From: Bittarella massiliensis (ex Durand et al. 2017)
GTDB taxonomy: Bacteria; Bacillota; Clostridia; Oscillospirales; Ruminococcaceae
Length of the DNA: 64,000 nt
Assembly (NCBI RefSeq): GCF_001486165.1
Contig: NZ_LN908975.1
Location: 1-64,000 of the forward strand
Direction: 5' to 3'
Of the stretch, positions 1 through 64,000 are shown piece by piece. Made by a program: the position numbers and the translations under genes. Positions within the stretch are counted from its first letter, which is position 1. Every line of letters begins with the position of its first letter. The notes under the pieces are model-generated. The model saw only the letters and a list, made by a program, of their open reading frames with translations, ran no database searches and had not been told where the DNA came from.

Positions 1-32
1 GAATAGACTGAATGAGAACCTCATCACAAGTT

Positions 33-2870
<2,838 letters not shown>

Positions 2871-3024
2871 TCTTCGGCTGTTCTCTCGACATAAATTGTA
2901 GTGTACCTAAAAACTTTCGCCTTTAGTTACCCTTTAGATTTCTATCGCAGTCTATTGCTTTATTCAGTTTTCAAGGTGCATTTTTGCTTGAGTCTTCCTT
3001 GTCTTTGCCCGGTTTCCCAGGCCG

Positions 3025-3101
<77 letters not shown>

Positions 3102-3183
3102 ATACTCAAGGGCGCTCCGCTTTCCTAGAAGTCAGTACTCCTTGTCCCTCCCACGATCACCTCTCGGCTCTCGCGTCCACCAA

Positions 3184-3259
3184 TGGTGGAGATGAGGAGG
3201 CTCGAACTCCTGACCCCCTGCGTGCAAGGCAGGTGCTCTCCCAGCTGAGCTACACCCCC
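3184..3259 (-). tRNA. tRNA-Ala (UGC)
   Basis: A 76-nt cloverleaf on the minus strand between 16S and tRNA-Ile: acceptor GGGGGTG against CATCTCC with G-U pairs, anticodon TGC in the loop TTGCACG, encoded CCA. The order in the transcript is therefore 16S, Ala, Ile, 23S. Confidence 0.97.
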
Positions 3260-3347
3260 GTCTTCAACAAGGTTCCTCTTGCCTGAAAGTCTGTCTTCAC
3301 AGACCTTCAAAATTGAACAATACTTGAAGCTCGAACGTCCCTCTCTT

Positions 3348-4880
<1,533 letters not shown>

Positions 4881-5050
4881 AAAGTTGTATCTAAACAGTG
4901 TTCCCACCGTTCAAACCTAAGCTCATTTCAAACTTGACGTTTAAAATTACTTCGCTTGGTGTTGTCTCTCAAAGAGACGCATCCAGTCCGTGATAGACCG
5001 GATTTTTAGGTCCGTTCAAGCTTCAGTATTGTTCAATTTTCAAGGTCCGT
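4881..5050 (-). other. rRNA leader with 16S processing stem
   Basis: Leader between promoter P2 and 16S. The segment about 5013-5050 (minus-strand TTGAAAATTGAACAATACTG and flanks) is nearly the reverse complement of the post-16S spacer at about 3301-3340, so the two would pair across the 16S to form the long stem normally cut by RNase III. A small hairpin (GTCTC/GAGAC) lies at 4964-4978. This is a structural reading from sequence complementarity only. Confidence 0.7.
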
Positions 5051-5072
5051 TCGGCATCTCGCCGTGCCTTTT

Positions 5073-5101
5073 ATTATATCTCGCTGCCTTCTTTTTGTCA
5101 A
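5073..5101 (-). promoter_or_regulatory. rRNA operon promoter P2
   Basis: Perfect sigma-A hexamers on the minus strand: TTGACA (5101-5096) and TATAAT (5078-5073) separated by exactly 17 bp, about 190 bp upstream of the 16S 5' end. Confidence 0.85.
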
Positions 5102-5190
5102 CCCCTTTTTTCTCGCCTCTCAGCTCAAATCCCAGGGCCCACTCCTCGGAAACCGCACTCCCGTGCGCTTCCCTCGCGGACAGCTTTTGT

Positions 5191-5220
5191 ATAATACCAC
5201 AGCATGCAACCGCCTGTCAA
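5191..5220 (-). promoter_or_regulatory. rRNA operon promoter P1
   Basis: Second upstream promoter on the minus strand: TTGACA (5220-5215), 18-bp spacer, TATTAT (5196-5191). Tandem P1/P2 promoters are usual for rRNA operons. Confidence 0.75.
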
Positions 5221-5531
5221 CCGCTTTTCCGAGAGTTTTCAAAAAAACTTTCCAGCTTGTCCCTAGAGTATTTTTTGACAGGTTGTAGCCCGGTCTCCCC
5301 CTTCAATTTATACCGGATGTAGAGTCCGGTCGAAGGGCGTCGCCCCGACCCCATTTGGCCCATTTAATAGGAAGACAAATGCAAATGGGCGGCGTGGATC
5401 GCTGTGACACGGGGAAAGTCTGCCCCTGAGCAGTCAGAAATATACACCCTCTTTTCCCTTTTTGCAAAAAATGTTGGGACAAAGGGCGGCGGGCTTCACC
5501 CACTTTTCACAAAGGAATGGGGGCAAATTCA
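5221..5531. other. intergenic region without a gene
   Basis: Between the rRNA promoters and the promoter of the ABC operon. It holds several short inverted repeats (for example CCGGA/TCCGG at 5316-5332 and GGGCG/CGCCC near 5336-5347) but no convincing gene, riboswitch or terminator with a T tract. Confidence 0.5.
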
Positions 5532-5560
5532 TTGCCGAATGGGGGCAATTCGTATATAAT
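5532..5560 (+). promoter_or_regulatory. promoter of the gld-like ABC operon
   Basis: TTGCCG (5532-5537), 17-bp spacer, perfect TATAAT (5555-5560), about 160 bp upstream of the ATPase gene. This is the only good sigma-A match in the interval on the plus strand. Confidence 0.6.
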
Positions 5561-5721
5561 GGGAAAGTGTATTCGGTGCGGCGGGGAGCCATTTCCCGCC
5601 GGCCGGTCCGCTGGCACAGCCGGGCAGAGACAAGGCGCCCCGGCGGCGGCAGGGCCGCAAACCACTCTATCAATACGGCCGGATGGGCGACCGCCCGGCC
5701 AGGAAAGGCGCGGTTATCAAG

Positions 5722-6747
5722 ATGATAGAAGTCAAAAACCTCGTGAAGCAGTACGGCAGCAAGCGCGCTGTGGACGACATCAGCTTCACCATCAACAAGG
5801 GGGAGATCCTGGGCTTTTTGGGGCCCAACGGTGCCGGCAAATCCACCACCATGAACATGATCACCGGCTACCTCTCCTCCACCTCGGGGACCGTCCTCAT
5901 CGACGGCCACGACATCCTGGAGGAGCCGCTGGAGGCGAAGAAGCACATCGGCTATCTGCCCGAGCTGCCGCCGCTCTACCTGGACATGACGGTGAAGGAG
6001 TACCTGGGCTTTGTCTACGAGCTGAAAAAGTGCACCCTGCCCCGGGAACAGCACCTGGCGGAGATCTGCCGCACGGTGAAGATCGAGCACGTCTATGGGC
6101 GGCTGATCAAAAACCTCTCCAAGGGCTACAAGCAGCGCGTGGGGGTGGCCGGCGCCCTGGTAGGGGCCCCCGACGTGCTGATTCTCGACGAGCCCACCGT
6201 GGGCCTTGACCCCCAGCAGATCATCGACATTCGCAACCTGATCAAAGACCTGGGGAAAAAGCACACCGTCATCCTCTCCTCCCACATCCTGCCAGAGGTG
6301 CAGGCCATCTGCGAACGGGTGATCGTCATCAACAAGGGCAAGTTGGTTGCCGACGACACGCCGGACAACCTCTCCCGCAGCCTGGCGGGCAACACCAAGC
6401 TGCAGGCGCGGATCGTCGGCCCCCAGAGCGAGGTGGTGGCCGCCGTCAGCGCCATGGACGGGGTGGCCCGGGTCCTGCCGCTGGGCGAAAAGACCGATGG
6501 CTCGGTGGAGTACACCATTGAGCCCGAGGAGGGCAAGGACGTGCGCGCCGGCCTCTTCGACCTGCTGAGCAAACAGGGCTGGCAGATGCTGGGCCTGAAG
6601 GGGAGCGAGATGTCCCTGGAGGACATCTTCCTGCACCTGATCCAGGACGATGCCCAGACCTCGAAAGAGGAGAAGAGCGAGGGCAAGAAGCGGCGCTTCT
6701 CCTTCGGCCGGAAGAAAAAAGAGACAGACGGAGGGGATGAGGAGTAA
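5722..6747 (+). CDS. ABC transporter ATP-binding protein, GldA-like
   Basis: Cytoplasmic ATPase of an ABC-2 type exporter. Walker A GPNGAGKS at residues 34-41, signature LSKGYKQ at 132-138, Walker B LILDE at 153-157 and the H-switch His at about 188 are intact, so it should hydrolyse ATP. Residues beyond about 220 form the extra C-terminal domain seen in GldA/CcmA-like ATPases, ending in a Lys/Arg-rich tail. The ATG at 5722 is chosen because the fold begins there; an ATG at 5683 has no ribosome site and a weak AGGAAAGG lies 13 bases upstream of 5722. It overlaps the permease gene by one base (TAATG), so the two are translationally coupled. The family is named from gliding bacteria, but nothing here implies motility. 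Confidence 0.92.
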   Translation: MIEVKNLVKQYGSKRAVDDISFTINKGEILGFLGPNGAGKSTTMNMITGYLSSTSGTVLIDGHDILEEPLEAKKHIGYLPELPPLYLDMTVKEYLGFVYELKKCTLPREQHLAEICRTVKIEHVYGRLIKNLSKGYKQRVGVAGALVGAPDVLILDEPTVGLDPQQIIDIRNLIKDLGKKHTVILSSHILPEVQAICERVIVINKGKLVADDTPDNLSRSLAGNTKLQARIVGPQSEVVAAVSAMDGVARVLPLGEKTDGSVEYTIEPEEGKDVRAGLFDLLSKQGWQMLGLKGSEMSLEDIFLHLIQDDAQTSKEEKSEGKKRRFSFGRKKKETDGGDEE

Positions 6748-7454
6748 TGAAAGCGATTTTCAAGCGGGAGTTCCGCGCCTATTTCACCTCGACCATCGGC
6801 TACATCTACCTGGCGGCCTTCTTCGCCTTTTCCGGCTTCCTCTTTTACAGCAACAACATCGCCGAAAAGACCACCAGCATGTACTCGCTGTTCACCTACC
6901 TCTTCAACGCAAACTTTGTCCTGGTGCCCATCCTCACCATGCGGATGTACAGCGAGGACAAAAAGCAGAAGACCGACCAGCTGCTGCTGACCTCCCCCGT
7001 GACCCTGGGGGGACTGGTGGGGGGCAAGTTCCTCTCGGCCTTCAGCATGTACATGTGCGGCGGAGTGGTGACCCTGCTCTACGCCCTGGTGATGTCGGGC
7101 TACTCGGCCGTGCCGTGGGGGACCATCCTCACCTCCTTCCTGGGCTTTGCCCTGGCGGGGGCGGCGCTGATCGCCATCGGCGGCTTCATCTCGGCCCTGA
7201 CGGAAAACCAGATCGTGGCGGTCATCATCAGCTTTATTTTCAACTTCTTCTACATCCTCTACTTCGACACCCTGGCCAAGGCGATCACCGTGACCCCCAT
7301 CAGCAAGGCCATGCTGGGCCTTTCCATCACCCAGTACTACGCCAACTTCACCATCGGCCTCATCGACCTGCCGTCGGTGCTGTTTATGCTGACCCTGACC
7401 GGCCTGTTCATATTCTTCACCATTCGGATTATCGACAAGCGCCGCTGGAGCTGA
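6747..7454 (+). CDS. ABC-2 type permease, GldF-like
   Basis: Integral membrane subunit of 235 residues with about six hydrophobic segments (first at residues 13-33, last near 207-228). It begins with an amphipathic MKAIFKREFRAYF stretch typical of ABC-2 permeases of the ABC2_membrane_5/GldF group. It partners the ATPase just upstream (one-base overlap) and the GldG-like protein 15 bases downstream. The transported substrate cannot be read from the sequence. Confidence 0.88.
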   Translation: MKAIFKREFRAYFTSTIGYIYLAAFFAFSGFLFYSNNIAEKTTSMYSLFTYLFNANFVLVPILTMRMYSEDKKQKTDQLLLTSPVTLGGLVGGKFLSAFSMYMCGGVVTLLYALVMSGYSAVPWGTILTSFLGFALAGAALIAIGGFISALTENQIVAVIISFIFNFFYILYFDTLAKAITVTPISKAMLGLSITQYYANFTIGLIDLPSVLFMLTLTGLFIFFTIRIIDKRRWS

Positions 7455-7469
7455 TAGGAGATGCAACCA

Positions 7470-8936
7470 ATGAAGAAAAGCAAGAAATTTCGATACGGCA
7501 GCTTTGCCACCCTGCTCACCCTGGGCGTACTGGTGATCGCCATTGCGGTGAACGTGGCGGTGAACCTGTTGAGCCAGCGCGTCACCCTGCGGCTGGACAC
7601 CACCGCCTCCTCCGCCTTCAACATCAGCGAAGAGGTGGACGAGCTGCTGGCGAACCTCGACCAGCCGGTGACCATCTACGTGCTCAACGACGAGGCCAAC
7701 TTTGTGGCCGGCGGCACCGGCAACTCGGCCGCCAAAGACCCCAGCTTCACCCAGGCCAACGAGGTCTTTAAGTACTTTGCCAACGCCAACGACCAAATCA
7801 CCCTGCAGTACGTCAACATGGTGCGCGACCCCAACTTCCAGTCGCAGTTCAGCGACCTGACTTTGCAGCAAAACGACGTGCTGGTGGTCAGCGGCGACCG
7901 GAAGATGCAGATCAGCTCGGTGGACCTGTTCAACACCCAGGTGGTGGCCAACAGCTACCTGCGGATCCTCTCCTCCAAGGCGGAGAACGCCCTGGCCTCG
8001 GCCATCCTGGTGGTCACCTCCGAAAACACCACCAAGGTCTCGCTGCTCACCGGGCACAACGAGTACGACGCCACCAGCGTCACCGAACTGCTGGGGCAGA
8101 ACAACTACACGGTGAAGAGCCAGAACATCGGCACCGAAGCCATCGACCCCGAGGCCGACGCGGTCATCATCTACGGCCCCTCCACCGACTACTCGCCGGA
8201 GGAGATCGAAAAGCTGGACGCCTTTTTGCAAAACGGCGGGCAGTACGGCAAGACCGTCTTCTACTTTGCCGCCAACGACCAGCCCGAACTGCCCAACCTG
8301 GAGGCATTTTTGGAGGAGTGGGGCATCATCGTCGAGCCGGGCGTAGCCTTTGAAAACGGCAGTAACTTCATCATTCAGGACCAGTTCAACGCCGTCAACG
8401 TCCTCAACAGCGACTCGGTCTACACCGAGAACTGCCTCAACAAGGGCAAGGTGCCTTATATCCCCTACTGCCGGCCCCTGACCGCCGCCTTCAAAAACAG
8501 CGGCAGCCGCTCCACCACCATGCTGATCCGGATGTCCGCCGACTCGGGGATCATCCCGCCGGACGCGGACAAGAACGCCTCGATCACCGACTTTGTCACC
8601 GGCTACGTGCCCATCATGCTGCTGGGCCAGAACAAAGTCGAGGTGGGCGGTGAGCAGAAGACCTCCAACGTGGTGGCCTGCGGCAGCGTCTACTACGGCG
8701 CCAGCGAAATCATCCAGAACTCGGCCTTTGCCAACGCCGACTTCCTGGTGGAGCTGACCGGCACCCTCACCGGGCGGGACAGCCAGGTCATCATCGCCCC
8801 CAAGGACATGGCGGCCAAATACCTGGACATCGCCTCGGACGGGGCCAGCTTCATGCGCATCCTCTTCATCGGGGTGCTGCCGGTGGGCTGCCTGGCGGTG
8901 GGCGCCTTTGTCTTCCTTCGCAGGAGGCACCTGTAA
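7470..8936 (+). CDS. GldG-family ABC auxiliary protein
   Basis: A 488-residue protein with one N-terminal membrane anchor (about residues 15-38), a large extracytoplasmic domain and one C-terminal hydrophobic segment followed by RRRHL. The layout matches the GldG / ABC_transp_aux family (COG3225), whose members sit next to GldA/GldF-type transporters; its biochemical role is not established. The start at 7470 is preferred over the ATG at 7461 because the ribosome site TAGGAG abuts 7461 but sits nine bases before 7470. It is followed without gap by the DUF4340 gene. Confidence 0.85.
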   Translation: MKKSKKFRYGSFATLLTLGVLVIAIAVNVAVNLLSQRVTLRLDTTASSAFNISEEVDELLANLDQPVTIYVLNDEANFVAGGTGNSAAKDPSFTQANEVFKYFANANDQITLQYVNMVRDPNFQSQFSDLTLQQNDVLVVSGDRKMQISSVDLFNTQVVANSYLRILSSKAENALASAILVVTSENTTKVSLLTGHNEYDATSVTELLGQNNYTVKSQNIGTEAIDPEADAVIIYGPSTDYSPEEIEKLDAFLQNGGQYGKTVFYFAANDQPELPNLEAFLEEWGIIVEPGVAFENGSNFIIQDQFNAVNVLNSDSVYTENCLNKGKVPYIPYCRPLTAAFKNSGSRSTTMLIRMSADSGIIPPDADKNASITDFVTGYVPIMLLGQNKVEVGGEQKTSNVVACGSVYYGASEIIQNSAFANADFLVELTGTLTGRDSQVIIAPKDMAAKYLDIASDGASFMRILFIGVLPVGCLAVGAFVFLRRRHL

Positions 8937-10331
8937 ATGAACAAACGCCAAAAGAAAACCCTGCTGATCCTGGGCGGGGTGGTGCTGCTGGCGGCAGTGC
9001 TGGTGGGCGCCCTGCTCCTCTGGCCCAAAGAGGGCGACGAGAAGGAGGGCAAGGTCACCATCCCCCTGAGCCAGCGCACCTCCGACCAGGTGCAGAAGAT
9101 CACGGTGGAAAACGAGCAGGGCAGCTACACCTTTGAACGCACCGGCACCGAGGAGTGGACCGTTCCCCTGCTGCGGGACAGCGGGGTGCCCATCGACCGG
9201 ACCGACCTGACCAACTGCGCCCGCTATGCGGCCGAGCTCTCGGCCGAGACCCTGGTGGCCGAAGACCTGGAGAAGGCCGCCGAGTTCGGGCTGGACGAGC
9301 CCACCGCCTTTGCCACCATTGAATACACCGACGGCGGCAAGCTGGAGTTGGAGTTCGGCGATCCCTACACCGGGAACAACGGCTACTACTTCAAACTCAA
9401 AGGGGAAAACACCATTTACGGCATCAGCCTGGCGCCGGTCTCCTTTTTGACCGGGTCGGTCCTGGACTTTGCCGACCTCTACCTCTCCCCCTTTGACGAC
9501 ACCTCCAGCGACAACGTCACCAGCTTCCGCTTCACCAACAAAAACGGCGCCTTTGCGGTGGACAACATCGGCGACCAGAACGTCATCGACGGCTACGGCA
9601 CCTACTACAAGTACCAGATGACCTCGCCGGTCACCGCCTACGTGGACCCCGAGTACTTTCACGAGACCTTTGCCGACTTGATGCGGATCCAGGCCTCTTC
9701 GGCCAAAATCCTGAACCCCACCGAAGGGCAGCTGGCCGACGCCGGGCTGGACGAGCCCCTCTCCACCATCGAGCTGGGGGAGGGCGAGGACTTCACCCGC
9801 ATCCTCATCGGCAAGAAGGACGGCGACGGCTACTACGCCATGAAGGAGGGCATCCCGGTGATCTACCGGATGGCCGACTACGTGGTCACCTGGCTGGACT
9901 GCACCCCCTATCAGATGGCCACCAAGGCCCTCTGCGCCCCGGCCATGAGCCAGGTGTCGGCGGTGGAGGTCGCCTTTGACGGGGAGAGCTACCGCTTTGA
10001 CATTGCCGACGCGGCCCAAAGCAAGGCCACCTACGGAGGGACGGAGCTGGACGCCGCCTCCTTTAAAGACGCCTACAAGCTCTTTTGCAGCCTGCGCAGC
10101 GAGTACACCGCCGACGCGCCCGACCGCATCGGCGAGACAGAGGTGCAGATCACCTTCCACCTGAAAGACGGCAGCACCCGCCGGGTGGAGCTGTGCAGCT
10201 ACGAAAACCGGCGGCTGGCGGTGCGGGTGGACGGCAGCGCCCAGTACGCGGTCCGCAAGGCCGCCGGCGACGCCATGAAAAACGGGGTCAAGGCCCTGAT
10301 CGCCGGCGAGGCGGTCACCGCCGCTTACTAG
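8937..10331 (+). CDS. DUF4340 domain protein, membrane anchored
   Basis: A 464-residue protein with an N-terminal hydrophobic segment (about residues 8-28, rich in Leu/Val) and a long acidic extracytoplasmic region made of repeated beta-rich units, as in DUF4340 proteins. AGGAGG lies nine bases before the ATG, inside the end of the GldG-like gene. The GldA-GldF-GldG-DUF4340 order implies one complex in which this protein is the outermost part; that is inference. The operon ends in a strong terminator 55 bases later. Confidence 0.85.
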   Translation: MNKRQKKTLLILGGVVLLAAVLVGALLLWPKEGDEKEGKVTIPLSQRTSDQVQKITVENEQGSYTFERTGTEEWTVPLLRDSGVPIDRTDLTNCARYAAELSAETLVAEDLEKAAEFGLDEPTAFATIEYTDGGKLELEFGDPYTGNNGYYFKLKGENTIYGISLAPVSFLTGSVLDFADLYLSPFDDTSSDNVTSFRFTNKNGAFAVDNIGDQNVIDGYGTYYKYQMTSPVTAYVDPEYFHETFADLMRIQASSAKILNPTEGQLADAGLDEPLSTIELGEGEDFTRILIGKKDGDGYYAMKEGIPVIYRMADYVVTWLDCTPYQMATKALCAPAMSQVSAVEVAFDGESYRFDIADAAQSKATYGGTELDAASFKDAYKLFCSLRSEYTADAPDRIGETEVQITFHLKDGSTRRVELCSYENRRLAVRVDGSAQYAVRKAAGDAMKNGVKALIAGEAVTAAY

Positions 10332-10385
10332 AGACCCCCTTCCGGCGGCGACCCTGCCGGAGCACATTCCCCACAAGCCCTGACA

Positions 10386-10434
10386 AAGGGGCGGCCGCTG
10401 TTCGGCATTCCTGCCGCCGGCCGCCCCTTTTTTG
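10386..10434 (+). terminator. terminator of the gld-like operon
   Basis: Inverted repeat AAGGGGCGGCCG ... CGGCCGCCCCTT followed by a run of six T, starting 55 bases after the DUF4340 stop codon. Confidence 0.85.
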
Positions 10435-10476
10435 CGGGCCGCGGGACAGAGAGCCTGAGAGAAGGGACGGGAGAAG

Positions 10477-12639
10477 ATGGACATCAACCAGAGATTGGGC
10501 GCCGAGCTGTCGGTGGCCCCCAAACAGGTGGAGGCGGCCGTCAAACTCATCGACGACGGCAACACCATCCCCTTTATCGCCCGCTACCGCAAGGAGCAGA
10601 CCGGGAACCTGGACGACCAACTGCTGCGCCAGTTGGCCGAGCGGCTGCACTACCTGCGGGGGCTGGAGGAGCGCAAAGGGGAGGTGCTGGCCTCCATTGA
10701 AAAGGCGGGGGCCCTCACCGGGGAACTGCGCCGGGCGGTGGAGAGTGCCAACACCCTCACCGAGTTGGAAGACCTCTACCTCCCCTACCGGCCCAAGCGG
10801 AGGACCCGCGCGTCGATGGCCAAGGAGCGGGGGCTCGCCCCCCTGGCGGACACCCTGCGCAGCGGGAAGCGGCCAGACGGCCGACCCGGCGGCCCTGCCC
10901 TGGAAGAGGCGCGGGTCTACTGCACCGGGGAGGAAGGGCTCACCACCCCCGAAGAGGCCCTGCAGGGGGCCATGGACATCCTGGCGGAGGAGATTTCCGA
11001 CGACCCGACCATCCGCCGTCGGCTGCGGCAGTTTTTCACCGCGGCGGCCTCCCTCTGCTGCGAGGGGAAGGAGGGCTGCGCCGAGAGCGTCTACAAAAAC
11101 TACCTGTCCTACCGGGAGCCGGTGCGCGCGGTGGCGGGGCACCGGGTGCTGGCCATCGACCGGGGCGAGAAGGAGGGGTTTTTAAAGGTCTCGCTGGACT
11201 TCGACAGGGACCGGGCCCTGGCCATCGCCCAGAGCAAATACCCCGGGGAGCGCCACCCCTACGGCGAGCTTCTCCGCCGGGCCGGGGAGGACGCCTTTGA
11301 CCGGCTGATCCTGCCCTCCGCCTTCAGGGAGCTGCGGGCTGCCCTCACCGAGACGGCCTGCCAGGGGGCCATCCGGGTCTTTGGGGCCAACTTAAAACAA
11401 CTGCTGATGCAGCCCCCGGTGCGGGGCAAAGTGGTGCTGGGGTTGGACCCGGCCTACCGCACCGGCTGCAAGATCGCGGTGGTGGACGCCACCGGCAAGG
11501 TGTTGGAGACGGCGGTGGTCTACCCCACCCCGCCCCAGAAGAAGGTGGCCGAGGCGGCCCGCACCCTGCTGGGCCTCATCCGCCGCTACGGGGTGGAGGT
11601 CATCTCCATCGGCAACGGCACCGCCTCCAAGGAGTCGGAAGTCTTTGTGGCCGACCTGATCCGGGAGAACGGGCTGGACGTCTCCTACGCGGTGGTGAGC
11701 GAGGCGGGGGCCTCGGTCTACTCGGCTTCCCCCCTGGCGGCAAAGGAGTTCCCCCAGTTCGACGTCTCCCTGCGCAGCGCCGTCTCCATCGCCCGGCGGC
11801 TGCAGGACCCGCTGGCCGAGCTGGTGAAGATCGACCCCGAGGCCATCGGCGTGGGGCAGTACCAGCACGACATGCCCAAAAAGGAACTGCGCCAGGCCCT
11901 GGAAGGGGTGGTGGAGGACTGTGTCAACACCGTGGGGGTGGACCTGAACACCGCCTCCCCCTCCCTGCTGGCACAGGTGTCGGGCATTTCGGCCGCCGTG
12001 GCCCAGAACATCGTCGCCCGGCGGGAGGAGCTGGGCCCCTTTGCCGAGCGGCGGGACCTGCTGGCGGTGCCCAAACTGGGGCCCAAGGCCTACAAGCAGG
12101 CGGCGGGATTTCTGCGCATCCCCGGCGGGAAAAACCCGCTGGACCAGACCGCCGTCCACCCAGAGAGCTACCCCGCCGCCAAGAAGCTGCTGGCCCTCTG
12201 CGGCTGCAAGCCGGCCGACCTGGCAGGGGGCGGTCTGGATGGGCTGGGGGAAAAGCTGGCCGCCTTTTCGGAGGAGGCGCTGGAAGCGGCCACCGGCGCC
12301 GGGTCCTACACCTTGAAAGACATTGCCCAGGAGCTGCAAAAGCCGGGGCGGGACCCCCGGGACGAGCTGCCCCAGCCGGTCTTGCGCCAGGATCTGATGG
12401 ACATCAAAGACTTGAAGCCGGGGATGAAACTCACCGGAACGGTGCGCAACATCGTCGATTTCGGCGCCTTTGTGGACATTGGGGTCCACCAGGATGGGCT
12501 GGTGCACATCTCCCGCCTCTCCAAGCGGTTTGTCAAACACCCGCTGGACGTGGTGAAGGTGGGGGACGTGGTCACCGTTTGGGTGCTGGAGGTGGACACC
12601 GGCCGGGGGCGGATCTCCCTGACCATGCTGGAACCCTGA
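10477..12639 (+). CDS. tex: Tex-family RNA-binding transcription accessory protein
   Basis: Cytoplasmic 720-residue protein of the Tex family. In order: N-terminal helical domain, YqgF-like RNase H fold (about residues 318-400, VVLGLDPAYRTGCK), a helix-hairpin-helix pair (about 490-550, with VSGISAAVAQNIV and VPKLGPKAYKQ), and a C-terminal S1 RNA-binding domain (about 645-715, GTVRNIVDFGAFVDIG). The length matches the family. The ATG at 10477 is preceded by GGGAG four bases upstream. It stands alone between two terminator/promoter boundaries. Tex proteins bind nucleic acids and affect transcription or RNA turnover; the precise role varies among species. Confidence 0.95.
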   Translation: MDINQRLGAELSVAPKQVEAAVKLIDDGNTIPFIARYRKEQTGNLDDQLLRQLAERLHYLRGLEERKGEVLASIEKAGALTGELRRAVESANTLTELEDLYLPYRPKRRTRASMAKERGLAPLADTLRSGKRPDGRPGGPALEEARVYCTGEEGLTTPEEALQGAMDILAEEISDDPTIRRRLRQFFTAAASLCCEGKEGCAESVYKNYLSYREPVRAVAGHRVLAIDRGEKEGFLKVSLDFDRDRALAIAQSKYPGERHPYGELLRRAGEDAFDRLILPSAFRELRAALTETACQGAIRVFGANLKQLLMQPPVRGKVVLGLDPAYRTGCKIAVVDATGKVLETAVVYPTPPQKKVAEAARTLLGLIRRYGVEVISIGNGTASKESEVFVADLIRENGLDVSYAVVSEAGASVYSASPLAAKEFPQFDVSLRSAVSIARRLQDPLAELVKIDPEAIGVGQYQHDMPKKELRQALEGVVEDCVNTVGVDLNTASPSLLAQVSGISAAVAQNIVARREELGPFAERRDLLAVPKLGPKAYKQAAGFLRIPGGKNPLDQTAVHPESYPAAKKLLALCGCKPADLAGGGLDGLGEKLAAFSEEALEAATGAGSYTLKDIAQELQKPGRDPRDELPQPVLRQDLMDIKDLKPGMKLTGTVRNIVDFGAFVDIGVHQDGLVHISRLSKRFVKHPLDVVKVGDVVTVWVLEVDTGRGRISLTMLEP

Positions 12640-12669
12640 CGGCAGGGGTCGAAAATTCACCCAAAGCGC

Positions 12670-12737
12670 TTGACAGGCGGCGCAAACTCCCGTTTAATGG
12701 GGGTAGAGAGATTTAGGGCAGGCAGAGGCCCCCTCTG
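12670..12737 (+). promoter_or_regulatory. promoter and leader hairpin of the glucosidase gene
   Basis: TTGACA (12670-12675), 17 bp, TTTAAT (12693-12698). Just downstream in the leader is a small inverted repeat CAGAGG-CCC-CCTCTG (12723-12737). The ribosome site AGGAGG lies eight bases before the start at 12781. Confidence 0.75.
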
Positions 12738-12780
12738 TCATCACCTGAAGAGAGTCTATTCTTTTTAGGAGGAACAGCCA

Positions 12781-14481
12781 ATGGAAACCAACAAGAGACT
12801 GATGCAGGACCCCGACTGGTGGCGCAGCGCCACCGTCTACCAGATCTATCCCCGCAGCTTCTTCGACTCGGACGGAGACGGCGAGGGCGATCTGGCGGGC
12901 ATCTCCCAAAAACTCGATTACATCAAAAGCCTGGGGGTGGACGTGGTCTGGTCCTGCCCCTACTTTGTGAGCCCCAAGGCGGACAACGGCTACGACGTGG
13001 CCGACTACCGGGCCATCGACCCGGCCTTTGGCACCATGGAGCAGTGGCAGGAGATGGTGGACGGCATCCACGCCCGGGGGATGCGCTTTGTGATGGACTT
13101 TGTGGGCAACCACACCAGCGACGAGCACCCCTGGTTCGAGGCGGCCCGCCAGTCCAAGGACAGCCCCTACCACGACTACTACATCTTCCGGGAGGGGAAA
13201 AACGGGGCCGAGCCCTCCAACTGGGCCTCGGTCTTCGGCGGCAGCATCTGGGAGTACAACCAGCCCACCGGCGAGTACTACCTGCACACCTTTGCCGTCA
13301 AACAGCCCGACCTCAACTGGGAGAACCCCAAGGTGGTGGACGAGGTGGTAGACATCCTCAAGTTCTGGGTGGACAGAGGGGTGGACGGCTTTCGGCTGGA
13401 CGCCATCAACTACCTCTACAAGGAGCCGGACTTCCCCGACGTGGAGCCGATGCCCGGCAGCAAGTACGGTTTTGCCAACCAGCACTACGCCAACAAGCCC
13501 CGGGTCAACGAGCACTTCCGCGACCTGAACGAGCGGGTGTTCGGCAAGTACGGGATGATGACGGTGGCCGAGGTGGCCTACGTGGACATGGAGACCGCCC
13601 GCCAGTACTGCGGACCCGACCGGCGGGAGCTGAACATGCTCTACCTCTTCGACCTGCTCAACATCGACCAGGAGGGTTTTGACAAGTTCTCCCCCAAGCC
13701 GCTGGACCTGCCCCTCTTTAAAAAGACGGCGCTGGAGTGGCAGCAGGGGCTGCACGGCCAGGGCTGGCAGGCCCTCTTTATGGACAACCACGACCAGCCC
13801 CGGGCCGTCTCCCGCTTTGGGGACGACGGGGTCTACTGGAAGGAATCGGCCAAGATGCTGGCCAACTGCTTCTACATGATGCAGGGCACCCCCTACATCT
13901 TCCAGGGCGACGAGATCGGAATGACCAACGTCCACTACGACAGCGTGGAGAAGTTCCGGGACGTGGAGGTCTTCAACACCTACGAGGAGCGCAAGGCCAC
14001 CGGCGAGAGCGACGAGGCCCTGCTGAAGGTCTTCTGCGACCGGGCGCGGGACAACGGCCGCACCCCCATGCAGTGGGACGACAGCGAGAACGCCGGCTTC
14101 ACCGCCGGCACCCCCTGGATCGAGGTCAACGACAACTACCGGCAGATCAACGTGGCCAGCCAGGAGGGGGACCCGGACTCGATCCTCAACTTCTACCGGG
14201 AGCTGATCGCCAAGCGCAAACAGTGGGACGTGATCGCCTACGGGGACATGGAGCTCTACCACCCCGACTGCGACAAGACCTTCGGCTACATCCGCCGGTT
14301 TGAAAACCAGGCCCTCTTCTGCCTCTCCAACTTCACCGGGGAAGAGCTCGAGTTTCACCTGCCGGAGGAGTTCTTGAGCGATCGCACCTCTGTGCTGCTG
14401 CAAAACTACCCCGGGCTGGTGATCGCCCCGGTCATCACCCTGCGCCCCTACGAGTCCTTTACCCTGGTAAAAGAGGACTAA
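12781..14481 (+). CDS. GH13 alpha-glucosidase (oligo-1,6-glucosidase type)
   Basis: Cytoplasmic glycoside hydrolase of 566 residues, no signal peptide. GH13 motifs are complete: region I DFVGNH (106-111), region II GFRLDAINYL with nucleophile Asp207, acid/base Glu264 in TVAEVAYVD, and region IV DNHD (335-338) with the transition-state Asp338. The overall pattern (N-terminal WWRSATVYQIYPRSF, GDLAGI loop) is that of the GH13_31 group, which includes oligo-1,6-glucosidases, sucrose isomerases and trehalose-6-phosphate hydrolases. The residue after the nucleophile is Ala, not the Val usual in alpha-1,6-specific enzymes, so the bond specificity is uncertain. No transporter or sugar regulator is adjacent. 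Confidence 0.93.
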   Translation: METNKRLMQDPDWWRSATVYQIYPRSFFDSDGDGEGDLAGISQKLDYIKSLGVDVVWSCPYFVSPKADNGYDVADYRAIDPAFGTMEQWQEMVDGIHARGMRFVMDFVGNHTSDEHPWFEAARQSKDSPYHDYYIFREGKNGAEPSNWASVFGGSIWEYNQPTGEYYLHTFAVKQPDLNWENPKVVDEVVDILKFWVDRGVDGFRLDAINYLYKEPDFPDVEPMPGSKYGFANQHYANKPRVNEHFRDLNERVFGKYGMMTVAEVAYVDMETARQYCGPDRRELNMLYLFDLLNIDQEGFDKFSPKPLDLPLFKKTALEWQQGLHGQGWQALFMDNHDQPRAVSRFGDDGVYWKESAKMLANCFYMMQGTPYIFQGDEIGMTNVHYDSVEKFRDVEVFNTYEERKATGESDEALLKVFCDRARDNGRTPMQWDDSENAGFTAGTPWIEVNDNYRQINVASQEGDPDSILNFYRELIAKRKQWDVIAYGDMELYHPDCDKTFGYIRRFENQALFCLSNFTGEELEFHLPEEFLSDRTSVLLQNYPGLVIAPVITLRPYESFTLVKED

Positions 14482-14498
14482 GCCCCTTTTCCGCACAC

Positions 14499-14536
14499 AA
14501 AAGCCCCCCTCCCGCCGCGGCGGGAGGGGGGCTTTT
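14499..14536. terminator. bidirectional terminator
   Basis: Very stable inverted repeat AAAGCCCCCCTCCCG / CGGGAGGGGGGCTTT with A and T runs on both sides, placed between the convergent glucosidase (plus) and LysR (minus) genes, so it can serve both. Confidence 0.9.
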
Positions 14537-14541
14537 TCTTT

Positions 14542-15486
14542 TTACATCGGCGGTGCGGGGGGAAGGCCTTCCAGCCCCACCGCCAGGTCGGACTGCCCGG
14601 CCTGGATGGCGTTGTAGATGCTGCGCAGCTCCTCCAGTATCTCGGTGTGGGAGAACTCCTTGCGGTGCACCATGTTGATCTTGCGGGCCATGCTGGCGTT
14701 CTCGATGGGGACCACCGCCAGCCGTCCGGTGCGCTCCTCCTCGACACAGGCGCTGTGGCCGATGACCGAGACCCCCAGGTTGAGGGCCACCAGCTCTTTG
14801 ATGGTGGCGACGTTGTCGATTTGGATGATGACGTTGAAGTTTTGGATGCTCTCGAAGTGGCCCTGGAGATAGCTCTCGAAGAGGCGGCGGGTGCCGGCGC
14901 TCTGGGAGCGGAGGATGAACTTCTCGCTCTTGAGCTCTTCCAGGCCGACGCTGCTGCGCTGGGCAAACCGGTGCTGGGGGGAGACCACCAGGCAGAGGTA
15001 GTCGGTGTCCAGCAGCACCGACACAAAGGAGGGGCCGTAGATATCCCCCTCGATGATGGCGATGTCGGCGGCAAAGGTGTGCAGCATATTATCAATTGTA
15101 TTTATGGTGTCGGTAATGATATTAATGTGCATGTTGGGGTGGCGGTTGCAGTAGGTGGCGATGACCTGGGGCAGCAGGTTCTCCCCCACGGTGGGGGTGA
15201 TGGCGATGGTCAGGTGCTTGATGTTTTTGCGGCTGTCTTTGAGCGCCTGGTCGGCTGCGGCGGAGACAGCCCAGGCGCGGCGGGCGTATTTCTCCAAAAT
15301 CAGCCCTTCCGGCGTCAAAACCAGCTTTTTTTTGTTTTTGTAGAAGATTTGAATGCCGTATTTCTGTTCCAACATCTGAATGTGGTGGCTGACGGCCGGC
15401 TGGGTCAGGGCCAGCTTTTTGGCGGCGGCGGTGTAGCTGCCCTCGTCGATGACCCGCAGCAGGGTGATGATTTTGGTGTCGAGCAC
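14542..15486 (-). CDS. LysR-family transcriptional regulator
   Basis: A 314-residue regulator: N-terminal winged helix (residues 1-60, with GSYTAAAKKLALTQPAVSHHI as the helix-turn-helix) and a C-terminal substrate-binding domain (about 90-300). The GTG at 15486 is chosen because the LysR fold begins at VLDTKII and AGGGGG lies nine bases upstream; a longer in-frame start at 15531 would place the divergent palindromes inside the gene. It is divergent from the CPA2 antiporter, the usual arrangement for a LysR protein and its target. The inducer is unknown. Confidence 0.92.
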   Translation of the reverse strand: MLDTKIITLLRVIDEGSYTAAAKKLALTQPAVSHHIQMLEQKYGIQIFYKNKKKLVLTPEGLILEKYARRAWAVSAAADQALKDSRKNIKHLTIAITPTVGENLLPQVIATYCNRHPNMHINIITDTINTIDNMLHTFAADIAIIEGDIYGPSFVSVLLDTDYLCLVVSPQHRFAQRSSVGLEELKSEKFILRSQSAGTRRLFESYLQGHFESIQNFNVIIQIDNVATIKELVALNLGVSVIGHSACVEEERTGRLAVVPIENASMARKINMVHRKEFSHTEILEELRSIYNAIQAGQSDLAVGLEGLPPAPPM

Positions 15487-15562
15487 GGCGGTTGTCCCCC
15501 TCTCTTTGACAATTGAGCAATCTATTATCAATTGAATTTATATAACCTGTATAAAATATAAT

Positions 15563-15591
15563 TTGATATTATCACACTTCTGACATATAAT
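15563..15591 (+). promoter_or_regulatory. promoter of the CPA2 antiporter gene
   Basis: TTGATA (15563-15568), 17 bp, perfect TATAAT (15586-15591). It lies in an AT-rich stretch of the LysR/antiporter intergenic region that contrasts with the GC-rich surroundings. Confidence 0.7.
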
Positions 15592-15603
15592 CAACGTACA
15601 GAG

Positions 15604-15621
15604 ATGAATTGTAAAATTCAT
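15604..15621. promoter_or_regulatory. palindrome, candidate LysR operator
   Basis: ATGAATT-GTAA-AATTCAT, perfect 7-bp arms, 13 bases downstream of the antiporter -10 box. It contains a T-N11-A arrangement of the kind LysR proteins bind. Assignment to the adjacent LysR gene is inference. Confidence 0.5.
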
Positions 15622-15662
15622 GTAAAGTTTTTGTCTTCTGGGGCCCTGTGCTGGGGCCGATG

Positions 15663-15690
15663 AACAGACCGGGCCGCTGTGCCCGGTCTG
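15663..15690 (+). promoter_or_regulatory. hairpin in the antiporter leader
   Basis: CAGACCGGGC / GCCCGGTCTG, 10-bp arms with a short loop, in the 5' untranslated region about 80 bases before the antiporter start. No T tract follows directly, so it is not a typical terminator. Confidence 0.5.
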
Positions 15691-15765
15691 CCCTGCTTTA
15701 ATCGTCGCCTCTCTGGCGCCTTTTATACAAACCCCTCAACCCTCTTATAAAAGGAGATGTGTCCC

Positions 15766-17244
15766 ATGCTGGAAAACCTGCTGCAAACCAATCCCGCCGC
15801 CGCCATCGTGCTGACCTTGGCGGTCATCCTCTTCGCCGGCTTTGCCTTTACCCGGCTCACCAAGCGGCTGCACCTGCCCAACGTCACCGGCTACATCCTG
15901 GCCGGCGTGCTGTTGGGCCCCTACGTGTTGGGGGTGGTGCCCGCCGAGATGGTCACCCGGATGGACTTTGTCACCGACGTGGCCCTGTCCTTCATCGCCT
16001 TTGACGTGGGCCGCTACTTCAAGCTCGCCGCCCTGAAAAAGAGCGGCGCCCAGGTGCTGATCGTCACCGTCTTTGAATCCCTGACTGCCGGGGTGGTCAT
16101 CACCCTGACCATGATCTTCCTCTTTCACCTGTCCATCCCCTTCTCCCTGCTGCTGGGGGCCATCGGCTGTGCCACGGCGCCGGCCTCCACCATCATGACC
16201 ATCAAGCAGTACAAGGCCAAGGGCGAGTTTGTCAACATGATCTTGCAGGTGGTGGCCCTGGACGACGCGGTGGCCCTCATTGCCTTCAGCATCTGCGCGG
16301 CCCTGGCCCAGAACATGGAGGGGGGCAGCCTGGACTGGTCGGTGCTGATCCTGCCGGTCATCTTCAACCTGGTGGCCATCGCCATGGGCTCTCTCAGCGG
16401 CTTCATCCTCAACATCTTCATCAGCGACCGGCGCTCCAACTACCATCGGCTGGTGCTGGTGACCGGGTTTATCCTGGGGCTCTCCGGCCTCTGCATGCTG
16501 CTGGGGGTCTCTCCCCTGCTGACCTGCATGGCCATGGGGATGGTCTACGTCAACGTCAGCCACAGCAAAAAGCTCTTTAAACAGGTCGGCGGCTTCACCC
16601 CGCCCATCCTGCTGATGTTCTTCGTCCTCTCCGGGCTGCGGCTCGATGTGCCCTCCCTGGCCACCGCCGGGGTGATTGGGGTGGTCTACTTCTTTGTCCG
16701 CATCTTCGGCAAGTACCTGGGCGCCTGGCTGGGCGCCAAGATCGGCCGCTCTTCCGACGACATCCGCAAATACTTGGGGCTGGCCCTGGTGCCCCAGGCG
16801 GGGGTTTCCATCGGCCTGGCCGTCCTCGGCCAGCGGATGCTGCCGCCCGACATGGGCACCATGCTCTCCACCATCATCCTCTCCTCCGGGGTGATGTACG
16901 AGATGGTGGGCCCGGCCTGCGCCAAGCTCTCGCTGCACCTGAGCCACTCCATCCCCGAGGGGGAGACCCCGCTGGAAGAGGGCGCACCCGCGCCCGCCGG
17001 CCCCTGGGCCCAGCGCCGGGCCGCCCGGCTGCAAAAGCGGGCCCAGCGGGCAGAGGCCGCCCGGCTGCGGGCGGAGGAAAAGGCCGCCGCTCTGCGGCTG
17101 AAGGCCCAGCTCCAGTGGGAGGCCGCCCATCTGGGAGAGGAGCCGCTGCCCTTGGCCGACGGAGTGGGATCCCCGACCGACTCTCAGCCGGCTGCCGGCA
17201 AGGAGAAGAAAAAGGCCAAGGGCAAAACTCCCGCCCACGCCTAA
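15766..17244 (+). CDS. CPA2-family cation:proton antiporter
   Basis: Membrane transporter of 492 residues with about 12-13 hydrophobic segments up to residue 390, matching the Na+/H+ exchanger domain of CPA2 proteins (KefB/NapA type), which exchange Na+ or K+ for H+. The motif PNVTGYILAGVLLGPYVLG near the N terminus is typical. No TrkA-N domain follows; instead residues about 405-492 are a charged Ala/Arg/Glu-rich tail with coiled-coil character. The ATG at 15766 is preferred to 15757 because AAAGGAG abuts 15757 but sits nine bases before 15766. Likely controlled by the divergent LysR regulator. Confidence 0.9.
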   Translation: MLENLLQTNPAAAIVLTLAVILFAGFAFTRLTKRLHLPNVTGYILAGVLLGPYVLGVVPAEMVTRMDFVTDVALSFIAFDVGRYFKLAALKKSGAQVLIVTVFESLTAGVVITLTMIFLFHLSIPFSLLLGAIGCATAPASTIMTIKQYKAKGEFVNMILQVVALDDAVALIAFSICAALAQNMEGGSLDWSVLILPVIFNLVAIAMGSLSGFILNIFISDRRSNYHRLVLVTGFILGLSGLCMLLGVSPLLTCMAMGMVYVNVSHSKKLFKQVGGFTPPILLMFFVLSGLRLDVPSLATAGVIGVVYFFVRIFGKYLGAWLGAKIGRSSDDIRKYLGLALVPQAGVSIGLAVLGQRMLPPDMGTMLSTIILSSGVMYEMVGPACAKLSLHLSHSIPEGETPLEEGAPAPAGPWAQRRAARLQKRAQRAEAARLRAEEKAAALRLKAQLQWEAAHLGEEPLPLADGVGSPTDSQPAAGKEKKKAKGKTPAHA

Positions 17245-17328
17245 TTGGGCAGGGGCCCCTCGACACGCCCGCGCTTTGCGGCAATCAGCGCCACAGCCAC
17301 CCGCCGCAAAAAACAGACCTCCTCCAAG

Positions 17329-17380
17329 ACAGGGGGCCAAAAATCCGCCTTGCGGCGAGACTTTTGGCCCCCTGTTTTTT
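17329..17380 (+). terminator. terminator after the antiporter gene
   Basis: ACAGGGGGCCAAAA ... TTTTGGCCCCCTGT followed by a T run, about 85 bases after the stop codon. The loop itself carries a small CCGC/GCGG helix. Confidence 0.85.
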
Positions 17381-17589
17381 ATCGATTGCCGGCAAAGGGG
17401 TTCTCCCCTTCGACGCCCCGTCTTGATACCCCCTGGCGGTCAAAATGAAACCGCCCCAGGAAGACCTCCGCGCAGCAGAGCACCGCGATGGGAACGTGCC
17501 GTGTCGGGTCACACCATTTGGGCATGCAAGCAGCTTTTGCCGCTCCTGCCAAATTTCCTGAAACAAGGCATCAAGGAAACGGTCTCTAT

Positions 17590-19329
17590 TTACCGCTCCC
17601 GCCGGAGGACTGCGGTGACGGCTGTCCCCTTGCCCTCGGCGCTCTGGATGTCCACCCGGCCGCCGTAGAGGGCGCAGATGTGCTTGACGATGGCCAGCCC
17701 CAGACCGGTCCCCCCCACCTTTTTGTTCCGGTCCTTCTCTACCCGGTAGAACCGCTCGAACACCCGGCTCAGGTGGGCGGCGGGGATGCCGACACCGGTG
17801 TCCTCCACCGCGATCTGCACCTCTTCGGGCAGGGCGGTGAGCAGCACCCGCACCGAGCCGCCGGGGCGGTTGTACTTGACGGCATTGTCGCAGAGGTTGC
17901 CGATCAGGTCCTCCATGTCCTTTTTGGAGCCCCAGAGCCGCAGGTCGTCGCCTCGACTCTCCATTTCCAGGGAAATGCCCTGCCGGTCGGCCACCGGCTG
18001 CAGCCGCTCCATCACCTCGCCGGCCACCGCCGCCAGGTCCACCTGTTCGTTGCGGGGCACCTCTCCCTCCTCGTAGCGGGAGATTTTGAGGATGTCGCCG
18101 ATGAGTTCGGCCATCCGCCCGGTCTCCTTTTCGATGTTGTGGAGATAGCGCTGCCGGGTCTCCTCCTCGGTGACCATCCCGCTCTGCAGCAGCTGGGCGA
18201 ACCCGCCGATGGAGGTGATGGGGGTCTTGAGCTCGTGGGAGGCGTTTTGGAAGAACTCGCTGCGCATCTGCTGGCGGCGGCGCTCCTCGGTCACGTCCCG
18301 CAGCACCACAATGGCCCCCCGTTCCCCCTCGATCCAATCCGCCTGCACCGGGAGGACGCTGCAAAGCAGGGCTTTTCCCCCCTCTCGGTCCTCCAGGTCA
18401 AAGGCAGAGCCGAGGGATTCGGGTCCCTCCACCGCTGCCAACACCGCGTCGATGAGGGCCTTGTTGGTGGTCAGGTGGGAGATGGTCTGCCCCGCCGCCC
18501 GGCCCGGCGGCACCTGTAAAAAGGCGGCTGCCGCCCGGTTGACGGTGATGACCCGGGTGTCTTTGTCCAGGGCCAGCAGCCCCTCCTGCACATTGTCCAG
18601 CAAAAAGAGGGTCTTCTGCCGCTCCCCCCGCAGGTCTTTCAGGGTGTGGTCGATGTTTTCCGAAAGGGTGTTGATGCTGACCACCAGGGAGGCCAGCTCG
18701 TCGCAGTCGGGCAGGGGGAGACGGCTGTAATCGCCGTTGTCGATGTTTTGCAGCCCCTCCACGATCTCCTCCACCGGGCGGGCGATCTTCTTGGCCACCA
18801 ACTTGGCCCCCAGGGCGGAGAAGAGGACGGCGGCGAGGATGCTGATGATCGCCGCCGGGAGGATGCTCACAAAGGCCTGGTTGAGACTTCTCACCCGCAC
18901 CGAGGCGCGGTAGATATAGCCGTTGTCCGCCTGGACCGCCACATAGCGCAAACGGCCCTTCAGGGTGTCCGACCAGCGCTCGGAGACGCCGACGCCGCTC
19001 TCTTTTGCCTCGGCGATCTCCTCGCGGTCACCGTGGTTTTCCATGGTGGCCGGGTCCTCGTGGGAGTCCCCCACCACCCGGCCGCTCTGGTCGACAATGG
19101 TCAGCCGGGCGCCGTCGTAGTTGCTGGAAAAGGTCCTCGCCGCCCGGTTAAAGTCCTCGGTGGAGGTCTGCCCCTGGGCGTTTTCGGAGAGCGCCCGCAG
19201 TCCGCTGACCACCGAGGCCACCTGCTCGTCCTTTCTCTCCCGCTGCAAAATCGCCACCGACACCGCTGAGCAGAGGAGGATGGCCACCGTGCAGAGGAGG
19301 AGGGTCTTGCGAAAGATTTCTTTTTTCAT
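17590..19329 (-). CDS. phoR: phosphate sensor histidine kinase PhoR
   Basis: Membrane sensor kinase of 579 residues: N-terminal membrane helix (about 8-28), extracytoplasmic region, second membrane segment (about 155-178), HAMP, PAS, HisKA with phospho-acceptor His in NASHELKTP, and HATPase_c with NLCDNAVKYN, GVGIP and GTGLGLAI. Phosphorylates PhoB. It is the last gene of the pst-phoU-phoB-phoR cluster, 42 bases after phoB. No terminator was recognised directly downstream on the minus strand. Confidence 0.93.
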   Translation of the reverse strand: MKKEIFRKTLLLCTVAILLCSAVSVAILQRERKDEQVASVVSGLRALSENAQGQTSTEDFNRAARTFSSNYDGARLTIVDQSGRVVGDSHEDPATMENHGDREEIAEAKESGVGVSERWSDTLKGRLRYVAVQADNGYIYRASVRVRSLNQAFVSILPAAIISILAAVLFSALGAKLVAKKIARPVEEIVEGLQNIDNGDYSRLPLPDCDELASLVVSINTLSENIDHTLKDLRGERQKTLFLLDNVQEGLLALDKDTRVITVNRAAAAFLQVPPGRAAGQTISHLTTNKALIDAVLAAVEGPESLGSAFDLEDREGGKALLCSVLPVQADWIEGERGAIVVLRDVTEERRRQQMRSEFFQNASHELKTPITSIGGFAQLLQSGMVTEEETRQRYLHNIEKETGRMAELIGDILKISRYEEGEVPRNEQVDLAAVAGEVMERLQPVADRQGISLEMESRGDDLRLWGSKKDMEDLIGNLCDNAVKYNRPGGSVRVLLTALPEEVQIAVEDTGVGIPAAHLSRVFERFYRVEKDRNKKVGGTGLGLAIVKHICALYGGRVDIQSAEGKGTAVTAVLRRER

Positions 19330-19371
19330 CGGCTTTCCTCTCCCTCTCGCCGTCTCTCTCGATTGCAGGCC

Positions 19372-20070
19372 CTATTCGGCAATGAACTTGTAGCCCACCG
19401 AGCGGACCGTCTTGATGTACTTGGGGTTTTCCGCCGTGTCCCCCAGCTTTTGGCGCAGGGAGCGGATGTGCATGTCCAGGGTGCGGGTCTCGCCGATATA
19501 GTCGTACCCCCAGACCCGGTTGAGGATCTCCTCCCGGGGAAGGGCGATACCGGCGTTTTTCATCAGCAGGGCCAGGAGCTTGAACTCCTTGTTGGTGAGT
19601 TCCACCTCCCGCTCTCCCTGGCGGACCTCCACCCGGCCGGTGTCCAGCCGCAGATCCGCCGCAGAGAGCACCTCCGGCCCCTCTTGGGGCCCGCCGCTGC
19701 GGCGGAGGACGGCCTTTACCCGGGAGGAGAGCTCAAGGATGCCAAAGGGCTTGGTGATGTAGTCGTCGGCCCCCAGATCCAGCCCCCGCACCTTGTCGAT
19801 CTCGGCGTCCTTGGCGGTCACCAAAATCACCGGCACCCGGGCGGTGAGGCCGTGCTCCCGCAACTCCTTCAGGGTCTCCAGCCCGTCTTTGACCGGCATC
19901 ATGATGTCGAGGATGACCAGGTCGGGGACGGTCCCCTCCCGCTGGATCTGGTTTAAAAGGGCCTCGCCGTCGGGAAATTCAAAGGCGTCAAAGCCAAAGC
20001 TCTCCAGGGTGCACCGGATCAGTTCGCGAATGCCGCCGTCGTCCTCCGCAATGTAGATGCGCTGTTTCAA
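19372..20070 (-). CDS. phoB: phosphate response regulator PhoB/PhoP
   Basis: OmpR-type response regulator of 232 residues: receiver domain with acidic pocket AEDDGG and phospho-acceptor Asp in LVILDIMMP (about residue 54), and a C-terminal winged helix (about 130-230, ending RSVGYKFIAE). The start is TTG, preceded by AGGAGAGG at good distance. It should bind the 11-bp repeats upstream of pstS. In Bacillus the same protein is called PhoP. Confidence 0.93.
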   Translation of the reverse strand: MKQRIYIAEDDGGIRELIRCTLESFGFDAFEFPDGEALLNQIQREGTVPDLVILDIMMPVKDGLETLKELREHGLTARVPVILVTAKDAEIDKVRGLDLGADDYITKPFGILELSSRVKAVLRRSGGPQEGPEVLSAADLRLDTGRVEVRQGEREVELTNKEFKLLALLMKNAGIALPREEILNRVWGYDYIGETRTLDMHIRSLRQKLGDTAENPKYIKTVRSVGYKFIAE

Positions 20071-20113
20071 AATCAGGCCTCTCCTTTCCCCTTCGCACCC
20101 GTGGCCGGGCGCG

Positions 20114-20791
20114 CTACCTCTCTTCGTTCAGCTCTTCGGACTGGTGAACGCCGGTGACCAGGTACTCGACCCACTCGCAGACGTTGACCGCGTGGTCGCC
20201 GATGCGCTCCATATATTTGGCCACCATCAGCACGTCGATGGCCTGGTCGGCCGCCTCGCCGGCGGCGCCGCTGCGCAACAGCTCGATGAGCTCGTCCTTC
20301 ACCCGGCCGAAGAGGGCGTCCATCTCGTCGTCCCGCCGGATGGTGGCCTGGGCGGCGGCCAGGTCCTGGCGGACAAAGGCGGAGATGCTGCTCTCCACCA
20401 TCTCCCGGGCCACCCGCTCCATGGCGGGGATGTGCCCCACCATTCCAATCAGCTCCTGACCGGTAAAGCGGTGGCTCAGGTTGGCGATGTCGGCCGCCTG
20501 GTCGGCGATCCGCTCCAGGTCGGTGATCATCTTGAGGGCCGCAAAGACGCTGCGAAAATCCCGCGCCACCGGCTGCTGGCGCATCAGCAGCCGCAGACAG
20601 GTCCGCTCGATCTGCTGTTCCATGTCGTCGATGGCCTTGTCGCCGGCCACCACCCGCTCCGCCAGGTCGCCGTCTCGCTCCATGAGGGCGCGGATCCCCT
20701 CCTCGATGGCCTTCTGCACCATCCCGCCCATCTGCACCAGATCCAGGTGCAGGGCTTCCAGCTGTCTGTCAAAATTGCTTCGCGTCGTCAC
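20114..20791 (-). CDS. phoU: phosphate signalling protein PhoU
   Basis: A 225-residue all-helical cytoplasmic protein with two PhoU repeats (MGGMVQKAIEEG and about residue 118 onward, each with the metal-binding Glu/Asp pattern such as AIDDMEQQIE). It couples the Pst transporter to PhoR and damps the phosphate response. The GTG start at 20791 follows GGAGGAG at good distance. It lies between pstB and phoB on the same strand. Confidence 0.95.
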   Translation of the reverse strand: MTTRSNFDRQLEALHLDLVQMGGMVQKAIEEGIRALMERDGDLAERVVAGDKAIDDMEQQIERTCLRLLMRQQPVARDFRSVFAALKMITDLERIADQAADIANLSHRFTGQELIGMVGHIPAMERVAREMVESSISAFVRQDLAAAQATIRRDDEMDALFGRVKDELIELLRSGAAGEAADQAIDVLMVAKYMERIGDHAVNVCEWVEYLVTGVHQSEELNEER

Positions 20792-20870
20792 TCTGGGCTC
20801 TCCTCCTTCTCAGTATACCGAAACGGGCCTTTCACCGCAATCGCTGCGGCCACATTTTGGGGCGCGGCCA

Positions 20871-21653
20871 TCATCCAAAGCGGCCGGTGATGTACTCCTC
20901 GGTTTTTTTGTCCCGCGGCATGGAAAAAATCTGCTCGGTCTCGCCGTACTCCACCATCTCCCCCAGCAGGAAGAAGGCGGTGCGGTCGGAGATGCGGCTG
21001 GCCTGCTGCATGTTGTGGGTGACGATCACCACCGTATACCGCTCTTTGAGGCTGCTCATCAGCTCCTCGATCTTCATGGTGGAGATGGGGTCGAGAGCCG
21101 AGGTGGGCTCATCCATCAGCAGGATGTCGGGCTGCACCGCCAGGGCGCGGGCGATGCACAGCCGCTGCTGCTGCCCGCCCGAGAGCCCCATGGCCGACTT
21201 TTTGACCCGGTCCTTCACCTCGTCCCAGAGGGCCGCCCCCCGCAGGCTCTCCTCCACAATGGCGTCGAGCTGGCGGCGGCCCTTGATCCCGTGACAGCGG
21301 GGGCCGTAGGCAATGTTGTCGTAGATGCTCATGGGAAAGGGGTTGGGTTTTTGAAAGACCATCCCCACCGCCTTGCGCAGCAGGGTCACATCCACCCGGG
21401 GGTCGTAGATGTTCTGCCCGCCGATGCACACCTCGCCGGTGATCTTCACCCCGTCCACCAGGTCGTTCATCCGGTTGAGGGTCTTTAAAAAGGTCGATTT
21501 GCCGCAGCCGGAGGGGCCGATAAAGGCGGTGATCTCGTTGGGGTAGATGTCCATATTCACGTTTTTCAGGGCCTGGCTCTCCCCGTAGTAGAGGTTTAGG
21601 TCCCTGACCGAAATGCCGCCCAGCCCGCCGGTGCGCGCTGCCTCATTGCTCAT
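20871..21653 (-). CDS. pstB: phosphate ABC transporter ATP-binding protein PstB
   Basis: A 260-residue cytoplasmic ATPase. Walker [10 protein letters not shown], signature LSGGQQQRL, Walker [14 protein letters not shown] and the H-loop VTHNMQQ are intact; the NRMNDL segment after Walker A is characteristic of PstB. The ATG at 21653 is chosen over a start 45 bases upstream because AAAGGCGGG precedes it and the length fits the family. Powers high-affinity phosphate uptake with PstA and PstC. Confidence 0.97.
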
Positions 21654-21731
21654 GTTGTTTCCCGCCTTTCTCGTCTGCCGGACACCCCGGCTGGCCAAAC
21701 TTCGCTTTGTCCCCCAGCGGGGCCGCTCCCG

Positions 21732-22598
21732 TCAACCCTTCTTCTCCCGCCTGCCCGCGCCGCCCAAAGCCATGGTGAGGGCGTTGATGGCAAGCACCAG
21801 CAAAACCAGGATGGAGGCGATGGCAAAGGCCAGGTCGGCGCTCTCCCCCCGCCCCATGGCGTAGGTGTAAAGGGCCACGGTGAGGGTGCCGCCGGAGGAG
21901 GCCAACTGGCTGAAGAGTCCGCCGGTGAGCTTGTCGCCGATGCCGGCGGTGAAGATCAGGGCCGCCGACTCCCCCACGATCCGCCCCACACTCAGGATGA
22001 TGGAGCTGATGATGCCGGCCTTGGCCGTGGGCAGCAAAACCGTTTTGATGGTGTGCCACTTGGTGGCCCCCAGACCGATGGCCCCCTCGCGAAAGCTGTC
22101 GGGCACCGCCTTGAGCGCCTCCTGCGTGGTGCGGATGACGGTGGGCAGCAGCATGATCATCAGGGTGAGGGAGCCGGCGATGATGGAGGTCTGCAGTTTG
22201 AGCACCGTGACAAAGAACATCAGGCCAAAGAGGCCGTAGATGATAGAGGGGATGCCGGCCAGGGTCTCCACCGTGAACTCGATGAGGCGCACCACCCGGC
22301 CGCCCCGGGCGTACTCGTTGAGGTAGATGGCCGCGCCGATGCCCACCGGAACGGAGAAAAGCAGGCTGGTAGCGATCATCAGCAGGGTGTTGACGATGTT
22401 GGGGAGGATGCCGATGGTCCCCTTGAGGACGCTGGGGGAGGAGGTGAGAAATTCCCAGCTGATGGAGGGGAGCCCCCGCGCGAAGATGTAGCCCACCATT
22501 GCCACCACCAGGGCCACGGTGGAGAAGGCACAAAGGTAGATGACCCCCTGGAGGAGGTGTTCGCCGACGCGGTGCCGGCGCCTGGTCAGGTCTCTCAT
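21732..22598 (-). CDS. pstA: phosphate ABC transporter permease PstA
   Basis: A 288-residue inner-membrane permease with six hydrophobic segments and the binding-protein-dependent transport loop (EALKAVPDSFREGAIGLGATKW). It overlaps the end of pstC by four bases (ATGA), so the two are translationally coupled; AAGGAGG precedes the start. Confidence 0.97.
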   Translation of the reverse strand: MRDLTRRRHRVGEHLLQGVIYLCAFSTVALVVAMVGYIFARGLPSISWEFLTSSPSVLKGTIGILPNIVNTLLMIATSLLFSVPVGIGAAIYLNEYARGGRVVRLIEFTVETLAGIPSIIYGLFGLMFFVTVLKLQTSIIAGSLTLMIMLLPTVIRTTQEALKAVPDSFREGAIGLGATKWHTIKTVLLPTAKAGIISSIILSVGRIVGESAALIFTAGIGDKLTGGLFSQLASSGGTLTVALYTYAMGRGESADLAFAIASILVLLVLAINALTMALGGAGRREKKG

Positions 22599-23536
22599 CG
22601 CCGCTCCTCCTTGCTGTCTGATTTGATGATGCGGTTAAGGACAATATTGATTGCCATAATAAAGACAAACAGCACCAGCCCAATGCCGAAGAGCGCCTCC
22701 CGGTGCAGGCCGCCGGCGTACCCCATCTCCATGGCGATGCCGGTGGTCAGCAGCCGCACGCTCTGAAAGAGGGCGGGCATGTTGACGGCGTTTCCCGCCA
22801 CCATGATCACCGCCATGGTCTCCCCCACCGCCCGGCCGATGCCCAGGACGACCCCCGCCGCGACCCCCGATTTGGCCGCCGGCAGCACCACCTTGAAGAT
22901 GGTGCGCACCCGGGTGGTGCCCATGGCGAGGGAGGCCTCCCGGTACTCCTTGGGGACGGCGCGCAGGGCGTTTTCGCTGATGGAGACGATGGTGGGCAGG
23001 ATCATGACCGCCAGCACCAGGATGGCCGAGAAGAGGGAGGAGCCGGAGGGCAGCCCGAACACCTTGGCCACCGCCGGCACCACCACGATCATCCCCACCA
23101 GGCCGTAGACCACCGAGGGGATGCCGGCCAGCAAACTCACCATGGCCCGCAGCACCGAGGCTGTTTTCCCCCGGGCGAATTCCGCCAGGTAGATGGCGGT
23201 GAACAGCCCGATGGGTACCCCGATGAGCACCGCCCCCCCGGTCGCCAGTATGGAGGAGAGGATCATGGGAAGGATGCCGAAAGAGGGGTCCTTGGTGGTG
23301 GCGGTGGGGAACCACTCGGTGCCGAAGAGGAACTCGCCTACCCCGATCTTGCCGATGCCGGGGGCCCCCAGCGCCACCATGTAGACGGTGATCAGGACCA
23401 CCGCCACCACCGACAGGCAGCCGCACACTTTAAAGATGCCGCTCATCAGCGACTCGGTTGCCCGCTGTCTGATTGCCCTGCGTCCGGTCAGGGGGGCCGA
23501 CGCCCCTTCCGGCCGACTGGTCTTTGCGCTCGCCAT
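22595..23536 (-). CDS. pstC: phosphate ABC transporter permease PstC
   Basis: A 313-residue permease with six membrane segments after a 30-residue charged N terminus. The EAA-type loop is ENALRAVPKEYREASLAMG. AAAGGAG lies just before the ATG. It forms the channel together with PstA. A 162-base gap separates it from pstS with no clear terminator hairpin seen. Confidence 0.97.
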   Translation of the reverse strand: MASAKTSRPEGASAPLTGRRAIRQRATESLMSGIFKVCGCLSVVAVVLITVYMVALGAPGIGKIGVGEFLFGTEWFPTATTKDPSFGILPMILSSILATGGAVLIGVPIGLFTAIYLAEFARGKTASVLRAMVSLLAGIPSVVYGLVGMIVVVPAVAKVFGLPSGSSLFSAILVLAVMILPTIVSISENALRAVPKEYREASLAMGTTRVRTIFKVVLPAAKSGVAAGVVLGIGRAVGETMAVIMVAGNAVNMPALFQSVRLLTTGIAMEMGYAGGLHREALFGIGLVLFVFIMAINIVLNRIIKSDSKEERR

Positions 23537-23698
23537 CGCTCGTTCTCCTTTGCCGTCTCACGTGTCGCCGCCCCTTTCCCTTTCAACCGCAAAATACGGA
23601 CCTCTGTGCCGCGGGCGGTTGCCGGGCGAGTCCGCATTCTGCATTTGGAGGGGCTATGGGGTCGTGGCTATTGAACCTTTGAACTGGTTTGGGGGATC

Positions 23699-24529
23699 TT
23701 ACTTGATGGAGATCAGCTTCAGATGGGTGACGATCTCCTGGCCCTCATCGCTGACGGCCCAGGCCAAAAAGTCTTTGGTGGCCTGCGAGGCGTTGGGGCT
23801 GGACACCATCACGAAGGGGCGCTTGAGGGAGTAGCTGCCCGACTTGGCATTTTCTTCGGTGGGCTCGACCCCGTCGATTTTCAGCCCTTTGACGGTGCTG
23901 TCCAGGGCGGACATGGACACATAGCCGATAGCGCCGGCGGTGGAGGACACCTTGGTTTTGACCGCGCCGGTCTCGTTGAGCTCCTCGGCGTACTTGCAGG
24001 CGTCTTCAATGCCCAGCAGCTCTTCAAAGGCGCCCCGGGTGCCGGAACCGGCCTCACGGCCCATCACCACGATGGCCGCGTCCTCGCCGCCCACCTCTTT
24101 CCAGTTGGTGATCTCGCCGGTGAAGATTTTTTTCAGTTGGTCGGCGCTCAGGTCCTCGACCTTGTTCTGGGCGTTGGCGATGACGGCGATGCCGTCGATG
24201 GCCACCACCGTCTCGGTCAGGCCCTTGGCCTTCTCGTCGTCCTTGAGGTCGCGGGAGACGTTGCCGATGTCGGAAACGCCCTCCGCCACATTCTTAAAGC
24301 CGACGGAGGAACCGCCCACCTCAACGGTGATGGTGGCGCCGGTCTTCTCGCCGTAGGCCTCCGAAAAGCCCTTGGCCAATTCCTCCATCGAGGTGGAGCC
24401 GGACATCTTGATGGTCTTGGGAGTGCCGTCCGCAGAGCTGCCGCCCTGGTCTCCGGCGTCGCTGCCGCACCCGGCAAAAGCGGTCAGGGCGATGGCGGCC
24501 ACCGCCAACAGCGCAATGATTTTTTTCAT
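23699..24529 (-). CDS. pstS: phosphate-binding lipoprotein PstS
   Basis: Secreted lipoprotein of 276 residues: signal peptide MKKIIALLAVAAIALTAFAG followed by lipobox Cys, a Gly/Ser-rich linker and a PBP-like domain. Phosphate-binding motifs SGSTSM and GREAGSGTRGAF are present. The start at 24529 is chosen over one 15 bases upstream because GAGGAG and the signal peptide fit it. First gene of the pst operon, under the PhoB repeats at 24614-24646. Confidence 0.96.
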   Translation of the reverse strand: MKKIIALLAVAAIALTAFAGCGSDAGDQGGSSADGTPKTIKMSGSTSMEELAKGFSEAYGEKTGATITVEVGGSSVGFKNVAEGVSDIGNVSRDLKDDEKAKGLTETVVAIDGIAVIANAQNKVEDLSADQLKKIFTGEITNWKEVGGEDAAIVVMGREAGSGTRGAFEELLGIEDACKYAEELNETGAVKTKVSSTAGAIGYVSMSALDSTVKGLKIDGVEPTEENAKSGSYSLKRPFVMVSSPNASQATKDFLAWAVSDEGQEIVTHLKLISIK

Positions 24530-24579
24530 GGTCTCTCTCCTCACTTCTCACGTCATATCTGGTTTCTTTCCATGGCTCT

Positions 24580-24608
24580 ATTGTAGAGCGGCGCGGGGGC
24601 GGCCAACA
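24580..24608 (-). promoter_or_regulatory. promoter of the pst operon
   Basis: Minus-strand -10 box TACAAT (24585-24580) with a poor -35 region (TGTTGG, 24608-24603) at 17 bp, as expected for a promoter that needs an activator bound just upstream. Confidence 0.65.
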
Positions 24609-24613
24609 CCCCG

Positions 24614-24646
24614 TTTGGGTAAAGGGTTTGTAAAAGCCGGGTAAAG
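24614..24646 (-). promoter_or_regulatory. PhoB/PhoP box: three 11-bp direct repeats
   Basis: On the minus strand CTTTACCCGGC, TTTTACAAACC, CTTTACCCAAA follow one another at exactly 11-bp period, immediately upstream of the -35 position of pstS. Gram-positive PhoP binds repeated TT(A/T/C)ACA-like half sites with this spacing. The match to the cognate regulator downstream in the same operon makes the call solid. Confidence 0.8.
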
Positions 24647-24779
24647 CAGCTATCCTGCGCGCCCCCCGTCACCGCCAGTTTACCCCGCCTTGACAGGCGC
24701 CATTCCCATCCCCCTGCCTAGCCCTGCCGAACAGGGGAAAAAGGGCCCCCTTTTCCGGCGGGTCTCGCCCCCCTTCGCT

Positions 24780-24808
24780 TTGATAAAGGGAAAAAAATGT
24801 GGTAAACT
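24780..24808 (+). promoter_or_regulatory. promoter of ydbS-ydbT
   Basis: TTGATA (24780-24785), 17 bp, TAAACT (24803-24808), about 47 bases upstream of the first gene. The remainder of the interval from pstS (24650-24780) shows no gene. Confidence 0.6.
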
Positions 24809-24854
24809 AATACAATATAAAACGGCGTCGCCGCCGCTGGAAAAGAGGTGCCCC

Positions 24855-25364
24855 GTGAAGAAAACGCCCCCCAAAGAGAGGATCCCCTCGGGCTACGAGC
24901 GCCCGTCCCTCTCCTCCCTGCTCATCTACTACATCCGCATCCTGCTGCTGGGCTTTGTCTATATGGTGCTGGTGCACCTCTTCCTCTCCCCGGACGGCCT
25001 GCTCTACCGCATTGCCGTCTGGGTCTGGGCGGTCTCCTTTGCCCTGCTGTGGCTGCTTTATTTTCCCATCAAGTACTGGAAGCACCGCTACAAGTTGGAG
25101 GGGGACTCCCTCTATGTGGCCAGCGGGGTGATCTACACCCGCTTTCACCACATCCGCCTCCCCCTCATCCAGCTGGTGTCGGTGACCCGCTCCCCCCTGC
25201 AATACCTCTTCGGGGTGGCCACCCTCTGCGTCTGCACCGCCGGCACCCGCACCTATGTCTGCAACATCCCCTCGGCCAAGGCGGCCATGCTGGCCAGCCT
25301 CCTCTCCCCCGCCCCTGGCGAGGGAAGCGGCGGCCTGGCCGGGGGCAAGGGGGGAGCGATTTGA
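24855..25364 (+). CDS. ydbS: bacterial PH-domain membrane protein, YdbS-like
   Basis: A 169-residue protein: two adjacent membrane segments (about residues 22-45 and 52-72) followed by a bPH_2 domain (about 80-155, with YVASGVIYTRFHHIRLPLIQLVSV). The GTG at 24855 is chosen because AGAGGTG precedes it and no upstream start has a ribosome site. The pair with the longer multi-bPH protein that follows corresponds to Bacillus subtilis YdbS (159 residues) and YdbT (493 residues). The cellular role of these proteins is not well settled. Confidence 0.85.
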   Translation: MKKTPPKERIPSGYERPSLSSLLIYYIRILLLGFVYMVLVHLFLSPDGLLYRIAVWVWAVSFALLWLLYFPIKYWKHRYKLEGDSLYVASGVIYTRFHHIRLPLIQLVSVTRSPLQYLFGVATLCVCTAGTRTYVCNIPSAKAAMLASLLSPAPGEGSGGLAGGKGGAI

Positions 25365-26839
25365 AACACCACACCCATCCCATCACCGTCTTTCAAAACA
25401 TGGGCAGCTTCCTCTTCCTCCTCATCATCCCCCTGGCCCGCGGCGCCCTCTCCTTTGGCGCCTCCTTCTCCGAGTGGCTGTCGGGCGCCTGGGTGGACAT
25501 CCTGGCCCTCTGCGCCATCATCGGGATGGCGGTACTGCGCTGGTACTGCATCTACTACTACTTCACCCCTGAGGCCGTCCACATCAGCGAGGGGATCTTC
25601 GCCAAACACACCGTCTCCCTCCCCTTTTCCCGGCTGACCTCTCTCTACCTGGAGGAGCCCTTTTGGTATAAGCCCTTTGGTGCGGTCACCCTGCGGCTGG
25701 ACACCGACGCCGGTTCCGCCCGCTCCCACGACGCCACCCTCACCCTCAAAAAGCGGGCCGCTGTGGAGCTGTTGGGGGCGACCGGCGTCCGCCAGCGGTT
25801 GGAGGATGTGAGCCACCGGCAGATTTTCATGTGCCGCAACTTCTATGTGGTCATCCTCTCCCTCATCACCACCAACTACTTCGCCGGGGTGCTGTTCTGC
25901 TCCACCTTCATCTCCAAGTTGGGCGACATCCTCGGCCAGCAGATCGCCGACCTGCTCTACGGCACCCTGGCCCACGTGGCCCAGTTGGTGGCGGTGGGCA
26001 TCCCCCCGGTGGCCCTCTTCATCGCCACCCTGCTGGCCATCGGCTGGGGGGTCAGCTTTCTGCGAAATCTGACCCGCTACTACAACTTCTGCATCACCCG
26101 CTCCCAGCACCGGCTCTTCATCACCGGCGGGGTGCTGGTGGGCAGAGAGTACACGGTCGCCTTTGACAAGATCCACTTCATCGACATCCGCCAGACCCTC
26201 TTCACCCGCATTGCCCAATTCTATTCGGTCTACATCAAGTGCGCGGGCTACGGCAAGAGCGACGGGCTGCTGCCGGTACTCATCCCCTCGGCGCGCAAGA
26301 GCACCCTCTTCGGCTATCTGGAGCGGCTGGTGCCCGAATTTGTGGTCACCCCCCGCACCATCAAGCCCAACTTGCTCTCCATCTTCAAATTCATCATCGA
26401 CCCCCTGGGCTTTTTGGTGGCGGTGCCGGTCTTTTACTTTGTGACCGGCTGGCTGCTGCCCAGTTGGCACGACCTGATTTCCTTTGTCTCTCTCATGTCC
26501 CTGGTGCCCATCTTCTGGTTTTTGGGGGTGCGCATCTGCGACTTCTGCACCACCGGCATCTCCGAAAAAAATGGCTACTACACCCTGCGCTACTCCCAGG
26601 GGTTCACCCTCCACACCGTGGTGGTCCACCGGGACAAAATTTGCGATGTCTGCTGCCGGCAGAGCATCCTGCAGATGGGGGACGACGCCTGCGACCTCTT
26701 CCTCTACACCTATGGCGAGGGGGTCACCCGCCACCACCTGAAAAACCTTCCCCGCCGCCAGGTCTGCGACCTCTTCGGTCTAAACCCCGAAAAGAGCCAC
26801 TCCTTCAACCCCTCCCACCACTTCGCAAAGTATAATTAA
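25361..26839 (+). CDS. ydbT: multi-bPH_2-domain membrane protein, YdbT-like
   Basis: About 492 residues with three units, each a pair of membrane segments followed by a bPH_2 domain (roughly 20-150, 170-310, 340-470). Repeated motifs are AVHISEGIFAKHTVSLPFSRLTSL, split here as EGIFAKHTVSLPF, and GGVLVGREYTVAFDKIHF. The TTG at 25361 overlaps the stop of the preceding gene and follows GGGGGGAG, implying translational coupling; the first ATG is at about 25400. Length agrees closely with B. subtilis YdbT. Confidence 0.82.
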   Translation: MKHHTHPITVFQNMGSFLFLLIIPLARGALSFGASFSEWLSGAWVDILALCAIIGMAVLRWYCIYYYFTPEAVHISEGIFAKHTVSLPFSRLTSLYLEEPFWYKPFGAVTLRLDTDAGSARSHDATLTLKKRAAVELLGATGVRQRLEDVSHRQIFMCRNFYVVILSLITTNYFAGVLFCSTFISKLGDILGQQIADLLYGTLAHVAQLVAVGIPPVALFIATLLAIGWGVSFLRNLTRYYNFCITRSQHRLFITGGVLVGREYTVAFDKIHFIDIRQTLFTRIAQFYSVYIKCAGYGKSDGLLPVLIPSARKSTLFGYLERLVPEFVVTPRTIKPNLLSIFKFIIDPLGFLVAVPVFYFVTGWLLPSWHDLISFVSLMSLVPIFWFLGVRICDFCTTGISEKNGYYTLRYSQGFTLHTVVVHRDKICDVCCRQSILQMGDDACDLFLYTYGEGVTRHHLKNLPRRQVCDLFGLNPEKSHSFNPSHHFAKYN

Positions 26840-26980
26840 GTTCCTGTATTCCCCAATGTTTATAACTCTGTGGAATTGTTGAATTTTATATTACCCATAG
26901 GACTGCTTTGCAGCTTCACCCAGGAGTGTCCCGCCCTGTGGCGCGACCTCCCCGACCCCTTTTTAAAGGAGGACATGACA

Positions 26981-27283
26981 ATGGACCACCCCCTGCATTT
27001 CGCCTTTCTCATCATGGGCTCTGAGTTCGAGTCCGCCCGTCACCGCTCCTATTTTGAGAGCACCGGGAACCTGGTCACCACCATCGGGGTGCCCAGCCTG
27101 GAGGCCGCCTGTGAGGAGGCCAGAGAGCTGGCCGCCGAGGGGATCGAGCTGATCGAGGTGTGCGGCGCCTTCGGAGCCGAGGGGGCGGCAGCCGTCGCCC
27201 AGGCCGCCGGCGACAAGGTGGCGGTGGGCTATGTGGTGCACGATCCCAGCCAGGACGAGAAGTTCGCCGCCCTCTTCGGCTAA
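26981..27283 (+). CDS. DUF6506 family protein
   Basis: Small cytoplasmic protein of 100 residues, no membrane segment. The sequence (HFAFLIMGSEFESARHRS, VPSLEAACEEARELAAEGIELIEVCGAFG, VGYVVHDPSQDEKFAALFG) resembles DUF6506, a short family of unknown function. The ATG at 26981 has AAAGGAGG eight bases upstream; an ATG six bases earlier is too close to that site. A bidirectional terminator follows 20 bases later. Confidence 0.75.
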   Translation: MDHPLHFAFLIMGSEFESARHRSYFESTGNLVTTIGVPSLEAACEEARELAAEGIELIEVCGAFGAEGAAAVAQAAGDKVAVGYVVHDPSQDEKFAALFG

Positions 27284-27303
27284 AGGAAAGGCCGGGCAGC
27301 GAG

Positions 27304-27339
27304 AAGAGGGGCGCGGAAGGATTTCCACGCCCCTCTTTT
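27304..27339. terminator. terminator after the DUF6506 gene
   Basis: AAGAGGGGCG ... CGCCCCTCTT with a further GGA/TCC extension and T run, between the DUF6506 gene and the next gene on the same strand. Confidence 0.8.
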
Positions 27340-27408
27340 GCAAAGCCGGTGGCAGCCCCTTTTTCCAGGCCCCCGCCGCAAGAGGTGATTACAGAGAGGA
27401 GCTTTGCC

Positions 27409-28323
27409 GTGGATCAACCGCTCATCAGGATGCTCGCCTTCGCCCTCCTCATCCCCCTGAGCAACTGGGGCAGCCAGTGGCTGTTTGAGAGGGTCTGCCG
27501 CTCGGCCGCCACCAGCCCCGACCGGGTGCTGGCAGAGCGAAGGGCGGTACACAGCCGTCTGCATCCCCACCGCTGGGTGCTGGGGTGGCTGATCGGCCAT
27601 TCGCCGGAACCCGGCAAAACCAGACGGCTGCTCTTTCTCTACCAGCTCTGCACCGTCTCCCCCGTTCTCTGCCTGAACCTTTCGCTCTTCAGCTTCTTCA
27701 CCTTTGTCCTCGATCGGTTCTTGGGCTATGCCGGTATTGCAGTGGCCGCCGTCACCGCCGTCACCACCGCCGTCAACCTCTCCTTCACCGTCCGCAGCAA
27801 AACCCTCCGGGAGGAAGGGGACCGAGGAAGGGCCATTGCCTCTGAGGTGGGCAAACTCGCCCTGACGCTTTCCCTGCTGGGGCTGATGATCTGGCTCCCC
27901 CTGCAGGCGGCCAATCTGCCCACCCGGCCCGCCAGCAGCGCCCAGGTACAGGAGGCCCTTCTCGCCCAGGGCTACACCCCTGTACCGCTGGACAGCGACT
28001 ATCTGGCAGAGCGCCCATTGATCGAGGACGTGGTCCTCTCGACCGGCAACGGGTTGCGCTTTGAATTCTATCGCTTTGACAGCAAGACCACCGCCGTCAC
28101 CTTTTTTGAGCGCGCTCGCGCCGCCTTCAGTGACGCGGCGGAGAGTGATAGCGCCCGCGAGGAGCAGCGCGCGGAGGGCGGCGCTTTTGCCCGTTACACC
28201 GTGCGCGCCAACGGGACATACGCCGTGGCCCTCTACAGTTGGAACACTGCGGTGTACGCCCACTGCGACATCGCGGAGGAGGGGGACCTCCGCCAAATCC
28301 TCCATCAAATCGGCTACCTGTAA
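27409..28323 (+). CDS. membrane protein of unknown function
   Basis: I do not recognise this 304-residue protein. Hydrophobic segments are visible at about residues 5-25, 78-100, 105-128 and 150-170; the C-terminal 130 residues are soluble and probably extracytoplasmic, with an YRFDSKTTAVTFFERARAAF segment. The GTG at 27409 is chosen because GAGAGGAG lies seven bases upstream; a longer frame reading back to 27160 overlaps the DUF6506 gene and its terminator. No operon partner. Confidence 0.65.
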   Translation: MDQPLIRMLAFALLIPLSNWGSQWLFERVCRSAATSPDRVLAERRAVHSRLHPHRWVLGWLIGHSPEPGKTRRLLFLYQLCTVSPVLCLNLSLFSFFTFVLDRFLGYAGIAVAAVTAVTTAVNLSFTVRSKTLREEGDRGRAIASEVGKLALTLSLLGLMIWLPLQAANLPTRPASSAQVQEALLAQGYTPVPLDSDYLAERPLIEDVVLSTGNGLRFEFYRFDSKTTAVTFFERARAAFSDAAESDSAREEQRAEGGAFARYTVRANGTYAVALYSWNTAVYAHCDIAEEGDLRQILHQIGYL

Positions 28324-28405
28324 ATCCCTGTGGCCGCAAAATAGGCCGCCGTCTTCTGCTACCGCCATTGCCCTCTTCCACTCCTTTAGGATCCTCCGCA
28401 AAAAA

Positions 28406-28453
28406 GGGCCGGGTTTTCCACAGTCACAGAACTGCGTGTGGAAAACCCGGCCC
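28406..28453 (-). terminator. second terminator of the tRNA operon, with paired TTTTCCACA
   Basis: Perfect 17-bp inverted repeat: arms 28406-28422 and 28437-28453, 14-base loop, followed on the minus strand by six T. Each arm contains TTTTCCACA, one mismatch from the DnaA box TTATCCACA. It is one of four related palindromes in this window (see findings). Confidence 0.75.
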
Positions 28454-28480
28454 CTATTCCTGTTGCAAGACACGAAAAAA

Positions 28481-28504
28481 CCGCTGCACAAATTTGTGCA
28501 GCGG
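28481..28504 (-). terminator. terminator of the tRNA operon
   Basis: Minus-strand CCGCTGCACA-AATT-TGTGCAGCGG followed by TTTTTT, about 20 bases after tRNA-Glu. Confidence 0.9.
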
Positions 28505-28525
28505 CTGCCCCAATGGTGCATGGTG

Positions 28526-28600
28526 ACCCGAGGGGGAATTGAACCCCCGATACCGCCGTGAAAGGGCGGTGTCTTAACCTCTTGACCATCGGGCCAAATT
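28526..28600 (-). tRNA. tRNA-Glu (UUC)
   Basis: Minus-strand cloverleaf beginning GGCCCGATGGTCAAG: anticodon stem CCGCC/GGCGG with loop CTTTCAC (TTC), T arm GGGGGTTCAATTCCCCC, acceptor closing with GGGTCACCA. Ends may be off by one base. Confidence 0.93.
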
Positions 28601-28601
28601 G

Positions 28602-28677
28602 GTAGCGGTAATTGGATTCGAACCAATGACACTGCGGGTATGAACCGCATGCTCTAGCCAACTGAGCTATACCGCCA
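28602..28677 (-). tRNA. tRNA-Met (CAU), elongator type
   Basis: Minus-strand cloverleaf GGCGGTATAGCTCAG ... with anticodon stem TGCGG/CCGCA, loop TTCATAC (CAT), T arm TTGGTTCGAATCCAA and encoded CCA. The 5' end GGCGGTA pairs with TACCGCT; it lacks the initiator features (C1-A72 mismatch and GGG/CCC anticodon stem), so it is read as elongator. Ends may be off by one base. Confidence 0.9.
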
Positions 28678-28729
28678 CATGTAATCTGGTCAGAACCGCT
28701 GAAAGCGGTACCACAAGAGAACGTTATAA

Positions 28730-28758
28730 ATTATACGTCAAACAGGGCTGTTTGTCAA
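28730..28758 (-). promoter_or_regulatory. promoter of the tRNA-Met/tRNA-Glu operon
   Basis: Perfect consensus on the minus strand: TTGACA (28758-28753), 17 bp, TATAAT (28735-28730), about 50 bases upstream of tRNA-Met. Confidence 0.9.
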
Positions 28759-28759
28759 C

Positions 28760-29257
28760 ACCTTTTGCCAAACTCTTCCCCTGTTTCCCCTCCAATGGCG
28801 GCTCTCTTATTGTTTCCCCCAAAAGACTGTTTATTCTTATTGATTGTTTAATACATTTTGTAATATCTTACTTATAATATACAATATTTCTTCCCTTTTT
28901 TCCTCTTTTCCTCGACGGATGAGCCGGCAAAACCCATTCGCCCAGTGTCGCCCCAGCTTCCTCATCACGGCTCCTGATACCAGGGATGGGAGCAATCGAA
29001 ACCACTGACAAAACAGGTGGTTTGCACCGACCCCAAAAGAGTACCGCCCAACCTTGGCCCCTCAAGGAGTATCGAACCGCCAGGCGTACATGACCACCCA
29101 CTCATCAATCGGTCGGCCATTCTAGGCCATCCTTTCGCGTCCTCTCTGTCCCAATGATTGCTTTTTTTACATCCTCGGCAGCCTCCTTTCAGAAAATCCT
29201 CTGTCGATCCAATTTGTTTCCCCCGACAGCGCCAAAAGTTTTGGGCACCAAAGCGAC
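28760..29257. other. 500-base intergenic region without a recognised gene
   Basis: An AT-rich block (28800-28900, with overlapping TATAAT-like strings on both strands) is followed by about 250 bases of ordinary composition (28910-29155). No open frame with a ribosome site, no known RNA family and no repeat was recognised. It may be a remnant or carry an unknown small RNA. Confidence 0.45.
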
Positions 29258-29294
29258 AAAAAAGCAGCGCCGCAGGAAAATCCTGCGGCGCTGC
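29258..29294 (-). terminator. terminator of guaB
   Basis: Minus-strand GCAGCGCCGCAGGA-TTT-TCCTGCGGCGCTGC followed by TTTTTT, 14-bp perfect stem just after the guaB stop codon. Confidence 0.93.
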
Positions 29295-29306
29295 CAGTCT
29301 CTTTTT

Positions 29307-30986
<1,680 letters not shown>

Positions 30987-31064
30987 CTATCCCCCTGCCC
31001 CCTATCCCCCACCACTTGGAAACCGCTTTCCAAAATGGTTCGATCCTTCCCGTTCAGGGGTGCC

Positions 31065-31098
31065 AAAAAGGGGTGGAGAACGCCTTTCTCCACCCCTC
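31065..31098 (-). terminator. terminator after the thioesterase gene
   Basis: Minus-strand GGGGTGGAGAA ... TTCTCCACCCC followed by TTTTT, directly after the stop codon. It would end the mnmE-to-thioesterase direction of transcription ahead of the guaB promoter. Confidence 0.85.
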
Positions 31099-31099
31099 T

Positions 31100-31837
31100 C
31101 TATTTTTCCAGGACACAGACAAAACAGGCTTCTTTGCTGTCCGGCGCCTCCCGGCCATCCCCAATTTTTCCCACCAACAGCACGCCGCTTTCTTCCTCTG
31201 CGGCAAAGAGCTGAAGCCGGTCGCCCAACTTGGCTTGGTGGTTAAAGACAAACTGCGCTCCGCTGGGCTGGCGGCCGCCGAAGACCTGCCAACAGGCATC
31301 CATGGCCAGGTCGCCGTAGACGGCGTTGTTGGTGTGGCCGTTGGCGTCGATCATGGTGTAGCGGATCGTCCGCTCCCCCACCCACCGCAGCGCATCGGGG
31401 GAAAAGCGGAGCCGCCGCTGGGAGGTGACGGGGAAGTCCCGGCCCTCCATCTCGTTTTGATAGGGGCACTCGCTGGGTTTGAGCACCGACATGCTCTGCC
31501 GGTCGAGCAAAAACCAGTTGCTGCAGCTTCGCACCAAAATCTCCCCCTGGGCAGAGCGGATCTCGGTGTCCCGCTCAAAGAAGGCGCCGCTCACCCGGCG
31601 CAGGAAGGTGCCGACCGCGATTTCCTCCCCCACCCGCGGGGGGCGGGTGATCTGCAGATGGCAGTTGGCAATGAAAAAGGCCACCTTCCAGCTGCCCTTG
31701 TCGTCACAGGGAAGGCCGTTTTGGCTGGCGAAGTGGTTGGTCGCCACCTCCTGTACATTGCGCATCATATAGCCCAGACTCATCTCCCCCGACGCGCCCG
31801 CCTGGTGTTCGGGTACCAAAAGATGCTGTGTGTACAA
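31100..31837 (-). CDS. acyl-ACP thioesterase
   Basis: A 245-residue double-hotdog protein of the acyl-ACP thioesterase family, which releases fatty acids from acyl carrier protein. The second hotdog carries the active-site pattern DANGHTNNAVYGD (Asn and His). The first hotdog (about residues 5-125) has WFLLDRQSM before its end. The start is uncertain: TTG at 31837 has GAGGAG only two bases upstream, but the fold needs residues from there. It follows parB by 36 bases on the same strand. Confidence 0.85.
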   Translation of the reverse strand: MYTQHLLVPEHQAGASGEMSLGYMMRNVQEVATNHFASQNGLPCDDKGSWKVAFFIANCHLQITRPPRVGEEIAVGTFLRRVSGAFFERDTEIRSAQGEILVRSCSNWFLLDRQSMSVLKPSECPYQNEMEGRDFPVTSQRRLRFSPDALRWVGERTIRYTMIDANGHTNNAVYGDLAMDACWQVFGGRQPSGAQFVFNHQAKLGDRLQLFAAEEESGVLLVGKIGDGREAPDSKEACFVCVLEK

Positions 31838-31873
31838 AACTCCTCGCCCCTTCTCTCTCCGGCAGATGAAAGC

Positions 31874-32725
31874 CTAAATTTTTTCGTTGAAGACGCTGGC
31901 CAGCCGCACCAAATCGTCTTTGGAAAAATACTCGATCTCCAACTTCCCCTTGGTGCCGTCGGTGGTCACCTTGACCCGGCGGCCCAACACCTCGGTGAGG
32001 CTCAACTCCACCTCTTTGAAGATGGGCTCGGGGGGGAGGGCCGCCTTCTCTGCCTTGGGGGCGGCGTTGAGGCGCTTGCAGTAGCGCTCGGCCTCCCGCA
32101 CAGAAAGGTGCTTTTCCACCATCAACTGGGCGGTGGGAAGCACCAGCTCTTCCTCCTTGAGGGAGAGCAGCGCCTTGGCATGCCCCGCCGTGAGACTGCC
32201 TGCCCGCAAAAAGGCCAGCACCTCTTCCGGCAGGCCCAGCAGCCGCACAGCGTTGGCCACCGCTGGCCGGGATTTGGAGACCTTTTTGGCCACCTGTTCC
32301 TGGGTCATACCAAACTGCTCCATCAACTGGTGGTAGCCCAGCGCCTCTTCCACGGGATTCAGGTCTTCCCGCTGCAGGTTTTCCACTAGGGCGGCCTGTC
32401 CCACCTCCTGGTCGGTCATCTCCTTGATGACGGCGGGGATCTCCACCAACCCCGCCAATCTCGCCGCCCGCCAGCGGCGCTCACCGGCGACAATCTGGTA
32501 TCCGCCGGACACCGGGCGCACCAAAATGGGCTGCAGAACCCCGTGCTCGGCGATGGAGGCGGCCAACTCCTCTAGGGCCTCCTGGTCAAACTCCTTGCGG
32601 GGCTGGTCCCGGTTGGGCTCCACCTCGGCAATGGGCAATGCGTTGACCCGGCTCTCACTCTCCACCGCATTGTCTACAAACAGGGCGTCCAGGCCTTTGC
32701 CCAGCCCTCTCTTCTTGGTTGCCAT
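31874..32725 (-). CDS. parB: chromosome partitioning protein ParB (Spo0J)
   Basis: A 283-residue parS-binding CTPase clamp. N-terminal KKRGLGKGLDALF (the tail that engages ParA), CTP-binding motif GERRWRA at 81-87 with ENLQREDLNPVEEA, helix-turn-helix TQEQVAKKVSKSRPAVANAVRLL, and C-terminal dimer domain. It follows parA by three bases and should load on the parS pair at 33612-33656. Confidence 0.96.
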   Translation of the reverse strand: MATKKRGLGKGLDALFVDNAVESESRVNALPIAEVEPNRDQPRKEFDQEALEELAASIAEHGVLQPILVRPVSGGYQIVAGERRWRAARLAGLVEIPAVIKEMTDQEVGQAALVENLQREDLNPVEEALGYHQLMEQFGMTQEQVAKKVSKSRPAVANAVRLLGLPEEVLAFLRAGSLTAGHAKALLSLKEEELVLPTAQLMVEKHLSVREAERYCKRLNAAPKAEKAALPPEPIFKEVELSLTEVLGRRVKVTTDGTKGKLEIEYFSKDDLVRLASVFNEKI

Positions 32726-32728
32726 CTT

Positions 32729-33514
32729 CTAAATCACCGCCTTGTCGCCATTTCGGCGGAGAAGTTCCTCCGCCAGTTCCAGATAGCTCTTGGCCCCCCG
32801 GGAACCCCTGTCGTAATAGAGGGCGGGCTGGCCAAAACTTGGCGCTTCGGAGAGGCGCACGTTGCGGGGCACCGCTGTGGCATACACCTTGGCCCCAAAG
32901 TAGCGCTTGACCTCTTCCACCACCTGCACCGTCAGGTTGAGACGGCTGTCGTACATGGTCAGCACCACCCCTTCCACCTCGAGGAGGGGGTTGTAGAGCC
33001 GCTTGACCTGGCGCACCGTGTTCATCAGCTGAGAGAGCCCTTCCAGCGCATAGTACTCGCACTGAATGGGGATCAGGATGGTATCGGCCGCCACCAGCCC
33101 GTTGAGGGTGATGAGCCCCAGGGAGGGGGGACTGTCGATGAGCAGGTAGTCATATCGCTCCTTGCCCTCGGCAATGGTCTTTTTGAGGCGGTTCTGGCGG
33201 TCCGCCATCTCCACCAGTTCGATTTCCGCCCCGGCCAGCTGGATGCTGGAGGGCAACAGGTCGACATTTTTAAAGGCGCTGTGCACCACGACCTGGTCAA
33301 AGGCGGCGTCACCGGTCATCAGCTCATAGGTGGTCTGCTCGCTGGCGCGCTTGTTGACCCCCAGGCCGCTGGTGGCGTTCCCCTGGGGGTCAATGTCCAC
33401 CAGAAGCACCCGTTTCCCCAGTTCGCCCAGGCTGGCCGCCAAATTGACGGCGGTGGTGGTCTTCCCCACCCCGCCCTTTTGGTTGGCAATGGCAATGGTT
33501 TTTCCCAAGGACAC
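32729..33514 (-). CDS. parA: chromosome partitioning ATPase ParA (Soj)
   Basis: A 261-residue ParA/MinD-type ATPase. Deviant Walker A KGGVGKTTT near the N terminus, Walker B-like LIDSPPSLGLITLN, and the switch DIDPQGNAT. The GTG at 33514 is chosen because GAGGAGG precedes it and ParA proteins begin SLGKTIAIANQKGG; a longer frame back to a TTG at 33670 would translate through both parS sites and the promoter. Cotranscribed with parB. Confidence 0.95.
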   Translation of the reverse strand: MSLGKTIAIANQKGGVGKTTTAVNLAASLGELGKRVLLVDIDPQGNATSGLGVNKRASEQTTYELMTGDAAFDQVVVHSAFKNVDLLPSSIQLAGAEIELVEMADRQNRLKKTIAEGKERYDYLLIDSPPSLGLITLNGLVAADTILIPIQCEYYALEGLSQLMNTVRQVKRLYNPLLEVEGVVLTMYDSRLNLTVQVVEEVKRYFGAKVYATAVPRNVRLSEAPSFGQPALYYDRGSRGAKSYLELAEELLRRNGDKAVI

Positions 33515-33553
33515 TCCGCCTCCTCGTGCTCTCATTTCACAAAGTCTGTGACC

Positions 33554-33559
33554 ATTATA
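33554..33559 (-). promoter_or_regulatory. extended -10 promoter of parA
   Basis: Minus-strand TGC-TATAAT (hexamer 33559-33554), an extended -10 element with a T-rich but poor -35 region; it lies 40 bases upstream of the parA GTG and downstream of the parS pair. Confidence 0.6.
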
Positions 33560-33611
33560 GCACAGCTCCCCTTTCAAAAAAACCCTCCTCCCCTTTTTCC
33601 TTATTTTGAGA

Positions 33612-33627
33612 TGTTTCACGTGGAACA
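33612..33627. promoter_or_regulatory. parS site 1
   Basis: TGTTTCACGTGGAACA, one mismatch from the near-universal parS consensus TGTTTCACGTGAAACA. Confidence 0.92.
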
Positions 33628-33640
33628 AACAACCCGTTTC

Positions 33641-33656
33641 TGTTCCACGTGAAACA
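33641..33656. promoter_or_regulatory. parS site 2
   Basis: TGTTCCACGTGAAACA, the exact reverse complement of site 1, 13 bases away. With two extra bases on each side the pair forms an 18-bp-arm inverted repeat (33610-33627 and 33641-33658). Confidence 0.92.
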
Positions 33657-33681
33657 TCCTCTCTTTTCAAACGGCAAAAAA

Positions 33682-33705
33682 AGAAAGGCCTTTCGGCCTT
33701 TCTTT
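33682..33705. terminator. terminator between noc and parA
   Basis: AGAAAGGCC-TTTC-GGCCTTTCT bordered by A and T runs, so it can act in either direction. It separates noc transcription from the parA promoter. Confidence 0.8.
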
Positions 33706-33809
33706 TTCCTTCTCGCGCCCGTAGGCACTCTCTATCAAAAGGAGCACGTCGATCTCATTGTTTGCACGGGCGGCCCGTCCTTCCCAAAACAGTCCGCTTT
33801 TAGCAAGAC

Positions 33810-34634
33810 CTAGGCGCTCTCCTTTTCCCTTTTTTTGAGGGGGATGCGGATGTTGTACTCGATATACTCCTCCCCCTTCACAGTGCTCGCCTGGGCGTCG
33901 ACTCCCGCCTGCTTCATCAAATCAATGGCCTTGTCCACAGTGTTGAGAAAGATGCGGACATCCTTGACAATAAAGCGGTTTCTCTGCCTGGCTGCTGTGG
34001 CAGCATCCTCCGCCGCCATCCGGGCGATGTAGTCCTCTGTCTGTACCACACTGTAATGGCGCTGTGCCACCAACTGGGCCACCGATAGGCGCTTCTCTTT
34101 CCCCACCTGCAGCAGGGCGCGGGCATGGCGCTCACTCAACTTTTGGGAGACGATGCAGTCCTGCACCTCCCTGTCCAGCCCCAACAGCCGCAGTTTATTG
34201 GCCAGGGTGGATTGGGCGATCCCCAGGCGGCGGGCCGTCTCCTCCTGGGTGACATGCCAGCATTCCATCAGCTTTTTGATCCCCCGCGCCTGCTCAAAGC
34301 AGTTCAGGTCCTGCCGCTGAATATTTTCCAACAGGGCAAATACCGCCGACTGTTCCTCACTGGATTCCACAACGATGGCGTGAATGGTGGAAAACCGAGC
34401 CAGCTTGGAGGCGCGCAACCGTCTCTCCCCTGAGATGAGCTCATACCCGCCCTCTTCCAGCTTGCGCACCGTAATAGGCTGCAACAGCCCGTTCTGGCGA
34501 ATGCTCTCCGAAAGACCGATGAGCTCATAGGCGTCAAACTCCATGCGGGGCTGGGCGGGATTGGCCTGGATCTCCTCAATGGGCAGATCCACCACCTTTC
34601 CCACCACTTTGTTTTTTGAAAAAAGAGATGCCAT
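33810..34634 (-). CDS. noc: ParB-like nucleoid occlusion protein Noc
   Basis: A 274-residue ParB paralogue with CTP-binding motif GERRLRA at 69-75, ENIQRQDLNCFEQARG, and helix-turn-helix TQEETARRLGIAQSTLANKLRLL. It begins MASLFSKNKVVGKV, the amphipathic N-terminal helix type seen in Noc, and lies next to rsmG as in Bacillus. Noc binds its own sites, spreads and keeps the division ring off the nucleoid. ATG at 34634 has GGGAGG upstream. ParB itself is the separate gene at 31874. Confidence 0.88.
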   Translation of the reverse strand: MASLFSKNKVVGKVVDLPIEEIQANPAQPRMEFDAYELIGLSESIRQNGLLQPITVRKLEEGGYELISGERRLRASKLARFSTIHAIVVESSEEQSAVFALLENIQRQDLNCFEQARGIKKLMECWHVTQEETARRLGIAQSTLANKLRLLGLDREVQDCIVSQKLSERHARALLQVGKEKRLSVAQLVAQRHYSVVQTEDYIARMAAEDAATAARQRNRFIVKDVRIFLNTVDKAIDLMKQAGVDAQASTVKGEEYIEYNIRIPLKKREKESA

Positions 34635-34713
34635 TGTTGTCTCCTCCCATTTCACCGCTTTTTCCAAAAAAGGCGGTATCCTGTAAAAATACAGCTTGTC
34701 CTGCTTCTTTTTC

Positions 34714-34719
34714 AGTATA
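34714..34719 (-). promoter_or_regulatory. extended -10 promoter of noc
   Basis: Minus-strand TGC-TATACT (hexamer 34719-34714), 80 bases before the noc start. Just upstream is ATTTCCCGCG, half of the Bacillus Noc site ATTTCCCGGGAAAT; the other half is not conserved, so autoregulation is only a possibility. Confidence 0.5.
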
Positions 34720-34786
34720 GCACGCGGGAAATGAGTTTTCCAGACATTTCCATCTTCCAAAATCGACACAGCCCTCCTGTGGGCAA

Positions 34787-34820
34787 CAAAAAAATCCGCC
34801 CTCAAAGCGGATTTTTTTTG
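34787..34820 (-). terminator. terminator overlapping the end of rsmG
   Basis: AATCCGC ... GCGGATT with seven or more A/T on both sides; the rsmG stop codon lies inside it. Confidence 0.85.
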
Positions 34821-35512
34821 ATTTTCCCGGCGTTCCGGGGATATTTTGTCGGAGTTTGCGATATTTTTTTGACCTCTACTATGTTTCGGCTGCTGCCGTC
34901 GGGCAGGGTTTGGGGATGAACGCCCACCACCTCTCCCCCCAGCAGGGCAATGGCCGAGGTAGCCCGTTCCAACTCCTCCTCACAGGCAGGTCCCTTCAGG
35001 GCAAAGAAACGGCCGCCCAGCCGCACGAAGGGCAGGCAGTATTCCGCCAGCACCGCCAGGTCGGCCACCGCCCGGGCGGTGGCCACGTCAAATTGCTCCC
35101 GCAGTGCAGGGTCGCGGCCCCCCTCCTCCGCCCGGCCGTGCAGGCAGGTCACCCCGCCAAAGCCCAGGTGGGCAGAGAGCTCCTCCAAAAAGGTCACCCG
35201 TTTCTGCAGACTGTCCAGCAGGGTAAGGCGAAGGCCGGGCAGGGCGACCTTGGCCACCACCCCGGGAAAGCCCGCCCCGGTCCCCACGTCGATCAGGCTC
35301 TTGCAGCCCGCCGGCAGCAGGGGCACCAACAGCAAGCTGTCTAAAAAATGCTTCTCCTCGATCCCCTGCCGGTCGACAATGGCCGTCAGGTTCATCTTTT
35401 GGTTGGCCTCCACCAGCGTGACGGCATACCGGTCCAACTGTTCCAACTGCAGGTCGCTCAAGGCAACTCCCTGGGCTGCCGCCAGCTCTCTCATTCTCTC
35501 TCTGTCGATCAT
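34802..35512 (-). CDS. rsmG: 16S rRNA (guanine-N7) methyltransferase RsmG
   Basis: A 236-residue SAM-dependent methyltransferase (GidB) that methylates G527 of 16S rRNA. SAM-binding motif LIDVGTGAGFPGV and the NLTAI and EKHFLDSLLL segments are typical. The start overlaps the mnmG stop by four bases. Confidence 0.95.
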   Translation of the reverse strand: MIDRERMRELAAAQGVALSDLQLEQLDRYAVTLVEANQKMNLTAIVDRQGIEEKHFLDSLLLVPLLPAGCKSLIDVGTGAGFPGVVAKVALPGLRLTLLDSLQKRVTFLEELSAHLGFGGVTCLHGRAEEGGRDPALREQFDVATARAVADLAVLAEYCLPFVRLGGRFFALKGPACEEELERATSAIALLGGEVVGVHPQTLPDGSSRNIVEVKKISQTPTKYPRNAGKIKKNPL

Positions 35513-37419
35513 CGTTCTCCCTTTTCTCCCCTGTCCTTCTCCTCTTTGCCCCCCTGCTGGCTCAACCAGATGAGCAGCACCGAGATGTCCGCCGGAGAGA
35601 CCCCCGAGATGCGGGAAGCCTGTCCCAAATTTTGGGGGCGCACTGCCGCCAACTTCTCCCTTGCCTCCAACCGCAGCCCGCCGATGGCGGCGTAGTCCAT
35701 CTCCGCAGGCAGCCGCCTGCGCTCGAGCTTCTGCATCTGCTCCACCTGCTCCAGCTGGCGGCGGATGTACCCCTCGTACTTTAGAGAGATCTCCACCTGC
35801 TCGGTCACCGGGCGGGGCAGCGGTGGCCGCCGGCTGTCCACCCCGGCCAAAGCGTCATACCCCACCTGGGGGCGGCGCAACAGGTCGGCGAGCTTTGCCC
35901 CGCTGCGCAGCGGGGCGGTGCCCAGTTTCTGCAGCAGGGCATTGAGCTCCTCCGTCGGGGAGACGGTTGTCCCTTCCAGCCGGGCCAGCTCGGCGCCAAT
36001 GGCCCGCTTCTTTTCCATCAGGGCGTCATAGCGCGCCTGGGAACAGAGTCCCAGCCGGTAGCCGATGGGGGTCAGCCGCTGGTCGGCGTTGTCCTGGCGC
36101 AGGATCAGCCGGTACTCGCTGCGGGAGGTCATCATCCGGTAGGGGTCGGTGACCCCCTTGATGACCAGGTCGTCAATGAGGGTGCCGATGTAGGAGGTGG
36201 AGCGGTCGAGCACCAGCGGCTCTTTCCCCTGTACCTCCTGGGCGGCGTTGATCCCGGCCACCAGCCCCTGGGCAGCGGCCTCCTCATAGCCGGAAGTGCC
36301 GTTGAACTGCCCCGCCCCAAAGAGGCCGGGGACCCCCTTGAACTCCAGTGTGGGGGCCAGCTGGGTGGGATCGATGCAGTCGTACTCGATGGCGTAGGCG
36401 TTGCGCATGATCTCCAGCTTTTCAAACCCCTCGATGGTGTGGTAGAGGGCCAACTGCACATCCACCGGCAGGGAGGAACTCATCCCCTGCAGGTAGTACT
36501 CCTCGGTGTTCTCCCCACAGGGCTCCACAAAGATCTGGTGGCGGGGCTTGTCGGGGAAGCGCATCACCTTGTCCTCGATGCTGGGACAGTAGCGGGGGCC
36601 GATCCCCTCGATCTTTCCCCCGTAAAGGGGGGAACGGTGGATGTTGTCCCGTATGACCTGGTGGGTCCTCTCGTTGGTGTAGGCCACGTAGCACAGCGCC
36701 CGGTTTTGCAGCTCCCCCCGGGTCTCGAAGGAGAAGGGGACGATCTCCTCGTCCCCCTCCTGGGGCTCCAGCTTGGAGAAGTCGATGCTCCGCCGGTTGA
36801 CCCGGGCCGGGGTGCCGGTTTTGAACCGGCGCAGGCCGATGCCCAGCCGCCGCAGCGAGTCGGAGAGGAGGTCGGCCCCCCTCGTCTCGTCCGGGCCCGA
36901 GCGGTAGGAGGCGTCCCCCACATAGACCACCGCGTTCAAAAAGGTGCCGCTGGCGATGACGGCGGCCCGGCAGCCGTACTCGGCCCCCAACTTGGTCACC
37001 ACCCCCGAGACCCGCCCCCCGTCGGTGAGGATCTCCACGATTTCGGCCTGTTTGACATCCAGGCCCTCCTGCCGCTCCACCACCTGTTTCATGTAGGCGT
37101 GATAGGCGGCCCGGTCCGACTGTACCCGCAGGCTGTGCACCGCCGGCCCCTTCCCCCGGTTGAGCATCCGGCTCTGCAAAAAGGTGGCGTCGGCAGCCCG
37201 GCCCATCTCCCCGCCCAGGGCGTCAATCTCCCGCACCAGGTGACCCTTGGCCGTCCCCCCGATGGAGGGGTTGCAGGGCATGTTGGCGATAAAGTCCAGG
37301 GTGATGGTGAAGAGGGCGGTCCTGCACCCCAGCCGGGCGGCAGCCAGCGCCGCCTCCACCCCGGCGTGGCCGGCGCCAATGACCACCACGTCGTACTCGC
37401 CCAAACGAAGCCGTTCCAT
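35509..37419 (-). CDS. mnmG: tRNA uridine-5-carboxymethylaminomethyl modification enzyme MnmG (GidA)
   Basis: A 636-residue FAD protein that, with MnmE, modifies U34 of certain tRNAs. Dinucleotide motif VVIGAGHAGVEAALAAARLG near the N terminus, GTFLNAVVYVGD, and the C-terminal helical domain ending with the VSPADISVLL segment. The ATG at 37419 is chosen because the fold starts MERLRLGEYDVVVIGAG and AGAGGG lies upstream; the frame extends to 37464 but overlaps an intergenic palindrome. Confidence 0.96.
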   Translation of the reverse strand: MERLRLGEYDVVVIGAGHAGVEAALAAARLGCRTALFTITLDFIANMPCNPSIGGTAKGHLVREIDALGGEMGRAADATFLQSRMLNRGKGPAVHSLRVQSDRAAYHAYMKQVVERQEGLDVKQAEIVEILTDGGRVSGVVTKLGAEYGCRAAVIASGTFLNAVVYVGDASYRSGPDETRGADLLSDSLRRLGIGLRRFKTGTPARVNRRSIDFSKLEPQEGDEEIVPFSFETRGELQNRALCYVAYTNERTHQVIRDNIHRSPLYGGKIEGIGPRYCPSIEDKVMRFPDKPRHQIFVEPCGENTEEYYLQGMSSSLPVDVQLALYHTIEGFEKLEIMRNAYAIEYDCIDPTQLAPTLEFKGVPGLFGAGQFNGTSGYEEAAAQGLVAGINAAQEVQGKEPLVLDRSTSYIGTLIDDLVIKGVTDPYRMMTSRSEYRLILRQDNADQRLTPIGYRLGLCSQARYDALMEKKRAIGAELARLEGTTVSPTEELNALLQKLGTAPLRSGAKLADLLRRPQVGYDALAGVDSRRPPLPRPVTEQVEISLKYEGYIRRQLEQVEQMQKLERRRLPAEMDYAAIGGLRLEAREKLAAVRPQNLGQASRISGVSPADISVLLIWLSQQGGKEEKDRGEKGER

Positions 37420-37446
37420 CTCTCGTCTCATCCCTCTTCCGTCAGC

Positions 37447-37483
37447 GGCCCCTGTTTTCCACATCTTCTAAAAAGCGGTGGAA
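37447..37483. repeat. TTTTCCACA-type intergenic palindrome, copy C (imperfect)
   Basis: Between mnmG and mnmE. It shares an identical 21-base stretch (37447-37467) with copy B at 39738-39758; the right arm is degenerate (GTGGAA at 37478-37483). Confidence 0.6.
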
Positions 37484-37494
37484 TCCGGTCGGCT

Positions 37495-38874
37495 CTACTT
37501 TCCCACACAAAAATTTGCAAACACCGCGTCGATGACCTGTTCCCCGGCGCTCTCACCGGTCAGTTCCGACAGGGCGGCAATGGCCTCATCGATCTCCACC
37601 GCCACCGCGTCGTAGGTCATCCCCGCCCGCAGGGCGTCCAACCCGTCCACGACCCGGGCTGCCGCCCGGCCGGTGGCCTGCCGCTGCCGCTCGTTGATGA
37701 GCAGCCCGTTTTGCAGGTCAATTTTTTCCAGCCGCAGCTTCCGCAAAATGGCCTGTTCCAGCTCCTCCACCCCCCGCTCCTCGCGGGCGCTCATGGTCAC
37801 CAGGTCGGGGATCTGGGCCCGCACCGCCTCGACGTCCAGCCGCTGGGCCTTGTCCTGCTTGTTGATGACGGCGATGCAGGGCTTGTCCCCTATCTGAGAG
37901 AGGAGCTGCCGGTCCTCCTCGTCCAGAGGGACCGAGCCGTCAAAGAGGGCGAGCACCAGCTGGGCCCGCGCCAACTTCTCCCGGGAGCGCTGCACCCCCA
38001 ACTGCTCCACCAGGTCGTCGGTCTCCCGAATGCCGGCCGTGTCGGCCAGGTTGAGGGTCACTTCTCCCAGCTGTACCCGGTCCTCCACCACATCGCGGGT
38101 GGTGCCCGGCACCTGGGTGACGATGCTGCGCTGGTACCCGGCCAACAGGTTCATCAGGGTGGATTTACCCACATTGGGCTTGCCCACAATGGCGGTGTCA
38201 ATGCCGTTGCGTATCATCGAGCCGGTGTCAAAACTCTGCAGGAGGGCGGATAGCTGGTCGGCAGCCTGCTGCAACCGGTCGCTCAAAACACCCTCCTCCA
38301 ACTGGGGGATGTCCTCGTCGGGGTAGTCCACATAGGCTGCCAGATGGGCCGCCAAATCCACCAAATCGGCACGGATGGCGGCGGCGTGCCGGTAGAGGCG
38401 GCCGTCCATGGCCGAAAGGGCGGCGGCAGCGCCCTGCCTGGTCTGGGCGTTGATCAGGTCCATGACCCCCTCTGCCTGGGTGAGGGTCATCTTCCCCGCC
38501 AAGACCGCCCGCTTGGAAAACTCGCCCGGTCCCGCCAACTCCGCACCGGCGTCCAGCAGCGCCCGCAGGGTCTCCTGCAGCACCGCCACCCCGCCGTGGC
38601 AGGAGAGCTCCACCGCGTCCTCCCCGGTGTAGCTTTTGGGGGCCCGAAAGAAGAGGGCCACCGCCTGGTCGAGCATCTCCCGCCCGCCGTCGGGCAGGGT
38701 GCGCTCCACCCGGCCCAAGAGGGCGGTGTACCCCTTTTGACAGCGGATGTCCCTGCCGCTGACGGGGACAAAGACCCGCGCCGCAATTTCATAGGCCCGG
38801 GGCCCCGACAGGCGCACCACCCCCAGCCCCCCTGTTCCCAAGGGGGTGGCGATGGCGGCAATGGTGGTCTGCAT
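37495..38874 (-). CDS. mnmE: tRNA modification GTPase MnmE (TrmE)
   Basis: A 459-residue GTPase. N-terminal folate-binding domain (GTGGLGVVRLSG), helical domain, and inserted G domain with GKPNVGKSTLMN, DTAGI and NKQDK; it ends with the family hallmark FCVGK, whose Cys is needed for modification. GGAGGAGG precedes the ATG. Acts as a complex with MnmG, encoded just downstream. Confidence 0.97.
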   Translation of the reverse strand: MQTTIAAIATPLGTGGLGVVRLSGPRAYEIAARVFVPVSGRDIRCQKGYTALLGRVERTLPDGGREMLDQAVALFFRAPKSYTGEDAVELSCHGGVAVLQETLRALLDAGAELAGPGEFSKRAVLAGKMTLTQAEGVMDLINAQTRQGAAAALSAMDGRLYRHAAAIRADLVDLAAHLAAYVDYPDEDIPQLEEGVLSDRLQQAADQLSALLQSFDTGSMIRNGIDTAIVGKPNVGKSTLMNLLAGYQRSIVTQVPGTTRDVVEDRVQLGEVTLNLADTAGIRETDDLVEQLGVQRSREKLARAQLVLALFDGSVPLDEEDRQLLSQIGDKPCIAVINKQDKAQRLDVEAVRAQIPDLVTMSAREERGVEELEQAILRKLRLEKIDLQNGLLINERQRQATGRAAARVVDGLDALRAGMTYDAVAVEIDEAIAALSELTGESAGEQVIDAVFANFCVGK

Positions 38875-38904
38875 AAAACTTCCTCCTCCCTAAAGGACAA
38901 TGGA

Positions 38905-38936
38905 TTTTCCACCAACAGTCGACCGGTGGTGGAAAA
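38905..38936. repeat. TTTTCCACA-type intergenic palindrome, copy D
   Basis: TTTTCCACC ... GGTGGAAAA, 9-bp perfect arms with a 14-base loop, in the leader of mnmE. Confidence 0.6.
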
Positions 38937-39053
38937 CCAAACCTGCAACGGCTCTCCCCCAGGGACCGCCGGCAAAAGCGCATCTTTGCCCGCAGCCCCG
39001 GCATCTCCGGCATGTCGCCGACGCCCGAAAGCGGCCGTTCTGCCGCGCCAGTT

Positions 39054-39437
39054 TTACCCCTGCTTCATCCCAAAGGCCAGCCAGCGGCCGTCGATGTCCT
39101 CCAGCACAAACTCCCGGTTGTTGTAGTCGGTCAGCTGCAGGGGACGGACGATCTTCGCCCCCTTTTCCCGGAACTCCGCTTCCAGGGCCTCCTGGTCGCG
39201 GACCACCAGATAGGCGTCTTCCCCATACCCGTACAGCTCCCGGTGAGGGAAGATCCGCCCCCGGTTGGCCCCGGTCAACACGATCTCCACCTGGTCCCGG
39301 TAAAGGCAGATGTGCGGCTCCTGCACGGTCAGATAGGGCACTGCCCGAAACCCCAAAACATCACAGTAATACCGCGCCGTCCTCTCCATGTCTGGGACGG
39401 GGAAAACGGCCAGCACCGAACAGATATTTGTTTCCAT
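39054..39437 (-). CDS. VOC (glyoxalase/bleomycin-resistance fold) family protein
   Basis: A 127-residue protein with one vicinal-oxygen-chelate unit pair: FPVPDMERTARYYCDVLGFRAVP at the N terminus and NREFVLEDIDGRWLAFG at the C terminus, the usual start and metal-ligand Glu region. Substrate cannot be told. GGGAGGA precedes the ATG. It sits between jag and mnmE, which are neighbours in many Firmicutes. Confidence 0.85.
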   Translation of the reverse strand: METNICSVLAVFPVPDMERTARYYCDVLGFRAVPYLTVQEPHICLYRDQVEIVLTGANRGRIFPHRELYGYGEDAYLVVRDQEALEAEFREKGAKIVRPLQLTDYNNREFVLEDIDGRWLAFGMKQG

Positions 39438-39734
39438 CCTCGTCTTCCCTCCTCCCGTCGCCGGGCCGTTCGCCCTGCCGCGGGGTATTCAAGTCGTCTT
39501 CCCGCCGCTTCGCGCAGAGGGGGACACACAAGAAGTTTCTTGAAATCCATTTTTTATTGTACGGATTGTGCCGGCAAATTACAAGAGCCGTCCCCCGCCC
39601 TTTTCTCTTTTTTTCAAAGGGCGGGAAAGGGATGCCGTCAATCGACCCAAAAAGTGCTCATAAAATATACTATTTGTATTATATCAATTTTATTATACAA
39701 AAATACTTCGATTTGTTTTCCTATCTCCCACAAA
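39438..39734. other. AT-rich intergenic region between the VOC gene and the jag terminator
   Basis: About 39655-39725 is unusually AT-rich for this genome, with several overlapping TATAAT and TTGATA strings on the minus strand, so it probably holds the VOC-gene promoter; I cannot pick one pair with confidence. Confidence 0.4.
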
Positions 39735-39737
39735 AAA

Positions 39738-39777
39738 GGCCCCTGTTTTCCACATCTTGCAAAGGGATGTGGAAAAC
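39738..39777 (-). repeat. TTTTCCACA-type intergenic palindrome, copy B
   Basis: GTTTTCCACATC (39745-39756) and GATGTGGAAAAC (39766-39777), 12-bp perfect arms. On the minus strand it continues AGGGGCC then TTTTTT, so it may also terminate transcription. Confidence 0.7.
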
Positions 39778-39796
39778 CTCGCCGCTTCCCCTTGTC

Positions 39797-39833
39797 AAAA
39801 AAGCGGGAGAAGCCCATGCTTCTCCCGCTCACT
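39797..39833 (-). terminator. terminator of the rpmH-jag operon
   Basis: Minus-strand AGCGGGAGAAGC ... GCTTCTCCCGCT followed by TTTTTT, directly after the jag stop codon. Confidence 0.92.
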
Positions 39834-39834
39834 C

Positions 39835-40809
39835 TTACAGCTCGATTTTCCCGTACAGGGGCAGCTCCGCCGCTTCGTCCTTCGGCTTTTCCGCCGGTTT
39901 CTGCGGGGGGCGAGGGCTCTGGCTCCGCTCTCTGGAGCGGTTCTCTCCCCCGTCTCTCCGCCCGCCGCTGCGGCGGCTGCGGTCGTAGGGAGGCCGACTG
40001 CGCTTCACCGGGTTCTTTGAACTGATGACCACCTTGCGGTAGGGGTCTTCCCCCACCGATTTGGAGGTGGCCCCCTCCACCGTCTGCACAGCGGAGTGGA
40101 TGATCCGCCGCTCGTAGGGGTTCATGGGCTCCAGCGCGGTGGAGCGGCCGCTCTTGACCACCTGCCCGGCGATCTTCTTGGCCAGGGCTTCCAGGGTCTC
40201 CTTGCGCTTCTCCCGGTAATCGCCGCTGTCGATCGACACCTTCAGGTAGTCGCCGCCGCCCCGGTTGCAACAGAGGCTGGTCAGGTACTGAATGGCGTCC
40301 AGGGTCTCGCCGCGGCGGCCGATCAGCCCGCCGACCTTGCTGCCGCTGAGGTTGAAGATCACCCCGTCTTTGCCAAAGCGGTGCTCGACGGTGATCCCCT
40401 CCATCCCCATCTTCTGCAGGATGTCGCGCAGGTAGCTCTCGGCCACGGCGGCCTTGGCCTCCTCCGCCTCACTCACCTCCCGCGCCTTGGGGGCGGCGGG
40501 CTCTTCCTCGGCCTTTTTCTCAGGGGCCGGGGTGGGCTTGTCCGCCTGTTTGACAGGCTGCGGCTCATGTTTTACAGGGGGGGCGACGGGGGCGGGTTTG
40601 GCGGCCTCAGCAGCCTGTTTCTTCTCCCACTCCGGTTCCTCCACCTGTACCCGCACTTTGGCGGGGGTGGTGCCCAGCAGCCCGAACAGCCGCTTGGAGG
40701 GCAGTTCCAGCACCTCCACATTGGCTTCTTCCGGGCTCACTCCCAACTCCTCGCAGGCCAGCGCAATGGCGCGGTCCACATCGGGCGCGGTTTTGATACA
40801 CTCTCTCAT
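39835..40809 (-). CDS. jag: RNA-binding protein Jag/KhpB
   Basis: A 324-residue protein: N-terminal Jag_N domain (1-50), a Pro/Ala/Lys-rich linker (about 60-115), KH domain with GxxG-type loop LIGRRGETL, R3H domain (RKETLEALAKKIAG ... NPYERRIIHSAVQ) and an Arg-rich disordered tail. KhpB proteins bind RNA and affect cell division or elongation in Firmicutes. It lies 30 bases downstream of yidC, as usual. Confidence 0.95.
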   Translation of the reverse strand: MRECIKTAPDVDRAIALACEELGVSPEEANVEVLELPSKRLFGLLGTTPAKVRVQVEEPEWEKKQAAEAAKPAPVAPPVKHEPQPVKQADKPTPAPEKKAEEEPAAPKAREVSEAEEAKAAVAESYLRDILQKMGMEGITVEHRFGKDGVIFNLSGSKVGGLIGRRGETLDAIQYLTSLCCNRGGGDYLKVSIDSGDYREKRKETLEALAKKIAGQVVKSGRSTALEPMNPYERRIIHSAVQTVEGATSKSVGEDPYRKVVISSKNPVKRSRPPYDRSRRSGGRRDGGENRSRERSQSPRPPQKPAEKPKDEAAELPLYGKIEL

Positions 40810-40839
40810 AGCGATATACCCCCTACTTGCCTTCGGCGG

Positions 40840-41901
40840 CTATTTTGATTCGCTGTCTTGCGGCTTGGACCCCTCGCCGCCATAGCGGGCCTCGTCCAAC
40901 TCGCGGGCCTTGGCCAGGCGCAGGCGGTTGAGCTCCTTTTCGGTGAGGACCTTTTCCACCGTCTTCTTGTGGCCCTCTTGATCCTTGACCTCTACCTTGA
41001 CCTTCTTCTTCTTGGCCTCTCTGATGGCTGCCACCTTCGCCTCGTACTCGACCGCCAACTTTTTGGGGTTGTAGATCTTGTTGAGGAGGTAGGACTGCAG
41101 GATCAGCAGCACGTTGGAGAAGATCCAGTAGAGGCCGACGCCGGCAGGCACCTGGAAGGCAAAGACCACCGAGAAGAGGGACATGCCGTAGAGCATGAAC
41201 TTGCTCATCCCGCCGGCGGGGTTCCCCTGCATGGCCTGTCCCGAGCCAGAGAACTTCATGGAGGCCCAGGAGGAGAGGATCATGGTCAGCCCGGCCAGGA
41301 TGGGGACCACCACCAGGGGCTCCAGCGCAAAGTGGGGGGTGGCGGACATGTCGATGCCGAAGAAGTTGAAATTGATGTTGGTGATCTTGTGGATCTGCTC
41401 GGCGTTGAACATCTCAAAGCTGCCCGGGTCGGCCTTCACCGCATTGATGAGGGAGACCTGGGGGTTGACCTTGCTCAACTCCAGATTCAGCGTCTCACCG
41501 GCAAAGGTGAGGGCCTTTTGAATGACGTCGCTGGGGATGCGGACGATGTGGGTCAGGGGCTTGTACACCACGTCGATGAGGCCGAAGAGGATGGGAAACT
41601 GAATGAGCATCGGCAGACAGCCGCCGGTGGGATTGTAGCCGTACTCCTCGTACAGCTTCATCATCTCTTCTTGCTGGCGCCGCTTGTCGGTGGCGAACTT
41701 CTTGTTGATCTCGGTGATCTTGGGCTGGAACACCGCCATCTGGGCGGTGGATTTCTGCTGCTTGACAGCCAGCGGGAACAGCAGGATCTTGGTGACCAGA
41801 GTAAACAGGAACAGCGCCACGGCGTAGTTTTGAACCAGGAAGTAGCACCCCTGCATCAAGAACCCCAAGGGGTACCCGAAAATTTCGCTGATGAAATTCA
41901 T
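40840..41901 (-). CDS. yidC: membrane protein insertase YidC
   Basis: A 353-residue insertase of the short Gram-positive type but without a lipobox. It has about five membrane segments; NYAVALFLFTLVTKILLFPL contains the conserved Lys/Arg-side groove region, and GGCLPMLIQFPILFGL is the signature segment. The C-terminal 60 residues are Lys-rich and cytoplasmic, suited to ribosome contact. The ATG at 41901 has GGAGG 12 bases upstream; the frame extends further but overlaps yidD. Confidence 0.95.
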   Translation of the reverse strand: MNFISEIFGYPLGFLMQGCYFLVQNYAVALFLFTLVTKILLFPLAVKQQKSTAQMAVFQPKITEINKKFATDKRRQQEEMMKLYEEYGYNPTGGCLPMLIQFPILFGLIDVVYKPLTHIVRIPSDVIQKALTFAGETLNLELSKVNPQVSLINAVKADPGSFEMFNAEQIHKITNINFNFFGIDMSATPHFALEPLVVVPILAGLTMILSSWASMKFSGSGQAMQGNPAGGMSKFMLYGMSLFSVVFAFQVPAGVGLYWIFSNVLLILQSYLLNKIYNPKKLAVEYEAKVAAIREAKKKKVKVEVKDQEGHKKTVEKVLTEKELNRLRLAKARELDEARYGGEGSKPQDSESK

Positions 41902-41935
41902 AGTTGTCTTTTTCCTCCGTACTGTGCGAGAATAT

Positions 41936-42163
41936 CTACCTCGATTTTTGGCGCTTGGGCGGGACGGGGTCAAATCCGCCCTTGCCAAACGGGTTGCAGC
42001 GCAGCACCCGCCAAATGCTCAGCACACTCCCCCAGAGGGCGCCGTGTACCGCCAACGCCTCCTCCGCATACTGCGAGCAGGTGGGGTAAAACCGGCAGGT
42101 GGGGGGGTGGTGAAAATGGCGCTGATAGAAGTGGATACAGCCGATGAGAAACCGCCGTATCAT
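41936..42163 (-). CDS. yidD: membrane protein insertion efficiency factor YidD
   Basis: A 75-residue protein with the family Cys pattern [15 protein letters not shown] and [10 protein letters not shown]-like [17 protein letters not shown]. Its start overlaps the rnpA stop by four bases. Thought to aid YidC-dependent insertion. Confidence 0.96.
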
Positions 42164-42531
42164 GGCAGCACGCCCGCCTTTTTCAGCTGGCTGCGAAGGG
42201 CGCGCTCCACCATCTGTTCCTTTGAGAAGGTGGCCTTGGTCCGCGCCACCACCACAATGTCATAGCCCGGCGCGATCTCCGGGAGGAGGTTGCGGTAGGC
42301 TGTTTTGATCAGCCGGCGGGCCCGGTTTCGCTGGACGGCCTTGCCGATTTTTTTGCTGGTGGTGATCCCCAGCCGGGTGTAGCCCAGCCGGTTTTTAAGC
42401 GCGTATGTCACAATAAGGGGATGCACCTGAGAGCGCCCCCTTTTGTAGACCCTGAGATATTCGCGATTTTCTTTGATTGGCGCCACCTTCCCCGGGGGGG
42501 GAGCTGGCGGCCGGTGCGGATGTCGCTTCAT
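42160..42531 (-). CDS. rnpA: ribonuclease P protein component
   Basis: A 123-residue basic protein with the RNR motif [13 protein letters not shown] (68-80). It carries about 15 extra Pro/His-rich residues before the usual start. ATG at 42531 with AAGGGA upstream. Second gene of the rpmH operon. Confidence 0.96.
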
Positions 42532-42590
42532 TTCGTCCCTTTTTTCCGTGCAGAAAAAGAAAAGCCACAATGCGGATTGTGGCCTTCACA

Positions 42591-42725
42591 TTAGTAGCTC
42601 AGATGTTTTCTGCCCTTGGCTCTTCTGCGGGACAAGACACGGCGGCCATTTCTGGTGCTCATCCGCTTGCGGAAACCGTGCTCCTTTTTCCGGTGGATCT
42701 TCTTGGGCTGGTAGGTTCTCTTCAC
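42591..42725 (-). CDS. rpmH: 50S ribosomal protein L34
   Basis: A 44-residue ribosomal protein, [20 protein letters not shown] and [11 protein letters not shown]. The GTG at 42725 is preceded by GGAGGGG; the frame extends upstream but only across the promoter. Confidence 0.98.
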
Positions 42726-42765
42726 TCTAAACCCCTCCTTTCGAGGCAAAACCTTGCATTTAATT

Positions 42766-42794
42766 AGTATACGGATTTCTCCCCGAACTGTCAA
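42766..42794 (-). promoter_or_regulatory. rpmH operon promoter
   Basis: Minus strand TTGACA (42794-42789), 17 bp, TATACT (42771-42766), about 40 bases before rpmH. Confidence 0.88.
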
Positions 42795-43039
42795 CTGGTT
42801 TTTTTAAAAAAGGGGACGGCTACGCCCTTTTTCGGCCCTTTTCCCCCGCTCTCCCCCGTTTGCTTTTTCCCCTGCTCCTCCCCCTCTGGCGCCGCCTGTT
42901 TTTTCTTCTCCCGTAAATTTGCCCTGCAATCGCTCTTTTTTGGCCCGCCCATTCCCCCTGCAAAATACCCCTACTTCCCCGCAAAACGAAAATTTGCGCC
43001 ATTTCCTTTTATAAATGCTTCCAGATGGGTGTTTTTCGG
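42795..43039. other. intergenic region upstream of dnaA
   Basis: About 245 bases, C/T-rich on the plus strand with several T runs. I saw no TTATCCACA box or close variant here, so the main origin signals seem to lie after dnaA. Confidence 0.5.
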
Positions 43040-43069
43040 TTGAAAACCAGGTCTATTTTGTGCTAAAAT
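43040..43069 (+). promoter_or_regulatory. dnaA promoter
   Basis: TTGAAA (43040-43045), 18 bp, TGC-TAAAAT (hexamer 43064-43069), about 60 bases before dnaA. No DnaA box overlaps it. Confidence 0.65.
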
Positions 43070-43129
43070 GGTGTGATGAAATAGCATCCAAAAATATTTT
43101 TATTTTCGATAGGGGAGGTACTCGCCGTT

Positions 43130-44467
43130 ATGGATTCCTTCAGCGATGTGTGGGAACTGGTCGCCCACCACTGCAAAACCCAACTGTCCGACATGGTGTA
43201 CGACCTGTGGATCAAATGCATCGAACCCGTCAAACTGGAAAACGACACCGCCCTGCTCTATGTCCGCAGCAAGTTTCAGCAGGATCTGATCAACGAGAAG
43301 TACCTGGAGATCATCAAACAGGGCTTTGAGAGCGTGTTGGGCTTCCCCGTCGCCGTGCAGATCACCTGCGACGCCATGGTCAAGGGCGATGGCGCCGCCG
43401 CCAAAGAGGAGAACAAGCAGCCGGAAGAGGCCCTCAACCAGGTGGGCATCGGCGGGGACTACGACTACACCTTCGCCTCCTTCATCGTCGGCTCCTCCAA
43501 CAACTTCGCCCACGCGGCGGCCATGGCCGTGGCGGCCAACCCCTCCAACGTATACAACCCCCTCTTCATCTACGGCGACTCGGGGCTGGGCAAGACCCAC
43601 CTCCTCTTCGCCATCTGCAACGAGGTCAAGAAAAACAACCCCCAGGCCAACATTGTCTACGTCAAGGGCGAGGAGTTCACAAACGAGATGATTTCGGCCA
43701 TCGGCTCGGGCACCACCATGGAGTTTCGCAACAAGTACCGGGTGGCCGACGTCCTCCTCATCGACGACATCCAGTTCATCGGCGGCAAGATCTCCACCCA
43801 GGAGGAGTTCTTCCACACCTTCGAGACCCTCTTTCAGTCCCACAAGCAGATCGTCCTCTCCTCCGACCGGCCGCCCAAAGAGATCAAGACCCTGGAGGAC
43901 AGGCTTCGCTCCCGCTTTGAATCGGGGCTGCTGGCGGACATCCAGCCCCCCGACTTTGAGACCCGGATCGCCATCATCCGCCGCAAGGCGGAGCTTTTGG
44001 GCCTCGACCTCCCCTCCGATGTGACCGAGTTCATCGCCAACCGGATCAAAAACAACATCCGTCAGCTGGAGGGGGCGGTGAAGAAGATCAACGCCTACAA
44101 GATGCTCGAAGGCATCTCCCCCACGGTGGCGGTGGCCCACGCGGCCATCAAGGACATCCTCAACGACAACCAGCCCATCCCAGTGACGGTGGAACGGATC
44201 ATCAGCGAGGTGTCCCGCACCTTCAACGTCTCCCCCCAGGACATCAAGAGCAAAAAGAAATCGGCCGACGTCTCCCAGGCCCGCCAGGTGGCCATCTACG
44301 TCATCCGCGAGGTGACCCAGATGCCCATGAAAAACATTGGCGAAGAGCTGGGCGGGCGGGATCACTCCACCATCGTTTACAGCCTCAACGAGATGAAGAG
44401 CAAGCTCAAGAAAAACCAGCGCCTGCAGGAGACCATCAACGACATCATCAAAAACATCAAGAAATAG
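43130..44467 (+). CDS. dnaA: chromosomal replication initiator DnaA
   Basis: A 445-residue AAA+ initiator: domain I (1-85), short linker, AAA+ domain with Walker A GDSGLGKTHLL and Walker B LLIDDIQFI, and DNA-binding domain IV with signature GGRDHSTIVYSLNEM that reads DnaA boxes. GGGGAGG lies 11 bases before the ATG. Confidence 0.98.
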   Translation: MDSFSDVWELVAHHCKTQLSDMVYDLWIKCIEPVKLENDTALLYVRSKFQQDLINEKYLEIIKQGFESVLGFPVAVQITCDAMVKGDGAAAKEENKQPEEALNQVGIGGDYDYTFASFIVGSSNNFAHAAAMAVAANPSNVYNPLFIYGDSGLGKTHLLFAICNEVKKNNPQANIVYVKGEEFTNEMISAIGSGTTMEFRNKYRVADVLLIDDIQFIGGKISTQEEFFHTFETLFQSHKQIVLSSDRPPKEIKTLEDRLRSRFESGLLADIQPPDFETRIAIIRRKAELLGLDLPSDVTEFIANRIKNNIRQLEGAVKKINAYKMLEGISPTVAVAHAAIKDILNDNQPIPVTVERIISEVSRTFNVSPQDIKSKKKSADVSQARQVAIYVIREVTQMPMKNIGEELGGRDHSTIVYSLNEMKSKLKKNQRLQETINDIIKNIKK

Positions 44468-44480
44468 AGCGGCCCCCGAA

Positions 44481-44770
44481 ATTCCACACCCTCTCCCCCA
44501 GCCGTGGAAAAACCCCCTGGGCGGGAAAATCCCCTCCCTTTTTCCTTCCTATATAATTATAGGCGAAAAAAAGAGGGGCGCGCGGAACAAATTCCCCGAA
44601 ACACCCCACATTTTCCCCACATAAAAGCCCCGCCTTTTCACAGCAATGTGGAGAAATCCGTCCTCCCCCACAAACTCCACAACTTTTTCACACCGCTCCC
44701 CACCGCCCAAAAAAGACCTTCAAGCCGCGCACAGACAGGCTCCGTTCCCTTTTTCCACCGTTTTCACACC
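44481..44770. other. oriC: probable oriC: degenerate DnaA boxes and AT-rich element
   Basis: The 360-base dnaA-dnaN interval holds a cluster of near-DnaA boxes: TTCCCCACA (44613-44621), TTCTCCACA on the minus strand (44647-44655), ACTCCACAA (44674-44682), TTTTCACAC (44685-44693 and 44761-44769) and TTTTTCCACC (44750-44759). An AT-rich stretch ATATAATTAT (44551-44560) may be the unwinding element. Dense A/C-rich plus strand. No perfect TTATCCACA was found by eye. The position agrees with Firmicute origins, but function is inferred. Confidence 0.6.
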
Positions 44771-44827
44771 CCCTACTACTACGACTATCTTTATCTTTTC
44801 TATCTTCCAAACAGAAAGGAAATTGCC

Positions 44828-45934
44828 ATGAAATTCATCTGCGACCGCCAATCCCTCAGCGAGGCAATGTTGAATATCCAAAAGGCAGTGCCCGGCAAGT
44901 CCAACATCCCCGCCCTGGAAGGGGTCCTCATCCAAACCGGGGAGGACGGCATCACCCTCTCGGGCTACGACCTGGAATTTGGCATCACCACCCAGATCCC
45001 CGCTCAAATCGAGGAGACCGGCACCATCGTCTTACCCGCCCGCCTCTTTTCCGACATCATCCGCAAACTCTCCGACGATTCGGTCAGCGTGACGGTGGAC
45101 GCTAACCTCCTCACCACCGTCACCACCAAACAGACCGAGTTCACCATCATCGGCATCGACGCGGCCGAATTTCCCGCCATCCCTCAAATCGACGGGGAAA
45201 AGACCCTCTCCATCGACCAGGCCTCCCTCAAAAGCATGATCGAACAGACCCTCTATGCCGTGGCCCAAAACGACCAGAAACCGGTCCACACCGGCATCAA
45301 GTTCGAGGCGGAGGAGGGCATTTTGACCCTGGTGGCTGTCGACGGCTACCGACTGGCCCTGCGGCGGGAACCCGCCCAGATCCTCACCCCCTGCGACTTC
45401 ATTGTCCCCGGCCGCACCGCCAGCGAAATCGCCAAACTGATCAAGGAGGAGGAAAACCAGGCCGACGTCTACCTCTCCCCCAAACACATCCTCTTTCAGG
45501 TCTCGGGGTACTCGGTCTTCTCCCGACTGCTGGAGGGCAACTTCCTGGACTACAAAAACTCCATTCCCAAATCCTCCAACACGGTGGTCACCGTCGCCAC
45601 CCGCACCTTCATCGACAGTGTGGAGAGGGCGTCCATCATCATCAACGACCGCTTCAAAAACCCCCTCAAGATCTCCTTTGAAGACGCAACGGTCAGCGTC
45701 CTCTGCAAGACCCCCCTGGGCAAGGTGCAGGACGAATTCGTCGCCAACAAGCAGGGGGACGACATCGAGATCGGCTTCAACAACAAATACCTCCTCGACG
45801 CCCTCAAATACGCCCACTGCGACGAGGTGAAGCTCTCCTTTACCAGTTCCCTCACCCCCATGACCGTCACCCCGCCGGAGGGGGATTCCTTCCTCTTCCT
45901 GGTGCTGCCCGTGAGGTTGAAAAATGAAGGCTGA
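44828..45934 (+). CDS. dnaN: DNA polymerase III beta subunit (sliding clamp)
   Basis: A 368-residue clamp protein with the three-domain beta fold, starting MKFICDRQSLSEAMLNIQKAV and ending with the LPVRL-type segment. The ATG at 44828 has AAAGGA upstream; a longer frame runs back through the origin region and is rejected. Its end overlaps the S4 gene by 11 bases. Confidence 0.98.
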   Translation: MKFICDRQSLSEAMLNIQKAVPGKSNIPALEGVLIQTGEDGITLSGYDLEFGITTQIPAQIEETGTIVLPARLFSDIIRKLSDDSVSVTVDANLLTTVTTKQTEFTIIGIDAAEFPAIPQIDGEKTLSIDQASLKSMIEQTLYAVAQNDQKPVHTGIKFEAEEGILTLVAVDGYRLALRREPAQILTPCDFIVPGRTASEIAKLIKEEENQADVYLSPKHILFQVSGYSVFSRLLEGNFLDYKNSIPKSSNTVVTVATRTFIDSVERASIIINDRFKNPLKISFEDATVSVLCKTPLGKVQDEFVANKQGDDIEIGFNNKYLLDALKYAHCDEVKLSFTSSLTPMTVTPPEGDSFLFLVLPVRLKNEG

Positions 45935-46139
45935 GCCCATTTCCATCCGCCCCCCCTTCATCAAACTCGACCAACTGCTGAAATTCGCCGGGCTCATCGG
46001 CACCGGGGGAGAGGCGAAAGAGGTGGTGGCCGAAGGCCTGGTCAAAGTCAACGGGGAGGTCGTCACCCAGCGGGGCAAAAAGGTCTACCCCGGCGACATC
46101 CTCTCCTTTGGCGGGCGGGAGTACGAGGTCACCCTGTGA
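45924..46139 (+). CDS. S4-domain RNA-binding protein (YaaA/RlbA type)
   Basis: A 71-residue S4-like protein: FIKLDQLLKFAGLIGTGGEAKEVV, VKVNGEVVTQRGKKVYPGD. This small gene is conserved between dnaN and recF in Firmicutes and takes part in ribosome or RNA functions. It overlaps both neighbours, so translation is coupled. Confidence 0.92.
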   Translation: MKAEPISIRPPFIKLDQLLKFAGLIGTGGEAKEVVAEGLVKVNGEVVTQRGKKVYPGDILSFGGREYEVTL

Positions 46140-47236
46140 AAGTCCTCTCTCTCTCGGCCGAGGGGTACCGCAACCTCGCCTCCGTCTCCCTCTGTCCCGA
46201 CGAGGGGGTCAACGTCATCTGCGGCGACAACGCCCAGGGCAAGACCAACCTGGTCGAAGCGATTTGGAACTTCACCGGCGCCAAGAGCTTTCGCCCCTCT
46301 AAAGAGCGGGACTATGTCAAAAAGGGGGAACGGGTCGCCACCCTCTCCCTGTCCTTCTCGGCGCAGGGGCGGGAGCAGAGCGCCAAGCTCCGCTACGGCG
46401 AGCGGCGGGAGATCCTTCTCAACGGGGTGAGCAAGGCCTCCCCGGCCGAACTGGCCGGCAGCTTTTGCTGCGTGGTCTTCTCCCCCGCCCACCTCTCCAT
46501 CGTCAAAGAGGGCCCGTCGGTCCGCCGCCGCTTTTTGGACGGGGCCATCTGCCAGGTGCGGCCCCGCTACATCCATGTGCTCTACCAGTACAAAAAGGCC
46601 CTCTCGCAGAAAAACGCCGTCCTCAAAGAACTCTACAAAAACGGGGCCGCCTACGACCTGCTGGACGTCTTTGACGACTCCATCGCCGTCTGGGGTGCGC
46701 AGGTATGGCGCACCAGGGTGCGCTATCTCAACAAGTTGGGGCAGAACGCCTGCTCCATCTACGGGGGCCTCTCCTCTCGGCGGGAGGAGTTGACAGTCGG
46801 CTACAAGAGCTTTCTCTCCCTCTCCCCCGACACCCCCCTCCCCCAGGTACAGGCCGCCTACCGGGAGGCGCTGCGCGCCGCCCGCACCGACGACACCGGC
46901 GCCGGGTTTTCGACTCTGGGGGTCCACCGGGACGACTTCTCTTTGCAGATCGACGGCCTCGACGCCAAGGTCTACGGCTCCCAGGGACAGCAGAGGAGCG
47001 CGGCCCTGGCCCTCAAGCTGGCCGAAGGGTACCTGCTCAAAGAGGTCTCGGGGGAGACGCCGGTGATGCTTTTGGACGACGTGATGAGCGAACTGGACCA
47101 GGGCCGGCAGAGCTATGTCCTCAACCATCTGGAGGGGGCGCAGGTCTTCATCACCTGCTGCGACGCCGGCCACTTTGAGGGCCTTCTGTCCGGCAGGGTC
47201 TTTCGGATGGAGCGGGGCGCCCTGTCCCCCGCCTAA
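46136..47236 (+). CDS. recF: DNA replication and repair protein RecF
   Basis: A 366-residue SMC-like ATPase: Walker A GDNAQGKT at 30-37, signature YGSQGQQRSAALALKLAE, Walker B VMLLDDVMSELD. The GTG start overlaps the S4 stop codon (GTGA). Loads RecA at gaps with RecO and RecR. Confidence 0.97.
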   Translation: MKVLSLSAEGYRNLASVSLCPDEGVNVICGDNAQGKTNLVEAIWNFTGAKSFRPSKERDYVKKGERVATLSLSFSAQGREQSAKLRYGERREILLNGVSKASPAELAGSFCCVVFSPAHLSIVKEGPSVRRRFLDGAICQVRPRYIHVLYQYKKALSQKNAVLKELYKNGAAYDLLDVFDDSIAVWGAQVWRTRVRYLNKLGQNACSIYGGLSSRREELTVGYKSFLSLSPDTPLPQVQAAYREALRAARTDDTGAGFSTLGVHRDDFSLQIDGLDAKVYGSQGQQRSAALALKLAEGYLLKEVSGETPVMLLDDVMSELDQGRQSYVLNHLEGAQVFITCCDAGHFEGLLSGRVFRMERGALSPA

Positions 47237-47263
47237 ACGCCACTAGGAAAGAGAGAGCGATCT

Positions 47264-49527
<2,264 letters not shown>

Positions 49528-49555
49528 CCGGCCGCATGGCAACAGGAGAGCACCT

Positions 49556-50209
49556 ATGAACGAATACCCCCAAGTCACCTATATCAACAACCAGGACGAC
49601 TGGTATGAATTTCTCCTCTTTGAACAGTACTGGTCCTGTCTGGATGACCGCAAGAATGCCGCCAACGTGCTGATGAAGTGCCTGATCGCCGATTTGCTGT
49701 TCACCCTCTTCTTCGTCTTTGCCCCCTTCATCGACAAGGCCTACATCTGGTTGACCCTAGCCTTTGCGGCGGTCTTTGTGCTGCGCTTTTTCTACGAGTA
49801 TCACAGCGGCTACATCGCCGACTACCGCAACATGACAAACCTCTACCTCAACTTGAAAAAGAGCAACATCGTCAACATCTACGACGACAAGATCTCCCTC
49901 TCCTTTGGGGAGAGCGAGGTCAACCTCGCCGCAGACAACTACCGGCGCTTCTTCGAGTACGAGGACATCGCCTACATCCAGGAGACGTCGAACCTGATCA
50001 TCATCCGCATCAAGGAGAACACCAACAAGCCCAACCTGCGGCAGTTTCAGCGCGTCATCATCTCCAAGCGCTACATCTTCCCCGACAAGGTCGAAAAGCT
50101 GCGCGCTTTTTTAGGCGAAAAGATCGAGGAGTACCACATCCCCAAACTCCTCACAGAGGAGGAGCTGGAAGGCCTTCATCTGGCCACCGAGGACCGTTCG
50201 GCCCGCTAA
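49556..50209 (+). CDS. YcxB-like membrane protein, first of three
   Basis: A 217-residue protein with two membrane segments (about 43-61 and 64-84), then a beta-rich soluble domain (about 95-195; NIVNIYDDKISLSFGESEVNL, YEDIAYIQETSNLIIIRI). The architecture, a short cytoplasmic head, two helices, then a PH-like domain, matches YcxB-like proteins. ACAGGAG precedes the ATG. Lies 28 bases after gyrB. Confidence 0.7.
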   Translation: MNEYPQVTYINNQDDWYEFLLFEQYWSCLDDRKNAANVLMKCLIADLLFTLFFVFAPFIDKAYIWLTLAFAAVFVLRFFYEYHSGYIADYRNMTNLYLNLKKSNIVNIYDDKISLSFGESEVNLAADNYRRFFEYEDIAYIQETSNLIIIRIKENTNKPNLRQFQRVIISKRYIFPDKVEKLRAFLGEKIEEYHIPKLLTEEELEGLHLATEDRSAR

Positions 50210-50225
50210 AAAAGGAGTGTTTTCC

Positions 50226-50882
50226 ATGAGCAAGGGATCCCCTATTCTCAAAGTCACCTTTCAGATGGATTTTAATGACTTTTACAACTTCAACATGCAC
50301 GTCTCCAAAGAGATGATCGACAAGAGCAAGAAGAAGGTCACCATCTTCGGCGCGGTGGAAATCGTGATGGCCGTGGTCTTTTTGGTGCTCAACTTCACCA
50401 GCCAGTCCAACTCCTCCCTCAACCTGGTGCTGGCGGTGGCCCTGCTGTGCATGGGGCTGTTCTCGGTCCTCTTTTACCCCGCCTTCTTTGAGCGGCAGCT
50501 CTCCAAGGCGGTGAAAAAGACCTTTGATCAAAACGAGTACTTTCACAACGACGTCACCCTGGAGTTTTTGGAGGACAAGATTTTCGAGACCTCCTGTGTG
50601 GGCACCGGCAGCGTTGCCTACAAGGACCTGCAAAAGGTCTACCGCCTGGGGGACTGCCTGATTTTGCGGATGAGCAAAGAGGGCGGCTATGTGCTGCCCC
50701 TAAAGGCCATCGGCGAGGAGAAGATCGAGCAGATCGAAGAGCTGGTGCGCCGGAAGATGGACGAGGCCGAGCTGGAAGAGGCGGAGGAGCTGGACCGCGA
50801 GGCCGACGAGCTGGCCGCCCAGGAAGAAGAGGGGGCCGAGGGATCCGGTGACCCCCTTTCTGAAAGGAACGGCGAGCAATGA
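50226..50882 (+). CDS. YcxB-like membrane protein, second of three
   Basis: A 218-residue protein with the same plan: QMDFNDFYNFNMH head, two hydrophobic segments (about 40-60 and 66-85), and a domain with NDVTLEFLEDKIFET and VAYKDLQKVYRLGDCLILRMS. It ends in a strongly acidic helix (EAELEEAEELDREADELAAQ). The ATG at 50226 has AAAGGAG eight bases upstream. Its stop region overlaps the next gene by four bases. Confidence 0.72.
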   Translation: MSKGSPILKVTFQMDFNDFYNFNMHVSKEMIDKSKKKVTIFGAVEIVMAVVFLVLNFTSQSNSSLNLVLAVALLCMGLFSVLFYPAFFERQLSKAVKKTFDQNEYFHNDVTLEFLEDKIFETSCVGTGSVAYKDLQKVYRLGDCLILRMSKEGGYVLPLKAIGEEKIEQIEELVRRKMDEAELEEAEELDREADELAAQEEEGAEGSGDPLSERNGEQ

Positions 50883-51559
50883 AATTTCCCCTGCAACTGC
50901 AGTACGAACTCACCCTGGACGACACCCGCAAGGTGTTCGACCTGGTCTACGGCAAGAAGGAGAAGCGGGGAAACATCATCCGCACCGTCTTCTTTTCGGT
51001 GATGGCCCTCATCTTTTTTTGCAGCATGATCTACGCCCTGGGCCAGTCGGCGGTGGCGGTGCACACCCTGGAAAACGGCACCGTCTCCCCCTATATCGAC
51101 TACTCCCACCTGGACTTCTCCAAGGTCAACTGGCAGATGGTGGGGATGTCCGCCCTGTTGATGGTCATCTGTATCCTGATGGCGGTCTTCTACAACATCT
51201 ACACCCGCCGCCGGCTGGAGAGCATTGTCAGGGACCGGCACGAGGCCATGCACGGGGGGATCGTCGTCCTGGGGCGGGAGAGCTTTCTCTTTCGCAGCGA
51301 CGACGGCAGGATCGAGGTCAACAAGGAGTACAAAAACCTCTACGAGGCCTATGAGGACGCCGACTTTTTCGCCCTCATCACCGGCGACCAGACCTGTGTC
51401 CCCATCCCCAAATCCAAGATGGAGACCGAACAGTTTGCCGAGCTCTCGAAGATCCTCTCCATCGACCTGAAGGAGTACTTCTTCAAAAACGGATACATGA
51501 ACACCGAGGTGGAGATGAAGACCATCTTCGGCGACTTTACGAGGCGGAAACTCAAGTAA
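50879..51559 (+). CDS. YcxB-like membrane protein, third of three
   Basis: A 226-residue protein, again with a short head (LQYELTLDDTRKVFDLVYG), two membrane segments (about 36-56 and 85-105) and a soluble C-terminal domain (GGIVVLGRESFLFRSDDGRIEV, YEAYEDADFFALIT). It overlaps the preceding gene (ATGA) and AAAGGAAC precedes it. Sequence identity to the other two is low; the relation is by architecture and position. Confidence 0.7.
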   Translation: MKFPLQLQYELTLDDTRKVFDLVYGKKEKRGNIIRTVFFSVMALIFFCSMIYALGQSAVAVHTLENGTVSPYIDYSHLDFSKVNWQMVGMSALLMVICILMAVFYNIYTRRRLESIVRDRHEAMHGGIVVLGRESFLFRSDDGRIEVNKEYKNLYEAYEDADFFALITGDQTCVPIPKSKMETEQFAELSKILSIDLKEYFFKNGYMNTEVEMKTIFGDFTRRKLK

Positions 51560-51619
51560 CAGGCCCTCAAGTTCCCCCGCCCACACCCGAAAACCCCAAT
51601 GAGGAGGCAAGAAACCATT

Positions 51620-54157
<2,538 letters not shown>

Positions 54158-54171
54158 CAGTTGTGAAAGAG

Positions 54172-54209
54172 AAAGAGGGAGCAGCCCGCAAGCTGTTCCC
54201 TCTTTTTTT
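54172..54209 (+). terminator. terminator of gyrA
   Basis: AGAGGGAGCAG ... CTGTTCCCTCT with one bulge, followed by a run of seven T, 15 bases after the stop codon. Confidence 0.85.
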
Positions 54210-54244
54210 GTTCATTCGATCAAAAGGCGACCGACCCTGCGGGG

Positions 54245-55243
54245 CTAGAGGGATCGCCTCTTTGCAAACTCCGCCAGGGCGTTTTGCAGCAGCAGCTCCA
54301 GCATCTGTGGATAGCTGTACCCCGCCCACTCAAAGCAGAGGGCGGTGCTGCCGTCGGCTCCCATGTAGCAGTCGGGAGAGAGCTCGATGAGCTTGAACCC
54401 GTCGGGGCCGATGCGGCCGTCCACCCGCATCACATCCACCTTGCCCAGGGCCTTAAAAAGGCGGGCGAACCGTTCCCTCATCTGCTCGGTGAGCAGATGG
54501 GTCCCCCGCACCATCTCCACCTTCCCCTGCTCCCCCTTCTTGGGCTCACAGCTGTAGATCTCGTGGGCTTGGTAGTCCTTTCCGTTTAAAATCAACAGGT
54601 CGGCCTCCAACACGTCGATGCGCTCCGGGGTGCCGGCGATGCTGGCGCAGATCTCCCGCCCCTCGATGTACTCCTCCACCAAAATGGGCTGCTGAAAGTG
54701 GGCGAGCAGCTCTCTGGCCAGCCGTTTGGCCCCCTCGTGGCTGTCCGTCAAACTCCGCCGGGTGATGCCGTTGGACCCCCCTTCGGCGTTGGGTTTGACC
54801 ACCAGCGGGCAGCGCAGGTCGTCGATTTGGGGCAGTTGGTCGGGCCCCTCCACCAACACCTCGCGGGCGCTGTCGATGCCGTACTTCCGGCAGAGCTGTT
54901 TGGTCAGGCTCTTGTCCTCGGTCAGCAGCTGCACATAGGGGTCGGCCCCCACATAGGGGATGCCGTAGGCCTCGCAGATGGAGCCCACATATCCCCGCCG
55001 ATTGCGGGAGCGCCGCCCCGACCAGACCGTAAAGACGATGTCGTCCTGGTGTTCGCGGATGTGCTCCATCAACTGGGCCGGATGGCTGTAGTGGACCACC
55101 GCGGGCGCCACCTCCCGCAGCCCGCCGTAGAGGGATTCAAAATACCCCTCGCTCACACACTCCAAATTGTCGCTGAACTGGGTCACCTCCCCGTAGGACT
55201 GCACCCGATCCGCCAGCAACACCACTCTTCTGTCCAATGGCAT
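54245..55243 (-). CDS. ATP-grasp ligase related to D-alanine--D-alanine ligase
   Basis: A 332-residue ATP-grasp enzyme. Visible motifs: VVKPNAEGGSNGI (phosphate loop), LVEEYIEGREI, and MRVDGRIGPDGFKLIELSPDC at the Mg-binding end. In true Ddl the last motif is E-x-N-T-x-P-G; here it is ELSPDC, with the metal-binding Asn missing and the DG pair changed. So it may join other amino or hydroxy acids. GGAGGAG precedes the ATG. It is divergent from an Asp/Glu racemase gene. Confidence 0.75.
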   Translation of the reverse strand: MPLDRRVVLLADRVQSYGEVTQFSDNLECVSEGYFESLYGGLREVAPAVVHYSHPAQLMEHIREHQDDIVFTVWSGRRSRNRRGYVGSICEAYGIPYVGADPYVQLLTEDKSLTKQLCRKYGIDSAREVLVEGPDQLPQIDDLRCPLVVKPNAEGGSNGITRRSLTDSHEGAKRLARELLAHFQQPILVEEYIEGREICASIAGTPERIDVLEADLLILNGKDYQAHEIYSCEPKKGEQGKVEMVRGTHLLTEQMRERFARLFKALGKVDVMRVDGRIGPDGFKLIELSPDCYMGADGSTALCFEWAGYSYPQMLELLLQNALAEFAKRRSL

Positions 55244-55288
55244 GTCTCCTCCTCCCAGCCACTTCTGTGACCGATGATTTCGCTTTGC

Positions 55289-55314
55289 ATTTACAATTTA
55301 TATATATTGTAAAT
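55289..55314. promoter_or_regulatory. inverted repeat between ligase and racemase genes
   Basis: ATTTACAAT-N8-ATTGTAAAT, perfect 9-bp arms in the AT-rich divergent intergenic region; a candidate operator or overlapping promoter element for both genes. Confidence 0.55.
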
Positions 55315-55390
55315 CAATTTATCTGGTAAACTAATAATAAAACGTGAATAGCTGATGAATCCGGGCTGCCTCTCCCCTCCCGAGGGGCCC

Positions 55391-55417
55391 AAAAACACCC
55401 TGGTTCAGGGTGTTTTT
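55391..55417 (+). terminator. orphan terminator in the racemase leader
   Basis: AAAAACACCCTG-GTT-CAGGGTGTTTTT, a perfect 12-bp stem followed by T-rich sequence. No plus-strand gene lies upstream that needs it (gyrA ends at its own terminator), so it would act as an attenuator of the racemase, whose start is 56 bases further on. Confidence 0.7.
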
Positions 55418-55472
55418 GCTTTTTGAGCAGAGCCAAGAAACCCGAACGAAAGCCGAGAAAGGAAGCAAAGAG

Positions 55473-56219
55473 ATGATGATTTTGGGAGTTGCAGGCGGCC
55501 TTGGCCCCCTGGCCACCGCCTGTTTTCTGCGCCGCTGTGTGGAGATGACCGACGCCGGGAGCGACCAGGAGCACCTGGAAATCGCCCTTCTCAACCGCCC
55601 GTCCACCCCCGACCGCACCGCCTATATCCTCGACCGCAGCCAGCCCGACCCCCTGCCCGCCCTCACCGCCGCAGTCAAGGCCCTGGAAGGGCTGGGGGCG
55701 GGGCAGATCGCCATCCCCTGTGTCACCGCCCACTACTTTTTGGCCCCCCTCCAACAGGTGGTGGGGGTGCCCATCCTCAATGCCCTAGAGGAAGCGGCCC
55801 TCTGTTTGCAGAGGGAGGGGGTGAGCAGGGTGGGCATCCTCGCCACCGAGGGGACCGTTCGCACCGGCCTCCTGCAAAACGCCCTCGCCCGCCGGGGGAT
55901 CGCGGCGGTGACGCCCGATCGGGTCAACCAGCGCAGGGTGACGGACATCATCTACCGCGACATCAAAGCGGGCCGCCCGGCCGATGCCGCCGCCTTTGCC
56001 CGGGTCAGCGACAGCCTATTGAAAAAGGGGTGCCAGTGTATTCTTTTGGGCTGCACCGAACTCTCTGTGGCCCGGGAAGGACTCCGCCTGGGCGGAGGGT
56101 ATCTGGATATCCTGGATGTGTTGGCCCGCGCCTCTGTTTTGTCCTGCGGCGCCCGCCTCAAACCCGCCTATAAAACGCTCATCAGTGTTCAAAGAGAAGA
56201 GACATTGCCCGCGATCTGA
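55473..56219 (+). CDS. aspartate/glutamate racemase family protein
   Basis: A 248-residue cofactor-independent racemase fold with both catalytic Cys: Cys83 in IPCVTAHYF and Cys194 in LGCTELSVA. N-terminal GGLGPLATACF matches aspartate racemases (GGMGPLAT). The usual Asn after the first Cys (PCNTAH) is Val here, so the substrate may differ. ATG at 55473 has AAAGGA nine bases upstream; a frame from 55410 begins inside the terminator hairpin. Confidence 0.85.
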   Translation: MMILGVAGGLGPLATACFLRRCVEMTDAGSDQEHLEIALLNRPSTPDRTAYILDRSQPDPLPALTAAVKALEGLGAGQIAIPCVTAHYFLAPLQQVVGVPILNALEEAALCLQREGVSRVGILATEGTVRTGLLQNALARRGIAAVTPDRVNQRRVTDIIYRDIKAGRPADAAAFARVSDSLLKKGCQCILLGCTELSVAREGLRLGGGYLDILDVLARASVLSCGARLKPAYKTLISVQREETLPAI

Positions 56220-56270
56220 GAAATATTTGTCAAAAGTCATTTTTCTCTGGATTTTTTGCGGAAAAAGAGG

Positions 56271-56308
56271 TATACTCATAAAGTAGTTGCGACTGTGTTG
56301 CAACTACT
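56271..56308 (+). promoter_or_regulatory. promoter and 27-bp palindrome of the permease-fur operon
   Basis: A -10 box TATACT (56271-56276) is followed at once by AGTAGTTGCGAC-TGT-GTTGCAACTACT (56282-56308): 12-bp arms, one mismatch, 3-bp centre. The palindrome covers the likely start of transcription, the position of a repressor site; the Fur-family gene of the operon is the obvious candidate. Confidence 0.7.
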
Positions 56309-56362
56309 ATTCTTTTGAAGTAGGCCGCGGCAGGGATTGCCGGTCGGCCGGGAGGTCCTCTT

Positions 56363-57253
56363 TTGTCTGCATTGCTGGAAACCCTTTTCGATATACTCCT
56401 CGACACCGCTATCGACGGCGTCAAGATGCTGCCCTTTCTCTTTGGGGCCTATCTGCTCATCGAGTACATGGAGCACCGGGCCAAAAACCTGCACCGGGCC
56501 CTGGGGGGGCCCTTTGGCGCGGTGGGGGGCGCCCTGCTGGGGCTGGTGCCCCAGTGCGGTTTTTCGGCCGCTGCCGCCAACCTCTACGCCCGGGGGCTCA
56601 TCACCACCGGCACCCTGTTGGCGGTCTTTATCTCCACCTCTGACGAGGCCATCCCCGTACTGCTGGCAAACCCCGGCAGCTTGGGGCTGATGGGGCAGTT
56701 GCTCCTCGCCAAGGCGCTGCTGGCAGTGGCGGTGGGGCTGATTGCCGACCTGTTCCTCCGCCGTGGGCGACGGGGGGAAAAGCCGGCCGCGCCGGCTGCC
56801 CACGAGGAGGAGCACCACCACCATCACCACGGCTGCGGCAGCTGTGACGCCTATCGGGGCCGCCATCCCCTGCTGCGGGCCGCAGCGGTGCACACCCTGC
56901 AGATTTTTGCCTTTGTCGTGGGCATCATGCTGGCCCTCAACCTGGCCATCGCCCTCATCGGCACCGAGAACCTCTCCCGGCTGCTGCTGCAAAACAGCCT
57001 TTGGCAGCCGGTGCTGGCGGCTTTCATCGGCGCCATCCCCAACTGCGCCTCCTCGGTCTTGCTGACCGAACTCTACCTCTCCGGCAGCCTTACCTTCGGC
57101 TCGGTGGTGGCGGGACTGACCACCGGCGCAGGGCTGGGACTGGTGGTCCTCTTTAAACAAAATCACAACAAGCGGCAAAACGCCCTCATCCTTGCGGCCC
57201 TGCTGGCCATCGGCATCGGCGCGGGAATTGCCCTGCAACTGTTGGGATACTAA
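56363..57253 (+). CDS. putative metal permease (ArsP_2 / putative manganese transporter family)
   Basis: A 296-residue membrane protein with about eight hydrophobic segments in two halves, each with a P-x-C-x-(F/A)-S motif (VPQCGFSAAAA and IPNCASSVLL). Between them a cytoplasmic or external loop carries EEEHHHHHHGCGSCD, a likely metal-binding stretch. This pattern fits the ArsP_2 family of putative heavy-metal or manganese transporters. TTG start at 56363 preceded by GGAGG. The next gene is a Fur-family regulator. Confidence 0.8.
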   Translation: MSALLETLFDILLDTAIDGVKMLPFLFGAYLLIEYMEHRAKNLHRALGGPFGAVGGALLGLVPQCGFSAAAANLYARGLITTGTLLAVFISTSDEAIPVLLANPGSLGLMGQLLLAKALLAVAVGLIADLFLRRGRRGEKPAAPAAHEEEHHHHHHGCGSCDAYRGRHPLLRAAAVHTLQIFAFVVGIMLALNLAIALIGTENLSRLLLQNSLWQPVLAAFIGAIPNCASSVLLTELYLSGSLTFGSVVAGLTTGAGLGLVVLFKQNHNKRQNALILAALLAIGIGAGIALQLLGY

Positions 57254-57295
57254 CGGAGTCAGACTGGCCGTTTTCAACCAAAGGGGTGTGGAATT

Positions 57296-57733
57296 GTGGA
57301 AAACCAGATGAGAGAAGAGGCCGCCGCCCTTCTGCGGCAGGGCGGGATGCGGATCACCCGCCAGCGCCAGCTGGTGCTGGCCGCCCTCCTGCAGGCAGGC
57401 GGACCCCTGACGGCCGAGGCGGTGGCCGAGTGCATCGGCGACCCGGCCGGCTGCAACCGCTCCACCGTCTACCGCACCCTGGCCGCCCTGGAGGAGCGGG
57501 GGCTGGTCTACCGCCGCCTGGGCGCCGACGGCAGCGCCCTCTACGCCCTGCGGCGGGAACACCACGGCCATACCCTGCGCTGCCTTGTCTGCGGGCAGAC
57601 GCTCTCCCTCGGCCAGTGCCCGCTGGAGGGGTTGGAGCGGGAGATCTACGAGACCACCGGATTTTTGGTGCAGGGCCACAGTTTGGAGTTTACCGGCGTC
57701 TGCGCCGGGTGCCGGGAAAAGACAAAAAAATAA
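57296..57733 (+). CDS. Fur-family transcriptional regulator
   Basis: A 145-residue metalloregulator: winged helix with MRITRQRQLVLAALL and CNRSTVYRTLAALEERGLV, dimer domain with metal ligands HHGH, CLVCG and GHSLEFTGVCAGC; the two CxxC pairs form the structural zinc site. Subtype (Fur, Zur, Mur or PerR) cannot be fixed from sequence alone. GTG start with AAAGGGG upstream. Cotranscribed with the permease, which it probably regulates through the palindrome at 56282-56308. Confidence 0.9.
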   Translation: MENQMREEAAALLRQGGMRITRQRQLVLAALLQAGGPLTAEAVAECIGDPAGCNRSTVYRTLAALEERGLVYRRLGADGSALYALRREHHGHTLRCLVCGQTLSLGQCPLEGLEREIYETTGFLVQGHSLEFTGVCAGCREKTKK

Positions 57734-57775
57734 AAAAAGGCCCCTGCCGGAACCAGTTTTCGGCAGGGGCCTTTT
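57733..57775. terminator. bidirectional terminator
   Basis: AAGGCCCCTGCCG ... CGGCAGGGGCCTT with A run before and T run after, between the convergent fur and hydroxyacid dehydrogenase genes. Confidence 0.88.
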
Positions 57776-57810
57776 GGATTTAAAAAATCATCTTATAGGA
57801 TCATCAGGTT

Positions 57811-58776
57811 TTACAGCCCGTTGACTACATTCTGTGGCTTTCCGGCCAAAAAGGCGCGCAGGTTTTGTCCCAACACCTCCATCAGTCGGCTGCGGGCGGC
57901 CTTGGTCGCCCAGGCGATGTGGGGGGTGATAAAGCAGTTGGGCGCAGTCAGCAGGGGGTTGTCGGCGGCGATCGGCTCCACCGAGGCCACGTCAAAGCCC
58001 GCTCCGGCCAGCCGGCCAGCCCGCAGGGCGTCGGCCACCGCCCCCTCGTCGCAGAGGGCGCCCCGGGCGGTGTTGAGGAGGATGGCCCCCTCCTTCATCC
58101 GGCGCAGGGCGTCGGCATCGATCAGACCCTGCGTCTCGTCCGTCAGCGGGCAGTGGAGGCTGAGCACATCGCTTGTCTGCAGCAGTTCGTCCAGGGTGCA
58201 AAAGGCCATCCCCTCCCCCAGCAGTTCGGGCCGCCGGGTGCGGGTGTAGATGCGCACCTCCATCCCAAAGGCGCGGGCGATGGCGGCCGCCGCCCGGCCG
58301 GTGCTGCCAAAGCCCACCACCCCGAAGGTCTTGCCGCAGAGCTCGACCTGGGGTTTTTTCCAGTAGGAGAAGGTCTTGCAGCCGGTCCACTCCCCCGCCT
58401 TGACCGACTCGTCGTGCAGCCCCACCCCGTTGGCGATTTCCAGCAGCAGGGCAAAGGTCATCTGCGCCACCGAGGGGGTGGAGTAGCTGGGCACGTTGCA
58501 GACAAAGATGCCCCGCCGCGCCGCCTCCGCAATGTCCACAATGTTGTAGCCGGTGGCCAGCAGGCCCACCATCTTCATAGAGGGGCAGGCCTCCATCACC
58601 TCGCGGGTGATCTCCACCTTGTTGGTAAAGACGATTTCGCAATCCCCGATCCGCTGGGCGGCCAGTTCCTGGGGGGTGCCGTCGTAAAGGGTGAACTCCT
58701 CCACCTGGGAGGAGACCCCCTCCCAGCTCAAGTCCCCCGGGTTGAGGGTATATCCGTCCAAAACCACCGCCTTCAC
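57811..58776 (-). CDS. D-2-hydroxyacid dehydrogenase
   Basis: A 321-residue NAD(P)-dependent oxidoreductase of the D-isomer 2-hydroxyacid family. Cofactor motif GVVGFGSTGRA; catalytic Arg in NTARGALCDE, Glu in VEPIAADNPLL, and His in TPHIAWAT. Closest in pattern to hydroxypyruvate/glycerate dehydrogenases. Overlaps the end of the patatin gene by four bases and so forms one unit with it. Confidence 0.93.
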   Translation of the reverse strand: MKAVVLDGYTLNPGDLSWEGVSSQVEEFTLYDGTPQELAAQRIGDCEIVFTNKVEITREVMEACPSMKMVGLLATGYNIVDIAEAARRGIFVCNVPSYSTPSVAQMTFALLLEIANGVGLHDESVKAGEWTGCKTFSYWKKPQVELCGKTFGVVGFGSTGRAAAAIARAFGMEVRIYTRTRRPELLGEGMAFCTLDELLQTSDVLSLHCPLTDETQGLIDADALRRMKEGAILLNTARGALCDEGAVADALRAGRLAGAGFDVASVEPIAADNPLLTAPNCFITPHIAWATKAARSRLMEVLGQNLRAFLAGKPQNVVNGL

Positions 58777-59645
58777 CGGGTCACCTCCTCGCTCTCCTCG
58801 TCCCCCCGCAGCAAAAACTGTTTGAGGGCCGGCAGGTTGTCCCGGGCGTCCTTCTGCCCCAGCTGGTAGAGGGCCTCCACCTGCTCGGGTTTGGCCCGCA
58901 CCCGTCCCATCTGGATGCTCTCGCTGGGGCGGAGCACAAAGGCCTTCCCCTGTCCCTCCAACTGGGCCAGAGCCGCCGTCTGGCCGTTATAGACCTGGGG
59001 GCGCTCCTTCACCGCGGCGACAAACTGGGGAAACTCCTTGTACACGCTCTTGATGGCGTGAAAGCTGTCCGGCTTTTTCTTTACATAGCCCTGGGGGCGG
59101 GTCAGCACCGCCACCACCCGGTCGTTCCCGTCCTCCAGCGCCCGCTGAAAGGGGATGGGGTCGGTGAGCCCGCCGTCCAGGTAGGCGGCCTTTTTCCAGA
59201 CCACCATCGGCGTCATCAGCGGCAGGGAGGAGGAGGCCCGCACCGGGGTGAGGAAGCGGTCCATCCCCTCCTTCTCAAAGTACTCGGTCATGCCGGTGTA
59301 GCAGTTGGTGGCGGTGGCGTAAAAGGTGGTGTGGTTTTGGTCAAAGGCGTCAAAATCAAAGGGCACCAGCTCGGTGGGCAGGGTGTGAAAGAGGTAGTCC
59401 ATGTTCATGAAACTGCCGTTTTTCATCAGCTGCCAGAAGCCGGCATACCGCTTGTCCAGGTACTTGGTGTTGATGGTGTACTGCCGCCCCTTCTGCCCCG
59501 AGAGGTAGGAGCAGGCGTTGCAGGCCCCCGCCGAGGAGCCGATGACGTAGGGGAAGGCGATCCCCTCCTCCAAAAAGACGTCCAGCACCCCCGCGGTGTA
59601 GGTCCCGCGGATGCCGCCGCCCTCCAATACAAGCGCTGTTTTCAA
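58773..59645 (-). CDS. patatin-like phospholipase
   Basis: A 290-residue cytoplasmic lipase-type protein. Oxyanion loop LEGGGIRG, nucleophile Ser38 in GSSAG, and catalytic Asp in YLDGGLTDPIPF are intact. TTG start at 59645, with GGGAGGG seven bases upstream. Patatin proteins hydrolyse acyl esters; substrate unknown. First gene of the pair with the hydroxyacid dehydrogenase. Confidence 0.9.
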   Translation of the reverse strand: MKTALVLEGGGIRGTYTAGVLDVFLEEGIAFPYVIGSSAGACNACSYLSGQKGRQYTINTKYLDKRYAGFWQLMKNGSFMNMDYLFHTLPTELVPFDFDAFDQNHTTFYATATNCYTGMTEYFEKEGMDRFLTPVRASSSLPLMTPMVVWKKAAYLDGGLTDPIPFQRALEDGNDRVVAVLTRPQGYVKKKPDSFHAIKSVYKEFPQFVAAVKERPQVYNGQTAALAQLEGQGKAFVLRPSESIQMGRVRAKPEQVEALYQLGQKDARDNLPALKQFLLRGDEESEEVTR

Positions 59646-59726
59646 TGGTTTTCCCTCCCTGTTCTGGTTTTGCCGGCGCCCTCTGCAAGGGGGCCGGTTT
59701 ATCTTGCTCGGTTGTTTTGGCTGTGG

Positions 59727-61127
59727 TCAGTCGGTCGTTTTCTCCTGTGTCAACTGTAGGCGGGTCTGCTCCATCTCCTGCCGGATCTTTCCAAACTGGG
59801 TCAAAAAGACGGTAATGGTGGTCACGGCCGCCAAAAAGTCGGCCACCGGCTCGGCGGTGAAGATGCCGTCGGTGCCGAAGAAGTGGGGCAGGATGTAGAT
59901 GAGGGGGATGAGGAGGATGATTTTGCGGAGAAGGGCCAAAAAAACGGAGATCTTTGCCTTCCCCAGGGCGATAAAGGCGTTTTGAAAGGCGCACTGAGCG
60001 CCCATGATGAACATTGCAAAGAAGAAGATGTCCATCGCCCCCACCGCTGTCTCGGTCAGGGCCGGGTCGCTGGTGAAGATAGCGGTAAAGGCGGTGGGCG
60101 CCAGGCGGATGGCCAGCCACATGGCGACGGCGTAGACCATGCACAGGCCGACGGAATAGCTCACCGCCTTTTTGACCCGGTCGGCATTGCCCGCCCCGTA
60201 GTTGTAGCCGATGATGGGCTGGGCCCCCTGGGTAAAGCCCATCAGGGGCATCAGCAGCACCTGCATCACCGAGGAGAGGATGGTCATGGCCCCCACGTAG
60301 AGGTCGTTGCCGTAGAGCTGTAAGTTGGAGTTGAAGGCAATCTGCACCAAACTCTCGGTGGACTGCATGATAAAGGGGGCCATCCCCAGGGCCAGCACCT
60401 GCCCTGAATGGGGGGTCCACAGCTTCAAGTTGGGCCGCTTGATTTTGAGGATGGTCTTTTTCGAGCAGAGGAAGGCGACGACCCAGACCGCCGACACCGC
60501 CTGGGAGAGGATGGTGGCCAGGGCCGCCCCCTGCACCCCCATCCCCAGCCCAAAGATGAAGATGGGGTCGAGGATGATGTTGAGCACCGCGCCGATGAGG
60601 ACGGTCACCATCCCGGTGCCGGCAAACCCCTGGGAGTTGATGAAGGCGTTCATCCCCAGACTGGTCTGTACAAAGAGGGTGCCCAGCAGGTAGATGGTCA
60701 GGTAGCTGTCGGCGTAGGGCAGGGTGTTCTCACTGGCGCCAAAGGCCAGCAGCATCGGCCGCTTGAAGAGAAGGAAGACCGCCGTCAGCACCAGCCCCAC
60801 CGCCACCAGCAGGGCCATGCAGTTGCCGAGGATGGACTCGGCCTCCTCCTTTTTCTCCGCCCCCAGGCGGATGCTGGTGAGGGGAGCGCCCCCCATCCCG
60901 ATGAGGGCGGCAAAGGCCGAGATGATCATGATGATGGGCATCGACACCCCGACCCCGGTGAGGGCGGCGGCCCCCACCCCCTCCATCCGGCCGATGTACA
61001 TCCGGTCGACGATGTTGTACAGGGCGTTGATGAGCTGGGCCGTGATGGCGGGAATGGACAGCTTTAGCACCAGTTTAAAGATGTTTCCGTTGGCAAATTG
61101 ACTCTGTTTTTCTGCGCTTGCTTCCAA
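59727..61127 (-). CDS. MATE family efflux transporter
   Basis: A 466-residue transporter with 12 membrane segments and the typical MATE opening IPAITAQLINALYNIVDRMYIG. MATE proteins export cationic drugs or toxins in exchange for Na+ or H+. TTG at 61127 is chosen because AAAGGAG precedes it and the fold starts there; a longer frame back to 61337 crosses the terminator of the next gene. Confidence 0.93.
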   Translation of the reverse strand: MEASAEKQSQFANGNIFKLVLKLSIPAITAQLINALYNIVDRMYIGRMEGVGAAALTGVGVSMPIIMIISAFAALIGMGGAPLTSIRLGAEKKEEAESILGNCMALLVAVGLVLTAVFLLFKRPMLLAFGASENTLPYADSYLTIYLLGTLFVQTSLGMNAFINSQGFAGTGMVTVLIGAVLNIILDPIFIFGLGMGVQGAALATILSQAVSAVWVVAFLCSKKTILKIKRPNLKLWTPHSGQVLALGMAPFIMQSTESLVQIAFNSNLQLYGNDLYVGAMTILSSVMQVLLMPLMGFTQGAQPIIGYNYGAGNADRVKKAVSYSVGLCMVYAVAMWLAIRLAPTAFTAIFTSDPALTETAVGAMDIFFFAMFIMGAQCAFQNAFIALGKAKISVFLALLRKIILLIPLIYILPHFFGTDGIFTAEPVADFLAAVTTITVFLTQFGKIRQEMEQTRLQLTQEKTTD

Positions 61128-61298
61128 ATTGGTCTCTCCTTTCGGGGGTCTCCCCCGGTCATTTTCTACCAATGAATATAGTATCACAACTGAACGGTTT
61201 TCGCCATCCAAAACGCCCCTCTTTTGTCGGGTCGCGGGCAGAGGGCGGCGGTTTGGCGCAGCCCTTCCCTTGCGGGCGAAACCGAAGGATAGACACAA

Positions 61299-61336
61299 AA
61301 AAAGAGGGCAAACGGCAAAAACCGACCCTCTTTTCA
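61299..61336 (-). terminator. terminator of the gene at 61388
   Basis: Minus-strand AAAAGAGGG ... CCCTCTTTTTTT with an inner CGGTTTTTGCCG helix. Confidence 0.8.
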
Positions 61337-61387
61337 ATACAAATAGTAATATTACACTTGATTTATACTAATATTGAGAACAAAGGC

Positions 61388-61942
61388 CTACCGGTAGGCC
61401 CCCGGATCCCCCACCAACACGGCGGTAAAGTGTTCGTCCCGGTACCAGGAGTAGGACATCTTGTGCAGCGAGTAGGAGGAGGTGTCGGCCCCCTGGTCGT
61501 TTTTCTTGATGGAGGACTCGTCGGTCAGGTTGTACCAGACCGAATCCAGGTCGCCGGCGGACAGCTCCACATCGGCGCAGAGGAACATGGCGTCCACCCA
61601 GGGGCGCATCTCCTCATCGCGCACAGAGCCGGTGTCCCACTGAAACTGGGCGGCCTTCAGGTAGCCCTTGTCGTTTTGCTCCACCCGCATCATCAACTGC
61701 CCCTCGCCGGCGGCAAACTTGGCGTTCCAGGTGTTTTCAGAAAAGGTCATGGCCTCCCAGTCAGCTTCCAGCCCCGCCTCTTGGCAGGCGCTCTGGTAGC
61801 GCTCCATCAGCTCGGCGGCGCCAATTTTTTTGCTGTGGCCCCGGCCGTTGAGAAAGTAGTTGACCACCCCCACCAGCAGCACCGCCGCGCAGCAGAGCAG
61901 CACAATATTAAACAGCTTGCGCTTGGGACTTTGTTCGCTCAT
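61388..61942 (-). CDS. membrane-anchored protein of unknown function
   Basis: Not recognised. A 184-residue protein with one N-terminal membrane helix (about 11-31) after a short basic head, and a soluble extracytoplasmic part with YQSACQEAGLEADWEAMTF, QFQWDTGSVRDEEMRPWVD and YSLHKMSYSWYRDEHF. GGAGAGG precedes the ATG at 61942. Single gene with its own terminator. Confidence 0.7.
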   Translation of the reverse strand: MSEQSPKRKLFNIVLLCCAAVLLVGVVNYFLNGRGHSKKIGAAELMERYQSACQEAGLEADWEAMTFSENTWNAKFAAGEGQLMMRVEQNDKGYLKAAQFQWDTGSVRDEEMRPWVDAMFLCADVELSAGDLDSVWYNLTDESSIKKNDQGADTSSYSLHKMSYSWYRDEHFTAVLVGDPGAYR

Positions 61943-62121
61943 CTTTTCCCTCTCCTTCTTCAGCCGGCCGCCGGCTGGACGCGGCGGGCCCCCGCAGGCG
62001 CAGGGGGCACATGGGCCCGCGCACCTGCCGCCCCGCCAAGCCCCGCCGGTGCGATCGCCGGGCGCGCCATGGTACTTGGTCATGGGGCAGACAGCACTTT
62101 CACATCTGCCTGGCCGCCCCC

Positions 62122-62152
62122 GGTATAATGACCGCATTGCGGCTATTATACC
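62122..62152. promoter_or_regulatory. inverted repeat with TATAAT in each arm
   Basis: GGTATAAT ... ATTATACC (62122-62129, 62145-62152) around an inner CCGC/GCGG pair. Both arms contain TATAAT, on opposite strands. The minus-strand copy is 200 bases upstream of the gene at 61942 and may be its promoter. Confidence 0.45.
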
Positions 62153-62198
62153 ATGGTTTCCAGCCGAGAAAAAGGCCTCTCCCCCTGTCTGCGGGCGC

Positions 62199-62232
62199 AA
62201 AAAGGGCGGCTGGCCAAACAGGCCGCCGCCCT
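62199..62232 (-). terminator. terminator of the PfkB-like gene
   Basis: Minus-strand GGGCGGC ... GCCGCCC with an inner GGCC/GGCC pair, followed by TTTTT, 22 bases after the stop codon. Confidence 0.8.
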
Positions 62233-62253
62233 CTCTCGGGTGCAAAAAAAGTT

Positions 62254-63174
62254 CTATTTGGCCCGCAGTTCGGCGCAGGTCTTTTCCGCCAGGGCCAGGG
62301 CGTCGGCGGTCACCTCGGGGGTGAAGTGGGGATAGGGGCCGTACTGCAGCAGGTTGTACCCTGCGGCGATGTTGGCCATCACCGCCACCATCAGGTTGTC
62401 ATACCCCTCAAAATAGGCGTACATGGCCGCCGCAGTGGAGCAGTTTCCGCAGCCGGTCTGGTCCACGAATTCGCCGATGTCGATGCTGGGGGCAAAGGCG
62501 TACTCTCCCCCCGACACCATGTATGAGCCCTTGGAGCCCACCCGGTAGAAACAGGGCTTGCCGTACTCCAACAGCTTTTCGAGCACCGCCTCTTCGCTGT
62601 CCACCCCGAAAAAGGCGAAGGACTCGGGCCGGTTCATGGTGTACATATCCACCTTGTCAATGATTTTCCAGGTCTTTTCCCGCACCTCTGGGTCCACCAG
62701 GCATTTGGTGGGGGGCTCCCACAGGATCTGGCAACCGGTTGCCCGCACCTCGTCCACCCGCCGCCAGAAGGGCTCCTTCTCGTGGCTGTCGATGTACATG
62801 GCCTTGGCCCCTTGGCAGACGGCCAGCACCTGGTCGGCATTGATCCAGGTGGCCTCGCGGTTGCGGGCCTCAAACTCCGGCCCGTAGATGGAGTACTCGT
62901 AATAGGTGCCGTCCGGGTGGTACTTGACAATGTTGTAGTGGGTGTGTTCGAGCACCTTGCTCATCCCGTCCAGCTTCATGTTGTTGCGGGCCATCCACTC
63001 GCCGTAGTACTCCTCAAAATCGTCCCCCACGTTGGAGACGTAGAGCACGTCGTCGGTGTAGGTGCGCACCCCCTCCAGCGAGAAGATGGCGCCTCCCAGG
63101 TGGCAATCGCTCTTGGTGCCGTCGGCAAAGACCACGTCGTTGGTAATGGTCATTCCCGCCACAATGTATTTCAC
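62254..63174 (-). CDS. PfkB-family carbohydrate kinase-like protein
   Basis: A 306-residue ribokinase-fold protein (residues 1-30 GMTITNDVVFADG..., GGAIFS region, and C-terminal DQTGCGNCSTAAAMYAY). In active PfkB kinases the C-terminal motif is D-T-x-G-A-G-D and the last Asp is the catalytic base; here that position is Asn244. The protein may be inactive or use another mechanism. GTG start at 63174 with AGGAGGAG upstream. Confidence 0.82.
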   Translation of the reverse strand: MKYIVAGMTITNDVVFADGTKSDCHLGGAIFSLEGVRTYTDDVLYVSNVGDDFEEYYGEWMARNNMKLDGMSKVLEHTHYNIVKYHPDGTYYEYSIYGPEFEARNREATWINADQVLAVCQGAKAMYIDSHEKEPFWRRVDEVRATGCQILWEPPTKCLVDPEVREKTWKIIDKVDMYTMNRPESFAFFGVDSEEAVLEKLLEYGKPCFYRVGSKGSYMVSGGEYAFAPSIDIGEFVDQTGCGNCSTAAAMYAYFEGYDNLMVAVMANIAAGYNLLQYGPYPHFTPEVTADALALAEKTCAELRAK

Positions 63175-63212
63175 AGCCGCTCCTCCTTTGCAACAGGTTT
63201 TCGTACACCCCC

Positions 63213-63242
63213 ACTATACCAGCAGGGCCGCGGCCTTTTCAA
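63213..63242 (-). promoter_or_regulatory. promoter of the PfkB-like gene
   Basis: Minus strand TTGAAA (63242-63237), 18 bp, TATAGT (63218-63213). The -35 box sits in the loop of a perfect 10-bp inverted repeat GGGCCGCGGC / GCCGCGGCCC (63225-63253). Confidence 0.55.
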
Positions 63243-63253
63243 GAGCCGCGGCC

Positions 63254-63660
63254 CACATTGTAGGGTTGCCGGAAATGAACCCCTATCTCTGGGTGTTTTG
63301 CACAAAGAGGGGGGGATTTCAAAGGGGAAGGAGATGAAAAAAGGGGGCTCATGCCCGAAGATGGCGGGTGCACGGAGCGCAGTTTGTGCGGTTGGCCCTG
63401 AAGATAAGTCGCTGGGTGAGGGGGCCAGTCTCCCCTTTGACAAAGGCCGCCGCTTTTTGGCGGCATACGGATCGATCCGTTATCTGTCTAAAAAAGGTAC
63501 CCCTCTCTTTTTCTAAAAAATCTCTCTATTCCCCCTCTTTTCTGGCAAAATCGCTGGCGCAAGCCCCCTCTTTTGCGGTACAATAAAAGCAAGAAAAAAC
63601 AGAAATTTTGCCGCCGCTGAGGGGGAGTTGCTCCCTTTCGGACAGCCGTCAGGAGGTGCA
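63254..63660. other. intergenic region before the DUF1848 gene
   Basis: About 400 bases without a supported gene. It contains a TACAAT (63579-63584) that may be the -10 box of the DUF1848 gene and a 60-codon frame (63333-63515) that I do not accept as a gene. Confidence 0.4.
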
Positions 63661-63665
63661 GAGCC

Positions 63666-64000
63666 GTGATCGTCAGCGCCAGCCGCCGCACCGATATCCC
63701 CTGCTATTACAGCCGCTGGTTCATCAACCGCATCAAGGCCGGTTCGGTCTGGGTGAGAAACCCCTTTCACCCCCGCCAGATCAGCGAGATCTCCCTCTCC
63801 CCCCAGGTGGTGGACGGGGTGGTGTTTTGGAGCAAAAATCCCGCTCCCCTTCTCCCCCTGCTGGGGCAGGTCCCCTATCCATTCTATTTTCAGTTCACCC
63901 TCACCCCCTACGGCAGGGATCTGGAACCCGGCCTCCCCGAAAAGCGGCAGCTCATCGACCTGTTTTGGCAGCTCTCCCGGGCCACCTCCCCCAAACAGGT
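63666..64000 (+). CDS. DUF1848 family protein (5' part, runs off the window)
   Basis: The first 111 codons of a gene cut by the right edge. It begins VIVSASRRTDIPCYYSRWF and continues KAGSVWVRNPFHPRQISEI and VVFWSKNPAPLLPLL, which match the DUF1848 family; such proteins usually have a Cys cluster at the C terminus that would lie outside the window. GTG at 63666 has AGGAGG nine bases upstream. Confidence 0.88.
   Translation, partial: MIVSASRRTDIPCYYSRWFINRIKAGSVWVRNPFHPRQISEISLSPQVVDGVVFWSKNPAPLLPLLGQVPYPFYFQFTLTPYGRDLEPGLPEKRQLIDLFWQLSRATSPKQ

Follow-up and report, generated by a model that had tools for sequence, protein, structure and literature searches.

Gyrase operons in 91 of 129 sampled genomes of one bacterial family carry, between gyrB and gyrA, genes for YcxB-like membrane proteins, and it is this carriage of a protein family by the operon, rather than any three-gene array as such, that is the unusual part of the locus. 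The best-supported account of the three genes found in Bittarella massiliensis is that a gene for one YcxB-like membrane protein settled between gyrB and gyrA in a distant ancestor of this lineage and that its copies have since diverged. They lie in what is here called the window, the whole stretch of 64,000 nucleotides that was analysed. Their locus is defined, old and testable, a gyrase operon with membrane proteins of its own in many genera, and the genera that carry the insert include cultured species such as Caproiciproducens galactitolivorans.

In the window, the block dnaA-dnaN-S4(yaaA)-recF-RemB-like-gyrB-gyrA has a single interruption. The S4 protein, RecF, GyrB and GyrA pass their Pfam cut-offs, and the RemB-like protein reaches 21.1 bits against a cut-off of 26; the two genes that we take to be dnaA and dnaN were recognised from their translations. 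The interrupted segment reads as follows.

47599..49527, + strand: gyrB, the upstream partner in the likely operon (Pfam DNA_gyraseB, 201 bits, with Toprim and HATPase_c)
49556..50209, + strand: gene 1, ORF for a predicted membrane protein of 217 aa, a relative of the YcxB-like family (PF14317, 14.6 bits)
50226..50882, + strand: gene 2, ORF for a predicted YcxB-like membrane protein of 218 aa (PF14317, 33.9 bits)
50879..51559, + strand: gene 3, ORF for a predicted YcxB-like membrane protein of 226 aa (PF14317, 29.0 bits)
51620..54157, + strand: gyrA, the downstream partner (Pfam DNA_topoisoIV, 544 bits; start read as 51620, with another in-frame ATG at 51599)

An earlier, sequence-only reading of this DNA had described three same-strand genes of about 220 codons between gyrB and gyrA, the last two sharing a four-base overlap, and had seen neither promoter nor terminator there. 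Each of these points is borne out: the genes have 217, 218 and 226 codons on the + strand, the start of gene 3 and the stop of gene 2 share the letters ATGA at 50879-50882, and a consensus scan of 47000-54500, which is weak evidence of its kind, detected no + strand promoter-like or terminator-like site between the genes. What that scan did return was a single promoter-like site, on the - strand, and, on the + strand, an overlapping pair of terminator-like sites within gene 1 and a third within gyrA. The spacings are 28 bases from gyrB to gene 1, 16 from gene 1 to gene 2, -4 from gene 2 to gene 3 and 60 from gene 3 to gyrA, and a purine-rich stretch resembling a ribosome site stands ahead of the start of each inserted gene. 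Just past gyrA, and convergent with it, the window encodes a D-Ala-D-Ala ligase-like ATP-grasp protein (54245-55243, - strand, 44.1 bits).

The same reading had called all three proteins YcxB-like. For genes 2 and 3 the name holds, their C-terminal domains exceeding the gathering cut-off of the Pfam YcxB family (PF14317) at 33.9 and 29.0 bits against 23.3; gene 1, at 14.6 bits, falls below that cut-off, and its likeness to the family stands on profile homology. Profiles grown from gene 1, 2 or 3 alone converged on the same 115 ORFs in 91 genomes, among the 99 gyrB-gyrA intervals, and this homology, together with the same modelled fold, indicates that gene 1 is a relative of the YcxB family rather than a member. 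Because the profile search was iterative and confined to a small set (the ORFs of those 99 intervals), an independent check against PF14317 was added, in which 76 of the 115 members matched at E <= 0.01. Family hits in the fetched intervals fall on 119 of 211 ORFs of the gyr strand and on none of 204 antisense ORFs; since the profile was made from sense ORFs, only the antisense zero is informative among these counts. NCBIfam gave nothing over its cut-offs for the inserted proteins, and a sequence search for solved relatives gave seven matches at E <= 1, none of them convincing (best 0.3; three are designed membrane proteins). The members have a median length of 208 aa, and some reach 359-580 aa (at loci L068, L069, L079, L087, L097, L110, L120 and L124); ten long members were scanned, and in them no second Pfam domain rose over its cut-off, while the long member of L124 contains two YcxB stretches. 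A YcxB protein of Clostridium thermocellum is termed uncharacterised in the available part of one report (PMC8112048).

The distribution of the insert was established by seeking GyrA and GyrB in 148 genomes of the host's family, the window's genome included. Matches were obtained in 147 and 146 of these; weak ones were left out, and the best matches from 142 and 139 genomes were used. For twelve of the 142, no partner turned up on that contig and strand, and one genome (G103), with its partner 15.7 kb off, was not scored; in the remaining 129 genomes gyrB and gyrA are near neighbours on a single contig and in the same orientation. The gap is shorter than 250 bases in 30 of them, where the insert is absent and the two genes are adjacent, and larger in 99, all of which were fetched; YcxB-like relatives occupy 91 of these 99, as one copy in 73 genomes, two in 12 and three in 6. 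Two genomes were scored in each of 22 genera, and they agree in 21 (13 with the insert in both, 8 in neither). The sequence-only reading had named sporadic presence, without conservation of the triplet, as a finding that would count against it: presence proves to be kept, whereas the exact triplet is uncommon (6 of 91).

The possibility that this interval is a hot spot for any gene was rejected as the main account, given that a single family holds nearly all of the larger intervals (91 of 99) and that gyr-linked and other YcxB proteins mix little on a tree. Exceptions to be set beside that rejection are the pairs of lipoprotein-like ORFs in L089, L091 and L098, and the methyltransferase or restriction genes that adjoin a YcxB-like member in L094 and L095. 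Eight larger intervals are without a recognised member (L001, L002, L003, L024, L075, L089, L091 and L098). In those of L002 and L024 there is an ORF, roughly 170 aa long, that shares the two-helix arrangement, those of L001, L003 and L075 yielded nothing convincing, and in L089, L091 and L098 (genomes G146, G068 and G012) the lipoprotein-like ORFs replace the YcxB-like genes; two of these ORFs were scanned and gave no Pfam match. At L095:949-2740 (G021), the YcxB-like gene and gyrA are separated by genes for an ApaLI-like restriction endonuclease and a DNA methylase.

Outside the host's family, members at the gyr locus were found in none of 60 loci drawn over the class (52 families, two of the loci being of the same order), in which gyrB was found in 40 and the gap was below 170 bases in 38. 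Forty loci from other families of the order included two with members, namely three in G285 (family f77) and one in G284 (family f76), with gyrB found in 32. The class and order samples covered mostly one or two genomes per family, in stretches that were mostly 2.7 kb long and in a few cases ended by contig ends, and gyrB was not found in 20 of 60 and 8 of 40, respectively. Among 80 named gyrA loci, 46 could be scored; members were present in 21, ten of these having three, and the triplets belong to L100, to strains BS-1 and YR-4 of Caproiciproducens galactitolivorans, to Clostridium sp. D33t1, to Anaeromassilibacillus senegalensis and to five assemblies from uncultured bacteria. The scored Agathobaculum and Papillibacter loci contained no members, and one genome was probably counted in both the named and the order sets (as L114 and as G285).

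The inserted genes sit tightly within the operon, at median distances of 26 bases downstream of gyrB and 36 bases upstream of gyrA in the 91 genomes, with a spacing between members of 50 bases or less in 20 of 24 cases. The earlier proposal that they are transcribed together with gyrase is therefore likely to be correct, judging from strand and spacing. In 16 of the 91 genomes the first member starts at least 150 bases past gyrB, so that a promoter of its own is possible there.

The history of the family was examined with a tree of 154 gyr-linked proteins. Among seven triplets in that tree (both C. galactitolivorans strains, UBA5408, D33t1, A. senegalensis, L107 and L179), the first, second and third genes group separately, with support of 100, 99 and 87, which indicates that the triplet and its order are old in that lineage; the first-gene and third-gene groups also take in genes from loci with fewer copies, and the triplets of L110 and L121 fall outside this register. 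The window's genes 1, 2 and 3 pair with genes 1, 2 and 3 of genome G132 (support 99, 99 and 100), and its triplet would thus predate those two genera. A mixed tree combined 142 gyr-linked proteins (12 of the 154 rows were omitted for their long branches) with 42 other YcxB proteins, found by the Pfam profile in 70 chosen genomes. At least 4 changes of place are required on this tree, as against 37.9 in shuffles, none of 500 of which was as low; the starred branches force at least one such change, and the deep forks are weak. Thirty of the 42 other proteins fall together and 12 fall among the gyr-linked ones, the rows nearest to gene 3 including one of the 42, and the gyr-linked proteins thus appear mostly separate. 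As the simplest account, these trees suggest that the family came in once or a few times long ago and was afterwards passed on vertically, with duplications and losses; the element of old vertical inheritance is very probably right. Relocation of the gene in genomes without the insert is not demonstrated by the finding that 17 of those 30 have a YcxB match elsewhere and 13 have none. The window's own genome (G000) contains a fourth YcxB match, of 26.6 bits, at C7:83700-83882, about 20 kb past the window's end and away from gyrase, and two genomes without a gyr insert carry YcxB-like pairs close together elsewhere (L281 in G045; L295/L303 in G022).

Selection upon the three genes was measured against gyrase itself. 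The closest named record, L100 (Bittarella massiliensis), encodes a GyrA 98% identical to that of the window and has the same three genes, for which dN/dS is 0.031, 0.089 and 0.071 at dS 0.34-0.50, with 0.035 for GyrA and 0.013 for GyrB; the low ratios indicate that genes 1-3 are real, and the overall dS of 0.20-0.50 makes the window a relative of the L100 strain, not a copy of it. In the C. galactitolivorans pair the values for genes 1-3 are 0.181, 0.195 and 0.174 (GyrA 0.049), and they are 0.080, 0.097 and 0.095 between L114 and L176, where the GyrA comparison (46% identity) was not used because it looks misaligned. Against the more distant G132 they rise to 0.341, 0.454 and 0.705 at dS 0.8-1.1. 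By these ratios the genes are kept and are drifting faster than gyrase, except for Bittarella gene 1, which is about as slow as gyrA.

The genes might be passengers that perform a generic, partly redundant membrane function, and that persist only because their place is well expressed and is seldom vacated by an exact deletion, bound mechanistically neither to gyrase nor to any one client. Such an account would fit their fast divergence (a single alignment column reaches 90% across the 115 members), the YcxB genes elsewhere in genomes without the insert and in the window's own genome, the 30 genomes that do without it, and the inclusion of the Bacillus subtilis ycxB-sipU region among those deleted as non-essential, as stated in the accessible portion of that study (PMC4893254). 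It is rendered somewhat unlikely by the dN/dS of 0.03-0.2 in close pairs, by the retention of order among in-place duplicates in the Caproiciproducens group, and by the agreement of genus pairs on presence. Protection of the membrane, or of a membrane enzyme, against envelope attack, for instance by antimicrobial peptides, would explain divergence and copy-number change, in keeping with a conserved layout under low sequence conservation and with one to three copies per genome; this is highly unlikely in view of the strong purifying selection in close pairs, the single copy in most genomes, and a search among the scanned interval proteins in which no toxin or bacteriocin gene was recognised.

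The fold of the inserted proteins was addressed with AlphaFold2 models of gene 2 (44 relatives, mean pLDDT 90.9) and gene 1 (38 relatives, mean pLDDT 81.9). Both models comprise a strand, two long helices, further strands and a C-terminal helix, the hairpin helices of gene 1 spanning residues 13-54 and 61-100. The parts of gene 2 are as follows.

50247..50264, + strand: modelled strand ahead of the hairpin, residues 8-13, read tentatively as PH strand 1
50271..50531, + strand: modelled two-helix hairpin, residues 16-57 and 63-102, in agreement with the K+R pattern of the family
50550..50843, + strand: modelled rest of the PH strands plus the C-terminal helix, residues 109-206, with the acidic stretch at the end of that helix

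The earlier description of a short head, two helices and a beta-rich C-terminal domain is thus upheld for the models of genes 1 and 2. These were also compared with solved structures using VIA-align 2, and PH-like domains were matched at Z up to 10.9 for gene 2 (94 residues, rmsd 2.1) and up to 8.5 for gene 1 (82 residues, rmsd 2.4; just 7 chains at Z 8 or more), so that the suggestion of a PH-like domain is well founded for both. In each predicted model the strands are closed by a C-terminal helix and match solved PH domains. Structures without a shared PH-like domain, which the sequence-only reading had also named as counting against it, were thus not what the modelling of these two genes gave. 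Foldseek against the PDB gave no match at E <= 0.001, its best being 3.2e-3, with PTB, FERM and PH folds leading. The alignments of gene 2 to PH domains cover 82-105 residues, start at model residues 1-8, before the membrane helices, and end at residue 176 or later, which suggests a single PH fold into which a membrane hairpin is apparently inserted after strand 1, as read from the alignment ends. The anatomy given for genes 1 and 2 is highly probable.

Two clear hydrophobic stretches near the N-terminus are present in 102 of the 115 members. The 15 residues ahead of the stretches contain 4.1 lysines and arginines on average, the loop 0.9 and the 15 residues that follow 3.5, a pattern that fits both ends inside in 98 of the 102 scored members and that would turn the PH part towards the cytosol. 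The net charge of that part is +1, -5 and -5 for genes 1-3, with a median of -2 over 127 proteins, values which do not suggest general binding to acidic lipids. The sequence-only reading had further proposed that an acidic C-terminal helix in gene 2 might contact a basic partner. As a conserved docking site that helix was rejected: the orthologue in G132 ends without it, the tails of the 115 members are slightly basic on average, and a net acidity of at least 14 in the last 40 residues is found in 3 of them.

In each protein, most likely, both termini lie inside the cell and a hairpin of two helices sits in the membrane, and the strand that precedes the hairpin would join those that follow it in a single PH-fold domain at the inner face. 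Made, presumably, from the gyrase transcript, such proteins may act as membrane adaptors, in which the PH fold holds a peptide or a partner protein while the hairpins pair with each other or with a membrane enzyme, much as the actinobacterial protein CofA pairs with PBP1a and stabilises it. On that model the operon near the origin would supply dose and timing, and gyrase would not be the partner. Adaptors with a partner other than gyrase are the tentative preference, by analogy and at somewhat less than even chances, and a role apart from gyrase is favoured, with the same reserve, by the 30 genomes in which gyrB and gyrA are adjacent without the insert, by CofA, and by a CofA-family gene of Mobiluncus porci. 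Several observations weigh the other way: a position kept so steadily from genus to genus might just as well reflect a link with gyrase, the rise of dN/dS against G132 fits weak constraint, and the tree, whose deep forks are weak, puts 12 of the 42 YcxB proteins from elsewhere in among the gyr-linked set. A client sought by co-occurrence in 65 genomes (the 30 without the insert, and 35 with it that were hand-picked from the 91 rather than drawn) gave no signal for GT51 transglycosylase or Spo0A; the former occurs in 64 of 65 and is missing in one genome with the insert, and the latter occurs in 61 and is missing in 3 of the 30 without and 1 of the 35 with the insert.

A further alternative is a tether for gyrase or the origin: by binding gyrase, or some other protein encoded in the dnaA-gyrA block, the PH domains in the cytosol would keep supercoiling activity or the origin at the membrane, with the copies forming a mixed assembly whose dose follows gyrase. 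This alternative is unlikely. Its appeal lies in a linkage that is specific, old and tight, in the near-exclusive occupation of larger gyrB-gyrA intervals by one family, in the gyr-linked proteins having mostly their own part of the tree, and in the predicted cytosolic position of the PH domain. It is opposed by the absence of the insert from 30 of 129 family genomes and by its not being seen in 60 class loci, which indicates that gyrase works without it, by the lack of conservation of the acidic helix, and by CofA, which, from the portion of its report available (PMC7205459), shows that adjacency to gyrase can be uninformative. That a lineage of Clostridia evolved a membrane-anchored gyrase partner, in the form of PH-fold proteins from the gyrase transcript and with up to three per operon, is quite improbable; if true, such a partner would hold gyrase or the origin at the membrane and couple DNA supercoiling to the envelope. 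Adaptors serving a partner other than gyrase remain the reading tentatively preferred here.

Several known systems invite comparison. A search of the open-licence literature found no description of a YcxB-like gyrB-gyrA locus. As described in the accessible part of one paper (PMC7561548), Caldalkalibacillus thermarum has a seemingly strain-unique insert of 4.7 kb between gyrB and gyrA, which likewise places extra genes there, but these are for magnesium and molybdate import, together with cysL. Within PF14317 itself, genes 2 and 3 are members, while the gyr-linked proteins occupy mostly their own part of the tree. Bacterial PH domains (PHb), comprising DUF1696, DUF304, DUF1200 and DUF2244, were described by Xu et al. 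in 2010 (PMC2817789), where the term YcxB is absent from the text; in the sections available, for several PHb families the protein is predicted to lie in the membrane and the domain in the cytosol, two N-terminal membrane helices are given for DUF2244, and the membrane families are suggested to be without strand 1. The modelled genes 1 and 2 resemble PHb in showing the PH fold, and differ from those membrane families, as excerpted, in that the strand before the hairpin appears to supply strand 1. The models therefore raise the prospect that membrane PH proteins thought to be without strand 1 could be complete, with the strand lying ahead of the hairpin.

The closest likeness is to CofA, which belongs to DUF3566 and has two membrane segments. 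According to the available portion of its description (PMC7205459), its gene commonly lies immediately downstream of DNA gyrase in Actinobacteria; the protein interacts both with copies of itself and with the membrane segment of the cell-wall synthase PBP1a, and PBP1a requires it in order to be stable. In Mobiluncus porci, a gene for such a DUF3566 (CofA-family) membrane protein lies after gyrA (L174:7114-8127, E 1e-29). The inserted proteins share with CofA the two membrane segments and a gene kept beside gyrase; unlike them, CofA has a gene after gyrA rather than between gyrB and gyrA, a known partner in PBP1a and, in that portion, no PH domain described. Genes 1-3 gave no match to DUF3566 (PF12089) at E <= 1 and stand outside that family, and CofA is therefore an analogy only. 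Since CofA sits by gyrase and yet serves a cell-wall synthase, as that source has it, place alone does not name the partner. Taken with CofA, the locus suggests that unrelated lineages have kept small membrane proteins beside gyrase, and it prompts one to ask whether this location serves just for gene dose close to the origin or connects DNA topology with the envelope.
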